Both the position numbers and the translations under genes were made by a program. Positions 1-64,000 of a stretch of 64,000 nucleotides of DNA are shown in pieces. The stretch lies in NCBI RefSeq assembly GCF_030291075.1, contig NZ_CP127407.1, positions 990,001 to 1,054,000 of the forward strand, in the 5' to 3' direction. The notes under the pieces were generated by a model. It saw only the letters and a program-made list of their open reading frames with translations, ran no database searches and was not told the DNA's origin. Origin of the DNA: Stenotrophomonas sp. 57. Its GTDB lineage: Bacteria > Pseudomonadota > Gammaproteobacteria > Xanthomonadales > Xanthomonadaceae. The number at the start of each line of letters is the position of its first letter. Position 1 is the first letter of the stretch.

Positions 1-24
1 TCGGCGGCCCGCGCAACAGGAAAC

Positions 25-1005
25 ATGATGAGCAAGCGGATCTATTCGAGGATCGCGGGCACCGGTAGCTATTTGCCGGAAAAAGTCCTGACCAACGCCG
101 ACCTGGAAAAAATGGTCGAAACCTCGGATGAGTGGATCCAGTCGCGCACCGGAATTCGTGAACGGCACATTGCAGCCGAAGGCGAAACCACCAGCGACCT
201 CGGCTACCAGGCCGCGCTGCGTGCACTTGAAGCGGCCGGTATCGACGCTTCCCAGCTCGACATGATCGTGGTCGGCACGACCACGCCTGACCTCATTTTC
301 CCCTCCACTGCGTGCCTGATCCAGGCCAAGCTCGGTGTTGCGGGGTGCCCTGCCTTTGACGTCAACGCCGCCTGCTCGGGCTTCGTGTTCGCGTTGGGCG
401 TGGCCGACAAGTTCATCCGTTCCGGCGACTGCAAGCACGTTCTGGTGATCGGCACCGAAACGCTGACCCGCATGGTCGACTGGAACGATCGCACCACCTG
501 CGTGCTGTTCGGCGATGGCGCCGGCGCCGTCGTGCTCAAGGCCGACGAAGAAACCGGCATCCTCAGCACCCACCTGCATGCCGACGGCAGCAAGAAGGAG
601 CTGCTGTGGAACCCGGTGGGCGTCTCGACCGGTTTCAAGGACGGTGCCAACGGTGGCGGCACCATCAACATGAAGGGCAACGACGTGTTCAAGTACGCCG
701 TCAAGGCGCTGGACTCGGTCGTGGACGAGACCCTGGCCGCCAACGGCCTGGACAAGTCCGACCTGGATTGGCTGATTCCGCACCAGGCCAACCTGCGCAT
801 CATCGAAGCCACCGCCAAGCGCCTGGAGATGTCGATGGACCAGGTGGTGGTGACTGTCGACAAGCATGGCAATACTTCGTCCGGCTCGGTGCCGCTGGCG
901 CTGGATGCCGCCGTGCGTTCGGGCCGCGTGGAGCGCGGCCAGTTGCTGCTGTTGGAAGCCTTCGGCGGCGGCTTCACGTGGGGTTCTGCCCTGCTGCGCT
1001 ATTGA
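25..1005 (+). CDS. fabH: Beta-ketoacyl-ACP synthase III
   Basis: KAS III starts fatty-acid elongation by condensing acetyl-CoA (or another acyl-CoA) with malonyl-ACP in the cytoplasm. The 326-residue length is normal for the family. The Cys-His-Asn triad is visible: C117 in NAACSGF, H253 in IPHQANLR and N283 in HGNTSSG. The start is one of two adjacent ATGs (25 or 28) behind an AGGAAA ribosome site at about 18-23. It opens the fab cluster here. The 24 bases before it are too short to show what lies upstream; plsX is the usual neighbour. Confidence 0.96.
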
Positions 1006-1036
1006 TAGCGCAAGTTACGACAATGTGAAGCTTGTC

Positions 1037-1061
1037 GTTACGGCCCCTCTGGGGCCGTAAC
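1037..1061. terminator. Perfect 11-bp stem-loop between fabH and the kinase-like gene
   Basis: An 11-bp perfect inverted repeat (1037-1047 and 1051-1061, core ACGGCCCC/GGGGCCGT) closes a 3-nt loop. No run of T follows on the plus strand, and the ribosome site of the next gene begins 10 nt later. It could be a partial terminator, an attenuator or an mRNA-processing hairpin in the fab transcript. The structure is certain; the role is not. Confidence 0.5.
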
Positions 1062-1082
1062 GCGTTTATAGGAGTACCCGTC

Positions 1083-1865
1083 ATGGTTGAGCCCATCGTC
1101 ATCGAAGGGCAGCGCGCCTGGCTGAAGCAGTACGGCAAGGGAAGCCGCGCATTGGCCCTGGGCCTGCTCAATTTTGTTGCCCGCCGATTCCATCTCGACG
1201 CCCTGCGTCCGCCACCGCACCGTGGCGGTGACGCCGCCCGCGAAACCGAAGCCCGTCGCCTGGGAGAACTGCAGGCGCAGGGCGTGAACGTGCCCGACGT
1301 GCTCGGCAGCGGCCATGCTGCGCTGGTGATCGGCGACAACGGCAGCTCATTCAATACCTGCCTGCGTGAGGCGGATGATGCCGGCCGCGATCGGCTGGTG
1401 ATGGCCGCGATGCAGGCCATCGCCGAAGCGCACGCTCATGGGGCCTATTTCGGCCAGCCGTTGCCGCGCAACCTCACCTGGGACGGGCAGAAGGTGGGCT
1501 TCATCGATTTCGAGGAAGATCCGCTGGAAGTGATGGATCTGTCCGAAGCGCAGGCCCGCGACTGGCTGATGTTCGGCTACGGCGTGGCCAAGTACTACGC
1601 CGACCGCCCCGAGCAGCTTCAGGCGATGATGGCCGAGGCGATGGGCGACGCCCAGGCGCCGGTGCGCGAGCACGTGCATGCGGTGAGCGGCCGCCTGCGC
1701 AGTCTCGCTCGGGTGTGCATGAAGCTGGGCCGTTCAGCGCGCGCGCTGGCGCATTCGATCTTCATCACCCATGGCGCCAGCACCGCGGGTGTACTGATGC
1801 TGGTGGGCCTGTGCGTGGACTTCCTCGCCGACGGCGATCTGGACGTCCTGCAGCTGTTCTGCTGA
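1083..1865 (+). CDS. BUD32/WaaP-like protein-kinase-fold protein
   Basis: A 260-residue protein with a degenerate kinase fold. A catalytic-loop-like HGAYFGQPLPRNLTW and a metal-site-like GFIDFEEDP fit the lipopolysaccharide-kinase/BUD32 superfamily. The N-terminal lobe is short, and a hydrophobic segment (GVLMLVGLCVDFL) lies near the C-terminus, so membrane association is possible. ATG 1083 is chosen because GGAG sits 8 nt upstream at 1071-1074. An earlier in-frame start at 1032 would run through the stem-loop. It lies between fabH and fabD, so it is probably co-transcribed with fatty-acid genes. Its substrate is unknown; phosphorylation of a lipid or sugar-lipid is an inference. Confidence 0.7.
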   Translation: MVEPIVIEGQRAWLKQYGKGSRALALGLLNFVARRFHLDALRPPPHRGGDAARETEARRLGELQAQGVNVPDVLGSGHAALVIGDNGSSFNTCLREADDAGRDRLVMAAMQAIAEAHAHGAYFGQPLPRNLTWDGQKVGFIDFEEDPLEVMDLSEAQARDWLMFGYGVAKYYADRPEQLQAMMAEAMGDAQAPVREHVHAVSGRLRSLARVCMKLGRSARALAHSIFITHGASTAGVLMLVGLCVDFLADGDLDVLQLFC

Positions 1866-1874
1866 TGGCTGATA

Positions 1875-1913
1875 GGGTCGGAGCCCTTTTCCTGCGGAAA
1901 AGGGATCTGACCC
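1875..1913. repeat. Dispersed palindrome, gggtcagatccctttt class, copy 1
   Basis: Arms 1875-1890 and 1898-1913 (14 of 16 positions complementary) enclose a CCTGCGG loop. The same design recurs at 42004-42044 and 44563-44601, with a degenerate relative at 40488-40520. It lies just after the stop of the kinase-like gene. The A/T-rich stem top (CCCTTTT/AAAAGGG) could let it act as a weak bidirectional terminator. Confidence 0.7.
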
Positions 1914-2024
1914 CGTCGCGCTTGCCCGGCCGCGCTCCATACGCCTGCATACGCGCACGTACAGACGACACGGCGGATTCGCCCTTATCATGGCCCGCTT
2001 CGATTGCAACAAGCGGATGACCGC

Positions 2025-2969
2025 GTGACCGTATCCACCCTCGCTTTTGTCTTCCCCGGCCAGGGCTCGCAGTCTGTGGGCATGGTGGCCGAGCTGGCCG
2101 AACTGCACCCGCAGGTGCGTGAAGCCTTCACCGAGGCATCCGATGGTGCCGGCGTCGACCTGTGGGCGCTGTCCCAGGGTGGCCCGGAGGAAATGCTCAA
2201 CCGTACCGAATACACCCAGCCGGCCCTGCTGGCCGCCAGCATCGGCGTGTGGCGCGCCTGGAACGCCGTGGGCGGTCCGCGCCCGTCGGTGCTGGCCGGT
2301 CACAGCCTGGGCGAGTACACCGCCCTGGTCGCCGCTGGCGCGCTGAGCCTGCATGACGGCGCGCACCTGGTGCGCCTGCGCGGCCAGCTGATGCAGGAAG
2401 CCGCACCGGCCGGTGTCGGCGCCATGGCTGCCGTGCTCGGCGCCGAAGACCAGCTGGTGCTGGACGTCTGCGCTGAAGCGGCAGGCAGTCAGGTGGTGGT
2501 GCCGGCCAACTTCAATTCGCCGGGCCAGATCGTGATCGGCGGCGACGCCGACGCGGTCGACCGTGCGCTGGCGCTGCTGGCCGAGAAGGGCGTGCGCAAG
2601 GCGGTCAAGCTGGCCGTGAGCGTGCCCTCGCACACCCCGCTGATGCGCGAAGCTGCCAACCGCCTGGCCGAAGTAATGGCTGGCCTGTCCTGGCGGGCGC
2701 CGCAGCTGCCGGTGGTGCAGAACGTCGATGCCCAGGTGCATGACGGTATCGACGCCATCCGTACCGCGCTGGTGCAGCAGCTGTACCAGCCGGTGCAGTG
2801 GACCGGGTGCGTGCAGGCGCTGGCCGGCCGTGGCATCACCCAGATCGCCGAGTGTGGCCCGGGCAAGGTGCTGACCGGCCTGGTCAAGCGTATCGACAAG
2901 GCCATCGACGGCCGTTCGCTGGCCACCCCGGGCGATTTCGAAACCGCCCGCGAGGCATGGTCGGCCTGA
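2025..2969 (+). CDS. fabD: Malonyl-CoA:ACP transacylase
   Basis: Moves malonyl from CoA to the ACP phosphopantetheine arm, supplying every elongation cycle. At 314 residues from GTG 2025 it has normal length. The N-terminal FVFPGQGSQSVGM, the nucleophile S94 in GHSLGE and the catalytic H203 in SVPSHTPLM are all present. An in-frame TTG at 2004 would add seven residues with no family support, so GTG 2025 is preferred. fabG follows 82 nt later. Confidence 0.95.
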   Translation: MTVSTLAFVFPGQGSQSVGMVAELAELHPQVREAFTEASDGAGVDLWALSQGGPEEMLNRTEYTQPALLAASIGVWRAWNAVGGPRPSVLAGHSLGEYTALVAAGALSLHDGAHLVRLRGQLMQEAAPAGVGAMAAVLGAEDQLVLDVCAEAAGSQVVVPANFNSPGQIVIGGDADAVDRALALLAEKGVRKAVKLAVSVPSHTPLMREAANRLAEVMAGLSWRAPQLPVVQNVDAQVHDGIDAIRTALVQQLYQPVQWTGCVQALAGRGITQIAECGPGKVLTGLVKRIDKAIDGRSLATPGDFETAREAWSA

Positions 2970-3051
2970 TCCCCCTTGTTCCTGCCGATCGTACCGGTGG
3001 CCGCTGCACGCGGCGCGGGTGCGGCGGCCGCCCCAGCCTGAGGAAAACATC

Positions 3052-3795
3052 ATGAGCAAGCCCCTGCAGGGTGAAATCGCACTGGTCACCGGTGCCAGCC
3101 GTGGCATTGGTGCCGCCATCGCCGATCTGCTGGCCGCCCAGGGCGCCACCGTCATCGGCACCGCCACCACCGAATCCGGTTCCGCCGCCATCGGCGAGCG
3201 CCTGGCTGTCCACGGCGGCCACGGCCGCGCGCTGAACGTCACCGACGCTGCCGCGCTGGACAGCGTGCTGGACGGGGTCGCCAAGGAGTTCGGCCCGATC
3301 TCGATCCTGGTCAACAATGCCGGCATCACCCGCGACAACCTGCTGATGCGCATGAAGGACGAGGACTGGGCGTCGATCATCGACACCAACCTGACCAGCG
3401 TGTTCCGCACCAGCAAGGCGGTCATGCGCGGCATGATGAAGGCGCGCAAGGGCCGCATCATCAACATCGCCTCGGTGGTGGGCGTCACCGGCAATGCCGG
3501 CCAGGCCAACTACGCGGCCGCCAAGGCCGGCATCATCGGCTTCAGCAAGTCGCTGGCCAAGGAAATCGGTTCGCGCGGTGTCACCGTCAATGTGGTCGCG
3601 CCCGGCTTCATCGATACCGACATGACCAAGGCGTTGCCGGAAGAAGCGCGCACCGCGCTGATCAACGACATCGCCCTCGAACGCCTGGGTTCGCCGGAGG
3701 ACATCGCCCATGCGGTGGCCTTCCTGGCCAGCCCGGCTGCCGGTTACATCACCGGCGAAACCCTCCATGTGAACGGCGGCATGTACATGCCGTAA
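3052..3795 (+). CDS. fabG: 3-oxoacyl-ACP reductase
   Basis: NADPH-dependent reduction of beta-ketoacyl-ACP, the first reductive step of elongation. It is a 247-residue classical SDR with a TGASRGIG nucleotide motif (13-20), an NNAG motif, and the S141-Y154-K158 triad (NIASVVG, YAAAK). ATG 3052 is chosen because GAGGA lies at 3040-3044; upstream in-frame codons do not look like protein. The C-terminal GGMYMP is typical of FabG. Confidence 0.96.
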   Translation: MSKPLQGEIALVTGASRGIGAAIADLLAAQGATVIGTATTESGSAAIGERLAVHGGHGRALNVTDAAALDSVLDGVAKEFGPISILVNNAGITRDNLLMRMKDEDWASIIDTNLTSVFRTSKAVMRGMMKARKGRIINIASVVGVTGNAGQANYAAAKAGIIGFSKSLAKEIGSRGVTVNVVAPGFIDTDMTKALPEEARTALINDIALERLGSPEDIAHAVAFLASPAAGYITGETLHVNGGMYMP

Positions 3796-3947
3796 GCAAG
3801 GGGCGCAGGGATTGCGCCGCAAGTGGTTGATCTGCTGAGGTTTTTGCTGCGATGCAAGGCCGCGCCGGTTTCCACTACACTATCCCACGGCCATCGCCTT
3901 TGATGGCGACCACTTTTGAACCACAACTCCATCTGGAGCGAGATCCC

Positions 3948-4187
3948 ATGAGCACCATCGAAGAACGCGTCAAGAAAATCGTCGTCGAACAGCTTGGCGT
4001 CAAGGAAGAAGAAGTCACCAACAGCGCATCGTTCGTCGATGACCTGGGCGCTGACTCGCTGGACACCGTCGAGCTGGTGATGGCCCTGGAAGAAGAATTC
4101 GAGTGCGAGATCCCGGACGAAGAAGCCGAGAAGATCAGCACCGTGCAGGCCGCCATCGACTACGTCAAGGCCCACGTCAAGGCCTGA
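3948..4187 (+). CDS. acpP: Acyl carrier protein
   Basis: A 79-residue, strongly acidic ACP. S37 in [12 protein letters not shown] is the 4'-phosphopantetheine attachment site. ATG 3948 follows a GGAG site at about 3935. The 152-nt gap after fabG is longer than others in the cluster, and acpP often has its own promoter, but I cannot point to a convincing one here. It carries the growing acyl chain for all the Fab enzymes encoded around it. Confidence 0.97.
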
Positions 4188-4240
4188 TGTCAGACGGCAG
4201 TGCGCGTGCGAACTCATCCTCGCCGCGCACCGCACCCCAT

Positions 4241-4260
4241 GGGGCCGCAGTTGCGGCCCC
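4241..4260. terminator. GC stem-loop between acpP and fabF
   Basis: GGGGCCGC (4241-4248) pairs perfectly with GCGGCCCC (4253-4260) around AGTT. It is followed by GTGTGTTTGG, a poor T-tract. It probably reduces read-through from the highly expressed acpP into fabF, or protects the acpP mRNA 3' end. The structure is clear and the role inferred. Confidence 0.5.
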
Positions 4261-4330
4261 GTGTGTTTGGGCATCACATCGAAGCAAACCGAGTTACCCG
4301 TAGAAACCATCCGGGTCAGGAGAAACAGCA

Positions 4331-5593
4331 ATGAAACGTCGCGTCGTCGTAACCGGCCTGGGTATCGTCTCGCCGTTGGGCAATGATCTGGCCAGCAGCT
4401 GGGAAGGCATCACCCACGGCCGTTCGGGCATCGGTCCGCTGACCAACGTTGCTGATGCCTACGTGGATCGGTTCACCACCAAGATTGCAGGTGAGGTCAA
4501 GGGATTCGACATCACCGCCGACAACGAACTGTTCGGCAAGTATCGGGTCAGCGGCAAGGATGCCAAGAAGATGGACCCGTTCATCCATTACGGCCTCGGT
4601 GCCTCGTTCATGGCCCTGCACGACTCGGGCCTGGAGATCACCGACGCCAATGCCGAGCGCATCGGTGCCATCGTCGGCGCCGGCATCGGCGGCCTGCTCG
4701 GCATCGAAGAGCAGACCATCGAGTTCCACGAGGGCAAGAAGATCTCGCCCTTCTACGTGCCCAAGACCATCATCAACATGCTGCCGGGCCAGCTGAGCAT
4801 CATCACCGGCCTGAAGGGCCCGTCGTTCTCGGCGGTGTCGGCGTGCGCGACCTCGAACCACTCGATCGGCACCGCAATGCGCATGATCCAGTACGGCGAT
4901 GCCGACGTGATGGTGGTTGGTGGTGCAGAGCGTGGCTCGTCGCCGACCGCGCTGGGCGGCTTCTGCGCGATGAAGGCCATGAGCACCCGCAACGACGCCC
5001 CGGAACAGGCCTCGCGCCCGTGGGACAAGGACCGTGACGGCTTCGTGCTGGGCGACGGCGCCGGCATCCTGATCCTGGAGGAGTACGAGCACGCCAAGGC
5101 ACGCGGCGCGAAGATCTACTGCGAACTGGCGGGCTTCGGTGCCAGCTCCGACGCGTACCACATGACCGCCCCGAGCGAGAACGGCGAAGGTGCCGCGCGC
5201 TGCATGGTCATGGCCATGAAGGATGCCGGCGTGACCCCCGAACAGGTGGGTTACCTCAACGCGCACGGCACCTCCACGCCGCTGGGCGACCTGGGCGAGA
5301 CCATGGCGATGAAGACCGCCTTCGGCGACCACGCCTACAGGATGATGGTCAGCTCCACGAAGTCGATGACCGGCCACCTGCTGGGTGCCGCGGGCGGCGT
5401 GGAAGCGATCTTCTCGGTGATGGCGCTGCAGGACAACATCATTCCGCCGACCATCAACCTGGAACAGCCGGGCGAAGGCTGCGACCTGGACTACGTGCCC
5501 AACGAAGCACGCCAAGCCAAGGTGGACGTGGTGATGTCCAATGGCTTCGGCTTCGGCGGCACCAACGGCACGCTGATCTTCAAGCGCGTCTGA
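4331..5593 (+). CDS. fabF: Beta-ketoacyl-ACP synthase II
   Basis: Condensing enzyme for chain elongation. The 420-residue length is normal. The thiolase-fold Cys-His-His set is visible: C172 in [10 protein letters not shown]312 in [11 protein letters not shown], and K344/H349 in [11 protein letters not shown]. The start has a GGAG site 10 nt upstream. It is the last clear member of the fab cluster. After it come a repeat and then pabB, at the position occupied by pabC in enteric bacteria. Confidence 0.96.
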
Positions 5594-5608
5594 CCGGTGC
5601 GGTAGGTT

Positions 5609-5693
5609 GTAGAGTCGACTGTTAGTCGACTGCTCTTCGCGGGAAGCCAAATTCCCGCGCTGCGCGCGATAGTCGACTAACAGTCGACTCTAC
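5609..5693. repeat. SMAG-type inverted repeat, gtagagtcgact class, copy 1
   Basis: Perfect 23-bp arms at 5609-5631 and 5671-5693 start with GTAGAGTCGACT. Between them is an inner 8-bp hairpin (CGCGGGAA 5638-5645 with TTCCCGCG 5652-5659). The GTAG head is the hallmark of SMAG elements in S. maltophilia. Two further copies in tandem lie at 32325-32546. It fills most of the 191-nt fabF-pabB gap and may terminate or stabilise the fabF transcript. Confidence 0.85.
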
Positions 5694-5784
5694 CGTTCGG
5701 CGTCCGCAGAATCGGATCAACGCCGTGCACCACGGAGCCGCCGCAAGGCGGCTTCCGTGCATCTGAACCCCTGAACTGGCCACC

Positions 5785-7149
5785 ATGACCCACGCACCGC
5801 TGATCCACCCGCTGCCGCACCCGATCGACCTGCTGGCGCTGCAGCAGCACGATCCGGCGCGCTTCCCGCTGCTGATGGAATCCACCGCCTCGGGCACTGC
5901 CCAGGGCCGCTGGAGCCTGCTGCTGGCCGCACAGGGCGAGGGCCTGCGGCTGGACGCCGACGGCCAGGTGCGCGACCTGCATGGCACCGTGCAGCCTGGC
6001 AGCTTCCTGCAGGCGCTGGATCGCGCCTGGCAGGCCGAGCGCCTGTCGCACGACGGCAGCCACAGCCTGCCGTTCCGCGGCGGCTGGGCGCTGATGCTGG
6101 ACTATGAAGTGGCCAGCCAGATCGAGCCGGTGCTGCCGGCGCGTGCGCGCGATGACGGCCGCCCGACCGCGCTGGCGCTGCGCTGCCCGGCTGCAGTGCT
6201 GCACGACCACCAGAACGACGCCAGCTTCGTCATCGCCGAAGCCGGTGAGCAGGTATTGCTGGATGCGCTGGTGGCACTGGCCTCGGCGGCGTTGCCCGAA
6301 GCAGGGCAGGGCTGGCAGCCGCCGCAGTCGGTGGGCGAGGACGCGCCGCAGCGCTTCACCGACGGCGTGCGCCGGGTGATCGAGTACCTGCGCGCCGGCG
6401 ACGTGTTCCAGGTGAACCTGTCGCGGCGCTGGAGCGCGCAGTTCGCCGCGCCGGTCAGCCCGCAGGCGCTGTATGCACAGCTGCGCCGCGCCAACCCGGC
6501 GCCGTTCGCCGGCCTGTTCAGCGCGCACGGCCGTCATGTGGTCAGCTCCTCGCCGGAGCGGCTGGTGTCGGTGCATGCCGGTCATGCGCAGACCCGTCCG
6601 ATCGCAGGTACGCGGCCACGCTTCGAGGGTGACGATGATGCCGCGCGCATCCAGGAACTGGTCGGCCATCCCAAGGAGCGTGCCGAGCACGTGATGCTGA
6701 TCGATCTGGAGCGCAACGACCTGGGCCGCATCTGCCTGCCCGGTACCGTGGTGGTGGATGAACTGATGACCGTGGAGAGCTACGCGCACGTGCACCACAT
6801 CGTCAGCAACGTCAGCGGCCACCTGCGCCCGGAGGTCACGCCCGGCGAGGTGATCGCCGCCACCTTCCCGGGCGGCACCATCACCGGCTGCCCCAAGGTG
6901 CGCTGCATGCAGATCATCAGCGAACTGGAGCAGGTGCCGCGCGGTGCCTATACCGGCGCGTTCGGCTGGCTGAACCGCGATGGCGACCTGGACCTGAACA
7001 TCCTGATCCGCACCGCCGAAGTGGATGGCCACGAGGTGAGCTTCCGTACCGGCGCCGGCATCGTGGTGGATTCGGACCCCGACAAGGAACTGGACGAGAC
7101 CCGCGCCAAGGCGCGCGGCCTGCTGCGGGCGCTGGGCGAGCAGGGCTGA
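5785..7149 (+). CDS. pabB: Aminodeoxychorismate synthase component I
   Basis: A chorismate-binding enzyme of the TrpE/PabB family, 454 residues. It should turn chorismate plus ammonia (from the PabA glutaminase) into 4-amino-4-deoxychorismate for folate. Family motifs seen are DLERNDLGR, the HIVSNVSG segment, FPGGTITGCPK and RTGAGIVVDSDP. The motif usually read as PIKGT in PabB is PIAGT here (272-276), as in TrpE. Context (fabF, then mltG-tmk-holB) favours PabB over TrpE. No lyase gene (pabC) adjoins it. Confidence 0.82.
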   Translation: MTHAPLIHPLPHPIDLLALQQHDPARFPLLMESTASGTAQGRWSLLLAAQGEGLRLDADGQVRDLHGTVQPGSFLQALDRAWQAERLSHDGSHSLPFRGGWALMLDYEVASQIEPVLPARARDDGRPTALALRCPAAVLHDHQNDASFVIAEAGEQVLLDALVALASAALPEAGQGWQPPQSVGEDAPQRFTDGVRRVIEYLRAGDVFQVNLSRRWSAQFAAPVSPQALYAQLRRANPAPFAGLFSAHGRHVVSSSPERLVSVHAGHAQTRPIAGTRPRFEGDDDAARIQELVGHPKERAEHVMLIDLERNDLGRICLPGTVVVDELMTVESYAHVHHIVSNVSGHLRPEVTPGEVIAATFPGGTITGCPKVRCMQIISELEQVPRGAYTGAFGWLNRDGDLDLNILIRTAEVDGHEVSFRTGAGIVVDSDPDKELDETRAKARGLLRALGEQG

Positions 7150-7172
7150 GCTGCCGGCCGGTCAAGGCCTCT

Positions 7173-7198
7173 GGTGGGTGCCGACCGTTGGTCGGCAC
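7173..7198. repeat. GTGGGTGCC-type REP
   Basis: The GTGGGT head is followed by a perfect 9-bp stem (GTGCCGACC 7178-7186, GTT loop, GGTCGGCAC 7190-7198). The same unit with changed stem bases recurs at 28399, 33672, 38658 and 39234, among others. The last two flank the RAYT gene that probably mobilised the family. Confidence 0.8.
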
Positions 7199-7275
7199 GG
7201 AGACGCCACCCCGGTCATGACCCCACACCAGCGGCACGGTATCCTGCACGACGGAATCGAGTTCAGAGGTAGTCC

Positions 7276-8337
7276 ATGGCGGGAGCCAAGCGCGGGTGTC
7301 TGTTCGTGGTAACGCTGGTGGTGGTGCTGGCCGCCGTCGTGGCCGGCGTGGGCGCGTGGTTCTTCTATCAGCAGACCCGCTTCGCCGATGCCCCGATCAC
7401 CCCCACCGCCGAAAGCGTGGTCATCGCCAGCGGCGACGGCATGAACAGCGTGCTGCGCAAGCTGCGCGACGCAGGCGTGGACGAGGGCCAGGACACCCAG
7501 TGGCAGCTGCTGGCGCGCCAGCTCGATGCCGCCGGCAAGCTGAAGGTGGGCGAGTACGCGCTCAGTGGCGAACTGACCCCGCGCGAGCTGCTGCTGCGCA
7601 TGCGTGCCGGCAAGGTGCTGCAGCACCGCGTCACCATCGTCGAGGGGTGGAACATCCGCCAGCTGCGTGCCGCGCTCAAGCGCGCCGAGCCGCTGCTGCA
7701 CACCACCGACAATCTGGATGACGCCGCGCTGATGCAGCGACTCGGCTTCGGTGGCCAGCATCCGGAAGGCCGCTTCCTGCCGGAGACCTACGTCTACCAG
7801 CGCGGCGACAGCGACCTGGACGTGCTCAAGCGTGCCCATGCCGCGATGGAGAAGGCGCTGGACGAGGCCTGGGAAAGCCGTGCGCCAGACCTGCCGATCA
7901 ACACGCCCTACGAACTGTTGACGATGGCCTCGATCATCGAGAAGGAAACCGCGCTGGCCAGCGAGCGCCCGCAGATTGCCGGCGTGTTCATGCGCCGCCT
8001 GAAGATCGGCATGCGCCTGCAGACCGATCCGACCGTGATCTACGGTATCGGTGCGGCCTACGACGGCAACATCCGCCGCCGCGACCTGACCACCGATACG
8101 CCCTACAACACCTATACCCGTGCCGGCCTGACCCCGACGCCGATCGCCATGCCCAGCCGCGATGCGCTGATGGCTGCGGCACAGCCGGCCGCCGGCGATG
8201 CGCTGTACTTCGTCGCCGTCGGCGATGGCAGTGGAGCGCACGTGTTCTCGCCCAGCCTGGACCAGCACAACGCCGCAGTGGCCCGCTACCTGCAGCAGCT
8301 GCGCCAGCAACGTACCCAGGAGACCCCGGCGCAATGA
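7276..8337 (+). CDS. mltG: Endolytic murein transglycosylase
   Basis: An inner-membrane lytic transglycosylase (YceG) that cleaves nascent glycan strands. It has 353 residues. One N-terminal membrane segment (about 9-31) is followed by a periplasmic LysM-like part and the YceG domain. The catalytic glutamate is E222 in ASIIEKET, and the downstream QTDPTVIYG is conserved. Its stop overlaps the tmk start by 4 nt (ATGA), so translation is likely coupled. The order mltG-tmk-holB matches other gammaproteobacteria. Confidence 0.93.
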   Translation: MAGAKRGCLFVVTLVVVLAAVVAGVGAWFFYQQTRFADAPITPTAESVVIASGDGMNSVLRKLRDAGVDEGQDTQWQLLARQLDAAGKLKVGEYALSGELTPRELLLRMRAGKVLQHRVTIVEGWNIRQLRAALKRAEPLLHTTDNLDDAALMQRLGFGGQHPEGRFLPETYVYQRGDSDLDVLKRAHAAMEKALDEAWESRAPDLPINTPYELLTMASIIEKETALASERPQIAGVFMRRLKIGMRLQTDPTVIYGIGAAYDGNIRRRDLTTDTPYNTYTRAGLTPTPIAMPSRDALMAAAQPAAGDALYFVAVGDGSGAHVFSPSLDQHNAAVARYLQQLRQQRTQETPAQ

Positions 8338-8999
8338 GTTCCGCGCTGCTTCGCCACCCGCGTTTCGTCAGCCTGGAAGGCGGCGAGGGCGCGGGCAAGA
8401 CCACCGCCATCAATGCCATCCGTGACTGCCTGCGCAGCCACGGCCACGAGGTGGTGCTGACCCGCGAACCGGGCGGTACACCGCTGGCCGAGCGCATCCG
8501 CGGCCTGGTACTGAAGCCCGATGCCGAGATCGCCGCCGAACCGCTCAGTGCCGAAGCCGAACTGCTGCTGGTGTTCGCCGCGCGGGCGCAGCATGTGCGC
8601 CAGGTGATCCAGCCGGCGCTGCAGCGCGGTGCCTATGTGCTGAGTGATCGTTTCACCGATTCCAGCTATGCCTACCAGGGCGGTGGTCGCGGGCTCGATC
8701 CGCAGTGGATTGCCGATCTGGAGCGCCGCGCGGTGGGCCTGCTTCCCGGCCTGACGCTGTTGCTGGACGTGGATGTGGCAGTGGGCCGCGCGCGCGCCAA
8801 CGGCCGCGACCTGTGGCCGGATCGCATCGAGAGTGAGCAGGACGATTTCTTCCAGCGCGTGCGCGAAGTGTTCCGCGGCCGTGCGCAGCAGGACCCGAAG
8901 CGCTTCGCGTTGATTGATGCGGGCCAGGAGCAGGCGCGCGTGGCCGCCGATGTGGTCGCGCGTGTCGAGCGCTGGCTGCGGGACGGGGAGGGCGCATGA
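8334..8999 (+). CDS. tmk: Thymidylate kinase
   Basis: Phosphorylates dTMP to dTDP using ATP. It has 221 residues, with a P-loop EGGEGAGKTT (about 15-24), the DR motif in SDRFTDSSYAYQGGGRG and a LID-like RANGRDLWPDR segment. It overlaps mltG and holB by 4 nt on each side, giving a tightly coupled operon. Confidence 0.94.
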   Translation: MSSALLRHPRFVSLEGGEGAGKTTAINAIRDCLRSHGHEVVLTREPGGTPLAERIRGLVLKPDAEIAAEPLSAEAELLLVFAARAQHVRQVIQPALQRGAYVLSDRFTDSSYAYQGGGRGLDPQWIADLERRAVGLLPGLTLLLDVDVAVGRARANGRDLWPDRIESEQDDFFQRVREVFRGRAQQDPKRFALIDAGQEQARVAADVVARVERWLRDGEGA

Positions 9000-9952
9000 G
9001 CACGTTTTCGCCCTGGCAGCAGCGCGCGTTCGATCAGACCGTGGCCGCGCTCGACGCCGGTCGCCTCGGTCATGGCCTGCTGATCTGCGGCCCGGCCGGG
9101 CTGGGCAAGCACGAGGTCGCGCTGGCGCTTGCCGACCACGTGCTGGCGCAGGGCGATGCAGCCCACGCCACGCGCACGCGCCAGCTGATCGCAGCGGGCA
9201 CACACCCGGACCTGCAGCTGGTCAGCTTCATTCCGAACAAGAGCGGCGACAAGCTGCGCACCGAGATCGTCATCGAACAGGTGCGCGAGATCACCGACAA
9301 GCTGGCGTTGACCCCGCAGTACGGCGTGGCGCAGGTGGTGATCGTCGACCCGGCCGATGCGATCAACCGTTCGGCCGCAAACGCACTGCTTAAGACTCTG
9401 GAAGAGCCGCAGCCCGGCCGTTACCTGTGGTTGATCAGCAGCGACCCGGCACGCCTGCCGCAGACCATCCGCAGTCGCTGCCAGCGCTTGGAATTCAAGC
9501 TGCCGCCGCAGCACGAAGCGCTGGCCTGGCTGCAGCAGCAGGGCCATGGCGAGGCCTCGGCGCGTGAAGCGCTGGAGGCTGCACGCGGGCATCCCGGCCA
9601 GGCCGACAACTGGCTGCGCGAAGACGGCCTGAGCCTGCGCCGCGAGGTCGGCCGCGAGCTGGAACAGCTGGCCGCCGGCAGGACCGGTGCGGTGGAGCTG
9701 GCGCAGAAGTGGTGCGGCGACGACAACGCGGCGTTGCGCCTGCGCTTTGCCGCCGACCTGGCGCTGGCCCAGGCCAGCACCGATGCCTTGACCACGCCGG
9801 AGCGATTGCACAAGCTTGCAGCCTGGTTCGATGCGGCCAACCGCACCCGCGACCTGCTGCGCACCACGGTGCGTGCAGACCTTGCGGTGGTCGAGTTGCT
9901 GCTGGCCTGGAACAAGGTGAACGAGCGGCCTGCCGCAAGGGGAAATCGATGA
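8996..9952 (+). CDS. holB: DNA polymerase III delta-prime subunit
   Basis: Stator subunit of the clamp loader, an AAA+ protein of 318 residues. Visible are the P-loop-like GPAGLGKHE (32-40), VVIVDPADAINRSAANALLKTLEEP, and the sensor-like SRCQRLEFK. The four-cysteine zinc module found in the E. coli protein at about residues 50-65 is absent: that stretch (ADHVLAQGDAAHATRTR) has no cysteine. The gene sits between tmk and pilZ, as in Pseudomonas. Confidence 0.92.
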   Translation: MSTFSPWQQRAFDQTVAALDAGRLGHGLLICGPAGLGKHEVALALADHVLAQGDAAHATRTRQLIAAGTHPDLQLVSFIPNKSGDKLRTEIVIEQVREITDKLALTPQYGVAQVVIVDPADAINRSAANALLKTLEEPQPGRYLWLISSDPARLPQTIRSRCQRLEFKLPPQHEALAWLQQQGHGEASAREALEAARGHPGQADNWLREDGLSLRREVGRELEQLAAGRTGAVELAQKWCGDDNAALRLRFAADLALAQASTDALTTPERLHKLAAWFDAANRTRDLLRTTVRADLAVVELLLAWNKVNERPAARGNR

Positions 9953-10302
9953 GTGCCAGCAACGCTCGCCAGGGCATCCTGTCCCTGGCTGTGAAGGACA
10001 AAGCCGCGCTGTACAGCGCGTACATGCCGTTCGTGAAGAATGGGGGCATCTTCGTGCCCACGCCCAAGCGCTACTTCCTGGGCGACGAGGTGTTCCTGCT
10101 GCTGACCCTGCCCGATTCCAGCGAGCGCCTGCCGGTGGCCGGCAAGGTGATCTGGGTGACCCCGGCCGGCGCGCAGGGCAACCGCACCGCCGGCATCGGT
10201 GTGCAGCTGGCCGAGGGGGTCGAGGGCGAGGGCGTGCGGCACAAGATCGAGACCCTGCTGGCCGGCCTGACCAGCTCGGACAAGCCGACCCATACGATGT
10301 GA
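9949..10302 (+). CDS. pilZ: Type IV pilus assembly protein PilZ
   Basis: A 117-residue single PilZ domain directly after holB with an ATGA overlap, the arrangement of the founding Pseudomonas pilZ. The RxxxR c-di-GMP-binding motif is not seen near the N-terminus. That matches the pilus-assembly PilZ type, which works through protein contacts (PilB/FimX) rather than by binding c-di-GMP. It is likely needed for type IV pilus formation together with pilT/pilU at 30 kb. Confidence 0.9.
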   Translation: MSASNARQGILSLAVKDKAALYSAYMPFVKNGGIFVPTPKRYFLGDEVFLLLTLPDSSERLPVAGKVIWVTPAGAQGNRTAGIGVQLAEGVEGEGVRHKIETLLAGLTSSDKPTHTM

Positions 10303-10362
10303 TTCCGGTGGCGCCGGGCGATGGCGGGCGGAACAATCGAAACACCCGTGACCTGCTGTTCT

Positions 10363-10385
10363 GTAGAGCCGAGCCATGCTCGGCT
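10363..10385. repeat. SMAG element (GTAGAGCC...)
   Basis: GTAG (10363-10366) is followed by an 8-bp perfect stem AGCCGAGC (10367-10374) / GCTCGGCT (10378-10385) around CAT. It lies between pilZ and the tRNA promoter and may end the pilZ transcript. Confidence 0.8.
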
Positions 10386-10426
10386 GCACATCCCGACACA
10401 CCCGCGAATACAAATGTGAAAAAGTG

Positions 10427-10454
10427 TTGACGGCCTCTGAAAAGCCCCTATAAT
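10427..10454 (+). promoter_or_regulatory. Sigma-70 promoter of tRNA-Val
   Basis: The -35 TTGACG (10427-10432) and the perfect -10 TATAAT (10449-10454) are 16 nt apart, about 20 nt before the mature tRNA. The GC-rich bases after the -10 resemble a stringent-control discriminator. Confidence 0.9.
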
Positions 10455-10474
10455 GAGCGGCTCAGCAACACACC

Positions 10475-10549
10475 GGGCGGTTAGCTCAGCGGTAGAGCAT
10501 TGCCTTCACACGGCAAGGGTCACAGGTTCGATCCCTGTACCGCCCACCA
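10475..10549 (+). tRNA. tRNA-Val (anticodon CAC)
   Basis: A 75-nt cloverleaf with encoded CCA. The acceptor GGGCGGT pairs with ACCGCCC. The D arm contains AGCTCAGCGGTAGAGC. The anticodon arm TTGCC-TTCACAC-GGCAA gives CAC, which reads GUG. The T arm contains GGTTCGATCC. It stands alone with its own promoter and terminator. No integrase or duplicated 3' end is visible nearby, so there is no sign that it serves as an attachment site. Confidence 0.97.
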
Positions 10550-10565
10550 TGTTGCAGAACGAAAG

Positions 10566-10591
10566 AAGCCTCCAGAAATGGGGGCTTTTTT
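10566..10591 (+). terminator. Rho-independent terminator of tRNA-Val
   Basis: AGCCTCC (10567-10573) pairs with GGGGGCT (10580-10586, one G-T pair) around AGAAAT and runs into six T. About 160 nt with no recognisable feature follow before the next gene. Confidence 0.85.
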
Positions 10592-10755
10592 GTTGCCTTC
10601 GCATCGACGCGGCTTTCCTGCAGCAGGCAGCGTCCGGCGCCATCGTTGATGGCGCGATTCACCGGATTCCGTAATCCGCGCAAAGCATTGTTCTGCGGTT
10701 CCCGGCGGGCGTACTCTCGGGCCATTGCCGTGCCCACCCGTTCCGGAGTGCCACC

Positions 10756-11136
10756 ATGCCGCTTGCCCGCATCGATCTTCGTAAAGGCAGATCCGCCGAC
10801 TACCTGCAACGCGTCGGTGAAACCATCTACCAGGCCATGCGCGCAGTAGGCGTGCCGGAAAACGATCGCTTCCAGATCTTCCAGCAGCACGAGCCCGGCA
10901 CGCTGATCTACGATCCCGGTTACCTGGGCGTGGCCCGCACCGACGGTTTCATCTGTATCCAGATCACCTGGAACGAAGGGCGCACGCTGGAGCAGAAGAA
11001 GGCGCTGTATGCCGACATTGCTGATGGCCTGCACGCGGCGGTGGGCATCCGCCGCGAGGATGTGTTCATCAACCTGGTGGAAGTGAAGAGGGAAAACTGG
11101 TCGTTCGGCAATGGGGTGGCGCAGTACGCGAGTTGA
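10756..11136 (+). CDS. Tautomerase family protein
   Basis: A 126-residue member of the tautomerase superfamily (Tautomerase_2 type), with the usual catalytic Pro directly after Met (MPLARIDL). The segments LIYDPGYLGVARTDGFICIQIT and GLHAAVGIRREDVFINLVE are typical of the long tautomerase group. The substrate is unknown. GGAGT lies upstream of ATG 10756. It stands alone. Confidence 0.85.
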   Translation: MPLARIDLRKGRSADYLQRVGETIYQAMRAVGVPENDRFQIFQQHEPGTLIYDPGYLGVARTDGFICIQITWNEGRTLEQKKALYADIADGLHAAVGIRREDVFINLVEVKRENWSFGNGVAQYAS

Positions 11137-11148
11137 TGGGCGAGGTGA

Positions 11149-11171
11149 ATCCACGCAAGGCGTGGATCTAC
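11149..11171. repeat. SMAG element, minus orientation
   Basis: ATCCACGC (11149-11156) and GCGTGGAT (11160-11167) form an 8-bp stem, followed by CTAC (GTAG on the minus strand). The same stem sequence recurs at 28372-28390 and 44632-44650. Confidence 0.75.
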
Positions 11172-11292
11172 AGAGCGCTGGGGCAGGGCGTGCCCATCGA
11201 GCTGGCCGGCAGCACAGGCCTGCGTCACCGTGTCGCAGGGGGTAAACCCTGAACATGGTCCAAGGTTGGTTGAGGGCCCGTAGAATGGCGGG

Positions 11293-11730
11293 GTGCGTCG
11301 TTCTGTCCTCCACCGCCGGTTACAGGCCCTGGCATGGCTAGCCATGCTGCTGGTGCTGCTTGCCCCGCTGGTGAGCCGCGGGCTGGCGCAGGGGCACGTT
11401 GCAGTGGCTGTGCCGGTGGCGGCGATGGATCATTCCCAGCATGCGCAGCATGCGATGGAAGGCCATCACGACCATCATGCGATGGCGATGCAGCATGGCG
11501 ACGCGGCATCGAGGCCTGCTGTCGATCCACACGCCGATCATGAAATGGGCGTGGACTGCGACTACTGCCTGATCGCCGCACGGCTGATCACCCTGCTGGT
11601 GGCGGCATTGCTGCTGCTGGCACCGGTGGTATCGATATGCCATGCGTTGCAGGGTGCGGTGCAGGCGTTGCCGCAGCGGGTCAGCGGCACATTGGGAGCG
11701 CGCGGGCCACCGGCCTTCATGGCTGCCTGA
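11293..11730 (+). CDS. DUF2946-like His/Met-rich membrane protein
   Basis: A 145-residue protein with an N-terminal hydrophobic segment (about 12-28), a His/Met-rich stretch (HSQHAQHAMEGHHDHHAMAM), a CDYC motif, a second membrane span (about 98-118) and a short tail. This fits DUF2946, a family often found beside copper genes and TonB receptors. GTG 11293 is the most upstream reasonable start, with a weak ribosome site; an internal ATG at 11344 is possible. Metal binding in the periplasm is likely, but which metal is not shown. Confidence 0.7.
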   Translation: MRRSVLHRRLQALAWLAMLLVLLAPLVSRGLAQGHVAVAVPVAAMDHSQHAQHAMEGHHDHHAMAMQHGDAASRPAVDPHADHEMGVDCDYCLIAARLITLLVAALLLLAPVVSICHALQGAVQALPQRVSGTLGARGPPAFMAA

Positions 11731-11859
11731 GCCACACGCGCGGTGCATTGATCGTGCTTCCATGAGGTTGCCGGCTACGGCCGGCGCCCGCACGCGCGTG
11801 CTTGTCCCTTTCTGATTGCTGCCCTGCCATTGCGGGGTGGCCTTGCATGCCGTGAAAAA

Positions 11860-13998
11860 ATGAAAACGAACCCCAACCCCGCGCGCCTGCGCCGGGCGAC
11901 GCTGCCTGTCCTGTGCGCGCTGCTCCTGCATGCCGCGCCCCTGCTTGCCGCCGACGCGGCACCACCGACCACGCTGGATACCGTACGCGTGGTCGATACC
12001 CGCAGCGGCGAGCTGTCCTCCACCACCAGTGCAGGCTCTGCGTTGGGCCTGAGCGTTCTGCAGACGCCGGCCAGCCTGACGGTGATTTCGCGCGAGCAAC
12101 TGGAGCAGCGCGGCGATAGCAACCTCAACGATGCGATCAGCCGCGCCGGTGCGATCAGTGCGATGCCGCACCCGGGCAACGGTCTGAGTGCGCTGTCCAG
12201 CCGTGGCTTCACCGATGGCGCGTCAGTGATGCGCCTGTACGACGGGCTGCGCCAGTACGGCGGCGTGGGCATCACGTTCCCGTTCGATACCTGGTCCATC
12301 GAGCGCATCGAAGTGCTGCGCGGTCCGGCCTCGGTCATTCATGGCGATGGCGCCATTGGCGGGGTGATCAACATCGTGCCGAAGAAGCCTTCGCGCGGTG
12401 CCATCGAGAACGAGATCAGCGTGACCGTGGGCAGCGAGGACACCGCGCGCCTTGGCTTCGGCAGCGGTGGCGCGCTGACGCCGGAGCTGGCCTATCGAGT
12501 CGACGTGAGCGGCAACTACAGCGGTGGCTGGGTTGATCGCGGGCGCAGCAGTGATGCCACCTTCTCCGGCGCACTGTTGTGGCAGCCACGCACGGACCTG
12601 AAGCTGACCCTGACCCATGCGCAGGGCCACCAGAAACCGATGCGCTACTTCGGTACGCCGTTGGTGGATGGGCGTCAATTGGACGCGCTGCGTCACCGCA
12701 ATTACAACGTGGAGGACAGCGAGATCCGCTACCGCGACCGCTGGACCCAGCTGGATGCGCTGTGGACGCCGACCTCGAACGTGGAATGGCGCACACGCGT
12801 CTACCAGATCGACAGCCAGCGCGACTGGCGCAATGCCGAGACCTATGTCTACAACCCGCGAACCGGGTTGATCGACCGCTCGGGCAATACCCAGATCACC
12901 CACAACCAGGACCAGACCGGGCTGAACTCGACGCTGCGCGTGCGGGGCAGCGTGGGTGGCGTGCAGAACAGCTTTGCCGTGGGCCTGGACGCCAACCGTG
13001 CGCACTTCAAGCACACCAACAATACCTATGCCGGCAGCTCCGGCCCGGTCGATCCGGTCCATCCGGCGCCGGGCCAGTTCGCCAGCGATGCGCCGAATCT
13101 GCCGCGCTATCGCAACGGTGCCGAGCAGTACGCGCTGTTCGTGGAAGACCACCTGACGCTGAGCGAGCGTTGGTCGGTGCTGGGTGGGTTGCGGCATGAC
13201 CGCGCGCACATCGACCGCACCGATCTGATCAGCGGCCAGAGCGCATTCTCGAAGACCTACAGCAGCACCGGCTGGCGTGCAGGCACCGTATTCGTGCTGC
13301 AGCCGACGCTGAGCCTCTATGCGCAGTACTCACAGGCGGCGGACCCGGTCAGCGGCCTGCTGATGATCAGCCCAGCCAACGGTGCCTTCGACTTGGCCAA
13401 GGGGCGGCAGGTCGAGGTGGGCCTCAAGCAGGCGTTTGACGGTGGCGAGTGGACCCTGGCGGCCTATCGCATCCGCAAGACCGGCTTGCTCAGCCGCGAT
13501 CCGCTGGTACCGGATCGCCGGGTACAGGTGGGCGCGCAGACCTCGCGCGGTATCGAGGCATCGTTGAACTGGGCCTTCGCGCCGCGGTGGTCGCTTGATG
13601 CCAATGCCACGGTGCTGAAGGCCGGGTTCGAGGACTTCCTGGAAACCACCGGTTCGCCACCGGTACTGGTCTCGCGCGATGGCAACGTGCCGCCGAACGT
13701 GGCCGAGCGTCTGGCCAATGTCTGGCTGAGCTGGCAGTTTCTGCCAGACTGGAGCGCGGCTGGGGGCGTGCGTTACGTCGGCAAGCGCTACGCCGACAAT
13801 GCCAACACCCTGGAGCTGCCCGGTTACAGCACCACGGACCTGGCACTGACCTGGCAGGCGGCGCCGCGCACGCGCGTGTCCGCGCGCCTGTTCAACGTGT
13901 TCGACAGGGCGTACTACGCCACGGCGTACTACACCAGTACCCAATGGCTGCTGGGACCGGATCGGCGCGTCGAGTTCACCGTCGACCATCGGTTCTGA
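11860..13998 (+). CDS. TonB-dependent outer-membrane receptor
   Basis: A 712-residue siderophore-type receptor. It has a signal peptide (RRATLPVLCALLLHAAPLLAADA), a TonB-box-like LDTVRVVDT, a plug domain (about 45-165, ending IERIEVLRGPASVIHGDGAIGGVINIVPKKP) and a beta-barrel ending in aromatic VEFTVDHRF. The plug motif with NIVPKKP is typical of ferric-siderophore receptors. ATG 11860 is chosen since it directly precedes the basic signal peptide. The neighbours, DUF2946 and a PepSY protein, suggest uptake plus reduction of a metal complex; iron or copper cannot be told apart. Confidence 0.88.
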   Translation: MKTNPNPARLRRATLPVLCALLLHAAPLLAADAAPPTTLDTVRVVDTRSGELSSTTSAGSALGLSVLQTPASLTVISREQLEQRGDSNLNDAISRAGAISAMPHPGNGLSALSSRGFTDGASVMRLYDGLRQYGGVGITFPFDTWSIERIEVLRGPASVIHGDGAIGGVINIVPKKPSRGAIENEISVTVGSEDTARLGFGSGGALTPELAYRVDVSGNYSGGWVDRGRSSDATFSGALLWQPRTDLKLTLTHAQGHQKPMRYFGTPLVDGRQLDALRHRNYNVEDSEIRYRDRWTQLDALWTPTSNVEWRTRVYQIDSQRDWRNAETYVYNPRTGLIDRSGNTQITHNQDQTGLNSTLRVRGSVGGVQNSFAVGLDANRAHFKHTNNTYAGSSGPVDPVHPAPGQFASDAPNLPRYRNGAEQYALFVEDHLTLSERWSVLGGLRHDRAHIDRTDLISGQSAFSKTYSSTGWRAGTVFVLQPTLSLYAQYSQAADPVSGLLMISPANGAFDLAKGRQVEVGLKQAFDGGEWTLAAYRIRKTGLLSRDPLVPDRRVQVGAQTSRGIEASLNWAFAPRWSLDANATVLKAGFEDFLETTGSPPVLVSRDGNVPPNVAERLANVWLSWQFLPDWSAAGGVRYVGKRYADNANTLELPGYSTTDLALTWQAAPRTRVSARLFNVFDRAYYATAYYTSTQWLLGPDRRVEFTVDHRF

Positions 13999-14009
13999 GG
14001 GCACTGGCC

Positions 14010-15515
14010 ATGTCGTTGCGATCCACTGCCAAGCGCTGGACCTATCTGGTGCACCGCTGGCTGGGCATCGGCGGATGCCTGTTGATGCTGCTGTGGTTCG
14101 TCAGCGGCATGGTGATGCTGTTCATTGGTTACCCGAAGTTGACGCCCGGCGAGCGCCTGGCGGCGTTGCCGGTCCTGGGCGACGCACACGGGCTGCTTGG
14201 ATTGTCGGCATTGCCGGCGACGGTGCAGGCTGAGCCGGAAAGCGTGGCGCTGACGACGCTGCGTGGAGAGCCCGCTTATGTAGTGCGTAGTGGTCGCCAC
14301 GGGGGCGCATGGTCGGCGCAGAACGGGCAAGCCCTGCTGCCGGTTTCCGCGCAGCGTGCCGAAGCGTCGGCCGCGCAGTTCGCCGGTGGGCAGGCCTTCG
14401 TTGGCGCGATGCGCGTGGATGAGGACCGCTGGACCCATTCGCGCGCGCTGGATGCGCATCGGCCGCTTTACCGGGTCGAGGTGGGGGGTGCGCAGCCAGG
14501 GGATGTGTATGTGTCCTCGCACACGGGTGAAGTGGTGCTGGACGCACCACGCGTGCAGCAGCGCTGGAACTACGTGGGCGCATGGCTGCACTGGCTGTAC
14601 TTCCTGCGCATGCAGTCGGTCGACCCGGTGTGGACGTGGCTGGTGATCGTGCTGTCCGCCCTGTGCACGATGGCTGCCGTCAGCGGCATCGTGGTGGGCG
14701 TGTGGCGCTGGCGCTTCCGCGGGCACTACCGCACTGGCGCGAAGACGCCGTATGTGGAGTCGTGGATGCGCTGGCACCACCTTATCGGCTTGATGGCAGC
14801 GGCCTTTGTGTTCACCTGGATCTTCAGCGGGCTGATGTCGATGAATCCGCTGGGTGTGTTCAGCAGTGCACGCGGGGCGATCGACGTGGCGCGTTATCGC
14901 GGCGATGTGGTGGCGCTGGATGGCGCGCTGGCTGAGCCGGCGGCATTGCTGTCTGCAGTCGACGATGCGCGGTTCACGCCGGTGGAGATCCAGTGGCGAC
15001 GCATCGGCGGTGAGCTGTTCGCCGTGTTGCTGGATGGGAAGGGCGAATCCCGCATCGTGTCCAGCGCGGAAGGCGGGTTGCGGGTGTTGCAGTATCTGCC
15101 TGCGGGCTGGCTGCAGCAGAAGGCGCGCGCCATGTCTGATGCGCCGATGCGGGCGTTCGCGGTCCAGCATGCTGCGGATGCGTACTTCTACCCGCGTGCA
15201 CCGGAAGCCATGAACGGTGCAGCCGTACGCCGCTTCCCGGTGGCGGTGGCGGACTTCGGTGATGCCGAGGCGACGCGCGTCTATCTCGACCTGGCCACCG
15301 GCGACCCGCTGCTGACGATGGGACATCGCGAGCGTGTCGGGCGCTGGCTGTTTTACTTCCTGCACAGCTGGGATCTGCCGGCGATGCTGCGCTTCAACGC
15401 CGCCCGGTTGGCTTTTCTGCTGTTGTTGAGCATTGCGGGTACGGCGTTGTGTGCGACGGCCGCGGTGATCGGCTACCGCCGGTTGCGGATGAAGCTGCGG
15501 CGCAGGCGACGTTGA
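14010..15515 (+). CDS. PepSY-associated membrane protein
   Basis: A 501-residue inner-membrane protein with a PepSY_TM layout. It has an N-terminal span (LVHRWLGIGGCLLMLLWFVSGMVML), a periplasmic domain, a central pair of spans (about 205-235 and 255-280), a second periplasmic domain and a C-terminal span. His residues near the spans (LVHRWLG, WLHWLYF, RWHHLIG, FLHSWD) could hold haem. It starts 11 nt after the receptor stop. Such proteins are thought to reduce siderophore-bound iron or to handle metal reduction. Confidence 0.82.
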   Translation: MSLRSTAKRWTYLVHRWLGIGGCLLMLLWFVSGMVMLFIGYPKLTPGERLAALPVLGDAHGLLGLSALPATVQAEPESVALTTLRGEPAYVVRSGRHGGAWSAQNGQALLPVSAQRAEASAAQFAGGQAFVGAMRVDEDRWTHSRALDAHRPLYRVEVGGAQPGDVYVSSHTGEVVLDAPRVQQRWNYVGAWLHWLYFLRMQSVDPVWTWLVIVLSALCTMAAVSGIVVGVWRWRFRGHYRTGAKTPYVESWMRWHHLIGLMAAAFVFTWIFSGLMSMNPLGVFSSARGAIDVARYRGDVVALDGALAEPAALLSAVDDARFTPVEIQWRRIGGELFAVLLDGKGESRIVSSAEGGLRVLQYLPAGWLQQKARAMSDAPMRAFAVQHAADAYFYPRAPEAMNGAAVRRFPVAVADFGDAEATRVYLDLATGDPLLTMGHRERVGRWLFYFLHSWDLPAMLRFNAARLAFLLLLSIAGTALCATAAVIGYRRLRMKLRRRRR

Positions 15516-15524
15516 CGCACCGGA

Positions 15525-16658
15525 TCAGACCCGCAGCCAGCGCGTGGACACCGCCACCAACAGCAAGGCCACGGCCACGCCGATGAACGCAGCGATCAGA
15601 CCGAAGTGGTTGGCGGCGAAACCGATCAGTGCCGGCCCAGCGAGAATGCCGGCAAAGCCCAGTGTGGAAACGGCGGTGATCGCCAGCGCGCCCGGCATGT
15701 GGTGCTGGTGGCCGGCCAGCGAGAACAGCGCCGGCGCGACGTTGGCGCAGCCGAGGCCGACCAGCACGTATCCGGCCAACGATATCTGCCACGGCGTGAC
15801 CAGGGTCAGCACCAGTACGCCGCTGGCAGCGAGCAGTGCACCGAACACGATCGCGCGTTGGCGTCCCACGCGCGAGACCAGTGCATCGCCGAACAGACGG
15901 GCGACGGTCATGGTCAGGGTGAAGGTCACATAGCCGATGCCTGCCAGGCTGGCATCGACGCGACGTACATCGGTAAGGAACACCGCGCTCCAGTCCAGCA
16001 TCGCGCCTTCACCCAGGAAGGCGACGAAGGCCAGTACGCCAATGAACAGCACGATGCCGTGTGGCATCGCCAGCATCGGGGTGTCATGGGACATGCGTTC
16101 GCTGTGCCAGTACGACGCCGACAGCAGCATCACCAGCAGCATGGCGGCAACACCGATCAGTACCGATGCCAGCGGTGGCAGCTGCGCGGACATCAGCACG
16201 GTCATTGTGGCCGCGCCGAGGAAGCCGCCGATGCTGAAGAAGGCATGGAAGCCGGACATCATCACGCGCCGTGCCTCGCGCTCGACGATCACCGCCTGTA
16301 CGTTCATCGTGCAGTCCATCGCACCCACGGCGGCACCAAACACGAACAGCACCAGGCCCAGCGCCCACGCCGAGCTGGCCAATACCAGGCCGGGCACCGT
16401 CAGGCAGATCAGCAGGCTGCTGGCCACCATCACCCGGCGGCAGCCCAGGCGCGCGGCCAGCACGCCCGACAACGGCATGGCCAGCAGCGAACCCGCTCCG
16501 AGGCAGAGCAGCACCAGGCCCAACGTGGCGTCGTTGATGTCGGTGCGCGCCTTGGCGAACGGCACCAGCGTGGCCCACAGCGCGGTGGCGAAGCCGGGAA
16601 TGAAGAACGCAGCGCGGGTCGCGTGCTGTTCGGCACGCGCGCGGTGGGGGAGGGACAT
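15525..16658 (-). CDS. MFS transporter, SmtcrA-like
   Basis: A 377-residue major facilitator protein with about 12 predicted spans. The loop motif GVLAARLGCRRVM is seen after the second span. ATG 16658 is preferred; the long upstream reading frame is the antisense of smqnrR. It lies 11 nt after the smqnrR stop on the same strand, so they form an operon. From memory of the literature, SmqnrR of S. maltophilia represses Smqnr and an MFS gene named SmtcrA; position matches, but sequence identity was not checked. It converges with the PepSY gene, 9 nt apart. Confidence 0.8.
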   Translation of the reverse strand: MSLPHRARAEQHATRAAFFIPGFATALWATLVPFAKARTDINDATLGLVLLCLGAGSLLAMPLSGVLAARLGCRRVMVASSLLICLTVPGLVLASSAWALGLVLFVFGAAVGAMDCTMNVQAVIVEREARRVMMSGFHAFFSIGGFLGAATMTVLMSAQLPPLASVLIGVAAMLLVMLLSASYWHSERMSHDTPMLAMPHGIVLFIGVLAFVAFLGEGAMLDWSAVFLTDVRRVDASLAGIGYVTFTLTMTVARLFGDALVSRVGRQRAIVFGALLAASGVLVLTLVTPWQISLAGYVLVGLGCANVAPALFSLAGHQHHMPGALAITAVSTLGFAGILAGPALIGFAANHFGLIAAFIGVAVALLLVAVSTRWLRV

Positions 16659-16669
16659 TGAAAGTGTGC

Positions 16670-17446
16670 TCACGGCGGAGTGGGGTGTACCGCGATACCG
16701 GCGGCGCGGAAGCGGGCGGCCAGTGCCGGTGGTGCCGATGTGGTCAGCACCAGGTCGTCGATTTCGTCCAGGCTGGCGATCTGCCAGTGGCCGCGGGCAC
16801 CCAGTTTTTCCGTGGTGGCGGCGACGATGATGCGGCTGCTGCAGGCCACCATCGCGCGCTTCAGCGTGGCTTCTTCGGCATCCATCGCCCACACTCCGGT
16901 GTCACCGTCCACCGCGCAGGGGCCGGGCAGGTACACGTCGGCACGCAGGCGCTGCACCTGGGCCAACGCCTCGGCGCCGACCGCACCGCCACCGCTGGCC
17001 AGGCGCCCGCCGATCAGCTGCACCGAGGTGCCTTCGAGCATGCTGGCGGCGGTGGCGATCTGCGGGGCGTTGGTGATCACCGTCAGGCCAAGGGCGGCCG
17101 GCAATTGCTGGGCGATAGCCAGGTTGGTTGAACCGGCATCGAGCAGTACGACCTGGCCGGGGTGCAGCAGCGCGCAGACGCGGGCGGCCAGCTCGGCCTT
17201 GTCGCTGCGGTCGCGGGTCAGGCGCTCGCGCAGCGGGCGTTCCTTCGGTGGCGGCAGCACGGCGCCGCCGTAGACACGCTGGCACAGGCCCTGCGCAGCC
17301 AGCTCGCGCAGGTCGCGGCGGATCGAATCTTCGGAGACGGCATAGCGGCGCGCCAGTTCGGCGGCGACCACGCGGCCGAACTGGCGCAGTTCCTCGAGGA
17401 TCTGCCGGGTGCGCTGGGCGGGGAGGGGGCTGGGATCGGAGCTCAT
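16670..17446 (-). CDS. smqnrR: DeoR-family repressor SmqnrR
   Basis: A 258-residue DeoR/GlpR-type regulator. The N-terminal winged helix (RTRQILEELRQFGRVVAAELARRYAVSEDSIRRDLREL) is followed by a sugar-phosphate-sensor domain (LLDAGSTNLAIA, VITNAPQIATAA, LIGGRL, DGDTGVWAMDAEEATLKRAM). It is divergent from Smqnr over 147 nt and co-directional with an MFS pump. This is the published SmqnrR arrangement, in which it represses both neighbours (recalled, not searched). ATG 17446 is chosen over an upstream ATG at 17491, which would lie within the probable operator. Confidence 0.88.
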   Translation of the reverse strand: MSSDPSPLPAQRTRQILEELRQFGRVVAAELARRYAVSEDSIRRDLRELAAQGLCQRVYGGAVLPPPKERPLRERLTRDRSDKAELAARVCALLHPGQVVLLDAGSTNLAIAQQLPAALGLTVITNAPQIATAASMLEGTSVQLIGGRLASGGGAVGAEALAQVQRLRADVYLPGPCAVDGDTGVWAMDAEEATLKRAMVACSSRIIVAATTEKLGARGHWQIASLDEIDDLVLTTSAPPALAARFRAAGIAVHPTPP

Positions 17447-17465
17447 GCCGCAAGTCTGCGCGTTC

Positions 17466-17491
17466 GTGCATAAACGTGCAACAACATGCAC
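17466..17491. promoter_or_regulatory. Candidate SmqnrR operator
   Basis: GTGCA occurs at 17466-17470 and 17476-17480, and its inverse TGCAC at 17487-17491, spaced about one helical turn apart in the smqnrR-Smqnr divergent region. Repeated short boxes with helical phasing are common for DeoR-family operators. This is inference from position and pattern. Confidence 0.45.
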
Positions 17492-17593
17492 ATGGCCGTG
17501 GGCGACACAGGTCGGCTGGACTGCCGGTGAATCCGCCCGCGCCTACGTCTATGGATCGCTCTCCCAGCCCGGCATCATGGCGGGGCACCTGGC

Positions 17594-18253
17594 ATGGAAT
17601 CCCTGATGTCCCCCACCGTTCACCGCAATCTGCGCATCGGCGCGAACCAATACACCGGCCAGAAAGTGGTCGACCAGCAGTTCCACGAATGCGATTTTTC
17701 CGGTGCCGACCTGACCGCCACCGAGTTCATCAACTGCAGCTTCTACGATGCCGACAGCCGCGCCGGCTGCCGCTTCAACGGCGCCATGCTGAAGGAAGCC
17801 AGTTTCCGCAGCTGCGACATCAGCATGTGTCACTTCAATTTCATCAAGGCGTTGGGCCTGGAGATCAGCGAGTGCCGCGCGCAGGGCGCGGATTTCAGCA
17901 ACGCCAGCTTCATGAACCAGATCACCGCGCGCAGCGGGTTCTGCAGTGCGTTCATCAAGAAGTCGAACCTGCGCTATGCCAACTTTTCGCGGGTGACGCT
18001 GGAGAAGTGCGAGCTGTGGGAGAACCGTTGGGACGGTGCGAACGTGAGCGGCGCCAGCTTCGCCGGTTCGGACCTGTCCGGAGGCCAGTTCGAGGGCATC
18101 GACTGGAACAGCGCGAACTTCACCGACTGCGACCTGACCAACTCGGAGCTGGGCGAGCTGGACCTGCGCAGCACCAATCTGCGCGGCGCCACGCTGGATG
18201 TGCAGCAGGTGGCGCTGTTGATGCAGCGCATCGGCATCACGGTGGTGCCGTAG
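17594..18253 (+). CDS. Smqnr: Pentapeptide-repeat quinolone-protection protein Smqnr
   Basis: A 219-residue Qnr protein. It is made of A(D/N)LxF-type pentapeptide repeats (for example FSGADLTATEF, GADFSNASF, YANFSR, GANVSGASFAGSDLSGGQFEGIDWNSANFTDCDL) with a central break (GISECRAQ region) as in other Qnrs, ending MQRIGITVVP. The fold mimics DNA and shields gyrase/topoisomerase IV from quinolones. Length and repeat pattern match chromosomal Smqnr. It starts at ATG 17594; ATG 17606 is an alternative. Control is probably by the divergent SmqnrR. Confidence 0.93.
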   Translation: MESLMSPTVHRNLRIGANQYTGQKVVDQQFHECDFSGADLTATEFINCSFYDADSRAGCRFNGAMLKEASFRSCDISMCHFNFIKALGLEISECRAQGADFSNASFMNQITARSGFCSAFIKKSNLRYANFSRVTLEKCELWENRWDGANVSGASFAGSDLSGGQFEGIDWNSANFTDCDLTNSELGELDLRSTNLRGATLDVQQVALLMQRIGITVVP

Positions 18254-18256
18254 GCA

Positions 18257-18600
18257 TCACCCTGCGTACGCCACCCAGCCCCTGAAGCTGAAGCCTGCGT
18301 AGAACAGCTCCACATCGTCGAAGCCGGCCTCCTGCAGCAGGGCGACCTCCTGCTCGGGCGCCAGCAGCGGCAGCCGCTCGGCAATGGCTTCGACCGCGCG
18401 CCGTGCATCGGCGTGTGCCACGCCGGATGCTTCAGCGAACGCCGCGTAGCGCTGCAGCCAGCGCAGCTTGCCGGCCGGATCCTGCGGCACGCTGTGATGC
18501 GCCGCGGCGCGCAAGTGGCATTGCGTGCCGCTGCCGCATCGTCGCGGCCAGTTGCCGGGCGTGCGCGTGGTGGCGGATGCGATGGTCCCGCATTGCCAGC
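18257..18600 (-). pseudogene. C-terminal remnant of a class I SAM methyltransferase
   Basis: The last 80 or so codons read like the end of a methyltransferase (EVALLQEAGFDDVELFYAGFSFRGWVAYAG). Upstream the frame soon loses meaning, and the neighbouring regulator gene ends at 18601. No SAM-binding glycine motif is present. It therefore looks like the 3' fragment of a gene whose 5' part was deleted. The intact family is usually 200-250 residues; here only the tail is left, right beside Smqnr. Confidence 0.6.
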
Positions 18601-19980
18601 TCAACGCAGCGCGCGCGCCAGCACCTGCCAGATCCTCGGGTCCTGGCACTGCGAAACGTTGAAGCGCAGATAGTCGGCCGCGCGCTGCGATTGGCTGAAG
18701 GCGTTGCCCGGGGCCAGCACGATGCCTTCGCGCAGGCATTGCCGTGCCAGCGCAGCGGCGTCGCGGCCATCGGGAAGCTGGCACCAGAGGAACAGGCCGG
18801 CTTCCGGTTGCAGCCACGGCGTGATGCCCAGCGTGTGCAGTTTCCGCAGTGTGTGCCGGCGCGCATCAGCCAGGCGCGAGCGCACCGATTGCATGTGGCG
18901 ACGATAGCCGCTGTCGGTCAGCGCGATGCGCATCAGCTGCATCGCCAGATGGCCACCGCCGAAGCTGGTGGCCAGCTTCAGGTCGGTCAGCGCTTCGATC
19001 CAGTCGTGGCGTGCAGCGATGTAGCCACAGCGCGAAGCGGCCGACAGGGTCTTGGAGAAACTTCCGACGTGGATCACTCGCGACAGCCCATCGAGCGCGG
19101 CCAGTCGCGGCGCCGGCTGCAGTTCGAAGTCGGCGAAGATGTCGTCCTCGACGATGATCAGTTCGCTGCGTTCGGCCAGGCCCAGCAGGCGGTGTGCGGT
19201 GCTCGCGGAAAGCACCGCGCCGGTCGGGTTGTGCAGGCCGGAATTGGTGATGTACAGCCGCGGCGAATGCGCCTGCAAGGCCTGCGCGAATGCTTGAAGA
19301 TCCGGGCCGGTGTGCGTGTAGGGCACACCCACCGCTTGGACCTGGTGTGCCTTCAGCAGCGCGTGGTAATTGAAGTAGCTGGGATCATCGACCAGCACGC
19401 AGTCGCCGGGCTTGAGCAGGAAGCGGCAGATCAGGTCGACCGCATGGGTACCCGATTCAGTCAGCAGGATCTTCTCCATCGGTGCGTCGATGCCCAGCGT
19501 AGCGCTGCGCCGTTGCAGCAGCTGGCGCAATGCGGGCAACCCGAGTGGGCCCGCGTAGTCGACCAGATGCGCGGCATCGACACGCGCCAGCCGACGCAGG
19601 CCACGGCGCATGCCGTCCTGGTACAGCCAGTCGCTCGGCATCCAGCCACAGCCTGGCTTGAGGTGCCCGGCCGGCGTTTCCAGCGATTGCCGCGATACCC
19701 ACAGCGGGTCGACCGCGCGATCCAGCCGCGGTTCCATTTCGGCCAGCGCGAGCGGTGCGGCCGGCCCGCTGACGTAGAAGCCCGACCCGGCACGCGCGCT
19801 GATCAGCCCTTCGGCGGCCAGGCGCTCGTAGGCCTCGACCACGGTGGAGACCGACACGCCCATCGTTGCCGCCTGCGCGCGTACCGAAGGCAGGCGCGAG
19901 CCGGGGCCATCCACCCGTGCACTGATGCGGGCGCGCACGGTCTGGATGACCGATTCGATGCGGGTAAGTGGGCGTGACAT
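18601..19980 (-). CDS. MocR/PdxR-type PLP-dependent transcriptional regulator
   Basis: 459 residues. An N-terminal GntR winged helix (about 8-70, SRLPSVRAQAATMGVSVSTV) is joined by a linker to a fold-type I aminotransferase domain. PLP contacts are NPTG (251-254), the D279-D280/Y-type region and K310 in HVGSFSKT. It is divergent from an EamA exporter with a perfect 9-bp inverted repeat between them, so it most likely controls that exporter and itself. The effector may be an amino acid or PLP. Confidence 0.9.
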   Translation of the reverse strand: MSRPLTRIESVIQTVRARISARVDGPGSRLPSVRAQAATMGVSVSTVVEAYERLAAEGLISARAGSGFYVSGPAAPLALAEMEPRLDRAVDPLWVSRQSLETPAGHLKPGCGWMPSDWLYQDGMRRGLRRLARVDAAHLVDYAGPLGLPALRQLLQRRSATLGIDAPMEKILLTESGTHAVDLICRFLLKPGDCVLVDDPSYFNYHALLKAHQVQAVGVPYTHTGPDLQAFAQALQAHSPRLYITNSGLHNPTGAVLSASTAHRLLGLAERSELIIVEDDIFADFELQPAPRLAALDGLSRVIHVGSFSKTLSAASRCGYIAARHDWIEALTDLKLATSFGGGHLAMQLMRIALTDSGYRRHMQSVRSRLADARRHTLRKLHTLGITPWLQPEAGLFLWCQLPDGRDAAALARQCLREGIVLAPGNAFSQSQRAADYLRFNVSQCQDPRIWQVLARALR

Positions 19981-20006
19981 GGCGAAAGTGTGCTGGAAGT
20001 GTCGGC

Positions 20007-20030
20007 AGTACAGTTATTTGAAACTGTACT
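20007..20030. promoter_or_regulatory. Inverted-repeat operator for the MocR regulator
   Basis: AGTACAGTT (20007-20015) and AACTGTACT (20022-20030) form a perfect 9-bp inverted repeat with 6 nt between. It lies 27 nt from the regulator start and 82 nt from the exporter start. AACTGTAC-like half sites are common for GntR/MocR proteins. The assignment is by position and symmetry. Confidence 0.65.
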
Positions 20031-20111
20031 GGATTGTAGCTGGGGGGCGGGGCCCGCAGGTGCTTCCATGGAGATCCCGCCGGGCGCCGCCCGGCACCCC
20101 GGAGCACAGGC

Positions 20112-20975
20112 GTGGAACGGTCGGCGAGTGGTTGGATCAATGGATTCATTGGCGTGGTGATCTTTGCCGGCTCGCTGCCGGCCACGCGCCTGGCGGTGCT
20201 GCAGCTGGACGCCGGATTCGTCACCGCTGCCCGCGCCACCATCGCTGCGGTCCTCGGCCTGGGCCTGCTGCTGATACTGCGCCAGCCTTGGCCACGGCGC
20301 AGCGACCTGCCCGGTCTGGCGCTGGTCAGCCTCGGCGTGGTGGTTGGCTTCCCGCTGCTGACCGCGCTGGCCCTGCGTCATGCGTCGTCCGCACACACCA
20401 TCGTGTTTCTGGGGCTGTTGCCGCTGAGCACTGCCGTGTTCGGCGTGCTGCGCGGTGGCGAGCGGCCGCGCCCGGCGTTCTGGTTGTTCTCGTTGCTGGG
20501 CAGCGCCTGCGTGGTCGCCTATGCCGCGCGCAACGGCATTGAAGCCTCGTTGCAGGCCGACCTGCTGATGCTGGCGGCGATCGTGGTATGCGGCCTCGGT
20601 TACGCCGAGGGTGGCCGGCTGGCCCGCCACCTGGGCGACTGGCAGGTGATCAGCTGGGCGTTGCTGCTGGCGATGCCGGCGATGCTGCCTTTGGCGCTAC
20701 TGATGCGCCCGGCCTCGTTCACGGCGGTGGGCGCCACGGCGTGGTGGGCGCTGGGCTACGTCGCAGTGTTCAGCATGCTGCTCGGCTTCCTGTTCTGGTA
20801 TCGCGGGCTGGCGCAGGGGGGCATCGCCGCCGTCGGACAGCTGCAGCTGCTGCAGCCGTTCTTCGGCCTGGCTCTGGCCGCACTGCTGCTGCACGAGTCG
20901 GTCAGCCTCAGCATGGTGCTGGTGACCGTGGTTGCCGTGATCTGCGTGGCAGGCGCCCGTCGCTTCAGCCGCTGA
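20112..20975 (+). CDS. EamA/DMT-family transporter
   Basis: A 287-residue drug/metabolite-transporter protein with two EamA repeats, about ten spans, and the C-terminal pattern LQPFFGLALAALLLHESVSLSMVLVTVVAVICVAGARR. It probably exports a small metabolite or amino acid. GTG 20112 has GGAG at about 20101. A GCCGGGC hairpin (20079-20095) precedes it. It is paired divergently with the MocR regulator, whose ligand may be its substrate. Confidence 0.85.
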   Translation: MERSASGWINGFIGVVIFAGSLPATRLAVLQLDAGFVTAARATIAAVLGLGLLLILRQPWPRRSDLPGLALVSLGVVVGFPLLTALALRHASSAHTIVFLGLLPLSTAVFGVLRGGERPRPAFWLFSLLGSACVVAYAARNGIEASLQADLLMLAAIVVCGLGYAEGGRLARHLGDWQVISWALLLAMPAMLPLALLMRPASFTAVGATAWWALGYVAVFSMLLGFLFWYRGLAQGGIAAVGQLQLLQPFFGLALAALLLHESVSLSMVLVTVVAVICVAGARRFSR

Positions 20976-21077
20976 CCTGCGGTGGCTTGCCGTCATCCCG
21001 TTGTCGTTTCCCGATCACGCCGCCTATGCCCGCCCGGGCCTAGTGTTGATCGTCCCCGTCCCCCACGGAGACCCGCC

Positions 21078-21251
21078 ATGTGGCTGCTCGACCATCTCTG
21101 GCCCGGCCGTAAGCCGCTTCCTTCCCCGGTCGTGGACGTACCGCAGGCACCGCCCCGCCGGCCCTGGCTGAAACGACCCGCACGGGCGGGACGCAGCGGC
21201 ATGGCGCCCTGGCAGAAGGTCGCCGCGCCGCTACGGCGCACCCACCACTAG
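21078..21251 (+). CDS. Small basic hypothetical protein
   Basis: A 57-residue frame with a good ribosome site (GGAG at 21067-21070) before ATG 21078. It has an N-terminal amphipathic stretch (MWLLDHLWPGRKPL), is rich in Pro, Arg and Lys, and has no recognised domain. It converges with the GFA gene, overlapping by 4 nt. It may be a real small protein; support is only the ribosome site and the lack of another explanation. Confidence 0.4.
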   Translation: MWLLDHLWPGRKPLPSPVVDVPQAPPRRPWLKRPARAGRSGMAPWQKVAAPLRRTHH

Positions 21252-21652
21252 GCGATGCGGTCGGCCGGGTGGTTCACCCCGTCGTTGACCGGGATCACGC
21301 CCAGAGCGAACGGATCGATACCTTCCAGGCAGGCCACGTTATAGCCGTACTGGTCAGGGTTGGAGCGCCGCCGGTGATGGGTGTAGATGCCGCACACGCC
21401 GCAGAAATAGTGCTCGGCCACGTGCGTGTTGAACTGGTACAGCTGCAGGTGGCCCTGCCCGCGCACCACCTGCAGGCCCGCGCGGGCAACGCTGGCGGCG
21501 ATGGCGCCCCGGCGCCGGCACATCGAGCAGTCGCAGCGGCGCGGGTCGACGATGCCATCGGGCAGGTCCAGCAGCAGTTCGACCGTGCCGCAGTGGCAGG
21601 TCGCGCGGTGCTGGGGTTGGACCGGAACGCCGGCCACGGACGTGATACCCAT
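21248..21652 (-). CDS. GFA-domain (CENP-V/GFA family) protein
   Basis: 134 residues of the glutathione-dependent formaldehyde-activating-like fold. Zinc ligands are visible as CHCGTVE, CDCSMCRRRGA and CGVCGIYTHHRRRSNP. The biochemical role of most members is unknown. ATG 21652 gives the usual family start shortly before the CHCG motif; upstream codons are not protein-like. Confidence 0.88.
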   Translation of the reverse strand: MGITSVAGVPVQPQHRATCHCGTVELLLDLPDGIVDPRRCDCSMCRRRGAIAASVARAGLQVVRGQGHLQLYQFNTHVAEHYFCGVCGIYTHHRRRSNPDQYGYNVACLEGIDPFALGVIPVNDGVNHPADRIA

Positions 21653-21782
21653 CGTTGCTCCTGTGCAGTGGAAACGGATCGCCTCGACCGTCGCAGACGG
21701 TGCGCCGGCGTGCCTGAACGGACCGTAGATGCCACGCTGATGCGGCTTGTGGCTAACTATGCGGCTTGAAGACCGCGACAGG

Positions 21783-22799
21783 ATGCCAGTGAAAGCCGCA
21801 GGACGTTGGATGACAGGAAGTGCCATGGCGCTGGCGGCGCTGTGGGTGACCGGGTTGCTGGCGTATCAGTTGCCGGGGCCGGGCTGGCTGAGCACCAGCG
21901 TGGCCGTGCTGTGGCTGCTGGTTGCACTGGGGGTGTCGTGGCGGGTTGCGCGAGGCCTAGCCACGCGCCGCCTGGGCATGGCATTCGGGGGCGCGTTGGC
22001 GCTGGCCGCGCTGTGGTGGCTGTTGCTGACCCCGCGCCAGGACCGGGTGTGGGCCGATGACGTGGCCCAGCGCCTGCACGTGGTGTCCTTCGATGGCCGC
22101 CGCGTGGTGTTCGACAACGTGCGTGATTTCACGTGGCGCACCGAGAACGATTACGACGCGCACTGGGTGCGCCGCGCGTACGACCTGGACCAGCTGCGCT
22201 CGGCCGACCTCGTCCTGTCGTACTGGATGGGACCGGCCATCGCCCATACGCTGGTCTCGTTCGGTTTCGAGGATGGCCGCCATGTGGTGTTCTCGCTGGA
22301 GATCCGCAAGGAACGCGGTGAATCGTTCTCGGCGCTGGGCGGCTTCTTCCGCAAATTCGAGATGACCCTGGTGGCCTCGGAGGAGACCGATATCATCCGC
22401 ACCCGCACCAACGCGCGCGGCGAGGATGTCTACCTGTACCGGCTGCACGGCATGGACCACACGCAGCTGAAGGCACTGTTCGCGGCCTACATCGAACAGG
22501 CGCGTGAACTGGATGCGAAACCGGGCTTCTACAACACGCTGACCAGCAACTGCACCACCATCGTCTTCGACCTGGCCCGCCACATCGCGCCGCGCCTGCC
22601 GCTGGACTACCGGCTGCTGCTGTCCGGCTATCTGGCCGAGTATGCGCAGGAGGTCGGCGCGCTTGCTCCGGGCGTGCCGTACGCCGAACTGCATGACAAG
22701 GGACGCATCACCCAGCGTGCGCTGGACCTGGGCGATGGCCCGCACTTCTCCACCGTGATCCGCCAGGGCGTGCCCGGCACCGAGCAGGACCCGCAGTAA
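21783..22799 (+). CDS. DUF4105 (Lnb_N-type) membrane-anchored protein
   Basis: 338 residues from ATG 21783 (21810 or 21825 are also possible; AGGAAG precedes 21825). Three hydrophobic spans are followed by a periplasmic DUF4105 domain. Conserved H155 in AIAHTLVSFGFEDG and C257 in TSNCTTIVFD look like a papain-like Cys-His pair. The family is related to the N-terminal domain of the lipoprotein acyltransferase Lnb (recalled). Its stop overlaps the start of a lipoprotein lipase, so the two are translationally linked and may act on the same lipids. Confidence 0.75.
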   Translation: MPVKAAGRWMTGSAMALAALWVTGLLAYQLPGPGWLSTSVAVLWLLVALGVSWRVARGLATRRLGMAFGGALALAALWWLLLTPRQDRVWADDVAQRLHVVSFDGRRVVFDNVRDFTWRTENDYDAHWVRRAYDLDQLRSADLVLSYWMGPAIAHTLVSFGFEDGRHVVFSLEIRKERGESFSALGGFFRKFEMTLVASEETDIIRTRTNARGEDVYLYRLHGMDHTQLKALFAAYIEQARELDAKPGFYNTLTSNCTTIVFDLARHIAPRLPLDYRLLLSGYLAEYAQEVGALAPGVPYAELHDKGRITQRALDLGDGPHFSTVIRQGVPGTEQDPQ

Positions 22800-24820
22800 T
22801 GACCCACTCCTTCCCGTCCCGCTGGCAGCGCCTGCTGCCGGTGTTGTTCGCCGCCTTCCTGCTGCTGGGCAGCAGCGGCTGCGCGATGGTCACCGTCAAA
22901 CAGGTCACCTCCAGCGATTCGCTGGTCAACAAGCGTGCCGACGTGCTCAACACCGGCAAGCTCAGCCCGGCCGCGCGCGAGACGCTCAGCGCAGCAGGCC
23001 TGGACGAGTCGCAGTGCGAAAAGGACTTCCTGGTCTGTCGCAGCACGCTGCTGATGACCGACGATCTCAATGTCGAGCAGCGGTTGTCGGCGCTGTCCGA
23101 ACTGTGGGTGAAGGCAGCGCTGGCGCTGACCCCGAAGAAGACCGCTGCCGGCGATCCGCCGATGAGCGATGCGGCGCTGGATGCCTGGCTGGAAGCGGCG
23201 CGTTACGCGTACGCGTATCTGTTCTACAGCGGCAGGTCCCCATCCGACCGTGCCTTCGAGGACCGGCAGACGCAGGTGCGCGACTACTACAACTACGCGG
23301 CCGAGAAAGCAGCGGTGGTGCTGTTCGTGCGTGCGCGTGGGGCGGCACTTGCCGGCGAGGACTACACGAAGCCGGTCTCGGTCGGCAGCTGGTCGCTGGC
23401 CTCCAACTACCAGCAGTTGAACCTGAAGAGCATCCCGGCGCAGCTGGTGCCGGCCGGTACCGTCAGCTTCGTCGGCCTGCGCAGCACCTATCGCCGCGAT
23501 GGTTTCGGCGCCGAGCTGGTGATGGTGATGGATCCGCCGAAGCTGGTCGCACCGGTGATCTCACCCGATGGCCCGAAGGCCGAGAGCACGCAGGACGACG
23601 GCGACGACGCGCACCGTGGCCGCCGCCATCGCCATGACGACGCGGTGCCCGAGTTCAGCGAGATGTCCTCGATCAACGTTACCGCGCTGCTGCGCTTCGA
23701 GGGCAGCAGCCTGGAAGACGTGATGCGCACGCGCCGGGTCGAGCTGGATGCCTATTCGCCGGAAGCCACCGAGCGCATCACCCTGCACGGCGAACAGGTG
23801 CCTCTGGCCGGCAACTTCACGGCTGCCTACGGCCTGTGGCTGGCGCAGAGTGGCTTCGCGCGGCAATCGCTGCGCACCCTGTTCGGCATGAGCGAGGGCA
23901 TCGGCGAACCGCACATCTACCTGATGCAGCCTTGGGACCCGAACCGGCGCATCATCTTCATGCTGCATGGCCTGGCCAGCAGCCCGGAAGCATGGGTGAA
24001 CCTGGCCAACGAGATCATGGGTGATCCCGAGCTGCGCCAGCAGTTCCAGGTCTGGCAGGTCTACTACCCGACCAATGCGCCGATCGCACTGAACCGCTAC
24101 GAGATCGCCAATGCGTTCAACGATACGCTGAAGCATTTCGACCCCAACGGCAGTACGCGTGCATCGAAGGACATGGTCTACATCGGGCACAGCATGGGCG
24201 GCGTGCTGGCGCGCCTGCTGGTCAGCGATTCGGGCGACGTGCTGTGGAATGACCTGCTGGCCAACTACGACCTGAAGGGTGAGCGCCTGAAGCGGGTGCA
24301 GAACAAGCTGGGGCCGTTGCTGCACTTCAAGGCCCAGCCGAACGTGGAGCGTGCGATCTTCATCGCAGCGCCACACCAGGGCACCGACATCGCCGGCAAC
24401 AAGGTTGGCCGCCTGATCGGTCGCCTGGTGCGCCTGCCGCTGACCATTCTCGGCAAGTTCGAGGATGTGTTCATGGCGCTGGCGCAGGCCGAACAGCAGG
24501 TTGATGGCACCGCCAAGCCGAAGATCCCCAACAGCATCGACAACCTCAAGGCCAGCGATCCGTTCGTGAAGGCGGCCGCGCAGCTGCCGATCGAAGCGGG
24601 CCTGAAGTACCACTCGATCATCGCCCAGCGCAAGCCGGAACTGCCGGTTGAGAAATCCGATGACGGGCTGGTGCCGTACTGGAGTGCACACCTGCCGGGC
24701 GCGCTGTCGGAGAAGGTGATCATTTCCGGCCACAGCGTGCAGGAGACCCCGCAGGCGGTGCTGGAAGTGCGCCGCATCCTGCACCGGGACATCGATGACA
24801 TGGGGACTGGCACCCGGTAG
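22799..24820 (+). CDS. Alpha/beta-hydrolase lipoprotein, putative lipase
   Basis: 673 residues. A lipoprotein signal ends at the lipobox LLGSSGC. A family-specific N-terminal region of about 350 residues, with an Asp/His/Arg-rich insert near 260-280, precedes an alpha/beta-hydrolase domain. The domain has LHGLASSPEAW, the nucleophile elbow GHSMGG (S465), and HQGTDIAGNK. It likely acts on lipids or esters in the envelope. It starts in a TAATG overlap with the DUF4105 gene. Its TAG stop is part of the GTAG head of a SMAG repeat. Confidence 0.82.
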   Translation: MTHSFPSRWQRLLPVLFAAFLLLGSSGCAMVTVKQVTSSDSLVNKRADVLNTGKLSPAARETLSAAGLDESQCEKDFLVCRSTLLMTDDLNVEQRLSALSELWVKAALALTPKKTAAGDPPMSDAALDAWLEAARYAYAYLFYSGRSPSDRAFEDRQTQVRDYYNYAAEKAAVVLFVRARGAALAGEDYTKPVSVGSWSLASNYQQLNLKSIPAQLVPAGTVSFVGLRSTYRRDGFGAELVMVMDPPKLVAPVISPDGPKAESTQDDGDDAHRGRRHRHDDAVPEFSEMSSINVTALLRFEGSSLEDVMRTRRVELDAYSPEATERITLHGEQVPLAGNFTAAYGLWLAQSGFARQSLRTLFGMSEGIGEPHIYLMQPWDPNRRIIFMLHGLASSPEAWVNLANEIMGDPELRQQFQVWQVYYPTNAPIALNRYEIANAFNDTLKHFDPNGSTRASKDMVYIGHSMGGVLARLLVSDSGDVLWNDLLANYDLKGERLKRVQNKLGPLLHFKAQPNVERAIFIAAPHQGTDIAGNKVGRLIGRLVRLPLTILGKFEDVFMALAQAEQQVDGTAKPKIPNSIDNLKASDPFVKAAAQLPIEAGLKYHSIIAQRKPELPVEKSDDGLVPYWSAHLPGALSEKVIISGHSVQETPQAVLEVRRILHRDIDDMGTGTR

Positions 24821-24839
24821 TGCCGGCCGCTGGCCGGCA
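24817..24839. repeat. SMAG element overlapping the lipase stop codon
   Basis: GTAG (24817-24820) contains the stop TAG. The stem TGCCGGCC (24821-24828) / GGCCGGCA (24832-24839) follows around GCT. It shows an element placed exactly at a gene end. Confidence 0.8.
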
Positions 24840-24858
24840 ATCCCGCAATGCGGCATCG

Positions 24859-26229
24859 CTACACCCGCCTGGCGATCAGCGTGGCCAGCATGGCCAGGCC
24901 GAAGGTGATCACCAGGCACAGCAGGTAGCCGGTGTGTGGTGCCGATTCCACGAACAGCGCGAACAAGGCGCCGGAAACCGCCAGCGCGGTGGTCACTGAC
25001 AGCGCTTCGCTCAGCTGCAGTGCCGAGGTATTGGCACCCTGCTCATGCGGCGCCGACAGCGACAGCGTCAGCACCGACAGGCTGGCGTAGATCATGCCCA
25101 TGCCGAAGCCGGTCACGGCCCAGCCAAGCAGCGACACCGGCAGGGGCACCACGTTGAACAGCACCGCCAGCGTGGCGGTGATGCCGACGGTCATCAATGA
25201 CGTACCCGTGCGCAGCAGCTGCTGGCGCGACCAGCCGCGCTGCTGGTGGCCCTGCAGCCATGAACCGGCGAACCAGCCTAGCGCGCCGAGGCTGAGCACG
25301 GCGCCGGCCCAGCTGGGCGACAGTCCGCGTTCGCGCTGCAGCAGCAGCGGCAGATAGGCCTCGCACGCGAAGAACGCTGCAGCCGCGATGCCACGCAGCG
25401 CGATCACGCTGGGCAGGCCACGGCGCAGCATCAATGTGCCGGCCGGCAGCAGACGGTGCACGCAGAACAGCAGCGCCAGCATCGCCATGCCGATACAGAG
25501 CAGGGCCGCTGCTCCCTGCTGCTGGCCGCCGAAGTACACCAACAACGCTGCCAGCGAGGCACCGCTGGCCCAGCGCACCACCTTGCCGCCTCCATCATCG
25601 GCGCTGCCGGCAGGACTGGGCTGCATGCGTGCCAACGCAGGGCGCAGCAGCAGGGCCGCCGGAACCGCCAGCAATGGCACCGCAAGGAACACCCAGCGCC
25701 AGCCCAGGTGCTGCACGATCAGGCCGCTCAACGCCGGGCCGACCATCGATGGCACCACCCAACCGGCCGAGAAGGCGGCGAATACCTTCGGCCGCAGGTG
25801 CTCGGGGTAGCTGCGGCCGACCATCACGTACAGCGAAACCGAGATCGCGCCCGCGCCGAGGCCCTGCAGCAGCCGCCCCGCCACCAGCATGCCCATGCGC
25901 ATCGCGAAGCCGGCCAGCAGCAGGCCCAGCACGAAGCAGCCCAGGCCGTACCACAACGGTCGCGCCGGGCCATGGCGGTCGGCCCAGCGTCCGGCCAGGG
26001 TCATGCCGATCACACTGGTGGCCAGGGTACCGCCGAAGGCAAGGGCGTACAGGCGCAGGCCGTCCAGTGCCACGGCCACGGTCGGCATGGCGGCGGCCAC
26101 CGCCAAGGCCTCGAAGGCGTGCAGCGCGACCAGCGCGACCATGCCGAGGGTGGTCGCGCGGTAGCGCGCTGACAGGATCGAGGAGTCGGCCGGCAGACTG
26201 GCGTCGGCGGGTGAGAGAGTCTGGGTCAT
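24859..26229 (-). CDS. mfsA: MFS efflux pump MfsA
   Basis: 456 residues with many hydrophobic spans (12-14), including the loop-2 motif GRWADRHGPARPL. The EmrB/QacA-like set suggests drug export. It is divergent from soxR across a perfect SoxR box with a 19-nt promoter spacer. From memory, mfsA of S. maltophilia is SoxR-regulated and contributes to paraquat resistance. ATG 26229 is chosen; the extension to 26280 would overlap the promoter -10. Confidence 0.88.
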   Translation of the reverse strand: MTQTLSPADASLPADSSILSARYRATTLGMVALVALHAFEALAVAAAMPTVAVALDGLRLYALAFGGTLATSVIGMTLAGRWADRHGPARPLWYGLGCFVLGLLLAGFAMRMGMLVAGRLLQGLGAGAISVSLYVMVGRSYPEHLRPKVFAAFSAGWVVPSMVGPALSGLIVQHLGWRWVFLAVPLLAVPAALLLRPALARMQPSPAGSADDGGGKVVRWASGASLAALLVYFGGQQQGAAALLCIGMAMLALLFCVHRLLPAGTLMLRRGLPSVIALRGIAAAAFFACEAYLPLLLQRERGLSPSWAGAVLSLGALGWFAGSWLQGHQQRGWSRQQLLRTGTSLMTVGITATLAVLFNVVPLPVSLLGWAVTGFGMGMIYASLSVLTLSLSAPHEQGANTSALQLSEALSVTTALAVSGALFALFVESAPHTGYLLCLVITFGLAMLATLIARRV

Positions 26230-26275
26230 ACGGGTCGGATGCGGGCCGCGCTTGTCAACAGGCAGCGAAGATAGC

Positions 26276-26306
26276 AGCATGACACCTCAACTGCAGTTGA
26301 GGTCAA
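26276..26306 (-). promoter_or_regulatory. SoxR-controlled mfsA promoter with soxbox
   Basis: On the minus strand, -35 TTGACC (26301-26306) and -10 CATGCT (26276-26281) are separated by 19 nt. The palindrome CCTCAACTGCAGTTGAGG (26285-26302) spans the spacer. This matches the E. coli soxS layout, where SoxR untwists an overlong spacer when its 2Fe-2S cluster is oxidised. Confidence 0.9.
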
Positions 26307-26309
26307 GCA

Positions 26310-26744
26310 ATGGTGTCCCAGGAACTGAGCGTTGGCGAAGTCTCCCAGCGCAGTGGCGTGGCGGTTTCGGCGCTGCATTTCTACGAGCGCAAGGGGCTGA
26401 TCAGCAGCCTGCGCACTTCGGGCAACCAGCGCCGCTACAGCAGGGATGTACTGCGCCGGCTGGCGGTGATCCGCGTGGCGCAGCGCGTGGGCATGCCGTT
26501 GGACGCGGTCGGCCGTGCGTTCGAAAGCCTGCCCGATGGTCGCGCACCGACCAAGGCGGACTGGGCCAAGTTGTCCGCGCGCTGGCGCACCGAGCTGGAA
26601 GAACGCATCCACATGCTGCAGCTGCTGCGCGATGAACTGACCGGTTGCATCGGTTGCGGCTGCCTGTCGCTGCAGCGCTGCCGCCTGGCCAACCCGGGCG
26701 ACGTGCTGGGCGAACGCGGCGATGGCCCGATGCGCTGGGAGTGA
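26310..26744 (+). CDS. soxR: Redox-sensitive MerR-family activator SoxR
   Basis: 144 residues. A MerR winged helix ([25 protein letters not shown]) is followed by a dimerisation helix and the 2Fe-2S cysteines C113, C116, C118 and C124 (CIGCGC-x5-C), the exact SoxR spacing. It senses redox-cycling compounds. No soxS adjoins it; the target is the divergent pump mfsA. Confidence 0.96.
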
Positions 26745-26767
26745 GCGAAGAAAGGGTCGCGCTCCCG

Positions 26768-26788
26768 GTAGCACCGGGCCATGCCCGG
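26768..26788. repeat. SMAG element after soxR
   Basis: GTAG (26768-26771), then CCGGGC (26774-26779) / GCCCGG (26783-26788) around CAT. It sits between the convergent ends of soxR and the SDR gene. Confidence 0.7.
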
Positions 26789-26792
26789 CGGA

Positions 26793-27395
26793 TCACCAGA
26801 CCGTGATCGTCTCGCCGCTCTGGATGCCTTCCACCGCGCGCTGGAAGGCCAGTGCGGCGCGTTGCGCGCTTACCGCTTCAAAGCCCGGGAAGTAGGGGCC
26901 GTAGGCCGCCATGGATTCGATCAGCACGTTCGGGCTGACCACGTTGATGCGCAGGCCGCGCGGCAGCAGCTCGAGTGCGGCGGCACGCACGAAGCCTTCC
27001 AGTGCGGCATTCACCGAGGTGGCGTTGACGCCGTCGCGGATCGGTTGTGCGCTGACGATGCCGCTGGTCAGGGTGATCGAGCCGCCGCTGTTGAGATGGT
27101 GCTGCGCGGCCAGTGCCAGCCGCACCTGGCCCAGCAGCTTGTCCTGCAGGCCCAGGTTGAACTGCTCGGGCGTCATGTCCTGCAGCGGACCGAAGTGCAG
27201 TTTGCCGGCGGTGGAGATCACCGCATCGACCGGCCCGGTGCGGGCGAACAGTTCGGCGACGCTGGCGTCGTCGGTCAGGTCGACGCGCAGTTCGCCGCTG
27301 TTGCGGCCGGCGGCGACAATCTGGTGCTGTTGGCCGAGCTGTCGGGCGACTGCCTGGCCGAGGGTGCCGCTGGCACCGACGAGGAGAATCTTCAT
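26793..27395 (-). CDS. Short-chain dehydrogenase-like protein lacking the YxxxK pair
   Basis: 200 residues. The nucleotide motif GASGTLG (7-13), NAD-fold DLTDD, STAG (in place of NNAG) and ITLTSG with S111 are seen. Where Tyr-x3-Lys is expected (about 123-128) the sequence is GVNATSVNAALEGF, so both catalytic residues are missing. It may be an atypical reductase or a binding protein. It is divergent from a LysR gene that probably controls it. Confidence 0.8.
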   Translation of the reverse strand: MKILLVGASGTLGQAVARQLGQQHQIVAAGRNSGELRVDLTDDASVAELFARTGPVDAVISTAGKLHFGPLQDMTPEQFNLGLQDKLLGQVRLALAAQHHLNSGGSITLTSGIVSAQPIRDGVNATSVNAALEGFVRAAALELLPRGLRINVVSPNVLIESMAAYGPYFPGFEAVSAQRAALAFQRAVEGIQSGETITVW

Positions 27396-27493
27396 GGCCG
27401 TTCCTTGCGTGAGGGAGTGAGCGCAGTCTGCGCCGTCACAGTGGGGTTGGGTAAGCCGCGTATGATTCGCAGATTCCTAACTCTGGATTAGTA

Positions 27494-28369
27494 ATGGATA
27501 CCCTTCGATGCATGCAGGCCTTCGTCGCGGTAGCTGAGCGCGGCAGCTTCGCTGGCGCCGCCGAACAGCTGCAGGTTTCGGCGGTGATGGTCGGCAAGTA
27601 CATCCAGCAGCTGGAGGCGCACCTGGGCACGGCGTTGCTGCAGCGGAACACCCGCCGCCAACGCCTGACCGAAGCCGGCGGCGCCTACCTGGCCGGTTGC
27701 CGGCAGGTGCTGGAGCAGGTGCAGCAGGCCGAGGCGGATGTCGCAGGCCTTCAGGTGCAGCCGCGGGGCCTGCTGCGGGTCAGCGCGCCGACCACCTGGG
27801 GCAGCTGTGTGCTGGCGCCGCAGCTGGCCGGGCTGCTGCGCGCGCAGCCGCAGCTGAACATCGAGCTGGACCTGAGCAACCGCCGCGTGGACCTGATCGA
27901 GGACGGTTTCGACGTGGCGATCCGGGTCGGTCCCCTGCCGTCGCAGGAGGTGGTCGCGCGGCCGTTGCCGCCGTATGCAATGAGCCTGTGTGCATCACCG
28001 TCGTACCTGCGCCGACGCGGTACGCCACGTACACCCGCCGATCTGGAAGGGCACGATTGCCTGAGCCACCTGGCCTGGCGCGGCGGCCACGGCTGGCAGC
28101 TGGCCAACGGCGAGCAGGTCGATTGGGAAGCGCGGCTGACCTGCAATGATGGCTTCGCCTTGCGCGAAGCGGCCGTGGCCGGAGCAGGGCTGGTGCTGCA
28201 ACCGACGGCGTTGCTGGCGGGCGAGATCGCAGCCGGGCGCCTGAAGCCGCTGCTGCGCGACTACCTGCCCGAACCCCGGCCGATGCACCTGATCTACCTG
28301 CCTGACCGCAGGCCGCGCCCGCGGTTGCAGTGCTTCGTCGATTTCGTCATGACCACACTGGGGCAATGA
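27494..28369 (+). CDS. LysR-family regulator
   Basis: 291 residues, with an N-terminal winged helix (about 1-60, FVAVAERGSFAGAAEQLQVS) and a co-inducer domain with RVDLIEDGFDVAIRVG. It belongs to the CrgA/AaeR-like group common in proteobacteria. The 98-nt intergenic with the divergent SDR gene includes CTAA-N6-TTAG just before its start, a possible autoregulatory site. The inducer is unknown. Confidence 0.88.
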   Translation: MDTLRCMQAFVAVAERGSFAGAAEQLQVSAVMVGKYIQQLEAHLGTALLQRNTRRQRLTEAGGAYLAGCRQVLEQVQQAEADVAGLQVQPRGLLRVSAPTTWGSCVLAPQLAGLLRAQPQLNIELDLSNRRVDLIEDGFDVAIRVGPLPSQEVVARPLPPYAMSLCASPSYLRRRGTPRTPADLEGHDCLSHLAWRGGHGWQLANGEQVDWEARLTCNDGFALREAAVAGAGLVLQPTALLAGEIAAGRLKPLLRDYLPEPRPMHLIYLPDRRPRPRLQCFVDFVMTTLGQ

Positions 28370-28370
28370 G

Positions 28371-28419
28371 CATCCACGCATGGCGTGGATGACGGTGGGT
28401 GCCGACCGTTGGTCGGCAC
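28371..28419. repeat. Two adjacent palindromes (SMAG-stem and GTGGGTGCC types)
   Basis: CATCCACGC/GCGTGGATG (28371-28391), then GTGGGT and GTGCCGACC/GGTCGGCAC (28399-28419). They fill the gap between the convergent ends of the LysR gene and proC and probably form the shared terminator. Confidence 0.75.
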
Positions 28420-28428
28420 GCATCGGGA

Positions 28429-29250
28429 TCAATCATTCGCCGCAGACAGTTCCTGCCCACGCACCTGCGCAGCGCGCAGCGCCGTGTCCACCAGCGCCTC
28501 GAAGCCACCGGCCTGGAAGCTCTCGATCGCGGCCTGGGTGGTGCCGTTCGGCGAGGTCACGCGGCGTCGCAGTTCAGCCGGGTTCTCACCGGCTTCATCA
28601 AGCATGCGCGAGGCGCCCAGCAGGGTCTGCACCACCAGCGTGCGCGCGGTGTCGGCTGGCAGGCCCTGGGCAATGCCAGCCGCTTCCATCGCTTCGGCCA
28701 GCAGGAATACATAGGCCGGCCCACTGCCGGAGACGGCGGTGACCGAATCCATCAGTGTTTCGCTGTCGATCCACACGGTGCGCCCGGCGCTGGCCAGCAC
28801 CTGCTCGGCCAGCGCGTGCTGTTGCGTATCGACCGACGGTGTGGCGTACAGACCGGTCACACCGGCGCCGAGCAGGGCGGGGGTGTTGGGCATCGCGCGC
28901 ACTATCGGCAGATTGCCGCCCAGCCAGCGTTCCAGCTGCGCACTGGTGATGCCCGCGGCAATCGACACCACCAGCGGCCGGTTCGCCTGGGCCAGTTCCT
29001 GCAGCGACTGGCAGACATCGCGCAGCACCTGCGGCTTCACCGCCAGCAGCCAGGTACCGCCCTGTGCGGCGGCATCGGTTGCGTTGTCATGTACCTTCAC
29101 GCCGAAATCGGCAGCCAGCGACTCGCGCAGTGCGGCCACCGGTTCGGCTACATGGATGTGCGCGGCCGGCATGCCCTGGCGGATCAGGCCGGCGATCAGG
29201 CTGCGCGCCATGTTGCCGCCGCCGATGAAGGTGATGGAATCAGCTGCCAT
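28429..29250 (-). CDS. proC: Pyrroline-5-carboxylate reductase
   Basis: 273 residues. Last step of proline synthesis, NAD(P)H-dependent. The N-terminal FIGGGNMARSLIAGL nucleotide motif, VKPQVL, RAMPNTPALLGAGVTGLY, and the C-terminal signature SGSGPAYVFLLAEAM and TSPNGTTQAAI are present. A GGAGAT site precedes ATG 29250. It follows yggS by 18 nt, a common pairing. Confidence 0.96.
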   Translation of the reverse strand: MAADSITFIGGGNMARSLIAGLIRQGMPAAHIHVAEPVAALRESLAADFGVKVHDNATDAAAQGGTWLLAVKPQVLRDVCQSLQELAQANRPLVVSIAAGITSAQLERWLGGNLPIVRAMPNTPALLGAGVTGLYATPSVDTQQHALAEQVLASAGRTVWIDSETLMDSVTAVSGSGPAYVFLLAEAMEAAGIAQGLPADTARTLVVQTLLGASRMLDEAGENPAELRRRVTSPNGTTQAAIESFQAGGFEALVDTALRAAQVRGQELSAAND

Positions 29251-29268
29251 GGAAATCTCCTTGAAAAG

Positions 29269-29946
29269 TCAGGCCGGGCGTGGGCGCGCACCGAACAGGG
29301 CGGTACCGATCCGCACCAGGGTGGCACCTTCGGCGATGGCTTCAGCGTAGTCGCCGCTCATGCCCATCGACAGCGTGTCCACCTGCGGGTGCTGGGCCGC
29401 CAGTGATTGGAAAAGTGTGCGCATGCGCACGAACGCGTCGTGGCGACGCTCGGCCTCGGGCCACGGCGCGGGAATCGCCATCAGCCCGCGCAGGCGCAGG
29501 TTCGGCTCGGCGGCAATCGCGGTGGCCAGTTCCTCCACCTGCTCCGGTGCGCAGCCGTGCTTGCTGGATTCGTCGTCGATGTTGACCTGGATGAGCACGT
29601 TCAGTGGGCCGCGCGCCACAGGGCGATGGCGCGCCAGTGCGGCGACCAGCTTGAGCCTGTCCACGCTCTGCACCCAGTCGAAGTGGAGGGCCACGGCCTC
29701 GGCCTTGTTCGACTGCAGGTGGCCGATCAGGTGCCACTCCAGCGCCAGATGCTGCAGCGCCTGCATCTTGGCCAGCGCTTCCTGCACATAGTTCTCGCCA
29801 AAGGCGTGCTGGCCCTGCGCGGCCAGCGCGGCCACGGCTTCGGCCGGCTGGGTCTTGGACACCGCCAGCAGGCGTGGGTCGGGCCTGCCCGCGGCCTCGG
29901 CGGCGGCATGCAGGTTGCTCAGGATCTGGGGCAGGGGAGTGGCCAC
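29269..29946 (-). CDS. PLP homeostasis protein YggS
   Basis: 225 residues of the YggS/PROSC family. K31 in LLAVSKTQ binds PLP. FGENYVQEALAK, WHLIGHLQSNKA and LSMGMSGDYAEAI are family motifs. It has no known enzyme activity and buffers free PLP. GTG 29946 is the start. It shares a transcript with proC and faces pilT divergently. Confidence 0.93.
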   Translation of the reverse strand: MATPLPQILSNLHAAAEAAGRPDPRLLAVSKTQPAEAVAALAAQGQHAFGENYVQEALAKMQALQHLALEWHLIGHLQSNKAEAVALHFDWVQSVDRLKLVAALARHRPVARGPLNVLIQVNIDDESSKHGCAPEQVEELATAIAAEPNLRLRGLMAIPAPWPEAERRHDAFVRMRTLFQSLAAQHPQVDTLSMGMSGDYAEAIAEGATLVRIGTALFGARPRPA

Positions 29947-30033
29947 GTAACGCGTTCCGTTGAATCAGGAGGCTATACTGCCGCCCGGGGAAAGATCCTT
30001 CCAGTCGAAGCCGTTATTGGGGAGTAGCCGCTC

Positions 30034-31071
30034 ATGGATATCGCCGAACTGCTGGCGTTTTCCGTAAAGAACAAAGCGTCCGACCTGCACCTGTCCGCAG
30101 GCCTGCCGCCGATGATCCGCGTTGACGGCGACGTTCGCCGGATCAACATCCCGGCCCTGGACCACAAGCAGGTCCATGCGCTGGTGTACGACATCATGTC
30201 CGACAAGCAGCGCCGCGATTACGAGGAATTCCTCGAAGTGGACTTCTCCTTCGAGATCCCGTCGCTGGCGCGCTTCCGTGTGAACGCGTTCAACCAGAAC
30301 CGTGGCGCCGGTGCGGTGTTCCGTACCATTCCGTCCGAGGTGCTCACCCTCGAGGACCTGGCCTGCCCGCCGCTGTTCCGTGAAGTGATCCAGCAGCCGC
30401 AGGGCCTGATCCTGGTGACCGGCCCGACCGGCTCGGGCAAGTCGACCACGCTGGCGGCGATGATCGACTACATCAACAAGAACGAATACGGCCACATCCT
30501 CACCGTAGAGGATCCGATCGAATTCGTGCACACCTCGCAGAAGTGCCTGATCAACCAGCGCGAAGTGCACCGCGATACGCATGGCTTCAACGAAGCACTG
30601 CGCTCGGCGCTGCGCGAGGATCCGGACATCATCCTGGTGGGCGAACTTCGCGACCTGGAAACCATCCGCCTGGCGCTGACCGCCGCGGAAACCGGCCACC
30701 TGGTGTTCGGCACCCTGCATACCAGCTCGGCGGCCAAGACCATCGACCGCATCATCGACGTGTTCCCGGCCGGCGAAAAGCCGATGGTGCGCTCGATGCT
30801 GTCCGAGTCGCTGCGTGCGGTGATCTCGCAGGCGCTGCTGAAGAAGGTCGGCGGCGGTCGTACCGCAGCGTGGGAAATCATGGTCGGCACCCCGGCCATC
30901 CGCAACCTGATCCGCGAGGACAAGGTGGCGCAGATGTACTCGGCCATCCAGACCGGCCAGCAGTACGGCATGATGACCCTGGACCAGCACCTGCAGGACC
31001 TGGTCAAGCGCAGCCTGATCACCCGCAACCAGGCCCGCGAGTACGCCAAGGACAAGCGCCTGTTCGAGTAA
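30034..31071 (+). CDS. pilT: Type IV pilus retraction ATPase PilT
   Basis: 345 residues. Hexameric ATPase that depolymerises the pilus. Walker A GPTGSGKST (130-138, K136), the Walker B region DIILVGELRD with E204, and the retraction signature AIRNLIRE (288-295) are all seen. It is followed 99 nt later by pilU. The window also holds pilZ. Confidence 0.97.
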   Translation: MDIAELLAFSVKNKASDLHLSAGLPPMIRVDGDVRRINIPALDHKQVHALVYDIMSDKQRRDYEEFLEVDFSFEIPSLARFRVNAFNQNRGAGAVFRTIPSEVLTLEDLACPPLFREVIQQPQGLILVTGPTGSGKSTTLAAMIDYINKNEYGHILTVEDPIEFVHTSQKCLINQREVHRDTHGFNEALRSALREDPDIILVGELRDLETIRLALTAAETGHLVFGTLHTSSAAKTIDRIIDVFPAGEKPMVRSMLSESLRAVISQALLKKVGGGRTAAWEIMVGTPAIRNLIREDKVAQMYSAIQTGQQYGMMTLDQHLQDLVKRSLITRNQAREYAKDKRLFE

Positions 31072-31170
31072 GGCGGGGCAACCACGGGCGGCGTGCACCA
31101 GTGCGGCGCCGCCCCCGTGCTGTTTCCTCCATCGACCGTTACCTGGTAAACCGCTTTCCGGGAGCCCGCC

Positions 31171-32313
31171 GTGAACACCACCGCGACCACCATCGATTTC
31201 ACTTCGTTCCTCAAGCTGATGGCGCACCAGCGCGCCTCGGACCTGTTCATCACTGCGGGCATGCCGCCGGCGATGAAGGTCAACGGCAAGATCTCGCCGA
31301 TCACGCAGACGCCACTGACGCCGCAGCAGAGCCGCGACCTGGTCCTCAACGTGATGACCCCGGCACAGCGCGAGGAATTCGAGAAGACCCACGAATGCAA
31401 CTTCGCCATCGGCCTGTCCGGTGTCGGCCGCTTCCGTGTCAGCTGCTTCTACCAGCGCAACCAGGTCGGCATGGTGCTGCGTCGCATCGAGACGCGCATT
31501 CCGACCGTGGAAGAACTGAGCCTGCCGCCGATCATCAAGACGCTGGCGATGACCAAGCGCGGCATCATCCTGTTTGTCGGTGCTACCGGTACCGGTAAAT
31601 CGACTTCGCTGGCGGCGATGATCGGCTACCGCAACCAGAACTCGACCGGCCACATCATCACCATCGAAGACCCGATCGAATTCGTGCACAAGCACGAGGG
31701 TTGCATCATCACCCAGCGCGAGGTCGGCATCGATACCGACAGCTGGGAGGCTGCGCTGAAGAACACCCTGCGCCAGGCGCCGGACGTGATCATGATCGGC
31801 GAGGTGCGTACCCGCGAGGGCATGGACCACGCCATCGCGTTCGCCGAAACCGGCCACCTGGTGCTGGCCACGCTGCATGCCAACAATGCCAACCAGGCGA
31901 TGGACCGCATCGTCAACTTCTTCCCGGAAGACCGGCGCAACCAGCTGTTGATGGACCTGTCGCTGAACCTCAAGGGCGTGGTCGCGCAGCAGCTGGTGCC
32001 GTCGCCCGATGGCCGCTCGCGCAAGGTGGCGATGGAGATCCTGCTGGGCACGCCGCTGGTACAGGACTACATCCGCGACGGCGAGATCCACAAGCTGAAG
32101 GAAGTGATGAAGGACTCGGTCCAGCTGGGCATGAAGACTTTCGACCAGAGCCTCTTCGAGCTGTACCAGGCCGGCGAGATCAGCTACGAGGACGCGCTGC
32201 GCTACGCCGATTCGCAGAACGAGGTGCGCCTGCGCATCAAGCTCAGCCAGGGCGGCGACGCGCGCACCCTGTCGCAGGGCTTGGATGGCGTGGAGATCTC
32301 CGAGATCCGGTAA
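31171..32313 (+). CDS. pilU: PilT-like ATPase PilU
   Basis: 380 residues. Accessory retraction ATPase. Walker A GATGTGKST (137-145, K143), DVIMIGEVRTREGMDHAIAFAETGHL, and a C-terminal extension absent from PilT. It starts at GTG 31171 behind GGGAG. The end of the gene (GAGATCCGG and the stop) is partly copied in the tandem repeat that follows. Confidence 0.95.
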   Translation: MNTTATTIDFTSFLKLMAHQRASDLFITAGMPPAMKVNGKISPITQTPLTPQQSRDLVLNVMTPAQREEFEKTHECNFAIGLSGVGRFRVSCFYQRNQVGMVLRRIETRIPTVEELSLPPIIKTLAMTKRGIILFVGATGTGKSTSLAAMIGYRNQNSTGHIITIEDPIEFVHKHEGCIITQREVGIDTDSWEAALKNTLRQAPDVIMIGEVRTREGMDHAIAFAETGHLVLATLHANNANQAMDRIVNFFPEDRRNQLLMDLSLNLKGVVAQQLVPSPDGRSRKVAMEILLGTPLVQDYIRDGEIHKLKEVMKDSVQLGMKTFDQSLFELYQAGEISYEDALRYADSQNEVRLRIKLSQGGDARTLSQGLDGVEISEIR

Positions 32314-32324
32314 CCTGCAGATCT

Positions 32325-32546
32325 GTAGAGTCGACTGTCAGTCGACTATCGCGCGCAGCGCGGGATTCTGCTGGCCGTTGGAAGAGCAGTCGACTAACAG
32401 TCGACTCTACAAGCGTGGAGCCCGGAGATCCGGTGACCTGCAGATCTGTAGAGTCGACTGTCAGTCGACTATCGCGCGCAGCGCGGGATTTTCCTGGCTG
32501 TTGGTGGAGCAGTCGATTAACAGTCGACTCTACCAGTCGACTCTAC
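32325..32546. repeat. Tandem pair of SMAG-type inverted repeats (copies 2 and 3)
   Basis: Copy 2 has arms 32325-32347 and 32388-32410; copy 3 has arms 32448-32470 and 32511-32533. They repeat with a period of 123 bp. A lone partial arm follows at 32534-32546. The unit also repeats GAGATCCGGTRACCTGCAGATCT, which in the first case holds the pilU stop codon, so the duplicated segment includes the gene's end. The rest of the 343-nt gap before the next gene (32547-32656) shows nothing recognisable. Confidence 0.85.
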
Positions 32547-32581
32547 CGGGCGCGCTGCCGATTGATGAATTCCAGTCATGA

Positions 32582-33640
<1,059 letters not shown>

Positions 33641-33671
33641 CCACCGGGTGGGTGCAGGCTGTTGGTGGTGG

Positions 33672-33692
33672 GTGCGGACCGTTGGTCCGCAC
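33672..33692. repeat. GTGGGTGC-type REP
   Basis: A perfect 9-bp stem GTGCGGACC (33672-33680) / GGTCCGCAC (33684-33692) with a GTT loop after a GGTGG head, between convergent genes. Confidence 0.75.
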
Positions 33693-33695
33693 TCC

Positions 33696-34595
33696 TCAGC
33701 CCCCCATCGGCCCACGCAGCGCATCCAGCACCGTGCGCATCGCCACCGTTACATGCCGGCGCGACGGGTAGTACGCGTAGTAGCCATCGAAGTGCGGGCA
33801 CCAGTCGTCCAGCACCGATTGCAGCCGGCCATCGTCCAGCATTGGCTGCACCTGGTCTTCCGGCAGCCAGGCCAGGCCGCTGCCGGCCAGCGCGGCGGCC
33901 CGGGTCATGCCCATGCTGTTGAAGATCCACTGGCCGCTCACGCGCACGCTCAGTTCGCTACCGTCCTGGCCGAAATCCCACGGCATCAGCCCGCCATGGG
34001 TGGGCAGGCGCAGGGTTACGCAGTTGTGCGCGGCCAGGTCGTCCGGGTGCCGGGGTACCACGTGTTGGCGGAAGTAGCTGGGTGCGCCGACCACGCGCAT
34101 GCGCAGCGGCGGACTGACCGGCACGGCGATCATGTCGCGGGCCAGCCGCTCGCCCAGACGGATGCCGATGTCGTAGCGCTCGGCGACGATGTCGGCCAGT
34201 CCGTAGTCGGCGGTCAGTTCCACCTTGAGGTCCGGGTAGTGCTGCAGCAGCGGTGCCAACCGCGGCCAGGCGATGTATTCGGCGGCGTGGCCGGTGGCGT
34301 TGATGCGGATGGTGCCGGCCGGGCGCTCGCGATACTCGGCCAGCGCGGCCAGTCCGTCCTCGATCTCGGCCAGGCGCGGGGCAAGCGTTTCCAGCAGGTG
34401 GGCGCCGGCCTCGGTGGTGGACACGCTGCGCGTGGTGCGGGTCAGCAGGCGCAGGCCCAGGCGCTGCTCCAGGCCGCGCATGGCGTGGCTGAGCGCAGAC
34501 TGGGAGACACCCAGCTGGGCGGCGGCCCTGGTGAAGCTGCCCGCGCGGGCAACGTGCACGAAGGCCTGCAGGTCGTTGAGGTTTTCACGGGGCAT
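33696..34595 (-). CDS. LysR-family regulator
   Basis: 299 residues. N-terminal winged helix (NDLQAFVHVARAGSFTRAAAQLGVSQSALSHAMRGLE) and a substrate-binding domain with GLADIVAERYDIGIRLGERL. ATG 34595 is chosen over a longer frame, as MPRENLNDLQAF is the usual start of this group. It may control the aldo/keto reductase that converges with it, but convergent pairing is weak evidence. Confidence 0.9.
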   Translation of the reverse strand: MPRENLNDLQAFVHVARAGSFTRAAAQLGVSQSALSHAMRGLEQRLGLRLLTRTTRSVSTTEAGAHLLETLAPRLAEIEDGLAALAEYRERPAGTIRINATGHAAEYIAWPRLAPLLQHYPDLKVELTADYGLADIVAERYDIGIRLGERLARDMIAVPVSPPLRMRVVGAPSYFRQHVVPRHPDDLAAHNCVTLRLPTHGGLMPWDFGQDGSELSVRVSGQWIFNSMGMTRAAALAGSGLAWLPEDQVQPMLDDGRLQSVLDDWCPHFDGYYAYYPSRRHVTVAMRTVLDALRGPMGG

Positions 34596-34640
34596 GAGGG
34601 AATGATACGGCCGGGCTGCGCCCGGCACCTGCCGAATCAA

Positions 34641-34716
34641 GGTCAACGGCAACGTCAAAAGCTGGCTTCCTGCCGGAGGCGGGATGGCTCAGGTTGCGGG
34701 GGACGGCGCACGTCCC
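34641..34716. repeat. Truncated relative of the long covarying hairpin family
   Basis: It carries the head motif AACGTCAAAAGCTGGCT and the inner GGTTGCGGGGGACG...CACGTCC found at 62667-62750, but the second stem arm is missing. A small CCGGGC/GCCCGG hairpin lies just before it (34611-34625). Confidence 0.55.
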
Positions 34717-34754
34717 CTACGGGGCCCGGCCCAGCCGCTGGCCGCTGTGCGTTC

Positions 34755-34792
34755 GGGCGCTTGCGAAGCAGTGCTTCGCAAGCAAAGCGCCC
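34755..34792. repeat. Near-perfect palindrome upstream of the DUF4287 gene
   Basis: CTTGCGAAGCA and TGCTTCGCAAG are perfect 11-nt arms around one G, framed by outer GGGCG/CGCCC. It lies 85 nt before the DUF4287 start. It could be a terminator-like hairpin or a binding site. No T run follows. Confidence 0.6.
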
Positions 34793-34876
34793 TTACCTCA
34801 TTCTGTGTAGACGTGTGGGGATGTCGATTTCAGGGACTGTGGTCCGTCGAATGAATGACTTCGACGGGAGCTGCAG

Positions 34877-35089
34877 ATGAGCACTGACACCAAGCCGAAA
34901 GGCCCGGCCTCGTATTTCCCCTCCATCGAAAAGACCTACGGTCAGCCGGTGGCGCACTGGTTCGGGCTGCTGGCCAAGAAGAAGGGGCTCAGGCACATGG
35001 AACTGGTCAGCTTCCTGAAGAGCGAGCACGGCCTGGGCCATGGGCACGCCAACGCGCTGGTGGCGCACCACCTGGTCGGCAAGGGGTAA
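34877..35089 (+). CDS. DUF4287-family small protein
   Basis: 70 residues. The FPSIEKTYGQPVAHWFGLL and HMELVSFLKSEHGLGHGHANALVAHHL pattern is the DUF4287 domain, a small helical family of unknown function. A GGGAG site precedes ATG 34877. Hydrophilic and probably cytoplasmic. Confidence 0.85.
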   Translation: MSTDTKPKGPASYFPSIEKTYGQPVAHWFGLLAKKKGLRHMELVSFLKSEHGLGHGHANALVAHHLVGKG

Positions 35090-35200
35090 CCAACGGCCGG
35101 CGGAGGGCAGGGTGAAGCGCATTCAGCTGAACGATTTCATCTGCAACTGTCATGCGGATCGTGTCTAATAGCGCTCCCCACCTGCTGTTCCCCCACCCGC

Positions 35201-35908
35201 ATGTCCCTTCCCTCCCATGGCCCCGCGCCGTGCGACGACGCTGACGGCCACCTGGTCACCGCCGGTCCGCTGACCCCGCCGCCCGACAGCGCCGGCACCA
35301 CCGCCGATGAAAAAGCGCTGCGTCACTCGATTGCCGAGGACGTGCAGGGCATGGTGCTGGCCACCATGGTGGCCTCGCTGGGCCTGGCCATCTTTGCCAA
35401 GAGCGGGCTGATGATCGGCGGCATGGCCGGCATGGCATTCCTGCTGCATTACGCACTGGACTGGAACTTCGGCGTGGTGTTCGTGCTGGTCAACCTGCCC
35501 TTCTACTGGGTGGCGGTGCGGCGCATGGGCTGGGAATTCACCCTGAAGACCTTTGCCGCGGTCACCGCTTGTGGCGTGCTGACCGACCTGCTGCCGCGCT
35601 GGATCGATTTCTCGCACATCCACCCGCTGTACTCGGCCATCGTCGGTGGCGCGTTGTCGGGCCTGGGCATCCTGTTCTTCATCCGCCACCGTGCCAGCCT
35701 TGGTGGCATCGGCATCCTGGCGGTGTACCTGCAGCGCACCCGTGGCTGGAGCGCGGGCAAGGTGCAGATGTCCTACGACGCCTGCCTGATGGTGGCCGCG
35801 TTCTTCGTGCTGTCGCCGTCGAAGGTGCTGTACTCGGCCATCGGCGCGGTGGTGCTCAGCCTGGTGCTGATGTTCAACCACCGCCCGGGCCGTTACATGG
35901 GGGTGTGA
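35201..35908 (+). CDS. YitT-family membrane protein
   Basis: 235 residues with about five to six spans. A hydrophilic N-terminal 45 residues is followed by GMVLATMVASLGLAIFAKSGLMIGGMAGMAFLLHY, matching the YitT/DUF161 membrane domain without the usual C-terminal soluble domain. No clear ribosome site precedes ATG 35201. Function unknown; transport is a guess. Confidence 0.8.
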   Translation: MSLPSHGPAPCDDADGHLVTAGPLTPPPDSAGTTADEKALRHSIAEDVQGMVLATMVASLGLAIFAKSGLMIGGMAGMAFLLHYALDWNFGVVFVLVNLPFYWVAVRRMGWEFTLKTFAAVTACGVLTDLLPRWIDFSHIHPLYSAIVGGALSGLGILFFIRHRASLGGIGILAVYLQRTRGWSAGKVQMSYDACLMVAAFFVLSPSKVLYSAIGAVVLSLVLMFNHRPGRYMGV

Positions 35909-35921
35909 GCGTTCAACGGCG

Positions 35922-35984
35922 GTGCCGGCCAGCGGCCGGCACTACCGGAACCCACGCGTGGTAGCGCCGGGCCATGCGCGCCGG
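35922..35984. repeat. Pair of SMAG elements in opposite orientation
   Basis: GTGCCGGCC/GGCCGGCAC (35922-35942), ending in CTAC, is followed by GTAG (35961-35964) with a GCGCCGGG...GCGCGCCGG stem. GTAG heads point inward. They fill the gap between the convergent YitT and tag genes. Confidence 0.7.
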
Positions 35985-35991
35985 ATATCCA

Positions 35992-36537
35992 TCAGCGGTC
36001 GGCGGCCTTCAGCCACGGCGGCGACAGCGTCAGCAGCCGCGCATGCACCGGGCAGTCCTCGGCATGCGCCCCCGGCAGGTAGCCGAGGCTCATCAGGAAC
36101 TCGCCGGTGATCTCGCCACCGGTGAAGCGGAACGTCTTCTTGAACAGCTTCACCCAGTCGGCCTTGCTGCGCGGGTGATGCGCATCCAGCCACGCCGCGA
36201 AGCTGCCATGACTGGCCCGCAGCTGCTGGATCACCTGCGCGTTGTGGATGGCCGCCAGCACCTTCAGCCGGTTGCGGATGATGCCCGCGTCCGACAACAG
36301 GCGTTCGATGTCCTGCTCGGCATAGGCCGCCACGCGGTCCACATCGAAGCCGTCATAGGCTGCACGGAAACCCTCGCGTTTCTTCAGGATCGTTTCCCAG
36401 CTCAGGCCGGCCTGGTTGATCTCAAGCACCAGCCGTTCGAACAGCTCGCGCTCGTCACGCTGCGGGAAGCCGTACTCGTTGGCGTGGTAGTAGTCGTGCA
36501 CCGGATGGCCCGGGGCGATGAGGCAGTAACCGGACAC
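35992..36537 (-). CDS. tag: DNA-3-methyladenine glycosylase I
   Basis: 181 residues. Removes 3-methyladenine from alkylated DNA. Zinc-site residues C5, H18, H158 and C162 occur at the family spacing (YC..., YYHANEYG, GAHAEDC). NQAGLSWETILKKREGFRAAYDGFD with E39 forms the base pocket. It stands alone, divergent from yqgE. Confidence 0.92.
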   Translation of the reverse strand: MSGYCLIAPGHPVHDYYHANEYGFPQRDERELFERLVLEINQAGLSWETILKKREGFRAAYDGFDVDRVAAYAEQDIERLLSDAGIIRNRLKVLAAIHNAQVIQQLRASHGSFAAWLDAHHPRSKADWVKLFKKTFRFTGGEITGEFLMSLGYLPGAHAEDCPVHARLLTLSPPWLKAADR

Positions 36538-36625
36538 GTCGAACTCCTGCGCGGTGGGACGTCATTATGCGCGGCGTGACCGCCGGGTGGAGGCGCCCGG
36601 CGCGCCCAGCCGCTAGAATAGGGCC

Positions 36626-37192
36626 ATGCCCGTAACGCCGACCTCCCTTGCCGATCACCTGCTCGTCGCGCTGCCGTCGCTGCTCGACGCGACCTTTGCC
36701 CGCAGCGTTGCGCTGATCTGCCAGCACGACGAGAACGGGGCGATGGGCGTGCTGGTCAACCAGCCGTCCGAATACACGCTGGGTGAAGTGCTTGCGCAGA
36801 TGGATATCACCACCGGTGATGGCGACCTGCAGGCGCGCATGGTGCTCAACGGTGGTCCGGTGCATCCGGAACGCGGCTTCGTCATCCATGACGACGCACG
36901 GGCGTGGGATTCCAGCCTGACCGTGGGCGACGGCCTGTACCTGACCACCTCGCGCGACATCCTCGAAGCGATGGCACGTGGCGAAGGCCCGGCCAACGCT
37001 GTGGTAACCCTTGGCTGTGCCGGTTGGGGCGCGGGGCAGCTGGAAAGCGAGCTGTCCGAGAACAGCTGGCTGACCGTGCCGGCCGACGCCGAGCTGGTGT
37101 TCCAGCTGCCGCTGGAGCAGCGCTGGCAGGGAGCGGCCTCGCGTATCGGCGTGGACCTGTTCCGGCTGACGGATTACAGCGGCCATGTCTGA
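36626..37192 (+). CDS. yqgE: YqgE/AlgH-family protein
   Basis: 188 residues. The family motifs [32 protein letters not shown] and [14 protein letters not shown] are present. Function unresolved; it is almost always next to ruvX, which it overlaps here by 8 nt. Confidence 0.92.
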
Positions 37193-37679
37193 GCCGGCCG
37201 CGCCCGCACCGATATCGCCTGCCCCGGCGATTCGCCGTGACGGTACCGTTCTGGGTTTCGATGTCGGCTCGCGACGGATCGGCGTGGCAATCGGCAGTGC
37301 GTTCGCGTCGCATGCGCGCGCAGTGGCCGTGGTCGATGTGCACGGCAACGGCCCGGACTGGACCGCGATCGAACGCCTGCTCAAGGAATGGAAGCCCGAC
37401 GGCCTGGTGGTCGGCGACCCGCTGACCCTGGATGGCCAGGACCAGCCCAACCGCAAGCGCGCGCAGGGCTTCGCCCGCCAGCTGCGGGAACGCTTCAAGC
37501 TGCCGGTGGTGATGATCGACGAGCGTTCCAGCTCGGTCGAGGCCGCCCGCCGCTTCGCTGTCGAGCGCGCCGAAGGGCGCAAGCGCCGCCGCGACGCGGC
37601 CGCCCTCGATGCCGTGGCTGCGGCGGTGATCATCGACCGCTGGCTGTCGTCCCCGGACGACGCCACCCCCATTCCCTGA
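37185..37679 (+). CDS. ruvX: Putative Holliday-junction resolvase / rRNA-processing nuclease RuvX
   Basis: 164 residues, RNase H-like fold. The first catalytic Asp is D26 in [27 protein letters not shown] and [10 protein letters not shown] follow. It is thought to work on branched DNA or in 16S rRNA 5' maturation. Lies between yqgE and pyrB, a classic order. Confidence 0.93.
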
Positions 37680-37694
37680 CTGCCCGACACCGCC

Positions 37695-38645
37695 ATGACC
37701 GCCCAGCAAATCGATGCCTCCGGACGCCTGCGCCATCTGCTGACCCTGGAGGGCCTGCCGCGCGAAACCCTGCTGCAGCTGCTCGACCGCGCCGGGCAGA
37801 TCCGCGATGCTGCGGTCGGCCGCGTCGGCAACAAGCGCCACGTTCTGGGCGGTTCGGCGGTATGCACGCTGTTCTTCGAACCGTCCACCCGCACCCGCAG
37901 TTCGTTCCAGCTGGCCGCGCAGCGCCTGGGCGCCGACGTGCTGAACTTCGATGCCTCGACCTCGTCCACGCGCAAGGGCGAAACCGCCTGCGACACGCTG
38001 CGCAACCTGGAAGCGATGGGCGTGCGCGGTTTCGTCGTGCGCCATCCCGATGACGGTGCCGTGGCCGCACTGGCCGACGCGGCGGGCGAGGGCACTGCGC
38101 TGATCAACGCCGGTGACGGCCGCAGTTCGCACCCGACCCAGGGCCTGCTGGACATGCTGACCCTGCGCCAGGCCAAGGGCCCGGATTTCTCGAAGCTGAA
38201 GGTGGTGATCGTCGGCGACGTGAAGCACTCGCGCGTGGCCCGCACCGACCTGCACGCGCTGCGCACGCTGGGCGTGGGCGAGATCCGCGTGTGCGGCCCG
38301 CAGTCGCTGCTGCCGGACGACGAGACGCTGAAGGGCTGCGTGGTCGGCGATGATTTCGATGCGATGCTGGAAGGCGTCGACGCGTTGATGATGCTGCGCC
38401 TGCAACGCGAGCGCATGGAAGAAGGCCTGGTGCCGTCGCTGGAGCAGTACCACGCTCAGTACGGCCTGACCAATGAGCGCCTGGCACGTGCCGGCAAGGA
38501 TGCGGCGGTGCTGCACCCGGGCCCGATCAACCGCGGCGTGGAAGTGACCGACGAGGTGGCCGACGGCCCGCAGTCGTGGGTGCTGCGCCAGGTCGCCAAC
38601 GGCGTCGCCGTGCGCATGGCCGTGCTGGAAACCCTGCTGGGCTGA
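37695..38645 (+). CDS. pyrB: Aspartate carbamoyltransferase catalytic subunit
   Basis: 316 residues. Carbamoyl phosphate plus aspartate gives carbamoyl-aspartate in pyrimidine synthesis. The carbamoyl-phosphate motif STRTR (64-68, within FFEPSTRTRSSF), and the C-terminal HPGPINRGVEV, are present. Begins 15 nt after ruvX. No pyrI follows, so it is probably the unregulated or PyrC'-partnered type. Confidence 0.95.
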   Translation: MTAQQIDASGRLRHLLTLEGLPRETLLQLLDRAGQIRDAAVGRVGNKRHVLGGSAVCTLFFEPSTRTRSSFQLAAQRLGADVLNFDASTSSTRKGETACDTLRNLEAMGVRGFVVRHPDDGAVAALADAAGEGTALINAGDGRSSHPTQGLLDMLTLRQAKGPDFSKLKVVIVGDVKHSRVARTDLHALRTLGVGEIRVCGPQSLLPDDETLKGCVVGDDFDAMLEGVDALMMLRLQRERMEEGLVPSLEQYHAQYGLTNERLARAGKDAAVLHPGPINRGVEVTDEVADGPQSWVLRQVANGVAVRMAVLETLLG

Positions 38646-38652
38646 TCGCTCT

Positions 38653-38677
38653 GGTGGGTGCCAACCTTGGTTGGCAC
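38653..38677. repeat. REP upstream of the RAYT gene
   Basis: GGTGGGT head, then GTGCCAACC (38658-38666), TT, GGTTGGCAC (38669-38677). It is one of the two REPs that flank the RAYT gene and is in opposite orientation to those at its end. Confidence 0.85.
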
Positions 38678-38719
38678 TGGCCTACCCGGGCGAAGGTGAA
38701 TTCCTGATGTCCAGCGAAC

Positions 38720-39385
38720 ATGCGCCCGCCCATGCTGTTCTGCATGAACAGCACCCGTCTCCTGCTAGGCCGTCATTCCAGTATCGGCCAGAGCTACATC
38801 CTCACCACGAACGTGCATGACCGGGCGGCTCTGTTCGCCAATGACGCCGTTGCGGTTACCGCCATCCAGCAGTTCCAGCGTCTGGATCTGGAAGGTCTGA
38901 CCCATTCGATCGCCTACGTGGTCATGCCGGATCACATCCACTGGTTGATGCAGCTGCGCGCTGCATCGCTCGACGTTGTCATGAAGCGCTTCACGTCGCG
39001 TACGGCGGTGTACACAAACAGGGTACTGGGCAGGGTGGGGCGCTTCTGGCAGTCCTGCTATCACGATCACGCGATCCGCTCTGATGAATCGCTGTTCCGG
39101 CACGCAATGTATGTGATGGCGAATCCGATCAGGGCGGGGCTGGCAACGCAGCTTGGCGAGTACCCGCATGCGTGGTGTGAGTGGGAACTCGAGGGTTCCT
39201 GTGCCAAGGCGGAGTTCATGGGGCGGACAGATAGTGCCAACCAAGGTTGGCACCCACCGAAAGCAGGTTCCAACCTTAGTGGGTACCTACCCAAACCAGG
39301 CTCCAACCTTGGTGGGCAACCACCGGACGTTGTGGTTCAACGCTTCTGCTTGAACAGCCAATCCCACACCGCCGGGTCCGCGTAG
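38720..39385 (+). CDS. REP-associated tyrosine transposase (RAYT)
   Basis: 221 residues from ATG 38720 (38732 and 38744 are alternatives). A Y1 HUH nuclease domain: H72 and H74 in VMPDHIHWLM hold the metal, and Y114 in FWQSCYHDHAIRSDE is the likely nucleophile. It is a single-copy domesticated transposase thought to spread or process REP sequences. REPs of GTGGGTGCC type lie on both sides. The last 45 or so residues (NQGWHPPKAG...GGQPP) are translated REPs, not protein-like sequence, and the gene ends inside the 3' end of the opposing esterase gene. Confidence 0.88.
   Translation: MRPPMLFCMNSTRLLLGRHSSIGQSYILTTNVHDRAALFANDAVAVTAIQQFQRLDLEGLTHSIAYVVMPDHIHWLMQLRAASLDVVMKRFTSRTAVYTNRVLGRVGRFWQSCYHDHAIRSDESLFRHAMYVMANPIRAGLATQLGEYPHAWCEWELEGSCAKAEFMGRTDSANQGWHPPKAGSNLSGYLPKPGSNLGGQPPDVVVQRFCLNSQSHTAGSA
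39234..39324. repeat. Three REPs in a row inside the RAYT 3' end
   Basis: Unit 1 is a full stem GTGCCAACC/GGTTGGCAC (39234-39253) with CCACC. Units 2 (about 39265-39291) and 3 (about 39299-39324) are decayed direct repeats (TCCAACCTTRGTGGG). They are inverted relative to the upstream REP. Confidence 0.8.
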
Positions 39386-40131
39386 GTGGCATCCCAGGCG
39401 TTGTGGTTGCCTTCCGGGTACTCGGTATAGCGCACGTCAGGTGCGTTGACGCCCTGGAAGGCCGCGTACAGCCTGCGATCGTCCTCCGGTGGGACCACGT
39501 CATCCAGTGCGCCGTGGAAGATCCAGATCGGGGTGTGCCGCAGGCGCTGGGCGATGACCGCATACGGGTCGGCTTCGTGGGCCACCTGCTCGACGAACAG
39601 GGTCGGTCGCCTCGAGCGCGGTGCGAACACGGCACCGCATACCGGCACGATCGCAGCAAAGCGACGTGGATCGTCCAGTGCGATGTTCCAGCTGCCGTAG
39701 CCGCCCATCGACATGCCGGTCAGGTACTGGCGTGCCGGATCGGCATCGAACTCGGCAATGGCGGCATCCAGCGCGGCCACGGCCATGCGGTTGTTGCGAC
39801 CGCTCCACTCTGAATGCCGGGGAGCCTGCGGGAACACCACCAGCGCAGGGAAGTCGGGGTGCTCGCGCAGGTAAGGGCCCAGTCCCGCGTACGTCTGCTT
39901 GACGCCATCGCCGCCGCGCTCGCCCGAGCCGTGCAGGAACAGCACGACCGGCAGCGAGCCCGGCGTGCGCGCCGATGCCGCCGGAATGAACACCTGGTAG
40001 TAGGCCGTTTCGCCATCCACCTTCACTGCGCGGGCCTCGAAGCGTCCGCGCGCGCTGTCCGGCAGCGAGGCACAGCCCGTCATCATCAGAAAGGCCAGCA
40101 TCGGCAGCCAGCGTGACATCGAACGGACCAT
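39337..40131 (-). CDS. Lipoprotein alpha/beta-hydrolase (esterase/phospholipase type)
   Basis: 264 residues. Lipobox MMTGC with C20. The hydrolase has FLHGSGERGGDG (oxyanion region), the nucleophile S141 in GMSMGG, an Asp in HGALDDVVP (210/211) and H243 in GNHNAWD. It resembles PlpD-independent 'predicted peptidase' esterases with a long oxyanion loop. Secreted to the envelope. It converges with and overlaps the RAYT gene by 49 nt. Confidence 0.88.
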   Translation of the reverse strand: MVRSMSRWLPMLAFLMMTGCASLPDSARGRFEARAVKVDGETAYYQVFIPAASARTPGSLPVVLFLHGSGERGGDGVKQTYAGLGPYLREHPDFPALVVFPQAPRHSEWSGRNNRMAVAALDAAIAEFDADPARQYLTGMSMGGYGSWNIALDDPRRFAAIVPVCGAVFAPRSRRPTLFVEQVAHEADPYAVIAQRLRHTPIWIFHGALDDVVPPEDDRRLYAAFQGVNAPDVRYTEYPEGNHNAWDATYADPAVWDWLFKQKR

Positions 40132-40202
40132 GGGCGTTTCCGAGGCGGTAGGGTCACCCGCATCGTAGCCCGGCGTGGGTCAACGCAGCATCATGCGCCG
40201 CG

Positions 40203-40469
40203 TCACTCCGGCCGCGGAAAACTGGCGATGATGTCCAGCTGCTCCTGTGCTTCGGCATTGCCGTCGGCAGCGGCGGCCTGCACCTGCGCGATGTCCGGGT
40301 GCAGCACCACCAGCAGCGGGTTCTCGCAGACCGGGCAGTCGTACTCGGTGGCGTCCTCGTCCAGCTCCATTTCCATGGCGCGCGAGCTGCCCTTCCATTC
40401 ACAGGCCGGGCAGGTGTGCTGCTGATCGCGCCAGCCGGGTTGGAAGTAGTTTTCGATCGTGGTTGCCAT
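40203..40469 (-). CDS. CPXCG-motif cysteine-rich protein
   Basis: 88 residues. Two CPxC knuckles (C20/C23 and C45/C48) make a zinc ribbon, followed by an acidic tail. The family is named for this motif; the function is unknown. Confidence 0.75.
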   Translation of the reverse strand: MATTIENYFQPGWRDQQHTCPACEWKGSSRAMEMELDEDATEYDCPVCENPLLVVLHPDIAQVQAAAADGNAEAQEQLDIIASFPRPE

Positions 40470-40487
40470 AGGGATTCAGTTGGGGAC

Positions 40488-40520
40488 GGGTCAGAGCCCC
40501 GCGTTGCGCGGATCCGACCC
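40488..40520. repeat. Degenerate gggtc...gaccc palindrome
   Basis: GGGTCAGAGCCCCGCG/CGCGGATCCGACCC around TTG. The outer bases match the class at 1875, 42004 and 44563, but the A/T-rich top is replaced by GCG. It lies between mgtE and the CPXCG gene. Confidence 0.55.
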
Positions 40521-40528
40521 TGCAGGGA

Positions 40529-41890
40529 TCAGTGCAGCAGCACCAGAGTGGCCAGGCCTAGGAAGGTGAAGAAGCCCATCGAGTCGGTCACGGCGGTCAG
40601 GAAGATGCCGCTGGCCAGCGCTGGGTCGAAGCCGAAGCGTTTCAGCGTCAACGGCACCAGCACGCCCGCCAAGGCAGCGAACAGGAGGTTGCAGGTCAAT
40701 GCGATGGCAATCACCGCGGACAACCCGGGCGAGTGGAACCAGGCCAGCACGATCAGCCCCAGCACCGAACCCAGCATCACGCCGTTCAGCAGCGCGACCC
40801 GCACTTCCTTCCACAGCAGGGTGCGGGCGTTGGAGGCGCCCACCTGACCCAGCGCCAGGCCGCGCACCATCAGTGCCAGCACCTGGGTACCGGCGTTGCC
40901 GCCGAGGCCGGCGACGATCGGCATCAGCACCGCCAGCGCCACCAGTTTGTCGATCGTGCCTTCGAAATGGCCGACCACGCTGGAGGCCAGGAAGGCCGTG
41001 CACAGGTTGACCGACAGCCACATCAGGCGGCGACGCATCGCGCGCCAGACCGGGCTGAACAGATCCTCGTCCTCGTCCAGACCGGCGGCGCCGAGCGCCT
41101 GGTGCTCGGCCTGGCCGCGGATGATGTCGACCACGTCATCGATGGTGATGCGGCCGATCAGGATGTTGTTGTCATCCACCACCGGCGCGGAGATCCAGTC
41201 ATGGTCGGAGAACTGGCGGGCGACTTCCTGGTCGCTTTCGCCGACGTCGATGGCCGGCTGCTCGTCGTCGATCAGGCGGTTGATCGGGGTGGTGTCCTCG
41301 TGGGTTACCAGTGCTGCCAGCGACACCCGGCCGAGGTACTGGTGGCGGCGGCTGACCACGAACAGGTGGTCGGTGTGGTCCGGCAGTTCACCGCGCAGGC
41401 GCAGGTAGCGCAGCACCACGTCGACGTTGACGTCGGCGCGCACGGTCACCACGTCCGGGTTCATCAGGCGGCCGGCGCTGTCCTCGGGATAGGACAGCAC
41501 CTGTTCCAGGCGCTCGCGGTTCTCGCGGTCCATCGACTTGAGGACCTCGTCGATGACCGTGTCCGGCAGGTCCTCGACCAGGTCGGCCAGATCGTCGATG
41601 TCCAGGTCTTCGACCGCAGCGATGATCTCGTCCGGGTCCATGTCGGCGAGCAGGCTTTCGCGCACGTCCTCGCCGACGTGGACCAGCACCTCACCGTCAT
41701 CTTCCGGATCGACCAGGCCCCACACCACCTCGCGCTTGCCCGGCGGCAGCGACTCGAGCAGGTTGCCGATCTCGGCCGGGGCCAGGGTGTTGACCAGGCG
41801 ACGCACCGGGCCCAGCCGGCCGCTGTCCAGTGCATCGGACAACATCCGCAGTTGGCGCGCAGTCTTGTCGTGGCGTACAGCTTCAGCCAT
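40529..41890 (-). CDS. mgtE: MgtE-family magnesium transporter
   Basis: 453 residues. N-terminal helical domain (FSDHDW..., LLESLPPGKREVVWG, ADMDPDEIIAAVEDLD), two CBS domains (about 130-250), then five membrane spans (about 285-450) with VGGNAGTQ-like GGNAGTQVLALMVRGLALGQV lining the pore. The cytoplasmic part senses Mg. It lies downstream of the PTS genes in the same direction, separated by a palindrome. Confidence 0.95.
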   Translation of the reverse strand: MAEAVRHDKTARQLRMLSDALDSGRLGPVRRLVNTLAPAEIGNLLESLPPGKREVVWGLVDPEDDGEVLVHVGEDVRESLLADMDPDEIIAAVEDLDIDDLADLVEDLPDTVIDEVLKSMDRENRERLEQVLSYPEDSAGRLMNPDVVTVRADVNVDVVLRYLRLRGELPDHTDHLFVVSRRHQYLGRVSLAALVTHEDTTPINRLIDDEQPAIDVGESDQEVARQFSDHDWISAPVVDDNNILIGRITIDDVVDIIRGQAEHQALGAAGLDEDEDLFSPVWRAMRRRLMWLSVNLCTAFLASSVVGHFEGTIDKLVALAVLMPIVAGLGGNAGTQVLALMVRGLALGQVGASNARTLLWKEVRVALLNGVMLGSVLGLIVLAWFHSPGLSAVIAIALTCNLLFAALAGVLVPLTLKRFGFDPALASGIFLTAVTDSMGFFTFLGLATLVLLH

Positions 41891-42003
41891 CGCAGCTCCC
41901 GCGGGGATAAGAAAAGCCGCGATCCCGGCAAGGATGCGGCAACAGGGGTGTTCAGCGCGTCATTATCGCAAGGGGATGTTTCAACGCATAGCCGCCGGGC
42001 AAA

Positions 42004-42044
42004 GGGGTCAGATCCCTTTTCCTGCGGCAAAGGGATCTGACCCC
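42004..42044. repeat. Dispersed palindrome, gggtcagatccctttt class, copy 2
   Basis: Perfect 16-bp arms at 42004-42019 and 42029-42044 with a TCCTGCGGC loop. The clearest copy of the class. It lies between EI and mgtE and probably separates their transcripts. Confidence 0.8.
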
Positions 42045-42057
42045 GCCAGACCGCGCG

Positions 42058-43827
42058 TCAGGGCGTATCGGCTACCAGCGCCAGCCAGCGCTCGATGGCG
42101 CGGCGGTCGCGCGCGGCCAGCAGCTTGGGTGCGCGCGTGCGCAATGTCGCCAGGTCGGCCTCGCGGATGGCGCGGCGAACCTCCAGCAGCGTGCCCGGGT
42201 GCAGGCTGAATTCGGTCAGGCCCAGTGCCAGCAGCAGCGGTGTCATCCGCGCATCGCCGGCCATCTCGCCGCAGACCGCCACCGGGATGCGATGCCGCGC
42301 GCCGGTCTCGATCACCATCTGCAGCAGCCGCAGCACCGCCGGGTGCAACGGCGAATACAACTCACCCAGCGCTTCGTTGTTGCGGTCGGCCGCCAGCAGG
42401 TACTGCACCAGGTCGTTGGTGCCGATCGACAGGAAGTCGACCAGGTCGATGAAGCTCTCCAGCGCCAGTGCAGCGGCCGGGACTTCGATCATCGCGCCCA
42501 GTGGCACGTGGTCGGATACCAGGTGGCCTTCGCTGCGCAGCTGTTCGGTCAGCTTGAGCATGCGCCGGCGCACTGCCAGCAGTTCCTCGCGGGTGCTGAC
42601 CATCGGCACCAGCACCCGCAGCTTGCCGTAGGCCGAGGCACGCAGGATCGCACGCAGCTGGGTGTCGGCCACCTTCGGTCGCGCCAGCGACAGGCGCACG
42701 CCGCGCAGGCCCAATGCGGGATTCTCCTCGTTGCTCAGGGTCAGGCCGGTGCGATCAGCCTTGTCCGCACCCAGGTCCAGGGTGCGGATGGTGACCGGTC
42801 GCCCGCTCATGCCCAGGGCGGCATCGCGGTAGGTCTGGAACTGCTCTTCTTCGTCGGGCAGCTCGTTGCGCTGCAGGAACAGGAATTCGGTGCGGTACAG
42901 GCCCAGGCCGTGGGCGCCCAGCGCATGCGCCTGTGTCACATCCTCCAGCGATTCGGCATTGGCCAGCAGGGCGATGTCGACCTGGTCGCGGGTGCGGCTG
43001 GGCTTGCTGCGCAGGCGGCCAAGCTCGCGCTGTTCGCGCGCGTGTTCCTTCAATCGCGCGCGGTAGTCGCGCAGATTGTCGGCCTGCGGATTGGCGGTGA
43101 TGCTGCCGTCGGCGCCATCGATGATCAGCACGTCGCCGTCGGCAACGCGGCTGAGCAGCTGCGGCACGTTGACGATCAAGGGCAGATGCAGGCTGCGCGC
43201 GAGGATCGCGCTGTGCGACAGCGCGCTGCCGGCGGCGGTGACGATGCCGACCACGCCCTGTGCCTGCAGCTGGGCCAGTTCCGAAGGTGCGATGTTGTCG
43301 CAGACCAGGATTTCCCCGGCCAGGCCCTTGACCGCAGGTGGGCGCTCGGGCTGCAGGAAGGCATGGATGCGGCCGATCACATGGTCGAGGTCGTCCATGC
43401 GGCTTTTCAGGTAGGCATCGTCCATGCCGTCGAAGACCTTGGCCAGCCGGTCGCGCTGCAGGCGCAACGCGTAGCCGGCGCTGTACGGACCGCTGCGGAT
43501 CAGCTCATCCAGGCCATACAGCAGCTCGGGATCATCCAGCAGCAGCGCGTGCAGGTCGAGGAACTCGCCCACTTCCTGGTTCAGTGCACCGTGCAGGCGC
43601 TGGCGCAGCTCGTGCATTTCCGTGCGTGCGGCATCCACCGCCCGGTGCAGGCGGGCCAGTTCGGCCTCGATCTGGTTGGCGGCAACGCGCTGCTCGGCCA
43701 CTTCCAGTGCATGCGGCAGGCGCACGCGGGCGCGGCCCATTGCCGTGCCGCGGGCGGCACCATGGCCGGCCAGCAGCAGTACCGGCCGTTGGCCGGAAGG
43801 GGGCTGGCCGGCGCGTGCGCGTGGCAC
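42058..43827 (-). CDS. ptsI: PTS enzyme I
   Basis: 589 residues. Takes phosphate from PEP and passes it to HPr. Phospho-histidine H205 in GSALSHSAILARS; PEP-site motifs LGLYRTEFLFLQR, TLDLGADK, GLRGVRLSLARP, EVPAAALALE and SIGTNDLVQY; C-terminal CGEMAGD with the active Cys. No GAF domain is present, so it is a standard EI, not PtsP. No sugar EIIBC gene adjoins, pointing to regulation. Confidence 0.93.
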   Translation of the reverse strand: MPRARAGQPPSGQRPVLLLAGHGAARGTAMGRARVRLPHALEVAEQRVAANQIEAELARLHRAVDAARTEMHELRQRLHGALNQEVGEFLDLHALLLDDPELLYGLDELIRSGPYSAGYALRLQRDRLAKVFDGMDDAYLKSRMDDLDHVIGRIHAFLQPERPPAVKGLAGEILVCDNIAPSELAQLQAQGVVGIVTAAGSALSHSAILARSLHLPLIVNVPQLLSRVADGDVLIIDGADGSITANPQADNLRDYRARLKEHAREQRELGRLRSKPSRTRDQVDIALLANAESLEDVTQAHALGAHGLGLYRTEFLFLQRNELPDEEEQFQTYRDAALGMSGRPVTIRTLDLGADKADRTGLTLSNEENPALGLRGVRLSLARPKVADTQLRAILRASAYGKLRVLVPMVSTREELLAVRRRMLKLTEQLRSEGHLVSDHVPLGAMIEVPAAALALESFIDLVDFLSIGTNDLVQYLLAADRNNEALGELYSPLHPAVLRLLQMVIETGARHRIPVAVCGEMAGDARMTPLLLALGLTEFSLHPGTLLEVRRAIREADLATLRTRAPKLLAARDRRAIERWLALVADTP

Positions 43828-43829
43828 GC

Positions 43830-44099
43830 TCAGCTGTCCTCGTCGAAACGGCGTTCGAACAGGCCGACCACCGCCTCCATCGCGGCAGCTTCGTCCTCGC
43901 CGTTGATGCGCACGGTGACCGGAGTGCCCTGGCCGGCGGCCAGCAGCATCACGCCCATGATGCTCTTGGCGTTGATCTCACGGCCCTTGGCGGCCATGGT
44001 CACGTTGCAGCGGAACGGCGCCAGGGTCTGCACCAGTTTGGCGGTGGCCCGGGCATGCAGGCCCAGGCGGTTGCTCACGGTGAGTTCTCGTTCAAGCAT
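43830..44099 (-). CDS. ptsH: Phosphocarrier protein HPr
   Basis: 89 residues. H15 (RLGLHARA) is the PEP-phosphate site and S46 (AKSIMGVMLLA) is the HprK target. Both sites are intact, so it can be regulated by the kinase encoded 1.7 kb upstream. It overlaps the EIIA-Man gene by 8 nt and ends 2 nt before EI. Confidence 0.95.
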   Translation of the reverse strand: MLERELTVSNRLGLHARATAKLVQTLAPFRCNVTMAAKGREINAKSIMGVMLLAAGQGTPVTVRINGEDEAAAMEAVVGLFERRFDEDS

Positions 44100-44484
44100 C
44101 GTCGACTATCGCTCCATTACGGGTACCCGCCGCGGCTGTGGCAGGCAGTTGATCCAGTCCCTGTTCCGGATAATTCATCACCCGCAGCAACATCGGCAGG
44201 CTCAGCGCCGACACCCGGCGAACCGGGGTCCCCAGCCGGGCCAGCTGCCCGGCGAGGTTGGCGGGGCTGGCGCCGTACAGGTCGGTCAGGATCAGCACAC
44301 CTTCACCGCCATCGACCCGCCGCAGCGCGGCCGAGGCAAGCGGGAGAAGAGCGTCCAGGTCTGCGTCGAACGGTACTTCGAAAGCTTCGGTTTTCAGCGG
44401 CAGATGCCGCAGGAGCCGGGTCGCCACGTCAAGCAGGGCGGTCCCGACCCCGGGATGTGTTACGAGGAGAATGCCACAGGTCAT
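44092..44484 (-). CDS. PTS EIIA component, mannose type
   Basis: 130 residues. GILLVTHPGVG with phospho-site H10 and ILTDLYGASPANLA match the EIIA-Man fold. No EIIB, C or D lies nearby, so it is an orphan EIIA accepting phosphate from HPr. Such orphans are usual next to HprK and HPr in proteobacteria without mannose transport, with a regulatory role. Confidence 0.9.
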   Translation of the reverse strand: MTCGILLVTHPGVGTALLDVATRLLRHLPLKTEAFEVPFDADLDALLPLASAALRRVDGGEGVLILTDLYGASPANLAGQLARLGTPVRRVSALSLPMLLRVMNYPEQGLDQLPATAAAGTRNGAIVDDA

Positions 44485-44562
44485 TACTGCACGTTAACAG
44501 GTCAAGGTGAATTGGCGATAGCAGCAGGAGAGGGGCACTGTGTCCCGTATTCAGCGTTGCCA

Positions 44563-44601
44563 GGGTCAGAGCCCTTTTTCTCTGGAAAAGGGATCCGACC
44601 C
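44563..44601. repeat. Dispersed palindrome, gggtcagatccctttt class, copy 3
   Basis: Arms 44563-44578 and 44586-44601 (15 of 16 complementary) around TCTCTGG. It lies in the 437-nt spacer between rapZ and EIIA-Man. Confidence 0.75.
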
Positions 44602-44631
44602 CATGCGTTTTTCGATGCCTGACCGGGACTC

Positions 44632-44675
44632 ATCCACGCATGGCGTGGATCTGCCGTGTCGACCAAGGTCGACAC
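44632..44675. repeat. Two palindromes (GCGTGGAT and GTGTCGACC types)
   Basis: ATCCACGC/GCGTGGAT (44632-44650) and GTGTCGACC/GGTCGACAC (44656-44675). The second equals, in inverse orientation, the one at 62864-62882 and belongs to the extended hairpin element. Confidence 0.75.
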
Positions 44676-44730
44676 CCGCCAACAGCAGCACACAATAGCG
44701 TCCCGACAGATCGCAGGAATCTGTCGAAGG

Positions 44731-44830
44731 CGGGGTGGGTCAGCAAGCGGGGGGGGGGGAGCCGCATGGATGCGGCGACCGAGCTTACAGGGACGTACTT
44801 GCAGCGTCCCCCGCTTGCTGACGCACCCCG
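44731..44830. repeat. Long covarying hairpin, copy B
   Basis: 23-nt arms at 44731-44753 and 44808-44830 pair at 22 of 23 positions. The 54-nt loop, read on the minus strand, matches copy A except for a few bases (ACGCTGCAAGTACGTCC, then GTAAGCTCGGTCGCCGCATC). The stem core is CAGCAAGC/GCTTGCTG here but CCGGTTGC/GCAACCGG in copy A. Similarity to A extends outside the stem to 44656-44866. An 11-G run at 44749-44759 is present. The rest of the rapZ-EIIA spacer holds only other palindromes. Confidence 0.85.
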
Positions 44831-44864
44831 TCACCCGGGGAATGCCGGCTTTTGACGTTGCTTC

Positions 44865-44911
44865 AGTCGAGCATGGCTCGACTCTACAGCGGGTGCCGGG
44901 CGCAGCCCGGC
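44865..44911. repeat. SMAG element plus GCCGGGC hairpin near rapZ
   Basis: AGTCGAGC/GCTCGACT (44865-44883) followed by CTAC, and GCCGGGC/GCCCGGC (44895-44911). Just after the rapZ stop on the minus strand, so they may terminate it. Confidence 0.75.
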
Positions 44912-44921
44912 CGACCCCCTC

Positions 44922-45806
44922 TCAATCCTGTTCGCGGTGGTACGTGGCCACGTCTTCCCAGCCCATCTCGCGGGCATGCCGAGCCAGGCGCTCGGCCAGG
45001 AACACCGAGCGGTGCTTGCCGCCGGTGCAGCCGAACGCCACGGTCACGTAGCTGCGGGTGCCATCGCCCAGCTTCGGCAGCCAGGTATCAAGGAAGTCCA
45101 TCAGCTGGGCCAGGTAGCGCTGCACATCCGGCTGCGCTTCCAGGTAATCGCGCACGCCGGGTTCGCGCCCGCTCAGCGCCCGCAGGTCCGGATCCCAGTG
45201 CGGATTGGGCAGCACCCGCGCGTCGAACACGAAGTCCGCTTCGGCCGGCACGCCGCGCTTGTAGGCGAACGATTCGAACAGCAGCGACAGGCCAGTGGCA
45301 TGGTCCATTGCGAACTCGGTGATGATCCGCCGCCGCAGCTGGTGCACGTTGAGGCTGCTGGTGTCGATCACCGCATCGGCCTCGCGGCGCAGCGGTGCGG
45401 TCAACTCGCGTTCGCGGGCGATGGCTTCGGGCAGGGACAGCCCCAGCTGGCTCAGCGGATGGCGACGGCGGGTGTCGGCGTAGCGCTTGAGCAGCGTCTC
45501 GTCGCTGGCTTCGAAGAACAGCACCTTCACGTCCACGCCGGCGTCGGCGGCCAGCTGCCGCCATTCCCCCAGCTGGCTCAGGTCGGCCTGGCCGCGCACA
45601 TCGATGCCTACCGCCAACCGGCGCGGCGCGGCGCCGCCGTGATGGGCCAGCAGGCTGCGCACGAAGTCCGGAAGCAGGTTGATCGGCAGATTGTCCGAGC
45701 AGTAGTAGTCCTGGTCCTCGAAGGTCTTCAGGGCGACGGATTTACCCGAGCCGGACAGGCCGCTGACGATCATCAGGGTCGGGGCGGAGGGGGTGACGGT
45801 GCTCAT
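44922..45806 (-). CDS. rapZ: RNase adapter protein RapZ
   Basis: 294 residues. P-loop SGLSGSGKS (15-23, K22) in an N-terminal NTPase domain, [22 protein letters not shown], and a C-terminal domain with [18 protein letters not shown]. In enterics it binds sRNA and guides RNase E to GlmZ, linking cell-wall sugar supply to decay. It lies in the rpoN-ptsN cluster next to hprK. Confidence 0.94.
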
Positions 45807-45833
45807 GGACAGGCTCTTCGAAGGGCAGGGGAA

Positions 45834-46784
45834 TCAGGGTGTTCGCCGTTCCAGCAGGTTGCTGTGGCGGGCGATGAACATCGCCGCCGGGTCGATGCCC
45901 TTGGTACGCAGGATATGCAGGCGGGTGGCCGCTTCGGTCAGCACGGCCAGGTTGCGGCCGGGCATCACCGGCAGCGTGATCAGCGGCACGTCCAGGTCCA
46001 GCACATGGCGGGTGCCCGAATCGCCGGTCAGGCGCTCGTAGCCATGCGGGGTGGGTTCGGTCATCGGCTTGGTCAGGTGGACGATCAGCCGAAGGTACTT
46101 GTTCTTCTTTACAGCCGTGTCGCCGAACATCTCGCGCACGTTCAACACGCCCAGGCCGCGCACTTCCAGCAGGTCCTGCAGCAGTTCGGGGCAGGTGCCG
46201 TCGAGCACGTCGGGTGCGATCTGGGTGAACTCGGGCGCATCGTCGGCCACCAGGCGATGGCCACGACTGAGCAGCTCCAGCGCCAGCTCGCTCTTGCCCG
46301 ATCCGGCCTCGCCGGTGATCAGCACGCCGATGGAGTAGATCTCCATGAACACGCCATGCAGGATCACCCGCGGCGCCAGCGTGCGCGCCAGGTGGTAGGA
46401 CAGGTGGTTGAGCAGTTCGTGGCCCCGCTTGGGCGAGAGCCACAACGGGGTGCCGGATTCATCGGCGGCGGCGCGCAGGTCTTCCGGGCACGCCTGGTTG
46501 CGGGTCAGCACCAGCGCCAGCGGATGCGACTGCATGATCTTTTCGATGGTCTCCCAACGCTGGCGCGGTTCCAGCGCATCCAGCCAGGACAGTTCCTCGG
46601 TACCGAGGATCTGCACCTTGTTGGGATAGATCGCATTGAGGTAGCCGGCCAGCGAGGGGCGCCGCGAGACCGTATTGCCGGCCTCCAGCTCGCGCTTCTC
46701 GCCGGATTTGCCGGCAGCCCAGCGCAGGCCCAGCCGCTCGCGCTGCTGTTCGAACAGTTCACGGGCGGTGATGCTGGTATTCAT
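45834..46784 (-). CDS. hprK: HPr kinase/phosphorylase
   Basis: 316 residues. Phosphorylates or dephosphorylates S46 of HPr. N-terminal domain, then H143 in [11 protein letters not shown], Walker A GEAGSGKS (158-165, K164), and the capping-like [25 protein letters not shown] 46784 overlaps the ptsN stop by 4 nt; longer upstream codons are antisense to ptsN. Its presence shows a proteobacterial PTS with serine control of HPr. Confidence 0.95.
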
Positions 46785-47233
46785 GCGGCACTCGCAGGCG
46801 GGGTCATGTCCAGCGCTTCGCGCAGGGCCCGCGCGTCGCCGGCCTGGCGTAGTGCCTGGCGGATGTCCGGAGCGGAAAACAATTCGGCCAGCTCGGACAG
46901 CAGCATCAGGTGCTGGTGGGTGTAGTGGGCGGGAACGGCCATCGCGAACACCAGGTCCACCGGCTCGTCGCCACCGAAGTCGACCGGGGTGGCCAATCGC
47001 AGCAGGGCGCCCCGCGGGCGCTCCAGGGTCGGCGCGCGGCCGTGGGGAATGGCGATACCGTGGCCGATCGCGGTGCTGCCCAGCGCTTCGCGCTGGCACA
47101 GGTTCAGATAGATCTGTTCGGCGTTGGCCTGGCGGCAGGCCAGCAACCCGGCGGCGGCCTGCAGGACGCTGTCGCGGTCGGTGGCCGTGCAGAGCTGGGT
47201 CTGCACGGCCGCCAGGAGGTCAGTCAGGGGCAT
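46781..47233 (-). CDS. ptsN: PTS EIIA-Ntr
   Basis: 150 residues. Phospho-site H64 in [10 protein letters not shown]. It controls potassium and nitrogen-linked targets rather than sugar transport. Located between hpf and hprK in the rpoN cluster. Confidence 0.94.
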
Positions 47234-47254
47234 GTCTGCGGGGAACAGTGGCGA

Positions 47255-47572
47255 TCAGCCACCATTGTCGCCCACCGGCAGCGGTGCGTGCTGCTGTTTT
47301 TTCTCCTTGTGCTTGATCACCAGACGGTCAAGCTTGTCCGCAAGCAGGTCGATCGCGGCATACATGGTCTGGGCATTGGCCTCGGCATGCAGGGTCTGGC
47401 CGGGAATGTTGAGGCTGGCGTCGACGTGGTGTTCGGTCTTCTGCAGCTTGAGGGTCACCCGCGCTTCGCAGTGCTGGTCGAAGTGTTTGCCGATCCGGGC
47501 CAGCTTCTCCTCTACATACGACTGCAGGGCCGGGGTGACTTCGACATCTTTGCCAAACGTTTCGATGCGCAT
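47255..47572 (-). CDS. hpf: Ribosome hibernation promoting factor (short form)
   Basis: 105 residues of the YfiA/HPF S30AE domain (IETFGKDVEVTPALQSYVEEKLARIGKHF, KLQKTEHHVDASLNIPGQTLHAEA). The short form, which binds the 30S subunit and helps 100S formation in stationary phase. It follows rpoN by 58 nt with an AGGAGA site, as in E. coli. Confidence 0.94.
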   Translation of the reverse strand: MRIETFGKDVEVTPALQSYVEEKLARIGKHFDQHCEARVTLKLQKTEHHVDASLNIPGQTLHAEANAQTMYAAIDLLADKLDRLVIKHKEKKQQHAPLPVGDNGG

Positions 47573-47630
47573 CGGGTTTCTCCTGTGTTCGGATGTGCCA
47601 ATGAACCTCTCCGCCGGGCGCGGCGGCGCG

Positions 47631-49049
47631 TCAAGCGATTCTGACCCTTTCGTGCGAGGCGGAAATGTTCATGGCTTCACGATACTTCGCCACGGTGCGT
47701 CGCGCTACTGGAATTCCCGACGATTTGAGCAGGTCAGCCAGCTTGGCGTCAGAAAGCGGCTTGCGCGGGTTTTCGTCGTCGATCAGGCGCCGGATCATCG
47801 CCTGGATGGCCGTGCTGGACGCCTCGCCTCCGCCCTCGGTATCGATGCCGGAGGCGAAGAAGGCGCGCAGCGGCAGGGTGCCGCGCGGGGTACGCACGTG
47901 CTTGCGGGCGATCGCGCGCGACACCGTGGATTCATGCAGGCCGAGCTCGGCGGCGATCTCGCGCAGGGTCAGCGGGCGCAGGGCCTGTTCGCCGAACTCC
48001 AGGAAGCCCGACTGCTGCAGGATCAGGCTGCGGACCACCCGCAGCAGGGTCTCGCCGCGCTGCTGCAGGCCCTTCAGCAGCCAGCGCGCTTCCTGCAGCT
48101 GGGCCCGCAGGTAGCCTGCATCGGCGTCGCCGCAGCGGCGGATCAGTTGTTCGTAGCCACGATGGATCACCACCCTGGGCCCGGCGTGCGCGGCCAGCGC
48201 TGCGCGCCAGACGCCGTTCTGGCGCCACACCACTACGTCCGGTACCACGTAGGTGTCCTGCGACAGTGGCGCGATCTGCGTGCCGGGGCGCGGGTCCAGC
48301 GAGCGCAGCAGTGCGACGGCAGTCACGACCTCGTCCAGCGGCTGCTTCAGCTCATGCGCGAGCCCGGCGACGCCGCTGCGTGGCAACCGCTCCAGCGGTC
48401 CTGCGGCAATCTGTCGCGCCAGCAGCAGGCCCGGCGTTTCGTCGGCCAGCACGTCCAGCTGCAGCTGCAGGCATTCGCCCAGCGTGCGTGCGGCCACACC
48501 CACTGGATCGAAACGCTGGATGCGATGCAGCACCGCGAGGATCTCGTCCTCGCCGGCGTGGATCGCCGGCAACAGGGTTTCGGCGATGGTGGCCAGCGGT
48601 TCGCGCAGGTAGCCGTCATCGTCCAGTGCATCGATCAGTGCCGCGCCGATGCTGCGGTCACGCGCGGACAGATGCGACAGGTGCAGCTGCCACAGCAGAT
48701 GGTCGGCCAGCGTTTCGGTTTCGGCCACGCGCTCGGCAGCGCTGCCGGTATCGTCGTCATCATCGAAGCTGCCACCGCTGCCAGCCGCACTCCAGTCCAG
48801 TTCGGCCGGCGCCCAGTCGTCGCCTTCGCTGCGTTCTGCGGGCGCTTCGTTGTCGTTGCCATCGCCGCCTTCATTGACGGCGCTGCTGTCGTTGCTGTCG
48901 GCCCAGTCCAGCAGTGGGTTGCTCTCCACTGCCTGCGCGATCTCCAGCTCCAGCTCGGTGGTGGACATCTGCAGCAGCTTGATCGCCTGCTGCAGCTGGG
49001 GCGTGAGCACCAGGTGCTGTCCCAACGATGTCTGCAGCCGAGTCTTCAT
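47631..49049 (-). CDS. rpoN: RNA polymerase sigma-54 factor
   Basis: 472 residues. Region I glutamine/leucine-rich start (LQTSLGQHLVLTPQLQQAIKLLQMS), an acidic region II (about 55-120), core-binding region, helix-turn-helix (EIAAELGLHESTVSRAI) and the RpoN box ARRTVAKYREAM near the C-terminus. ATG 49049 is chosen; the longer frame lies in lptB antisense. It needs enhancer-binding activators; ptsN below it modulates nitrogen responses. Likely to serve pilin and flagellar genes elsewhere. Confidence 0.96.
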   Translation of the reverse strand: MKTRLQTSLGQHLVLTPQLQQAIKLLQMSTTELELEIAQAVESNPLLDWADSNDSSAVNEGGDGNDNEAPAERSEGDDWAPAELDWSAAGSGGSFDDDDDTGSAAERVAETETLADHLLWQLHLSHLSARDRSIGAALIDALDDDGYLREPLATIAETLLPAIHAGEDEILAVLHRIQRFDPVGVAARTLGECLQLQLDVLADETPGLLLARQIAAGPLERLPRSGVAGLAHELKQPLDEVVTAVALLRSLDPRPGTQIAPLSQDTYVVPDVVVWRQNGVWRAALAAHAGPRVVIHRGYEQLIRRCGDADAGYLRAQLQEARWLLKGLQQRGETLLRVVRSLILQQSGFLEFGEQALRPLTLREIAAELGLHESTVSRAIARKHVRTPRGTLPLRAFFASGIDTEGGGEASSTAIQAMIRRLIDDENPRKPLSDAKLADLLKSSGIPVARRTVAKYREAMNISASHERVRIA

Positions 49050-49089
49050 GCCTGTGCCGAAAGGAAGGAAAGGGACCCGCCGACTGCGG

Positions 49090-49809
49090 TCACAGCTTGA
49101 AGGAATCTCCAAGGTAGACCCGACGCACGTCGGCATTGTCCAGGATCGCCTCCGGCGAACCCTGGGCCAGCACGCTGCCCTCGGCGAGGATATACGCGCG
49201 GTCGCAGATACCCAAGGTTTCGCGTACGTTGTGGTCGGTGATGAGCACGCCGATGCCGCGCTGTTTGAGATGGGTGACGATGCGCTGGATCTCGCCGACC
49301 GAAATCGGATCGACGCCGGCAAACGGTTCGTCGAGCAGGATCAGGCGCGGCTGCGCCGCCAGGGCGCGGGCGATCTCGCAGCGGCGGCGTTCGCCACCGG
49401 ACAGGCTGGCGCCGAGCTGGTCGGCGACATGACCCAGCTGCAGTTCGTCCAGCAGCCCGTTCAACTCGCGCTCGCGGCCGGCCGAATCCAGGTCCTCGCG
49501 CAGTTCCAGCACCAGCCGGATGTTGTCGGCCACGGTCAGCTTGCGGAACACCGAGGGTTCCTGCGGCAGGTAGCCCACGCCCTGCTTGGCACGGGTGTAC
49601 ATCGGGTCGCCGGTGATGTCCTTGCCGTCGAGCACGATGCTGCCGGCATCGGCAGCCACCAGGCCGACGATCATGTAGAAGCAGGTGGTCTTGCCGGCAC
49701 CATTGGGACCGAGCAGGCCGACCACTTCGCCGGCATCGAGGGTAAGCCCGAAGTCCTTGACGACTTCGCGCTGCTTGTACTTCTTGCGCAGGCCCTTGGC
49801 GACGAGCAT
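49090..49809 (-). CDS. lptB: LPS export ABC ATPase LptB
   Basis: 239 residues. Walker [10 protein letters not shown] (34-42), signature [15 protein letters not shown], Walker [13 protein letters not shown], and the H-loop ITDHNVRE. Powers LptFG extraction of LPS from the inner membrane. Its start overlaps the lptA stop by 1 nt. Confidence 0.96.
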
Positions 49810-50360
49810 TACTTCTTGCTCCCGGCCGGCTGTGCCGGCGTGGCGGCCTTGGGCTGTGCTGCCGGTGCAGCCGGGGTCTTGTTCTTCGGCGGGATGACGG
49901 TGCGCACGCGGCTGCCGTCACCACCGGAGTTCATCTCGCCGGTGCGGGTGTTGTAGACCATGCGCTGGCCGGCATTGGTGCCGCGCGCGCTGGTGACCTT
50001 GTAGTTGCCGGTCAGGGTGATGATCTCGGTCTTGATGTCGTAGTCGATGCGATCAGCCAGCGCGTCCATCCAGGTGCCGTCATCGAGCTGCTGCTTCATC
50101 TTGGCCTGCTTGCCGGTGAAGACCGCACGCACGGGCTCGCCGTCCTTGAGGTAGATCTCGGCCTCGGACGAGCGCAGGTCCAGCGTGCCCTGGGTGATGA
50201 TCACGCCCTGCGACAGCACGGTCTTGCCGTCGCCGGTGAGCATGCCCGACTGGGCGCCGGAATCGATGTGCATGTCTTCGTTGCGGTCGGTGGACTTGGC
50301 GAAGGCGGCGCCGGGAACAAGCAGTCCGAGCGCGAGTACTGCGGCAAAGGGAATCTTCAT
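49809..50360 (-). CDS. lptA: LPS periplasmic bridge protein LptA
   Basis: 183 residues. Signal peptide ([20 protein letters not shown]), OstA/LptA beta-jellyroll ([37 protein letters not shown]), and a Pro/Ala/Lys-rich tail. Carries LPS through the periplasm from LptC to LptD. Confidence 0.94.
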
Positions 50361-50459
50361 CGGGGTCCGTTCTACCGGTGAGGGCCACCCGGCGAACCGG
50401 GGGCGGGCGGGGCTGCCGGCCTTGCGCCTGTCCGGAGACGTCGCAGGCTGGTGGCGGAA

Positions 50460-51035
50460 TCAGTGCTTGGGCGTGTAACGACCCTTGGACTGGCTGAGGA
50501 AATGATACGTGTTGTTCTTCGAATCCACTTCGAAGCCGACGCCGGACTGCTCCATGCCCGGGCGGGTCATGGTCACGAGGGCATCGGTGCGGGCGCGGTT
50601 CTCTTTCGGGAACACATCCAGGTGGTCGGTGCGGAAGGTGGTCGGCACCACGCCGGGGCCGGCCGGGCTGTCGCCGGCAACCTTGCCGCGCAGCTTCATT
50701 TCGTCGCCCTTGGCGCTGAGCCAGCCGGTCTCGGCACGCAGCGTCCAGTGCCGGCCATCCTTGTCGGGCATCTCGAACAGCGGGGTGGCGATGTTGATGG
50801 TCTGGTCACCGCGCTGGCGCTCCAGCAGCGGCGCGCGCAGCGTGGTCGATTCCTTGCCCTGCTCGTCGAGGGCGACGATCTGGAAGTCGTGCAGGACGTA
50901 GTCCACGCCGACTTCCTGGCCACCCTTGGCCGGCCCCTTGTCGCGGTTGCGCAGCGCCGCCCAGCTGCTCAGCAGGGCGGCCAGCAGCAGGCCGATGCCG
51001 AGCACGGTGCGCCAGTTCAGTGCAGGCAGGTTCAT
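50460..51035 (-). CDS. lptC: LPS export protein LptC
   Basis: 191 residues. One N-terminal anchor (WRTVLGIGLLLAALLSSWAAL) and a periplasmic LptC domain (DYVLHDFQIVALDEQGK, TGWLSAKGDEMKLRGKV). Docks LptA to LptBFG. ATG 51035 overlaps the kdsC stop by 4 nt. A 99-nt gap with a GCCGG-rich hairpin separates it from lptA. Confidence 0.93.
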   Translation of the reverse strand: MNLPALNWRTVLGIGLLLAALLSSWAALRNRDKGPAKGGQEVGVDYVLHDFQIVALDEQGKESTTLRAPLLERQRGDQTINIATPLFEMPDKDGRHWTLRAETGWLSAKGDEMKLRGKVAGDSPAGPGVVPTTFRTDHLDVFPKENRARTDALVTMTRPGMEQSGVGFEVDSKNNTYHFLSQSKGRYTPKH

Positions 51036-51580
51036 GCGCCGAACCTCGCCAGCACCGCATCCACGCGGCCCTGGGCGGCCAGCAGCACGTCGCACAGCTC
51101 GCGCGCGGCACCACGGCCGCCCTCGGCGCGGGTCTGCCAGTGCACGCGTTCGGCGATCCACGGATGGGCATTGGCCGGGGCGACGGCCAGGCCGACCGCG
51201 CCCAGCGGGCCCAGGTCGGGCAGGTCGTCGCCCATGAACGCCACCTGTTCCAGGCCGATGCCGTGCTGCGCGCACAGGGCCTGCACGCTGGCCAGCTTGT
51301 CGCCCACGGCGATCTGGGTATCGATGCCGAGGTCGGCGCCGCGCTTGAGCGCGGACTGGCTGTTGCGCGCGGTGATCAGCACCGGATGGATGCCGTGCTG
51401 CTGCAGCAGTTTCAGGCCCAGACCGTCCTGCACGAAGTACGCCTTGCTCTCGTTGCCGTCCTTGTCGTAGTACAGCCGACCGTCGGTGAGGGTGCCGTCC
51501 ACGTCGAAGCAGGCCAGGCGGATACGGGCCGCGGCGGCATGCAGGTGGGCGGGGAAGGCGGGCAGGGGGGACCAGGGCAT
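51032..51580 (-). CDS. kdsC: Kdo-8-phosphate phosphatase
   Basis: 182 residues, HAD family type C0. D26 and D28 in CFDVDGTLTDG start catalysis; VLITARNSQSALKRGADLGID and FMGDDLPDLGPL complete the site. Releases Kdo for LPS inner core. Follows kdsD. Confidence 0.94.
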   Translation of the reverse strand: MPWSPLPAFPAHLHAAAARIRLACFDVDGTLTDGRLYYDKDGNESKAYFVQDGLGLKLLQQHGIHPVLITARNSQSALKRGADLGIDTQIAVGDKLASVQALCAQHGIGLEQVAFMGDDLPDLGPLGAVGLAVAPANAHPWIAERVHWQTRAEGGRGAARELCDVLLAAQGRVDAVLARFGA

Positions 51581-51646
51581 CAGGGCGGCAGGCTCGTTGG
51601 GGGCGGGTGCGGCGTTACAGACTGAATGGGGTCTATGGACTCTCGG

Positions 51647-52648
51647 TTAAACCACCCGGGCCCGCAACAGGTCATGAATGTTCAGGGCGCCGACCGCGCG
51701 GCCGTGGCCATCGACCACGATCAGGCCATTGATTTTCTGGGTTTCCATCTGCCGGGCGGCCTCCACGGCCAGCTGGTCGGCACCGATGGTGCGCGGGTTG
51801 CGGGTCATCACGTCGGCGATCTTCGCGGTGCGCACGTCCAGCGCACTGTCCAGCGCGCGGCGCAGGTCGCCGTCGGTGAACAGGCCGATCAATACGCCGT
51901 CGGCGTCGACCACGGCGGTCATGCCCAGCCGCTTGCGGCTCATTTCCACCAGCGCTTCGCTGAGGCTGGCGTCGGCGGCCACGCGGGGCAGGTCATCGCC
52001 GGTATGCATCACGTCGGTGATATGCAGCAGCAGGCGGCGGCCGAGGCTGCCAGCCGGGTGTGAACGGGCGAAGTCATCGGCGGTGAAGCCACGTGCGTCA
52101 AGCAGGGCCACGGCCAGCGCATCGCCCATCGCCAGCGAGGCGGTGGTGCTGGAGGTGGGCGCCAGCGCCAGCGGGCAGGCCTCGGCCGGCACGCTCACGT
52201 CCAGGTGGACGTCGGCGGCGGCAGCCAGGCTGGACTGCGCACGGCCGGTCATGGAGATCAGCACGTTGCCCTGGCGCTTGAGCACCGGCAGCAGCATCAG
52301 CACTTCGTCCGATTCTCCGGAATAGGACAGGGCCAGCACCACGTCGTCCTCGGTGATCATGCCCAGGTCGCCGTGGCCGGCTTCGCCCGGGTGCACGTAG
52401 AACGCGGGCGTGCCCGTGGAGGCCAGGGTGGCGGCGATCTTGCGCGCGATATGCCCGGACTTGCCCATGCCGGTGGCGACCACCCGGCCGCGGCTGGCCA
52501 GGATCGCCTGGCAGGCCTGCTGGAAGGCCTCGCCGAGGCGGTCGGCCACGGCATCCAGCGCCTGCCGCTCGATCTCGAAGACGCGGCGGCCGCTGGCGAC
52601 CAGGCCGGCAGGGTCGACGGAACGGGGGGGCAACAGGGATTCGGCCAT
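51647..52648 (-). CDS. kdsD: D-arabinose 5-phosphate isomerase
   Basis: 333 residues. SIS domain (GRVVATGMGKSGHIARKIAATLASTGTPAFYVHPGEAGHGDLGM, LSYSGESDEV) and two CBS domains (about 205-330). Converts ribulose 5-phosphate to arabinose 5-phosphate, first step to Kdo. ATG 52648 matches the family start; longer frame is murA antisense. Divergent from ibaG-murA over 54 nt. Confidence 0.94.
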   Translation of the reverse strand: MAESLLPPRSVDPAGLVASGRRVFEIERQALDAVADRLGEAFQQACQAILASRGRVVATGMGKSGHIARKIAATLASTGTPAFYVHPGEAGHGDLGMITEDDVVLALSYSGESDEVLMLLPVLKRQGNVLISMTGRAQSSLAAAADVHLDVSVPAEACPLALAPTSSTTASLAMGDALAVALLDARGFTADDFARSHPAGSLGRRLLLHITDVMHTGDDLPRVAADASLSEALVEMSRKRLGMTAVVDADGVLIGLFTDGDLRRALDSALDVRTAKIADVMTRNPRTIGADQLAVEAARQMETQKINGLIVVDGHGRAVGALNIHDLLRARVV

Positions 52649-52702
52649 GCGGACGCCACGCAGCGGAAGTAGAATGGAGGCACATTTTATTAGGAAAGCC
52701 CG

Positions 52703-52933
52703 TTGGACGCCGACACCATCCGCAATCTGATCGAAACCGGCCTGCCCGGCGCCCGCGCCGACGTGCAGGGCGACGATGGCGTGCATTTCGAAGCGACCGT
52801 GGTCTGCGAGGCCTTCGCCGGCAAGATGCCGCTGGCCCGCCACCGCATGGTGTATGCCACCCTGGGCGACCTGATGGGCGGCGCGATCCACGCGCTGGCG
52901 CTGAAAACCGTGACCCCGGCCGAAGCCGGCTGA
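52703..52933 (+). CDS. ibaG: BolA-family protein IbaG
   Basis: 76 residues. BolA fold (VQGDDGVHFEATVVCEAFAGKMPLARHRMVYATLG, HALALKTVTP). With monothiol glutaredoxin it handles Fe-S clusters. Starts at TTG 52703 behind AGGAAA. 21 nt before murA, the usual partner. Confidence 0.9.
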   Translation: MDADTIRNLIETGLPGARADVQGDDGVHFEATVVCEAFAGKMPLARHRMVYATLGDLMGGAIHALALKTVTPAEAG

Positions 52934-54540
<1,607 letters not shown>

Positions 54541-54542
54541 GA

Positions 54543-54568
54543 AAACGCCCGCGCAAGCGGGCGTTTTT
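54543..54568. terminator. Bidirectional terminator
   Basis: AAACGCCCGC (54543-54552), GCAA loop, GCGGGCGTTT (54557-54566), then T. Serves the murA transcript and, from the other strand, the DUF3108 genes. Confidence 0.92.
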
Positions 54569-54576
54569 CTGTGGGG

Positions 54577-55260
54577 TCAGTTCATCGCCTTGATGGTCAG
54601 GTCCAGCGCATCGCGGCCGCCCTCACGCTGCAGCATCCGCGCCGGCACCGGGAAGTCCGGCACGATCCAGGCGATCAGCTCCTTGTTGCCGTCGGCACGC
54701 GAGACCTTGGTGGCCTCGTAGCTCTTGCCACCCACGGTGATCGATTCCTTGCCGATCACGCGGTAGGTCATGTTCTTGATCCGGCCCTCGTCGACCATGC
54801 GGTAGGTCAGCGGCTTGCCGGCGGCCAGGTCGCGGGCGATCGCCAGGTTGATCAGCAGGGCATCCATGTCGCCGGTCTTCAACGCGATCGGTCCTGCGCG
54901 GTCCGGCTTGATGTCACCGGTCCAGGTGGCCTGGTTGCTAGTCCAGTTGTAGTTGGCCTGCACGTTGCGCTTCTTCACCAGCAGGGCCGAACGGTCCTGG
55001 CTGCTGAGCGGGCGCAGCTGGCCACGCACTTCCTCGAACACGGTGCTCTGGCTCAGGTCGGCCAGCTGGTTCTTCACCTGCAGCGTATAGCGCCACTTGT
55101 TGGCCCCTTCGCTGCTCAGCGTCATGCTGCCGTTGGCCTGCATGCCCATGTAGCTGGCCAGGTAATCGGCCTTGAACGGTTCCAGCGCCATCGCCGGCAG
55201 GCTTGCCACGGTCAGCGCGGCAGCGGCGATCCAGGTGAGGGGACGGGTCAGGGTGCTCAT
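54577..55260 (-). CDS. DUF3108 periplasmic protein
   Basis: 227 residues. Signal peptide (LTWIAAAALTVASLPAMA), then a beta-rich DUF3108 domain (FKADYLASYMGMQANGSMTLSS, STVFEEVRGQLRPLS, DMDALLINLAIARDLAAGKPL). Paralogue of the next gene, 2 nt apart. In other proteobacteria DUF3108 proteins lie near purN, as here. Function unknown. Confidence 0.85.
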   Translation of the reverse strand: MSTLTRPLTWIAAAALTVASLPAMALEPFKADYLASYMGMQANGSMTLSSEGANKWRYTLQVKNQLADLSQSTVFEEVRGQLRPLSSQDRSALLVKKRNVQANYNWTSNQATWTGDIKPDRAGPIALKTGDMDALLINLAIARDLAAGKPLTYRMVDEGRIKNMTYRVIGKESITVGGKSYEATKVSRADGNKELIAWIVPDFPVPARMLQREGGRDALDLTIKAMN

Positions 55261-55262
55261 GC

Positions 55263-56090
55263 TCAGACTCCTTGGTATTCGATCAGGCGCAGGTCGACGC
55301 GGTCTTCGCCGTCTTCGCGTTGCAGGATGCGCACCGGGGTGGGGACACCGTTGGCGATCCAGAGGATGGTTTCGTTGTTGCCGCCGTTGGTCCGGTAGAC
55401 CCGCAGCGCGTTGTAGGACAGGTCGCCGACCTCGACGTTCTCGGTCTGCGGTGCGGCCTGGTAGTCATGCTGGCGGACCTTGCCCATGTCCACGTAGCGG
55501 TAATGCATGGTGGCGCCCGGGCGGGCGTCGCGCATGATTGCCAGGTTGATCAGCAGCGCGCTCTGGTCACCGGGCTGCAGCGGGATCGGCTGCGCGCGTT
55601 CCTTCTTGACGTCACCGGTCCACTGCGCGGTACCGGCCTGCCAGTTGTAGGTGCCGACGGCCTTCTTGCCGAGGAACAGGCCCTTGCGCACGGTGCTCTG
55701 GCTCAACGGCGCATAGGTGGCACCGCGCTCCTCGAACACGGTGCTCTGTTCGATGTTCAGGCCCAGCACGCTGGCGAAGCCACGGCGGCCGACCACCTGC
55801 ATGTCCACCCGCCACTGGCTGCCGCCGGTGTGGGTGACCTGCATGCTGGCATCACCGGCCTCCTTGCCCTTGTAGAAGGCCTGGTAGGTGGCGGTGAACG
55901 GCTGCAGCGGCGGCGGCTCCCAGGCCAGCGCCGGCAACAACGGCGCGCTCGGCTCGTTCGGCGGCAGCGCAGCGGGTGCCGGCGGCGGCGCCGGCGACGC
56001 AGCGGGCGCCTGTGGCTGGCCCCAGCCCACGCCGGGGAGCACGGCAAGCGACAGCAGCAATGAAGTGGACAGCAGTGTCGTGGTCTTCAT
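55263..56090 (-). CDS. DUF3108 periplasmic protein, paralogue
   Basis: 275 residues. Signal peptide, Pro/Ala-rich linker (about 25-50), then a DUF3108 domain aligning with the neighbour (FTATYQAFYKGKEAGDASMQV, STVFEERGATYAPLS, DQSALLINLAIMRDARPGATMHY). A tandem duplication that has diverged. Probably co-transcribed. Confidence 0.85.
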   Translation of the reverse strand: MKTTTLLSTSLLLSLAVLPGVGWGQPQAPAASPAPPPAPAALPPNEPSAPLLPALAWEPPPLQPFTATYQAFYKGKEAGDASMQVTHTGGSQWRVDMQVVGRRGFASVLGLNIEQSTVFEERGATYAPLSQSTVRKGLFLGKKAVGTYNWQAGTAQWTGDVKKERAQPIPLQPGDQSALLINLAIMRDARPGATMHYRYVDMGKVRQHDYQAAPQTENVEVGDLSYNALRVYRTNGGNNETILWIANGVPTPVRILQREDGEDRVDLRLIEYQGV

Positions 56091-56157
56091 GAAGGACAGG
56101 GACCGCAGGAGGAGGCAGGATGCCAGCCCCGCAGTCAGCGGGGCGTGTGCAAAGGCG

Positions 56158-56817
56158 TTACCGGTTCAGGTTTCCGGCGGAATCTAGGGCCAACGGGCTA
56201 AACAGGGGGTGACCGTCCAGCCAGGGCTGTCCTTCCCGTTCAGCCAGGCGACCCGCGCAGAGCAGCTGCAGGGTGGCGATCAGCAGCGGGTGTTCCACCG
56301 CCAGCACGCGCTCGGCCAGGGCCTGCGCGTCGTCGCCGGTCCGTACGGGCACCCGCGCCTGTGCCAGTACCGCGCCGGCGTCCAGCTCCGGCACCACCAG
56401 GTGCACGCTGGCACCGTGTTCGGCGTCACCGGCCTCCAGCGCCCGGGCGTGCGTATCCAGGCCCTTGTGCAGTGGCAGCAGCGACGGATGGATGTTGACC
56501 AGGCGGCCATCAAAGCGCTGCACGAAGGCCGCGCCGAGGATGCGCATGTAGCCGGCGCAGACGATCCAGTCCGGCCGTACTGCTGCCAGCGCGTCGCCAA
56601 GAGCCAGCTCGTAGGCGGCGCGGTCGCTGAATTCCTTCGGCGCATGTGCCCAGCGCAGGCCCGGATCGACGCGTTGCAGTGCCTCGGCAGCGGGGCGGTC
56701 GGAGAACACGCCGACCACCTCGGCCTGCAGGCGGCCGCTGCCGATTGCGTCGAGGATGGCCTGCAGGTTGCTGCCGCGGCCCGAGGCAAGCACGGCGATA
56801 CGGGTGGAGGTATTCAT
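56158..56817 (-). CDS. purN: Phosphoribosylglycinamide formyltransferase
   Basis: 219 residues. Transfers formyl from N10-formyl-THF to GAR. VLASGRGSNLQAILDAI binds the phosphate; LVNIHPSLLPLHKG with the catalytic Asn-His and a later Asp (HLVVPELDAG) are present. ATG 56817 is the family start. Overlaps the upstream membrane gene by 1 nt; purM is separated by three genes. Confidence 0.95.
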   Translation of the reverse strand: MNTSTRIAVLASGRGSNLQAILDAIGSGRLQAEVVGVFSDRPAAEALQRVDPGLRWAHAPKEFSDRAAYELALGDALAAVRPDWIVCAGYMRILGAAFVQRFDGRLVNIHPSLLPLHKGLDTHARALEAGDAEHGASVHLVVPELDAGAVLAQARVPVRTGDDAQALAERVLAVEHPLLIATLQLLCAGRLAEREGQPWLDGHPLFSPLALDSAGNLNR

Positions 56818-57476
56818 TACGGGGAACTCCGGCGGACCAGCGGCCAGATCAGCAGGCTGCCGACGGTGGCCATCAACATGTCGGCGTGCGCGTCCCACAT
56901 GTCACCCTGCTGGCCGTTGTAGGCCTCGGCGGCATCCGGCGACAGCGCCATCGCGATACCCCACTCGAACCACTCGTAGACCAGGCTGGCGCACATCACC
57001 GTCATCACCGCCAGGGTGAAGGCCTGGCCCAGGCGCAGCGCCGGCCATGCATGGCGCGCCAGCTGCAGCAGCGCCGGGGTGAAGCAGACGCCGAACAGGA
57101 AGTGGATGAGGCGGTCGAAATGGTTGCGCTGCCAGCCGAATGCCGCGTTGGGCGACCATCCGGTCAGCGCCTGCGCCCACGCGTCGTAGGGCACGTTGGA
57201 GTACAGCCAGCGCGCCGCCACGCAGTGCAGGGCGATGAAGCCACAGATGGCGATGAAAGCGCCGTTGCCCAGCCAGCCACCGCGACGGTCGACCCACAGC
57301 AGCGCGGCCAGGCCGATCACGGTCAGGGTGCTGTGCAGGGCTTGTTCGGTCGGCCACAGCGGCTGCACCCAGCTGAGCGCAAACACGGCCAGCACGGCGC
57401 TGAAAGCCAGCTTCTTCGGGCCCGAGAAACGGTAGCGGGTGGGTGAGGCGGTCGTTGGGAGGGCAGGCGAGGACAT
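56817..57476 (-). CDS. DUF2238 (YjdF-type) membrane protein
   Basis: 219 residues with about six spans. HFDRLIHFLFGVCFTPALL and YEWFEWGIAMALSPDAAEAYNGQQGDMWDAHADMLMATVGS are hallmarks of the family. Role unknown. Lies between purN and other membrane genes. Confidence 0.85.
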   Translation of the reverse strand: MSSPALPTTASPTRYRFSGPKKLAFSAVLAVFALSWVQPLWPTEQALHSTLTVIGLAALLWVDRRGGWLGNGAFIAICGFIALHCVAARWLYSNVPYDAWAQALTGWSPNAAFGWQRNHFDRLIHFLFGVCFTPALLQLARHAWPALRLGQAFTLAVMTVMCASLVYEWFEWGIAMALSPDAAEAYNGQQGDMWDAHADMLMATVGSLLIWPLVRRSSP

Positions 57477-57517
57477 GTCGGGGCGATCTGGGAAGGGCGG
57501 GTCGTCTGCCTGCTGGC

Positions 57518-57940
57518 TCAGACGCTGAGATGGTCGCCGCGGTCAAACAGCGCAGTCATCTCCGGCTTGGACAGGAACACCCAGGCATAGGCGGTCAACG
57601 CCATGCCCAGCGGGCCAGCCAGCACGCCCAGCCACGCCGCGCGCTGGCACCAGACCAGCCCAGTGCGGCGTGACAGCAGGCGCGCGGTATGCAGCTGCAC
57701 GACGCCCAGCACGATGGCCAGCAGGGCGATCGAGGCATAGACCGTGGTGAGCATCCAGGCATCGTCCAGCCCGCGCGAGTGGGCCACCCATCCACTGAGG
57801 CCAAGGAAGGCCACGGCGGCCATCCAGTGGAAACCGGCCAAGGCGTAGAACAGCACGCTCAGTGTCTGCAGATGGCTGATCCGCTGCAGCTGCGCCAGGG
57901 TCTGATGCGGCAGTGGCGGTGGATTGCCGGAGGCGGTCAT
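57518..57940 (-). CDS. Small hypothetical membrane protein
   Basis: 140 residues, about three spans (around 30-50, 66-85, 100-122). No domain recognised. Start ATG 57940 overlaps the upstream gene's stop by 4 nt, so they are a translational pair. Confidence 0.65.
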   Translation of the reverse strand: MTASGNPPPLPHQTLAQLQRISHLQTLSVLFYALAGFHWMAAVAFLGLSGWVAHSRGLDDAWMLTTVYASIALLAIVLGVVQLHTARLLSRRTGLVWCQRAAWLGVLAGPLGMALTAYAWVFLSKPEMTALFDRGDHLSV

Positions 57941-58431
57941 GCGGCCGTGGCGGGAGCGGCGAACGCGGCCTTCACCTGCGGGCGCAGCAGGGTGATCAGG
58001 CTGAACACCCCCAGCACCGTGCCGACCGGCGTGAACAGGCAGGCCAGGCCGGCCGCGATCAGGCACAGCAGATGGCGGCGGCGGCGGGCCAGGCAGCGGC
58101 CGGCATAGATCACGAATGTCCCCAGGGTGATGCCGCCGAACACGATGGCGCAGCCCATCAGCGTGAACACCCAGCCGACCAGACGCTGCTCCTGCTGCGA
58201 GGCGGTCTGCCCGTCGGACTCGAACGGCAGCGCGCCGGTCAACGCAGCGATGCCGATCACGATGTGCAGGATGAAGATCATCGAGAACAGCACGATCAGG
58301 CCACCGACCACGTAGTGCGCGATGGCCAGCATGCGCAGGTGGTCGGCATCCTGGACACTGAACGCCGGTACCGTCGCCAGCGGCGGCGGCACGGGTGCGG
58401 GGGCGGGCGACACGGGGGGCGTTGCGTCCAT
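57937..58431 (-). CDS. Hypothetical membrane protein
   Basis: 164 residues. Proline-rich cytoplasmic N-terminus (about 1-25), then spans near 38-62, 84-108 and 118-140. It resembles the small membrane-protein family beside purM in Xanthomonadaceae. No enzymatic motif. Confidence 0.65.
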   Translation of the reverse strand: MDATPPVSPAPAPVPPPLATVPAFSVQDADHLRMLAIAHYVVGGLIVLFSMIFILHIVIGIAALTGALPFESDGQTASQQEQRLVGWVFTLMGCAIVFGGITLGTFVIYAGRCLARRRRHLLCLIAAGLACLFTPVGTVLGVFSLITLLRPQVKAAFAAPATAA

Positions 58432-58452
58432 GCGGGCTCCTGGTTGCCGGGC

Positions 58453-59511
58453 TCAGCCGATGTGGACGCGCTCGGCGCCTTCGGCGCTGACCACCTGGCC
58501 GATGGTCCAGTGCTCCAGGCCCTGCGCCTTGACCGCCTCGGACACCGCAGCCACCTGGTCCGGCGCGACGATCAGCACGAAGCCGATGCCGCAGTTGAAG
58601 GTGCGCCACATCTCGCTGTCGGCTACCGCGCCTTCCTTCTGCAGCCACTGGAACACCGGCGGCAGGGTCCAGGACGAGGCCTGGATGTCCAGGCCGAGGC
58701 CGTCGGGCACCACGCGGATGATGTTCTCTGTCAGGCCACCACCGGTGATGTGGGCCATGCCGTGGATGGCCTCGCCGTGCGACTTCAGCAGCGACAGGAT
58801 CGGCTTGACGTACAGGCGGGTCGGCGCCATCAGCGCATCGACCAGCTTCACGCCGCCTTCCAGCTCCAGATCGGCCGGGCGGCCGGCGCGATCGTAGATG
58901 CGGCGCACCAGCGAATAGCCGTTGGAATGCGGGCCGGAGGAGGCGATGCCGATCAGTACGTCGCCGGCGGCCACGCTGGCGCCGTCCTTCAGCTCGCTCT
59001 TCTCGACCGCGGCGACAGTGAAGCCGGCCAGGTCGTACTCGCCCGGGGCATACATGTCGGGCATTTCAGCGGTTTCGCCGCCGATCAGCGCGCAGCCGGC
59101 CTCGGTGCAGCCGTTGGCGATGCCACCCACGACCGCCGCAGCGGTGTCGATGTCCAGCTTGCCGGTGGCGAAATAGTCCAGGAAGAACAGCGGCTCGGCA
59201 CCCTGCACCAGCACGTCGTTCACGCACATCGCGACCAGGTCGATGCCGATCGTATCGTGGCGGTTCAGCTGGTGGGCCAGCTTCAGCTTGGTACCCACGC
59301 CATCGGTACCAGACACCAGCACCGGCTCGCGGTACTTGTTGGACAGGTCGAACAGGGCGCCGAAGCCGCCCAGGCCGCCCATCACTTCCGGGCGGAAGCT
59401 GCGCTTGACCAGGGGCTTGATCCGCTCGACCAGCGCATTGCCGGCGTCGATGTCGACACCCGCGTCACGGTAGGTGAGGGGGGAGGGGGCGGAAGACGGG
59501 GTGTTGGTCAC
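58453..59511 (-). CDS. purM: Phosphoribosylformylglycinamidine cyclo-ligase
   Basis: 352 residues. AIR synthase, ATP-dependent ring closure in purine synthesis. [54 protein letters not shown] and [12 protein letters not shown] are hallmark motifs. GTG 59511 is chosen as TYRDAGVDI normally starts within the first 15 residues. Divergent from the DUF2066 gene over 100 nt. Confidence 0.95.
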
Positions 59512-59611
59512 GGGCGTCGGCGCTGGCAGGGGTTGAACGGGCGATTTTAACAGGCCGCATTGGCGCAAAGTCCGTATTCGGGCAACAATTCCCCCCGGAT
59601 ACGTCGAGCCA

Positions 59612-60751
59612 ATGGATGTCCTGATGCGCCGCAGCCTGATTCTGACCCTGCTCATTGCACTGAGCCTGCCGGTGGCCACGATGGCCCAGAGTGGCCTGCG
59701 CACCGAGGGTGATGTCGCCACCGCCACGGGCGCGTACGAGGCCGAAGTGCCCGTCAACAGCCAGGCCGAAGCCGATCGCAACGGCGCCCTGGCCCGCGCG
59801 CTGAGCGTGGTTCTGGGCAAGTTGTCCGGCGATCGCAACGTGATGTCACGCCCCGGCGTTGTGCAGGCCCTGCGCAATGCCAAGGATTACGTGGCCAGCT
59901 ACGACTACAAGCAGGACCAGAGCGTGAGCGCCAGCGGCGCCCCCAGCTTCCGTACCCTGCTGGTGGCACGCTTCCGCGAGGACGACGTGGATTCGCTGGT
60001 GTCGGCGCTGGGCCTGCCGCTGTGGCCGCAGCCGCGACCGAAGCCGGTGCTGTGGCTGGCCGTCGATGACGGCACCGGCCCGCGCCTTGTCAGCGTGCAG
60101 CAGGCCAATGCCGCCCGACCGCTGCTGAACCGCGCCATCGAGCGTGGCTACAAGCTGGGGCTGCCCACTGGGGGGGCTGCCGAACAGGCGCTGGCCGGGG
60201 CCATCTGGCGCCAGGACAGTGCCGCCGTGGCCCGCGCCTCGTCGCGCTATTCGCCGCCGATGCAGCTGATCGGCAAGCTGTACCGCGCCAATGGTGGCTG
60301 GCAGGCCGACTGGGTGTTCGTCGACAACGGCCGCGAACTGAACAAGTGGACCAGCAAGGACGCCAACGCCATGCGTGCGATGGCGGCCGGTGCCGACGGC
60401 GCCGCCGATGCGCTGGTCAAGCGTTATGCCAAGGCCGGCGTGGCGACCGGCCAGGCCGGCACCTACCGCGTGGTGGTGACCGGCATCAACAGCGCCGACG
60501 ACTACCTGCGCCTGGCCGCCGGCCTGCGCGAGGTGCCGGTGGTGCGCAACGTCACCCCGCTGCACGCCTCGGCTGGCCAGCTGGAACTGAGCCTGGAGAT
60601 GACCACCGGCCTGGCCGGCTTCAACCGCATGCTGGGCGACAACGGCGTGCTGGTGCCGAGCGCCACGCTGCCGGCACTGCCGGCGCCGATCGATGACACC
60701 ACCGGTGCCCCCGTGGCCGCCCCGGTCAGCAACGAGTACCGCCTGCGATGA
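59612..60751 (+). CDS. DUF2066 secreted protein
   Basis: 379 residues. Signal peptide ([20 protein letters not shown]), then the DUF2066 domain ([52 protein letters not shown]). It is always near purM and perM in gammaproteobacteria. Role unknown. Start at 59612 or ATG 59624. Confidence 0.85.
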
Positions 60752-61917
60752 CTCTGACCCCGGAAGCGGAAATCGCGCAGTTCCTGCGCCGCCTGAAGTA
60801 CATCCTGTTCGCCGGCCTGGTCGGCTGGGTGGTGTGGCTGCTGGCGCCGATCCTGACTCCGTTCGTGATGGCGTTGGCGCTGGCCTGGCTGGGCGACCCG
60901 CTGGTGGACCGCATCGAGGCCACCGGCCGTTCGCGCATGACCGGCGTGGTGCTGGTGTTCGCGGCGATGGTGCTGGTGATCGTGGCCCTGCTGCTGGTGC
61001 TGGTGCCGATGATCGAGCGCCAGATCACCACCCTGATCGCAGTCGCGCCGCAGGCACAGGCGTGGCTGATGGAAAAGGGCATTCCCTGGTTCGAGCAGAA
61101 GACCGGCCTGGAAGTGATGCAGTGGCTGGATCCGGACCGCCTGATCGACTGGGTGCGCAGCCACTGGCAGCAGGCCGGCGGCTTCGCCACCACGTTCATG
61201 GGCTACGTCTCGCGTTCGGGCTTTGCGATGGTGACCTGGGTGGTCAACATCCTGCTGCTGCCGATCCTGGCGTTCTACTTCCTGCGTGACTGGGACAAGC
61301 TGGTCGAGCGCGTGGCTTCGGTGATCCCGCGCAACCACATCGGCACCATCAGCGCGCTGGCGCGTGAGTCCAACGACGTGCTGGGCGCGTTCATCCGCGG
61401 CCAGTTCCTGGTGATGCTGGCGCTGGGCGTGATCTACGCCGGCGGCCTGTCGCTGGTCGGCCTCAAGCTGGGCCTGCTGATCGGCCTGATTGCCGGCCTG
61501 ATCAGCTTCATCCCGTACCTGGGCGCGACCACCGGCATCCTGATGGCGATCGTGGCCGCGCTGGTGCAGGCGCAGGGCTTCGACCTGAAGCTGCTGATCC
61601 TGGTCGGCGTGGTGTTCACCGTCGGCCAGCTGCTGGAGAGCTACGTGCTGACCCCGCGCATCGTCGGCGACAAGATCGGCCTGCATCCGGTGGCGGTGAT
61701 CTTCGCGGTGATGGCCGGTGGCCAGCTGTTCGGTTTCCTCGGCATGCTGCTGGCGTTGCCGGTGGCGGCGGTGACCAACGTGCTGCTGCGCTATGCCCAC
61801 CAGCGCTACCGCCAGAGTGAGCTGTACGTCGGTGAGAAGCCGGCGATCGTGCTTGATGGCGTGGTCGACCAGCCCCATATCATCATCCCGAACGACAAGG
61901 GCCCCGACCTGAAGTGA
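60748..61917 (+). CDS. AI-2E/PerM-family transporter
   Basis: 389 residues with about eight spans. SFIPYLGATTGILMAIVAALVQ and LTPRIVGDKIGLHPVAVIFAVMAGGQLFGFLGMLLALPVAA are diagnostic. Family roles include solute or ion transport; AI-2 export is shown only for some. Overlaps DUF2066 by 4 nt and hda by 1-4 nt. Confidence 0.88.
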   Translation: MTLTPEAEIAQFLRRLKYILFAGLVGWVVWLLAPILTPFVMALALAWLGDPLVDRIEATGRSRMTGVVLVFAAMVLVIVALLLVLVPMIERQITTLIAVAPQAQAWLMEKGIPWFEQKTGLEVMQWLDPDRLIDWVRSHWQQAGGFATTFMGYVSRSGFAMVTWVVNILLLPILAFYFLRDWDKLVERVASVIPRNHIGTISALARESNDVLGAFIRGQFLVMLALGVIYAGGLSLVGLKLGLLIGLIAGLISFIPYLGATTGILMAIVAALVQAQGFDLKLLILVGVVFTVGQLLESYVLTPRIVGDKIGLHPVAVIFAVMAGGQLFGFLGMLLALPVAAVTNVLLRYAHQRYRQSELYVGEKPAIVLDGVVDQPHIIIPNDKGPDLK

Positions 61918-62624
61918 TGGGTGTGCCGCAACTGCCGCTGGCCCTGCACTACCCGCGGGACCAGCGCCTGGAGACCTTCATCGGCGCGCCGGATGGCGCG
62001 CTGGCGCAGCTGCGCGCGATCGCAGTGGGCGCCAGCCACGATTGGGTATACCTGGAAGGGGCGGCGGGCACCGGAAAGACCCATCAGGCGCTGGCGATGT
62101 GTTCCAGTGCCGAGCAGGCCGGCCGCCTGCCGACCTACGTGCCGCTGGCCAGCGCGGCCGGCCGCGTGCGCGCGGCGCTCGATGGGCTGGACTCGCGCGA
62201 ACTGGTGGCGCTGGATGGCCTGGATGAGGTCGCCGGCCATCGCGAGGACGAGATCGCACTGTTTGATTTCCACAACCGTGCGCGCGCCGCGGGCGTCACC
62301 GTGTTGTACACGGCGCAGAAGGCGCCGGAAGAACTGGGCCTGGTGCTGCCGGACCTGCGTTCGCGGCTGGGCCAGTGCGTGCGCGTGCTGCTGCAGCCGT
62401 TGGATGAGGAAGGTCGCGCGGCGGTGCTGCGTGAGCGTGCACTTCGCCGTGGGCTGGCGATCGACGAGGCCGCCATCGAGTGGCTGCTGTCGCACACCGG
62501 GCGTGAACTGGGTGGACTGATCACGCTGCTGGACTGGCTGGACCGCGAATCGCTGGCAGCCAAGCGGCGGATCACCGTGCCGTTCCTGCGCCAGGTGCTG
62601 GAAGAAGGCCGGCCTCGTTACTGA
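61917..62624 (+). CDS. hda: DnaA-inactivating protein Hda
   Basis: 235 residues. An N-terminal clamp-binding motif QLPLAL (5-10), then the AAA+ domain with Walker A EGAAGTGKT (47-55, K54), and C-terminal RRITVPFLRQVLEE. With the beta clamp it turns DnaA-ATP to DnaA-ADP. ATG 61917 preferred over GTG 61914. Walker B reads LVALDGLDEV. Confidence 0.93.
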   Translation: MGVPQLPLALHYPRDQRLETFIGAPDGALAQLRAIAVGASHDWVYLEGAAGTGKTHQALAMCSSAEQAGRLPTYVPLASAAGRVRAALDGLDSRELVALDGLDEVAGHREDEIALFDFHNRARAAGVTVLYTAQKAPEELGLVLPDLRSRLGQCVRVLLQPLDEEGRAAVLRERALRRGLAIDEAAIEWLLSHTGRELGGLITLLDWLDRESLAAKRRITVPFLRQVLEEGRPRY

Positions 62625-62708
62625 GGGTGGGGTTTGTTTGCAGGGCTGCGCCCTGCACCCGCTGAAGCCGAAGCAACGTCAACGTCAAAAGCTGGCTATC
62701 CGTGGGAT

Positions 62709-62810
62709 GGCGGGGTGGGTCCGGTTGCGGGGGACGCTGCAAGTACGTCCATGTAAGCTCGGTCGCCGCATCCATGCGGCTCACGCCCCCGCAACCGGAC
62801 CCACCCCGCC
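62709..62810. repeat. Long covarying hairpin, copy A
   Basis: Perfect 25-nt arms (62709-62733, 62786-62810) enclose a 52-nt loop with its own inner hairpin GCCGCATCCATGCGGC. Flanks shared with copy B run from about 62667 to 62882 and include the GTGTCGACC palindrome. Confidence 0.9.
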
Positions 62811-62863
62811 TTCGACAGGTTCCCGCGATCTGCCGGGACTGCGTACTGCACTGCTGTTGGTGG

Positions 62864-62923
62864 GTGTCGACCTTGGTCGACAAGTGTCTTGCTTGTGGTG
62901 GGTGACGACCGTTGGTCGTCACC
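62864..62923. repeat. Two GTGGGTG-type REPs
   Basis: TGGGTGTCGACC/GGTCGACA (stem 62865-62882) and GGTGACGACC/GGTCGTCACC (62901-62923). Same head (TGGTGGGTG) with covaried stem bases. Confidence 0.8.
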
Positions 62924-63001
62924 GGAGCAAGCGCAGCGAAGCGACCCGCTTCTGCTTTTCTTTCTTTCTTCCGTGCCTGGACGCCCACGGAAACTGTCAG
63001 A

Positions 63002-63105
63002 GGCCGGGCGGGGTGGGTTCGCGGGGGTGTCCGCGGCATGGATGCCGCGGCCAAGCCCCCAGGGACGGGTTCACGGCGTCCCCCGCGGGCCCACCCCGCC
63101 CGGCC
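63002..63105. repeat. Long covarying hairpin, copy C
   Basis: 26-nt arms (63002-63027, 63080-63105), 24 of 26 paired, around a 52-nt loop in the orientation of copy B. The loop keeps GCATGGATGC, CAGGGACG and GCGTCCCC, but bases between differ and the inner hairpin is longer (CCGCGGCATGGATGCCGCGG). The 522-nt spacer 62625-63146 holds only copies A and C and REPs. Confidence 0.88.
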
Positions 63106-63146
63106 AAGCACGGCTTCTGCTTTCAATGAGTCCAGCCACGAGGGGC

Positions 63147-63857
63147 TCAGCCGTTCGCCGCCAACTCCACATCCAGCGCGCGCAGGCGATCCACGGTACC
63201 CACGTCGGTCCAACGCCCACGATGGTGCTGCCCCGTCATCAATCCCTGCGCCATGAAATGCTTCTGCAGCGGCACCACCGAGAACTTCGGCGGCACCCGC
63301 TCGCTGCCCGGCGCATCACCGATCACCGCGCGCCAATCGGCCACGATCGAAGGCCGGTACACACCGATGCCGGCATAGGTCAGGCACGGGCCTTCGCGGT
63401 CGTGATGCAGCACGCCTTGCGGGTCCAGCCGGTAGTCGCCGTTGGGGTGCTGCACCGGATTGTCGACCAGCACCAGATGCGCCTGGCCCTGTGGTTCGCG
63501 CGGCAGCGTGGCGAAATCGAAATCAGTCCATATGTCACCATTCACCACCAGGAACGGTGCATCGCCCAGCACCGGCAGTGCGTTGAGGATGCCGCCGCCG
63601 GTTTCCAGCGGGGTCTCGCCTTCGTGCACGAAGTGCAGCTGCAGGCCCCACTGGCTGCCATCGCCCAGCGTCGCCGGGAACTGCTCGGCCAGCCATGCGG
63701 TATTGACCACCACCTCGCGCACGCCCAGCGCGGCGAGGCGTTCCAGGTGCCAGACGATCAAGGGCTTGCCGGCCACTTCCAGCAACGGTTTGGGCGTGTG
63801 CAGGGTCAGCGGGCGCATGCGCTCGCCGAGGCCTGCGGCAAAGACCAAGGCTTTCAT
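63147..63857 (-). CDS. murU: N-acetylmuramate alpha-1-phosphate uridylyltransferase
   Basis: 236 residues, nucleotidyltransferase fold. N-terminal VFAAGLGERMRPLTLHTPKPLLEVAGKPLI binds UTP; NGDIWTDFDF has the metal Asp; WTDVGTVDRL closes the site. Makes UDP-MurNAc from MurNAc-1-P in recycling that bypasses MurA, which gives some fosfomycin tolerance. Start overlaps amgK stop by 4 nt. Confidence 0.93.
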   Translation of the reverse strand: MKALVFAAGLGERMRPLTLHTPKPLLEVAGKPLIVWHLERLAALGVREVVVNTAWLAEQFPATLGDGSQWGLQLHFVHEGETPLETGGGILNALPVLGDAPFLVVNGDIWTDFDFATLPREPQGQAHLVLVDNPVQHPNGDYRLDPQGVLHHDREGPCLTYAGIGVYRPSIVADWRAVIGDAPGSERVPPKFSVVPLQKHFMAQGLMTGQHHRGRWTDVGTVDRLRALDVELAANG

Positions 63858-64000
63858 CGGGCCGCGCGCATCGGTGCAGCCAGTTCGGCCAGCGCCGGCT
63901 TGATGCGGTCGTCCAGCAACTGCTGCAGCGGCGCCAGTTCGCGATAGCGCGGCAGCACTTCATCCAGATAGGTGATGAAGCGCGGCGCATCGTCCAGGTA
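63854..64000 (-). CDS. amgK: Cell-wall recycling kinase AmgK, C-terminal part
   Basis: Only the last 48 codons are in the window (RFITYLDEVLPRYRELAPLQQLLDD...). The gene runs off the window edge. Position directly before murU and the fitting C-terminal helix pattern point to the aminoglycoside-phosphotransferase-like sugar kinase that phosphorylates MurNAc/GlcNAc at C1. Confidence 0.75.
   Translation of the reverse strand, partial: YLDDAPRFITYLDEVLPRYRELAPLQQLLDDRIKPALAELAAPMRAAR

Follow-up and report, generated by a model that had tools for sequence, protein, structure and literature searches.

A high-copy repeat family of Stenotrophomonas as a probable divergent branch of the TwoAYGGAY RNA family with two candidate CsrA/RsmA-binding loops

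Three long hairpins with differing stems and similar loops lie in a 64,000-nt stretch of the Stenotrophomonas sp. 57 genome (G000, one contig of 4.44 Mb), which was analyzed as a whole and is referred to here as the window (G000:C1:990001-1054000). This raises the question of what keeps such a fold intact while its sequence changes, and whether the hairpin acts as an RNA or as a piece of DNA. An initial annotation had suggested a structured RNA, a transcription-termination module or a non-autonomous element moved by a trans-acting transposase, and knew of no formal description. The elements and their neighborhood are given below in window coordinates, except for the matches to our covariance model R1, which are in contig coordinates; the strand is that of the most likely RNA.

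Element A: 62709..62810, minus strand; perfect 25-bp stem (62709-62733 / 62786-62810) with a 52-nt core.
Element A, R1 covariance-model match: G000:C1:1052727-1052792, minus strand; 94.2 bits.
Element A, first GGA hexaloop with its closing pair, CATGGATG: 62769..62776, minus strand; on a covarying stem.
Element A, second GGA hexaloop with its closing pair, CATGGACG: 62746..62753, minus strand; on a covarying stem.
A/C spacer: 62811..63001, no strand; two REP-type palindromes, GGTGGGTGTCGACC at 62859 and GGTGGGTGACGACC at 62897.
Element C: 63002..63105, plus strand; 26-bp stem (63002-63027 / 63080-63105) with a 52-nt core.
Element C, R1 covariance-model match: 1053021-1053086, plus strand.
Element C, first GGA hexaloop, CATGGATG: 63037..63044, plus strand.
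Element C, second GGA hexaloop, CAGGGACG: 63060..63067, plus strand.
Element B, a single copy: 44729..44832, plus strand; 25-nt arms (44729-44753 / 44808-44832) with a 54-nt core.
Element B, R1 covariance-model match: 1034749-1034814, plus strand.
Element B, first GGA hexaloop, CATGGATG: 44765..44772, plus strand.
Element B, second GGA hexaloop, CAGGGACG: 44788..44795, plus strand.
rapZ (Pfam), with its 3' end beyond element B: 44922-45806, minus strand.

Elements A and C form one divergent pair, and the REP types of their spacer were assigned by comparing them by eye with a table in PMC2817692. Element B was observed between rapZ and a PTS-like gene cluster that share a common strand (window 43830-45806). 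Both A and C lie exactly where the initial annotation had placed them; its hairpin B is also present but extends two bases further at each end, and the stems, described as 23-26 bp, proved to be 25-26 bp, with cores of 52, 54 and 52 nt in A, B and C. The arms of A match throughout, and B and C each have two positions without an exact complement, which in C are two G-U pairs on the plus strand. The stem-core changes named previously are present, and both arms vary together among A, B and C. What had been described as the loop contains two more small hairpins, likewise covarying. All six strands of A, B and C, at the coordinates first proposed, folded better than 200 of 200 dinucleotide shuffles, with z-scores from -6.8 to -9.3.

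To follow the family through the genome, element A was compared with it by BLAST (40 of 105 candidate places scored), and an alignment (A2) was made of the inner 66 nt, comprising 7 bp of stem plus the core, of 26 indel-free copies, 24 of them distinct; L006, L016 and L029 (indels) and L023 and L030 (split copies) were excluded. The covariance model built from A2, R1, gave at least 132 matches at E<=1 in G000 (150 of 5729 first-look candidates scored), four of them with E >=0.01. These matches fall at 93 places, and none is located within the genes that a simple codon-usage caller predicted. The copies of the window are thus not one-off. The following counts on stem, strand and loops refer to 102 matches, namely those whose 66-nt core is ungapped; the other 30 are insertions, IS scars and fragments.

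The search with a covariance model that the initial annotation had proposed also yielded matches across genus, family and class genomes. R1 matches were observed in 63 of 81 genus genomes and in 72 of 247 family genomes (16 of 54 genera). A selection of 26 genomes, each with matches, gave as many as 112 in one of them (G097), a count possibly inflated because its tandem cores at 70 nt (L240) and 87 nt (L241) may be assembly duplicates; tandem cores 71 nt apart that join at an n (L242) were discarded as an assembly artefact. A pattern scan of named genomes, which required both loop motifs and in which near relatives of the window may be missing, gave seven records, each also matched by R1: Xanthomonas pisi, a Methylicorpusculum MAG, Methylocucumis oryzae, a Granulosicoccaceae MAG and three other gammaproteobacterial MAGs. 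These records inform on range and stems only, not on loop conservation. Together with 30 other loci they make up alignment A3 (54 copies, 37 loci), which was fitted to R1 and therefore leans toward the structure. A model built from A3, R2, matched 72 of 369 sampled class genomes, representing 63 of 271 genera. The counts per genome are capped, with up to 64, 21 and 14 candidates scored in the genus, family and class surveys, respectively.

The fold is borne out by covariation. On the strand that reads CATGGATG, each copy is laid out as a closing stem followed by two hairpins, P2 and P3, each with a hexaloop, and P3 carries a 5-nt bulge on its 3' side. Over the 18 written pairs of A2, 99.8% of cells are paired and 10 of the 18 pairs have changed on both sides, so that stems do covary once more copies (26) are considered; none of 500 shuffles reached the real values, and slid versions were 40-61% paired. 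In addition, RNAalifold on A2 found extra pairs below P2, one of them covarying (C-G 16 / U-A 10). Across genera, pairing extends to 97.9% of the A3 cells, with double changes at 14 of 18 pairs, and RNAalifold on A3 gave 22 pairs, 18 with double changes. Among the 102 copies, the closing stem is paired up to pair 25 and ends sharply at pair 26, and all 25 pairs are Watson-Crick or G-U in 66. By sequence, the outer 18 pairs sort into 13 clusters, the two large ones having 51 and 39 copies, and pairing of the outer stem amounts to 96% with a copy's own arms vs 48% with an arm from another cluster. The stem sequence therefore appears loosely constrained, but its pairing does not.

The mispairs of the stem indicate which strand is read. 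As a G-U pair in one RNA strand is an unpaired A-C in the opposite one, the two kinds should be unequal where one strand is selected as RNA; on the CATGGATG strand of the 102 copies there are 70 G-U, 14 A-C and 61 other mispairs. Counted per copy, with the copies being mutually related, G-U is in excess in 45, A-C in 6 and 51 are ties, and counted by distinct sequence context the numbers are 54 vs 14. Because G-U exceeds A-C by 70 to 14, the selected molecule is most likely the RNA of the CATGGATG strand, which in the window is minus for A and plus for B and C. Covariation within the genome and across genera and strand-specific G-U pairs thus bear out the suggestion of a structured RNA under selection, and we consider it very likely that the element is a structured RNA of this strand.

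Thermodynamics on its own does not support the written fold, whereas covariation does. A comparison of energies only, between the written structure and the minimum, placed the consensus fold of A, B and C 5-10 kcal/mol above the single-sequence minimum, and at that minimum part of the second GGA is engaged in pairing. Similarly, in single-sequence folds GGA is open (P(unpaired) >0.5) in 95 of 102 first loops and 59 of 102 second loops; for the 49 A3 rows that have both motifs the corresponding numbers are 45 and 26, and for the 20 rows of a further set of relatives, A4, they are 19 and 11.

Both hexaloops present the same short motif. The first reads ATGGAT in 93 of 102 copies; the second begins with A in 102 of 102, has any base at its second position (T45 G30 A19 C8) and contains GGA in 100 of 102. 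The motif CANGGANG, including its closing C-G pair, is present at both sites in 93 copies, at one site in 9 and at neither in none, although this conservation is somewhat overstated because the models that collected the copies reward the loop letters. Strict AYGGAY is found in 96 of 102 first loops and, because of the free second position, in 50 of 102 second loops. Among relatives, loop 1 carries CANGGANG in 54 and loop 2 in 49 of the 54 A3 copies, seven rows of which come from the pattern that required both motifs, and both loops carry it in 20 of 20 A4 copies, which are best-scoring matches. The two GGAs of one copy are 23 nt apart, GGA to GGA, and 81 of 102 copies have a further GGA upstream, at most 24 nt from the stem. 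CANGGANG corresponds to the Rsm-binding motif, for which penta- and hexaloops are described as the commoner form (PMC6849547).

Insertion modules occur in both loops. In 8 of 93 stretches (L069, L074, L083, L084, L087, L106, L134 and L143), hexaloop 1 has given way to a module of ~82 nt, which as judged by eye forms two long hairpins, whose loops contain AGGA in 7 of 8 and 8 of 8 cases. A second module (GGTGAGGGCGCTTTGCTTGCGAAGCACTGC..., with small differences) was observed to begin within hexaloop 2 at L078, L135 and the orthologous loci L171, L177 and L179.

A comparison of insertion sites between strains, as the initial annotation had advised, was made at the A/C site, for which 30 orthologous loci were obtained from 41 genus genomes. 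As we assigned the matches, R1 found the element at the A position in 16 loci and at the C position in 12, with a constant orientation at each position; 28 copies were counted, two of the 30 matches (E 0.15 and 0.96) being excluded. Both arms adjoin the core in 24 of the 28 copies, the other four being affected by insertions or a contig end, and in 23 of these 24 the outer 18 positions are paired at >=16; the remaining one, L172, which combines the A and C sites as a hybrid, is paired at 15. Different species show several distinct stem sequences at this one site. At L174 the stem palindrome alone is left at C, and at L180 a remnant is left at A. In the more distant species (L186-L195), there was no R1 match below E 0.01 at the A/C site, and several of these loci have a short spacer. 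The orthologous loci therefore indicate that the pair was retained through speciation, that its stems compensate for changes or are exchanged, and that copies are both gained and lost.

Some elements are also interrupted by an insertion sequence, whose two orfs are of the HTH_Tnp_1 and rve kinds, always at one point (L121:1422-2569; L082/L083, L109/L110, L130/L131 and L144); it was identified with Pfam in the L121 copy, the remaining copies being equal by eye, and we take it to be IS3-like. Its ends read TGATCTGGCCCCC, and a duplication of 3 bp, which appears as GAC or, from the opposite strand, as GTC, accompanies three of the four copies read. Several elements that are 8 nt longer (L029 and L089) hold a remnant of the IS end; because of this and of the shared insertion point, the hairpin seems to be a recurrent IS target.

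The genomic arrangement of the copies is considered here together with a reading that it favors, namely that the hairpin is a BIME- or MITE-like non-autonomous DNA element, whose palindrome is needed by a transposase or a replication process and whose arms stay perfect because each can serve as template for its partner (template switching or hairpin correction). The copies are dispersed, and 39 of the 93 places have two close matches, all 39 being minus-then-plus and thus divergent; the spacing is 151-314 nt, with 21 of the 39 at 180-207 nt. As two places that appeared single (L084 and L106) hold an extra insertion-module copy on the other strand that is absent from the R1 matches, the number of pairs is at least 39, and four further minus-plus couples, in which one copy is split by the IS, are 1.44-1.55 kb apart. 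Divergent pairs also occur in other genera, and L243 is a -+-+-+ array with a 293-nt period. At L203, a gammaproteobacterial MAG, direct tandem cores ~150 nt apart on one strand were observed (167-379 and 4741-5118), unlike the divergent pairs of other loci. The pair spacers contain REPs and often also a GGGGTCAG palindrome, and this dispersal in divergent pairs resembles that of BIMEs. In many pairs (e.g., L079, L103 and L128), we also observed a recurrent spacer palindrome, GGGGTCAGATCCGTTTTCC...GGAAAACGGATCTGACCCC, which matches the GGGGWSAS motif described for TIR repeats of Y1 transposases (PMC3733652). The matchless A/C sites of L186-L195, several with short spacers, fit a DNA element as well, and so does L174, whose C site shows palindrome-type decay. 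However, a DNA process gives no reason for the 5 to 1 preference of G-U over A-C, and leaves unaccounted for both the covarying internal hairpins and the fixed A and GGA around a free N in the loops.

The dispersal, the divergent pairs and the tandem arrays thus look BIME-like, in keeping with the suggestion of a transposase-moved element, but no cognate transposase was found and the stem is too variable. With its outer stem in 13 clusters, contrary to the conserved terminal repeat of a MITE, a sequence-specific terminal repeat is disfavored. Three Y1 transposase genes were found in G000, and the element does not border any of them in the manner of the TIRs of a TIRYT-type gene; they are flanked by REPs instead, and the REPs beside Y1 genes at L031 and L033 match Stenotrophomonas sequences in PMC2817692. 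One such Y1 (IS200-like) gene, of the RAYT type, was observed in the window itself (38720-39385, plus strand), flanked by GGTGGGTGCCAACC-type REPs; it scored 22.3 as a protein (Pfam cut-off 23) and 23.9 in the genome search. A REP/SMAG or RAYT product was rejected on the ~102-nt length of the element and on the three Y1 loci, which by eye carry REPs and not the element. Overall, we consider a DNA element unlikely.

If the elements are structured RNAs, the question becomes whether they belong to a known family. At the gathering threshold, Rfam gave one tRNA and nothing else in the whole window, and no match on the tested elements. A total of 26 weak E-value matches of A and C, mostly to long-hairpin microRNA models, were judged to be chance hits of a GC-rich stem, and weak Ysr224 matches on relatives were dismissed, being below the cut-off and mostly opposite the RNA strand. 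TwoAYGGAY (RF01731, clan CL00106) had at least nine matches at E<=10 in G000 (89 of 264 first-look candidates scored), six with E <0.01 and three with E 1.6-4.5, the best reaching 40.0 bits (E 1.2e-4) vs a gathering cut-off of 43. All nine coincide with elements on the same strand, as judged by comparing coordinates by eye. A, B and C are not among the nine matches listed, A and C have no RF01731 match at E<=10, and RF01731 was not listed in an E-value scan of 18 relative loci. In 18 element-rich genomes, RF01731 matched at E<=10 in 10 and not in 8, and exceeded its cut-off in three (G500, G630 and G367); at three of the places where it did so (L270, L271 and L272), R2 also finds the core.

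Because RF01731 matches fall on elements, though the formal score test fails in G000, the elements can be regarded as a divergent branch of TwoAYGGAY, and we consider this relationship very probable. They would then be a divergent, high-copy and dispersed branch of a known RNA family. The absence of a formal description, as initially supposed, hence needs qualification: RF01731 is a relative, but it does not reach the copies of the window. In the literature searched, which covered few subscription papers, we found no description of high-copy divergent intergenic pairs. TwoAYGGAY itself is reported from human gut, gammaproteobacteria and Clostridiales (PMC2864571), and was proposed in 2014 to bind CsrA, as a prediction to be validated (PMC4333381).

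On balance we favor, with moderate confidence, the reading of the family as an amplified TwoAYGGAY branch that presents two GGA loops to CsrA/RsmA. Judged from the sequences, the binding itself is probable. The element would be transcribed as a short RNA, through read-through or inside the untranslated region of an mRNA, and its three-way junction would present two CANGGANG hexaloops above the 25-bp closing stem, such that each copy could offer two GGA loops to one CsrA/RsmA dimer. The 25-bp stem may insulate the core, and RNase III could act on it. The ~130 copies might then act as a distributed RsmA sponge and/or place the transcripts that carry them under RsmA control; that RsmA titration is a main biological effect is conceivable on sequence grounds, with somewhat less than even chances.

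The occurrence of the protein agrees with such a link in part. All 81 genus genomes carry csrA (PF02599), and in 18 of them no element was found at the threshold used. In the class sample, it was found in 67 of 72 element-bearing vs 246 of 297 other genomes (p=0.029), and, among nearly complete genomes, in 58 of 59 with the element vs 222 of 255 without (p=0.009; kinship ignored). RsmU with all its GGA motifs altered still bound RsmA (PMC7694677), and GGA content alone is therefore weak evidence in that case. The same source states that CsrB/CsrC and RsmV-RsmZ have no significant homologue in any sequenced Xanthomonas genome; the RsmZ model RF00166 gave 14 weak matches in G000, none above the cut-off.

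A structured RNA with a partner other than CsrA, for example a ligand of the three-way junction, with the GGA loops making tertiary contacts, would account for some features. Conservation also covers the bulge of P3 (UUYAC/CUUGC) and both arms of this second hairpin (AGCC...GGCGU), its junction-side nucleotides included, which CsrA binding alone would not require; predicted folds often pair the second GGA, and 5 of the 72 element-bearing class genomes show no csrA, among them one that is 98% complete (G510). However, both loops fit the Rsm motif exactly, with its N free, and csrA is slightly commoner in genomes with the element, as the above counts from nearly complete genomes show. We therefore regard a different partner as rather improbable.

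The hairpin might alternatively be a 3'-end module, with a very stable stem that blocks exonucleases or ends transcription downstream of genes. Its absence from called genes agrees with this reading, as do two biases in gene orientation: read along the RNA strand, the next gene past the element is opposed in 78 of 132 cases and same-sense in 54 (p=0.045), and 29 of the 45 single copies have a gene of their own sense before them. These biases are weak, and a 3'-end module would not conserve two CANGGANG loops. The termination module of the initial annotation, in the form of an intrinsic terminator, is rejected because T-runs are lacking: of 102 copies, none has one after the stem on the RNA strand, and 9 have one on the opposite strand. 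A 3'-end module thus seems quite improbable. Finally, a mobile core inserted into ready palindromes was considered in view of near-identical cores within unrelated stems, but the fixed stem length, the G-U bias and the conserved orthologous sites favor selection and exchange between copies.

For the CsrA/RsmA-presenting RNA, a broader proposal can be made tentatively: Stenotrophomonas and several relatives may possess a genome-wide, repeat-borne RsmA-binding network of more than 100 two-site copies, many of them in divergent pairs, with BIME-like spread and stems that drift almost freely but stay paired, replacing the sponges of the CsrB/RsmZ type that are reported to be missing from the sister genus Xanthomonas. 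If this is true, a repeat family would serve as a distributed regulator of a global RNA-binding protein. What is new here comprises hundreds of candidate TwoAYGGAY members, the Rsm-motif signature of their loops, their RNA strand and their genomic habit, and the elements are directly testable candidates for RsmA antagonism in this bacterial family.

The family shares features with several known systems. Like SMAG/Smal REPs and BIMEs of the same genus, the elements are intergenic, dispersed, palindromic and of alternating orientation, but REPs are described as being 20-40 bp long, with a GTAG or GTGG head and located by RAYT genes (PMC2613905, PMC2817692, PMC3733652), in contrast to ~102 nt with two internal hairpins. 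RsmU of Xanthomonas belongs to the same bacterial family and has three or four GGA motifs; it binds RsmA and derives from a 3' UTR, but by its description it stands apart as a single locus, reported in that source from Xanthomonas only (PMC7694677). With TwoAYGGAY, the elements have in common two hairpins with AYGGAY-type loops within a closing stem, and they differ in the free second loop position, in the 25-bp stem of nearly free sequence and in their ~130 copies per genome, many in divergent pairs. CsrB/CsrC and RsmX/Y/Z likewise have several GGA hairpin loops with an expected role in CsrA/RsmA sequestration; these RNAs concentrate many sites in one or few genes, whereas the elements described here are scattered over many copies with two sites each.
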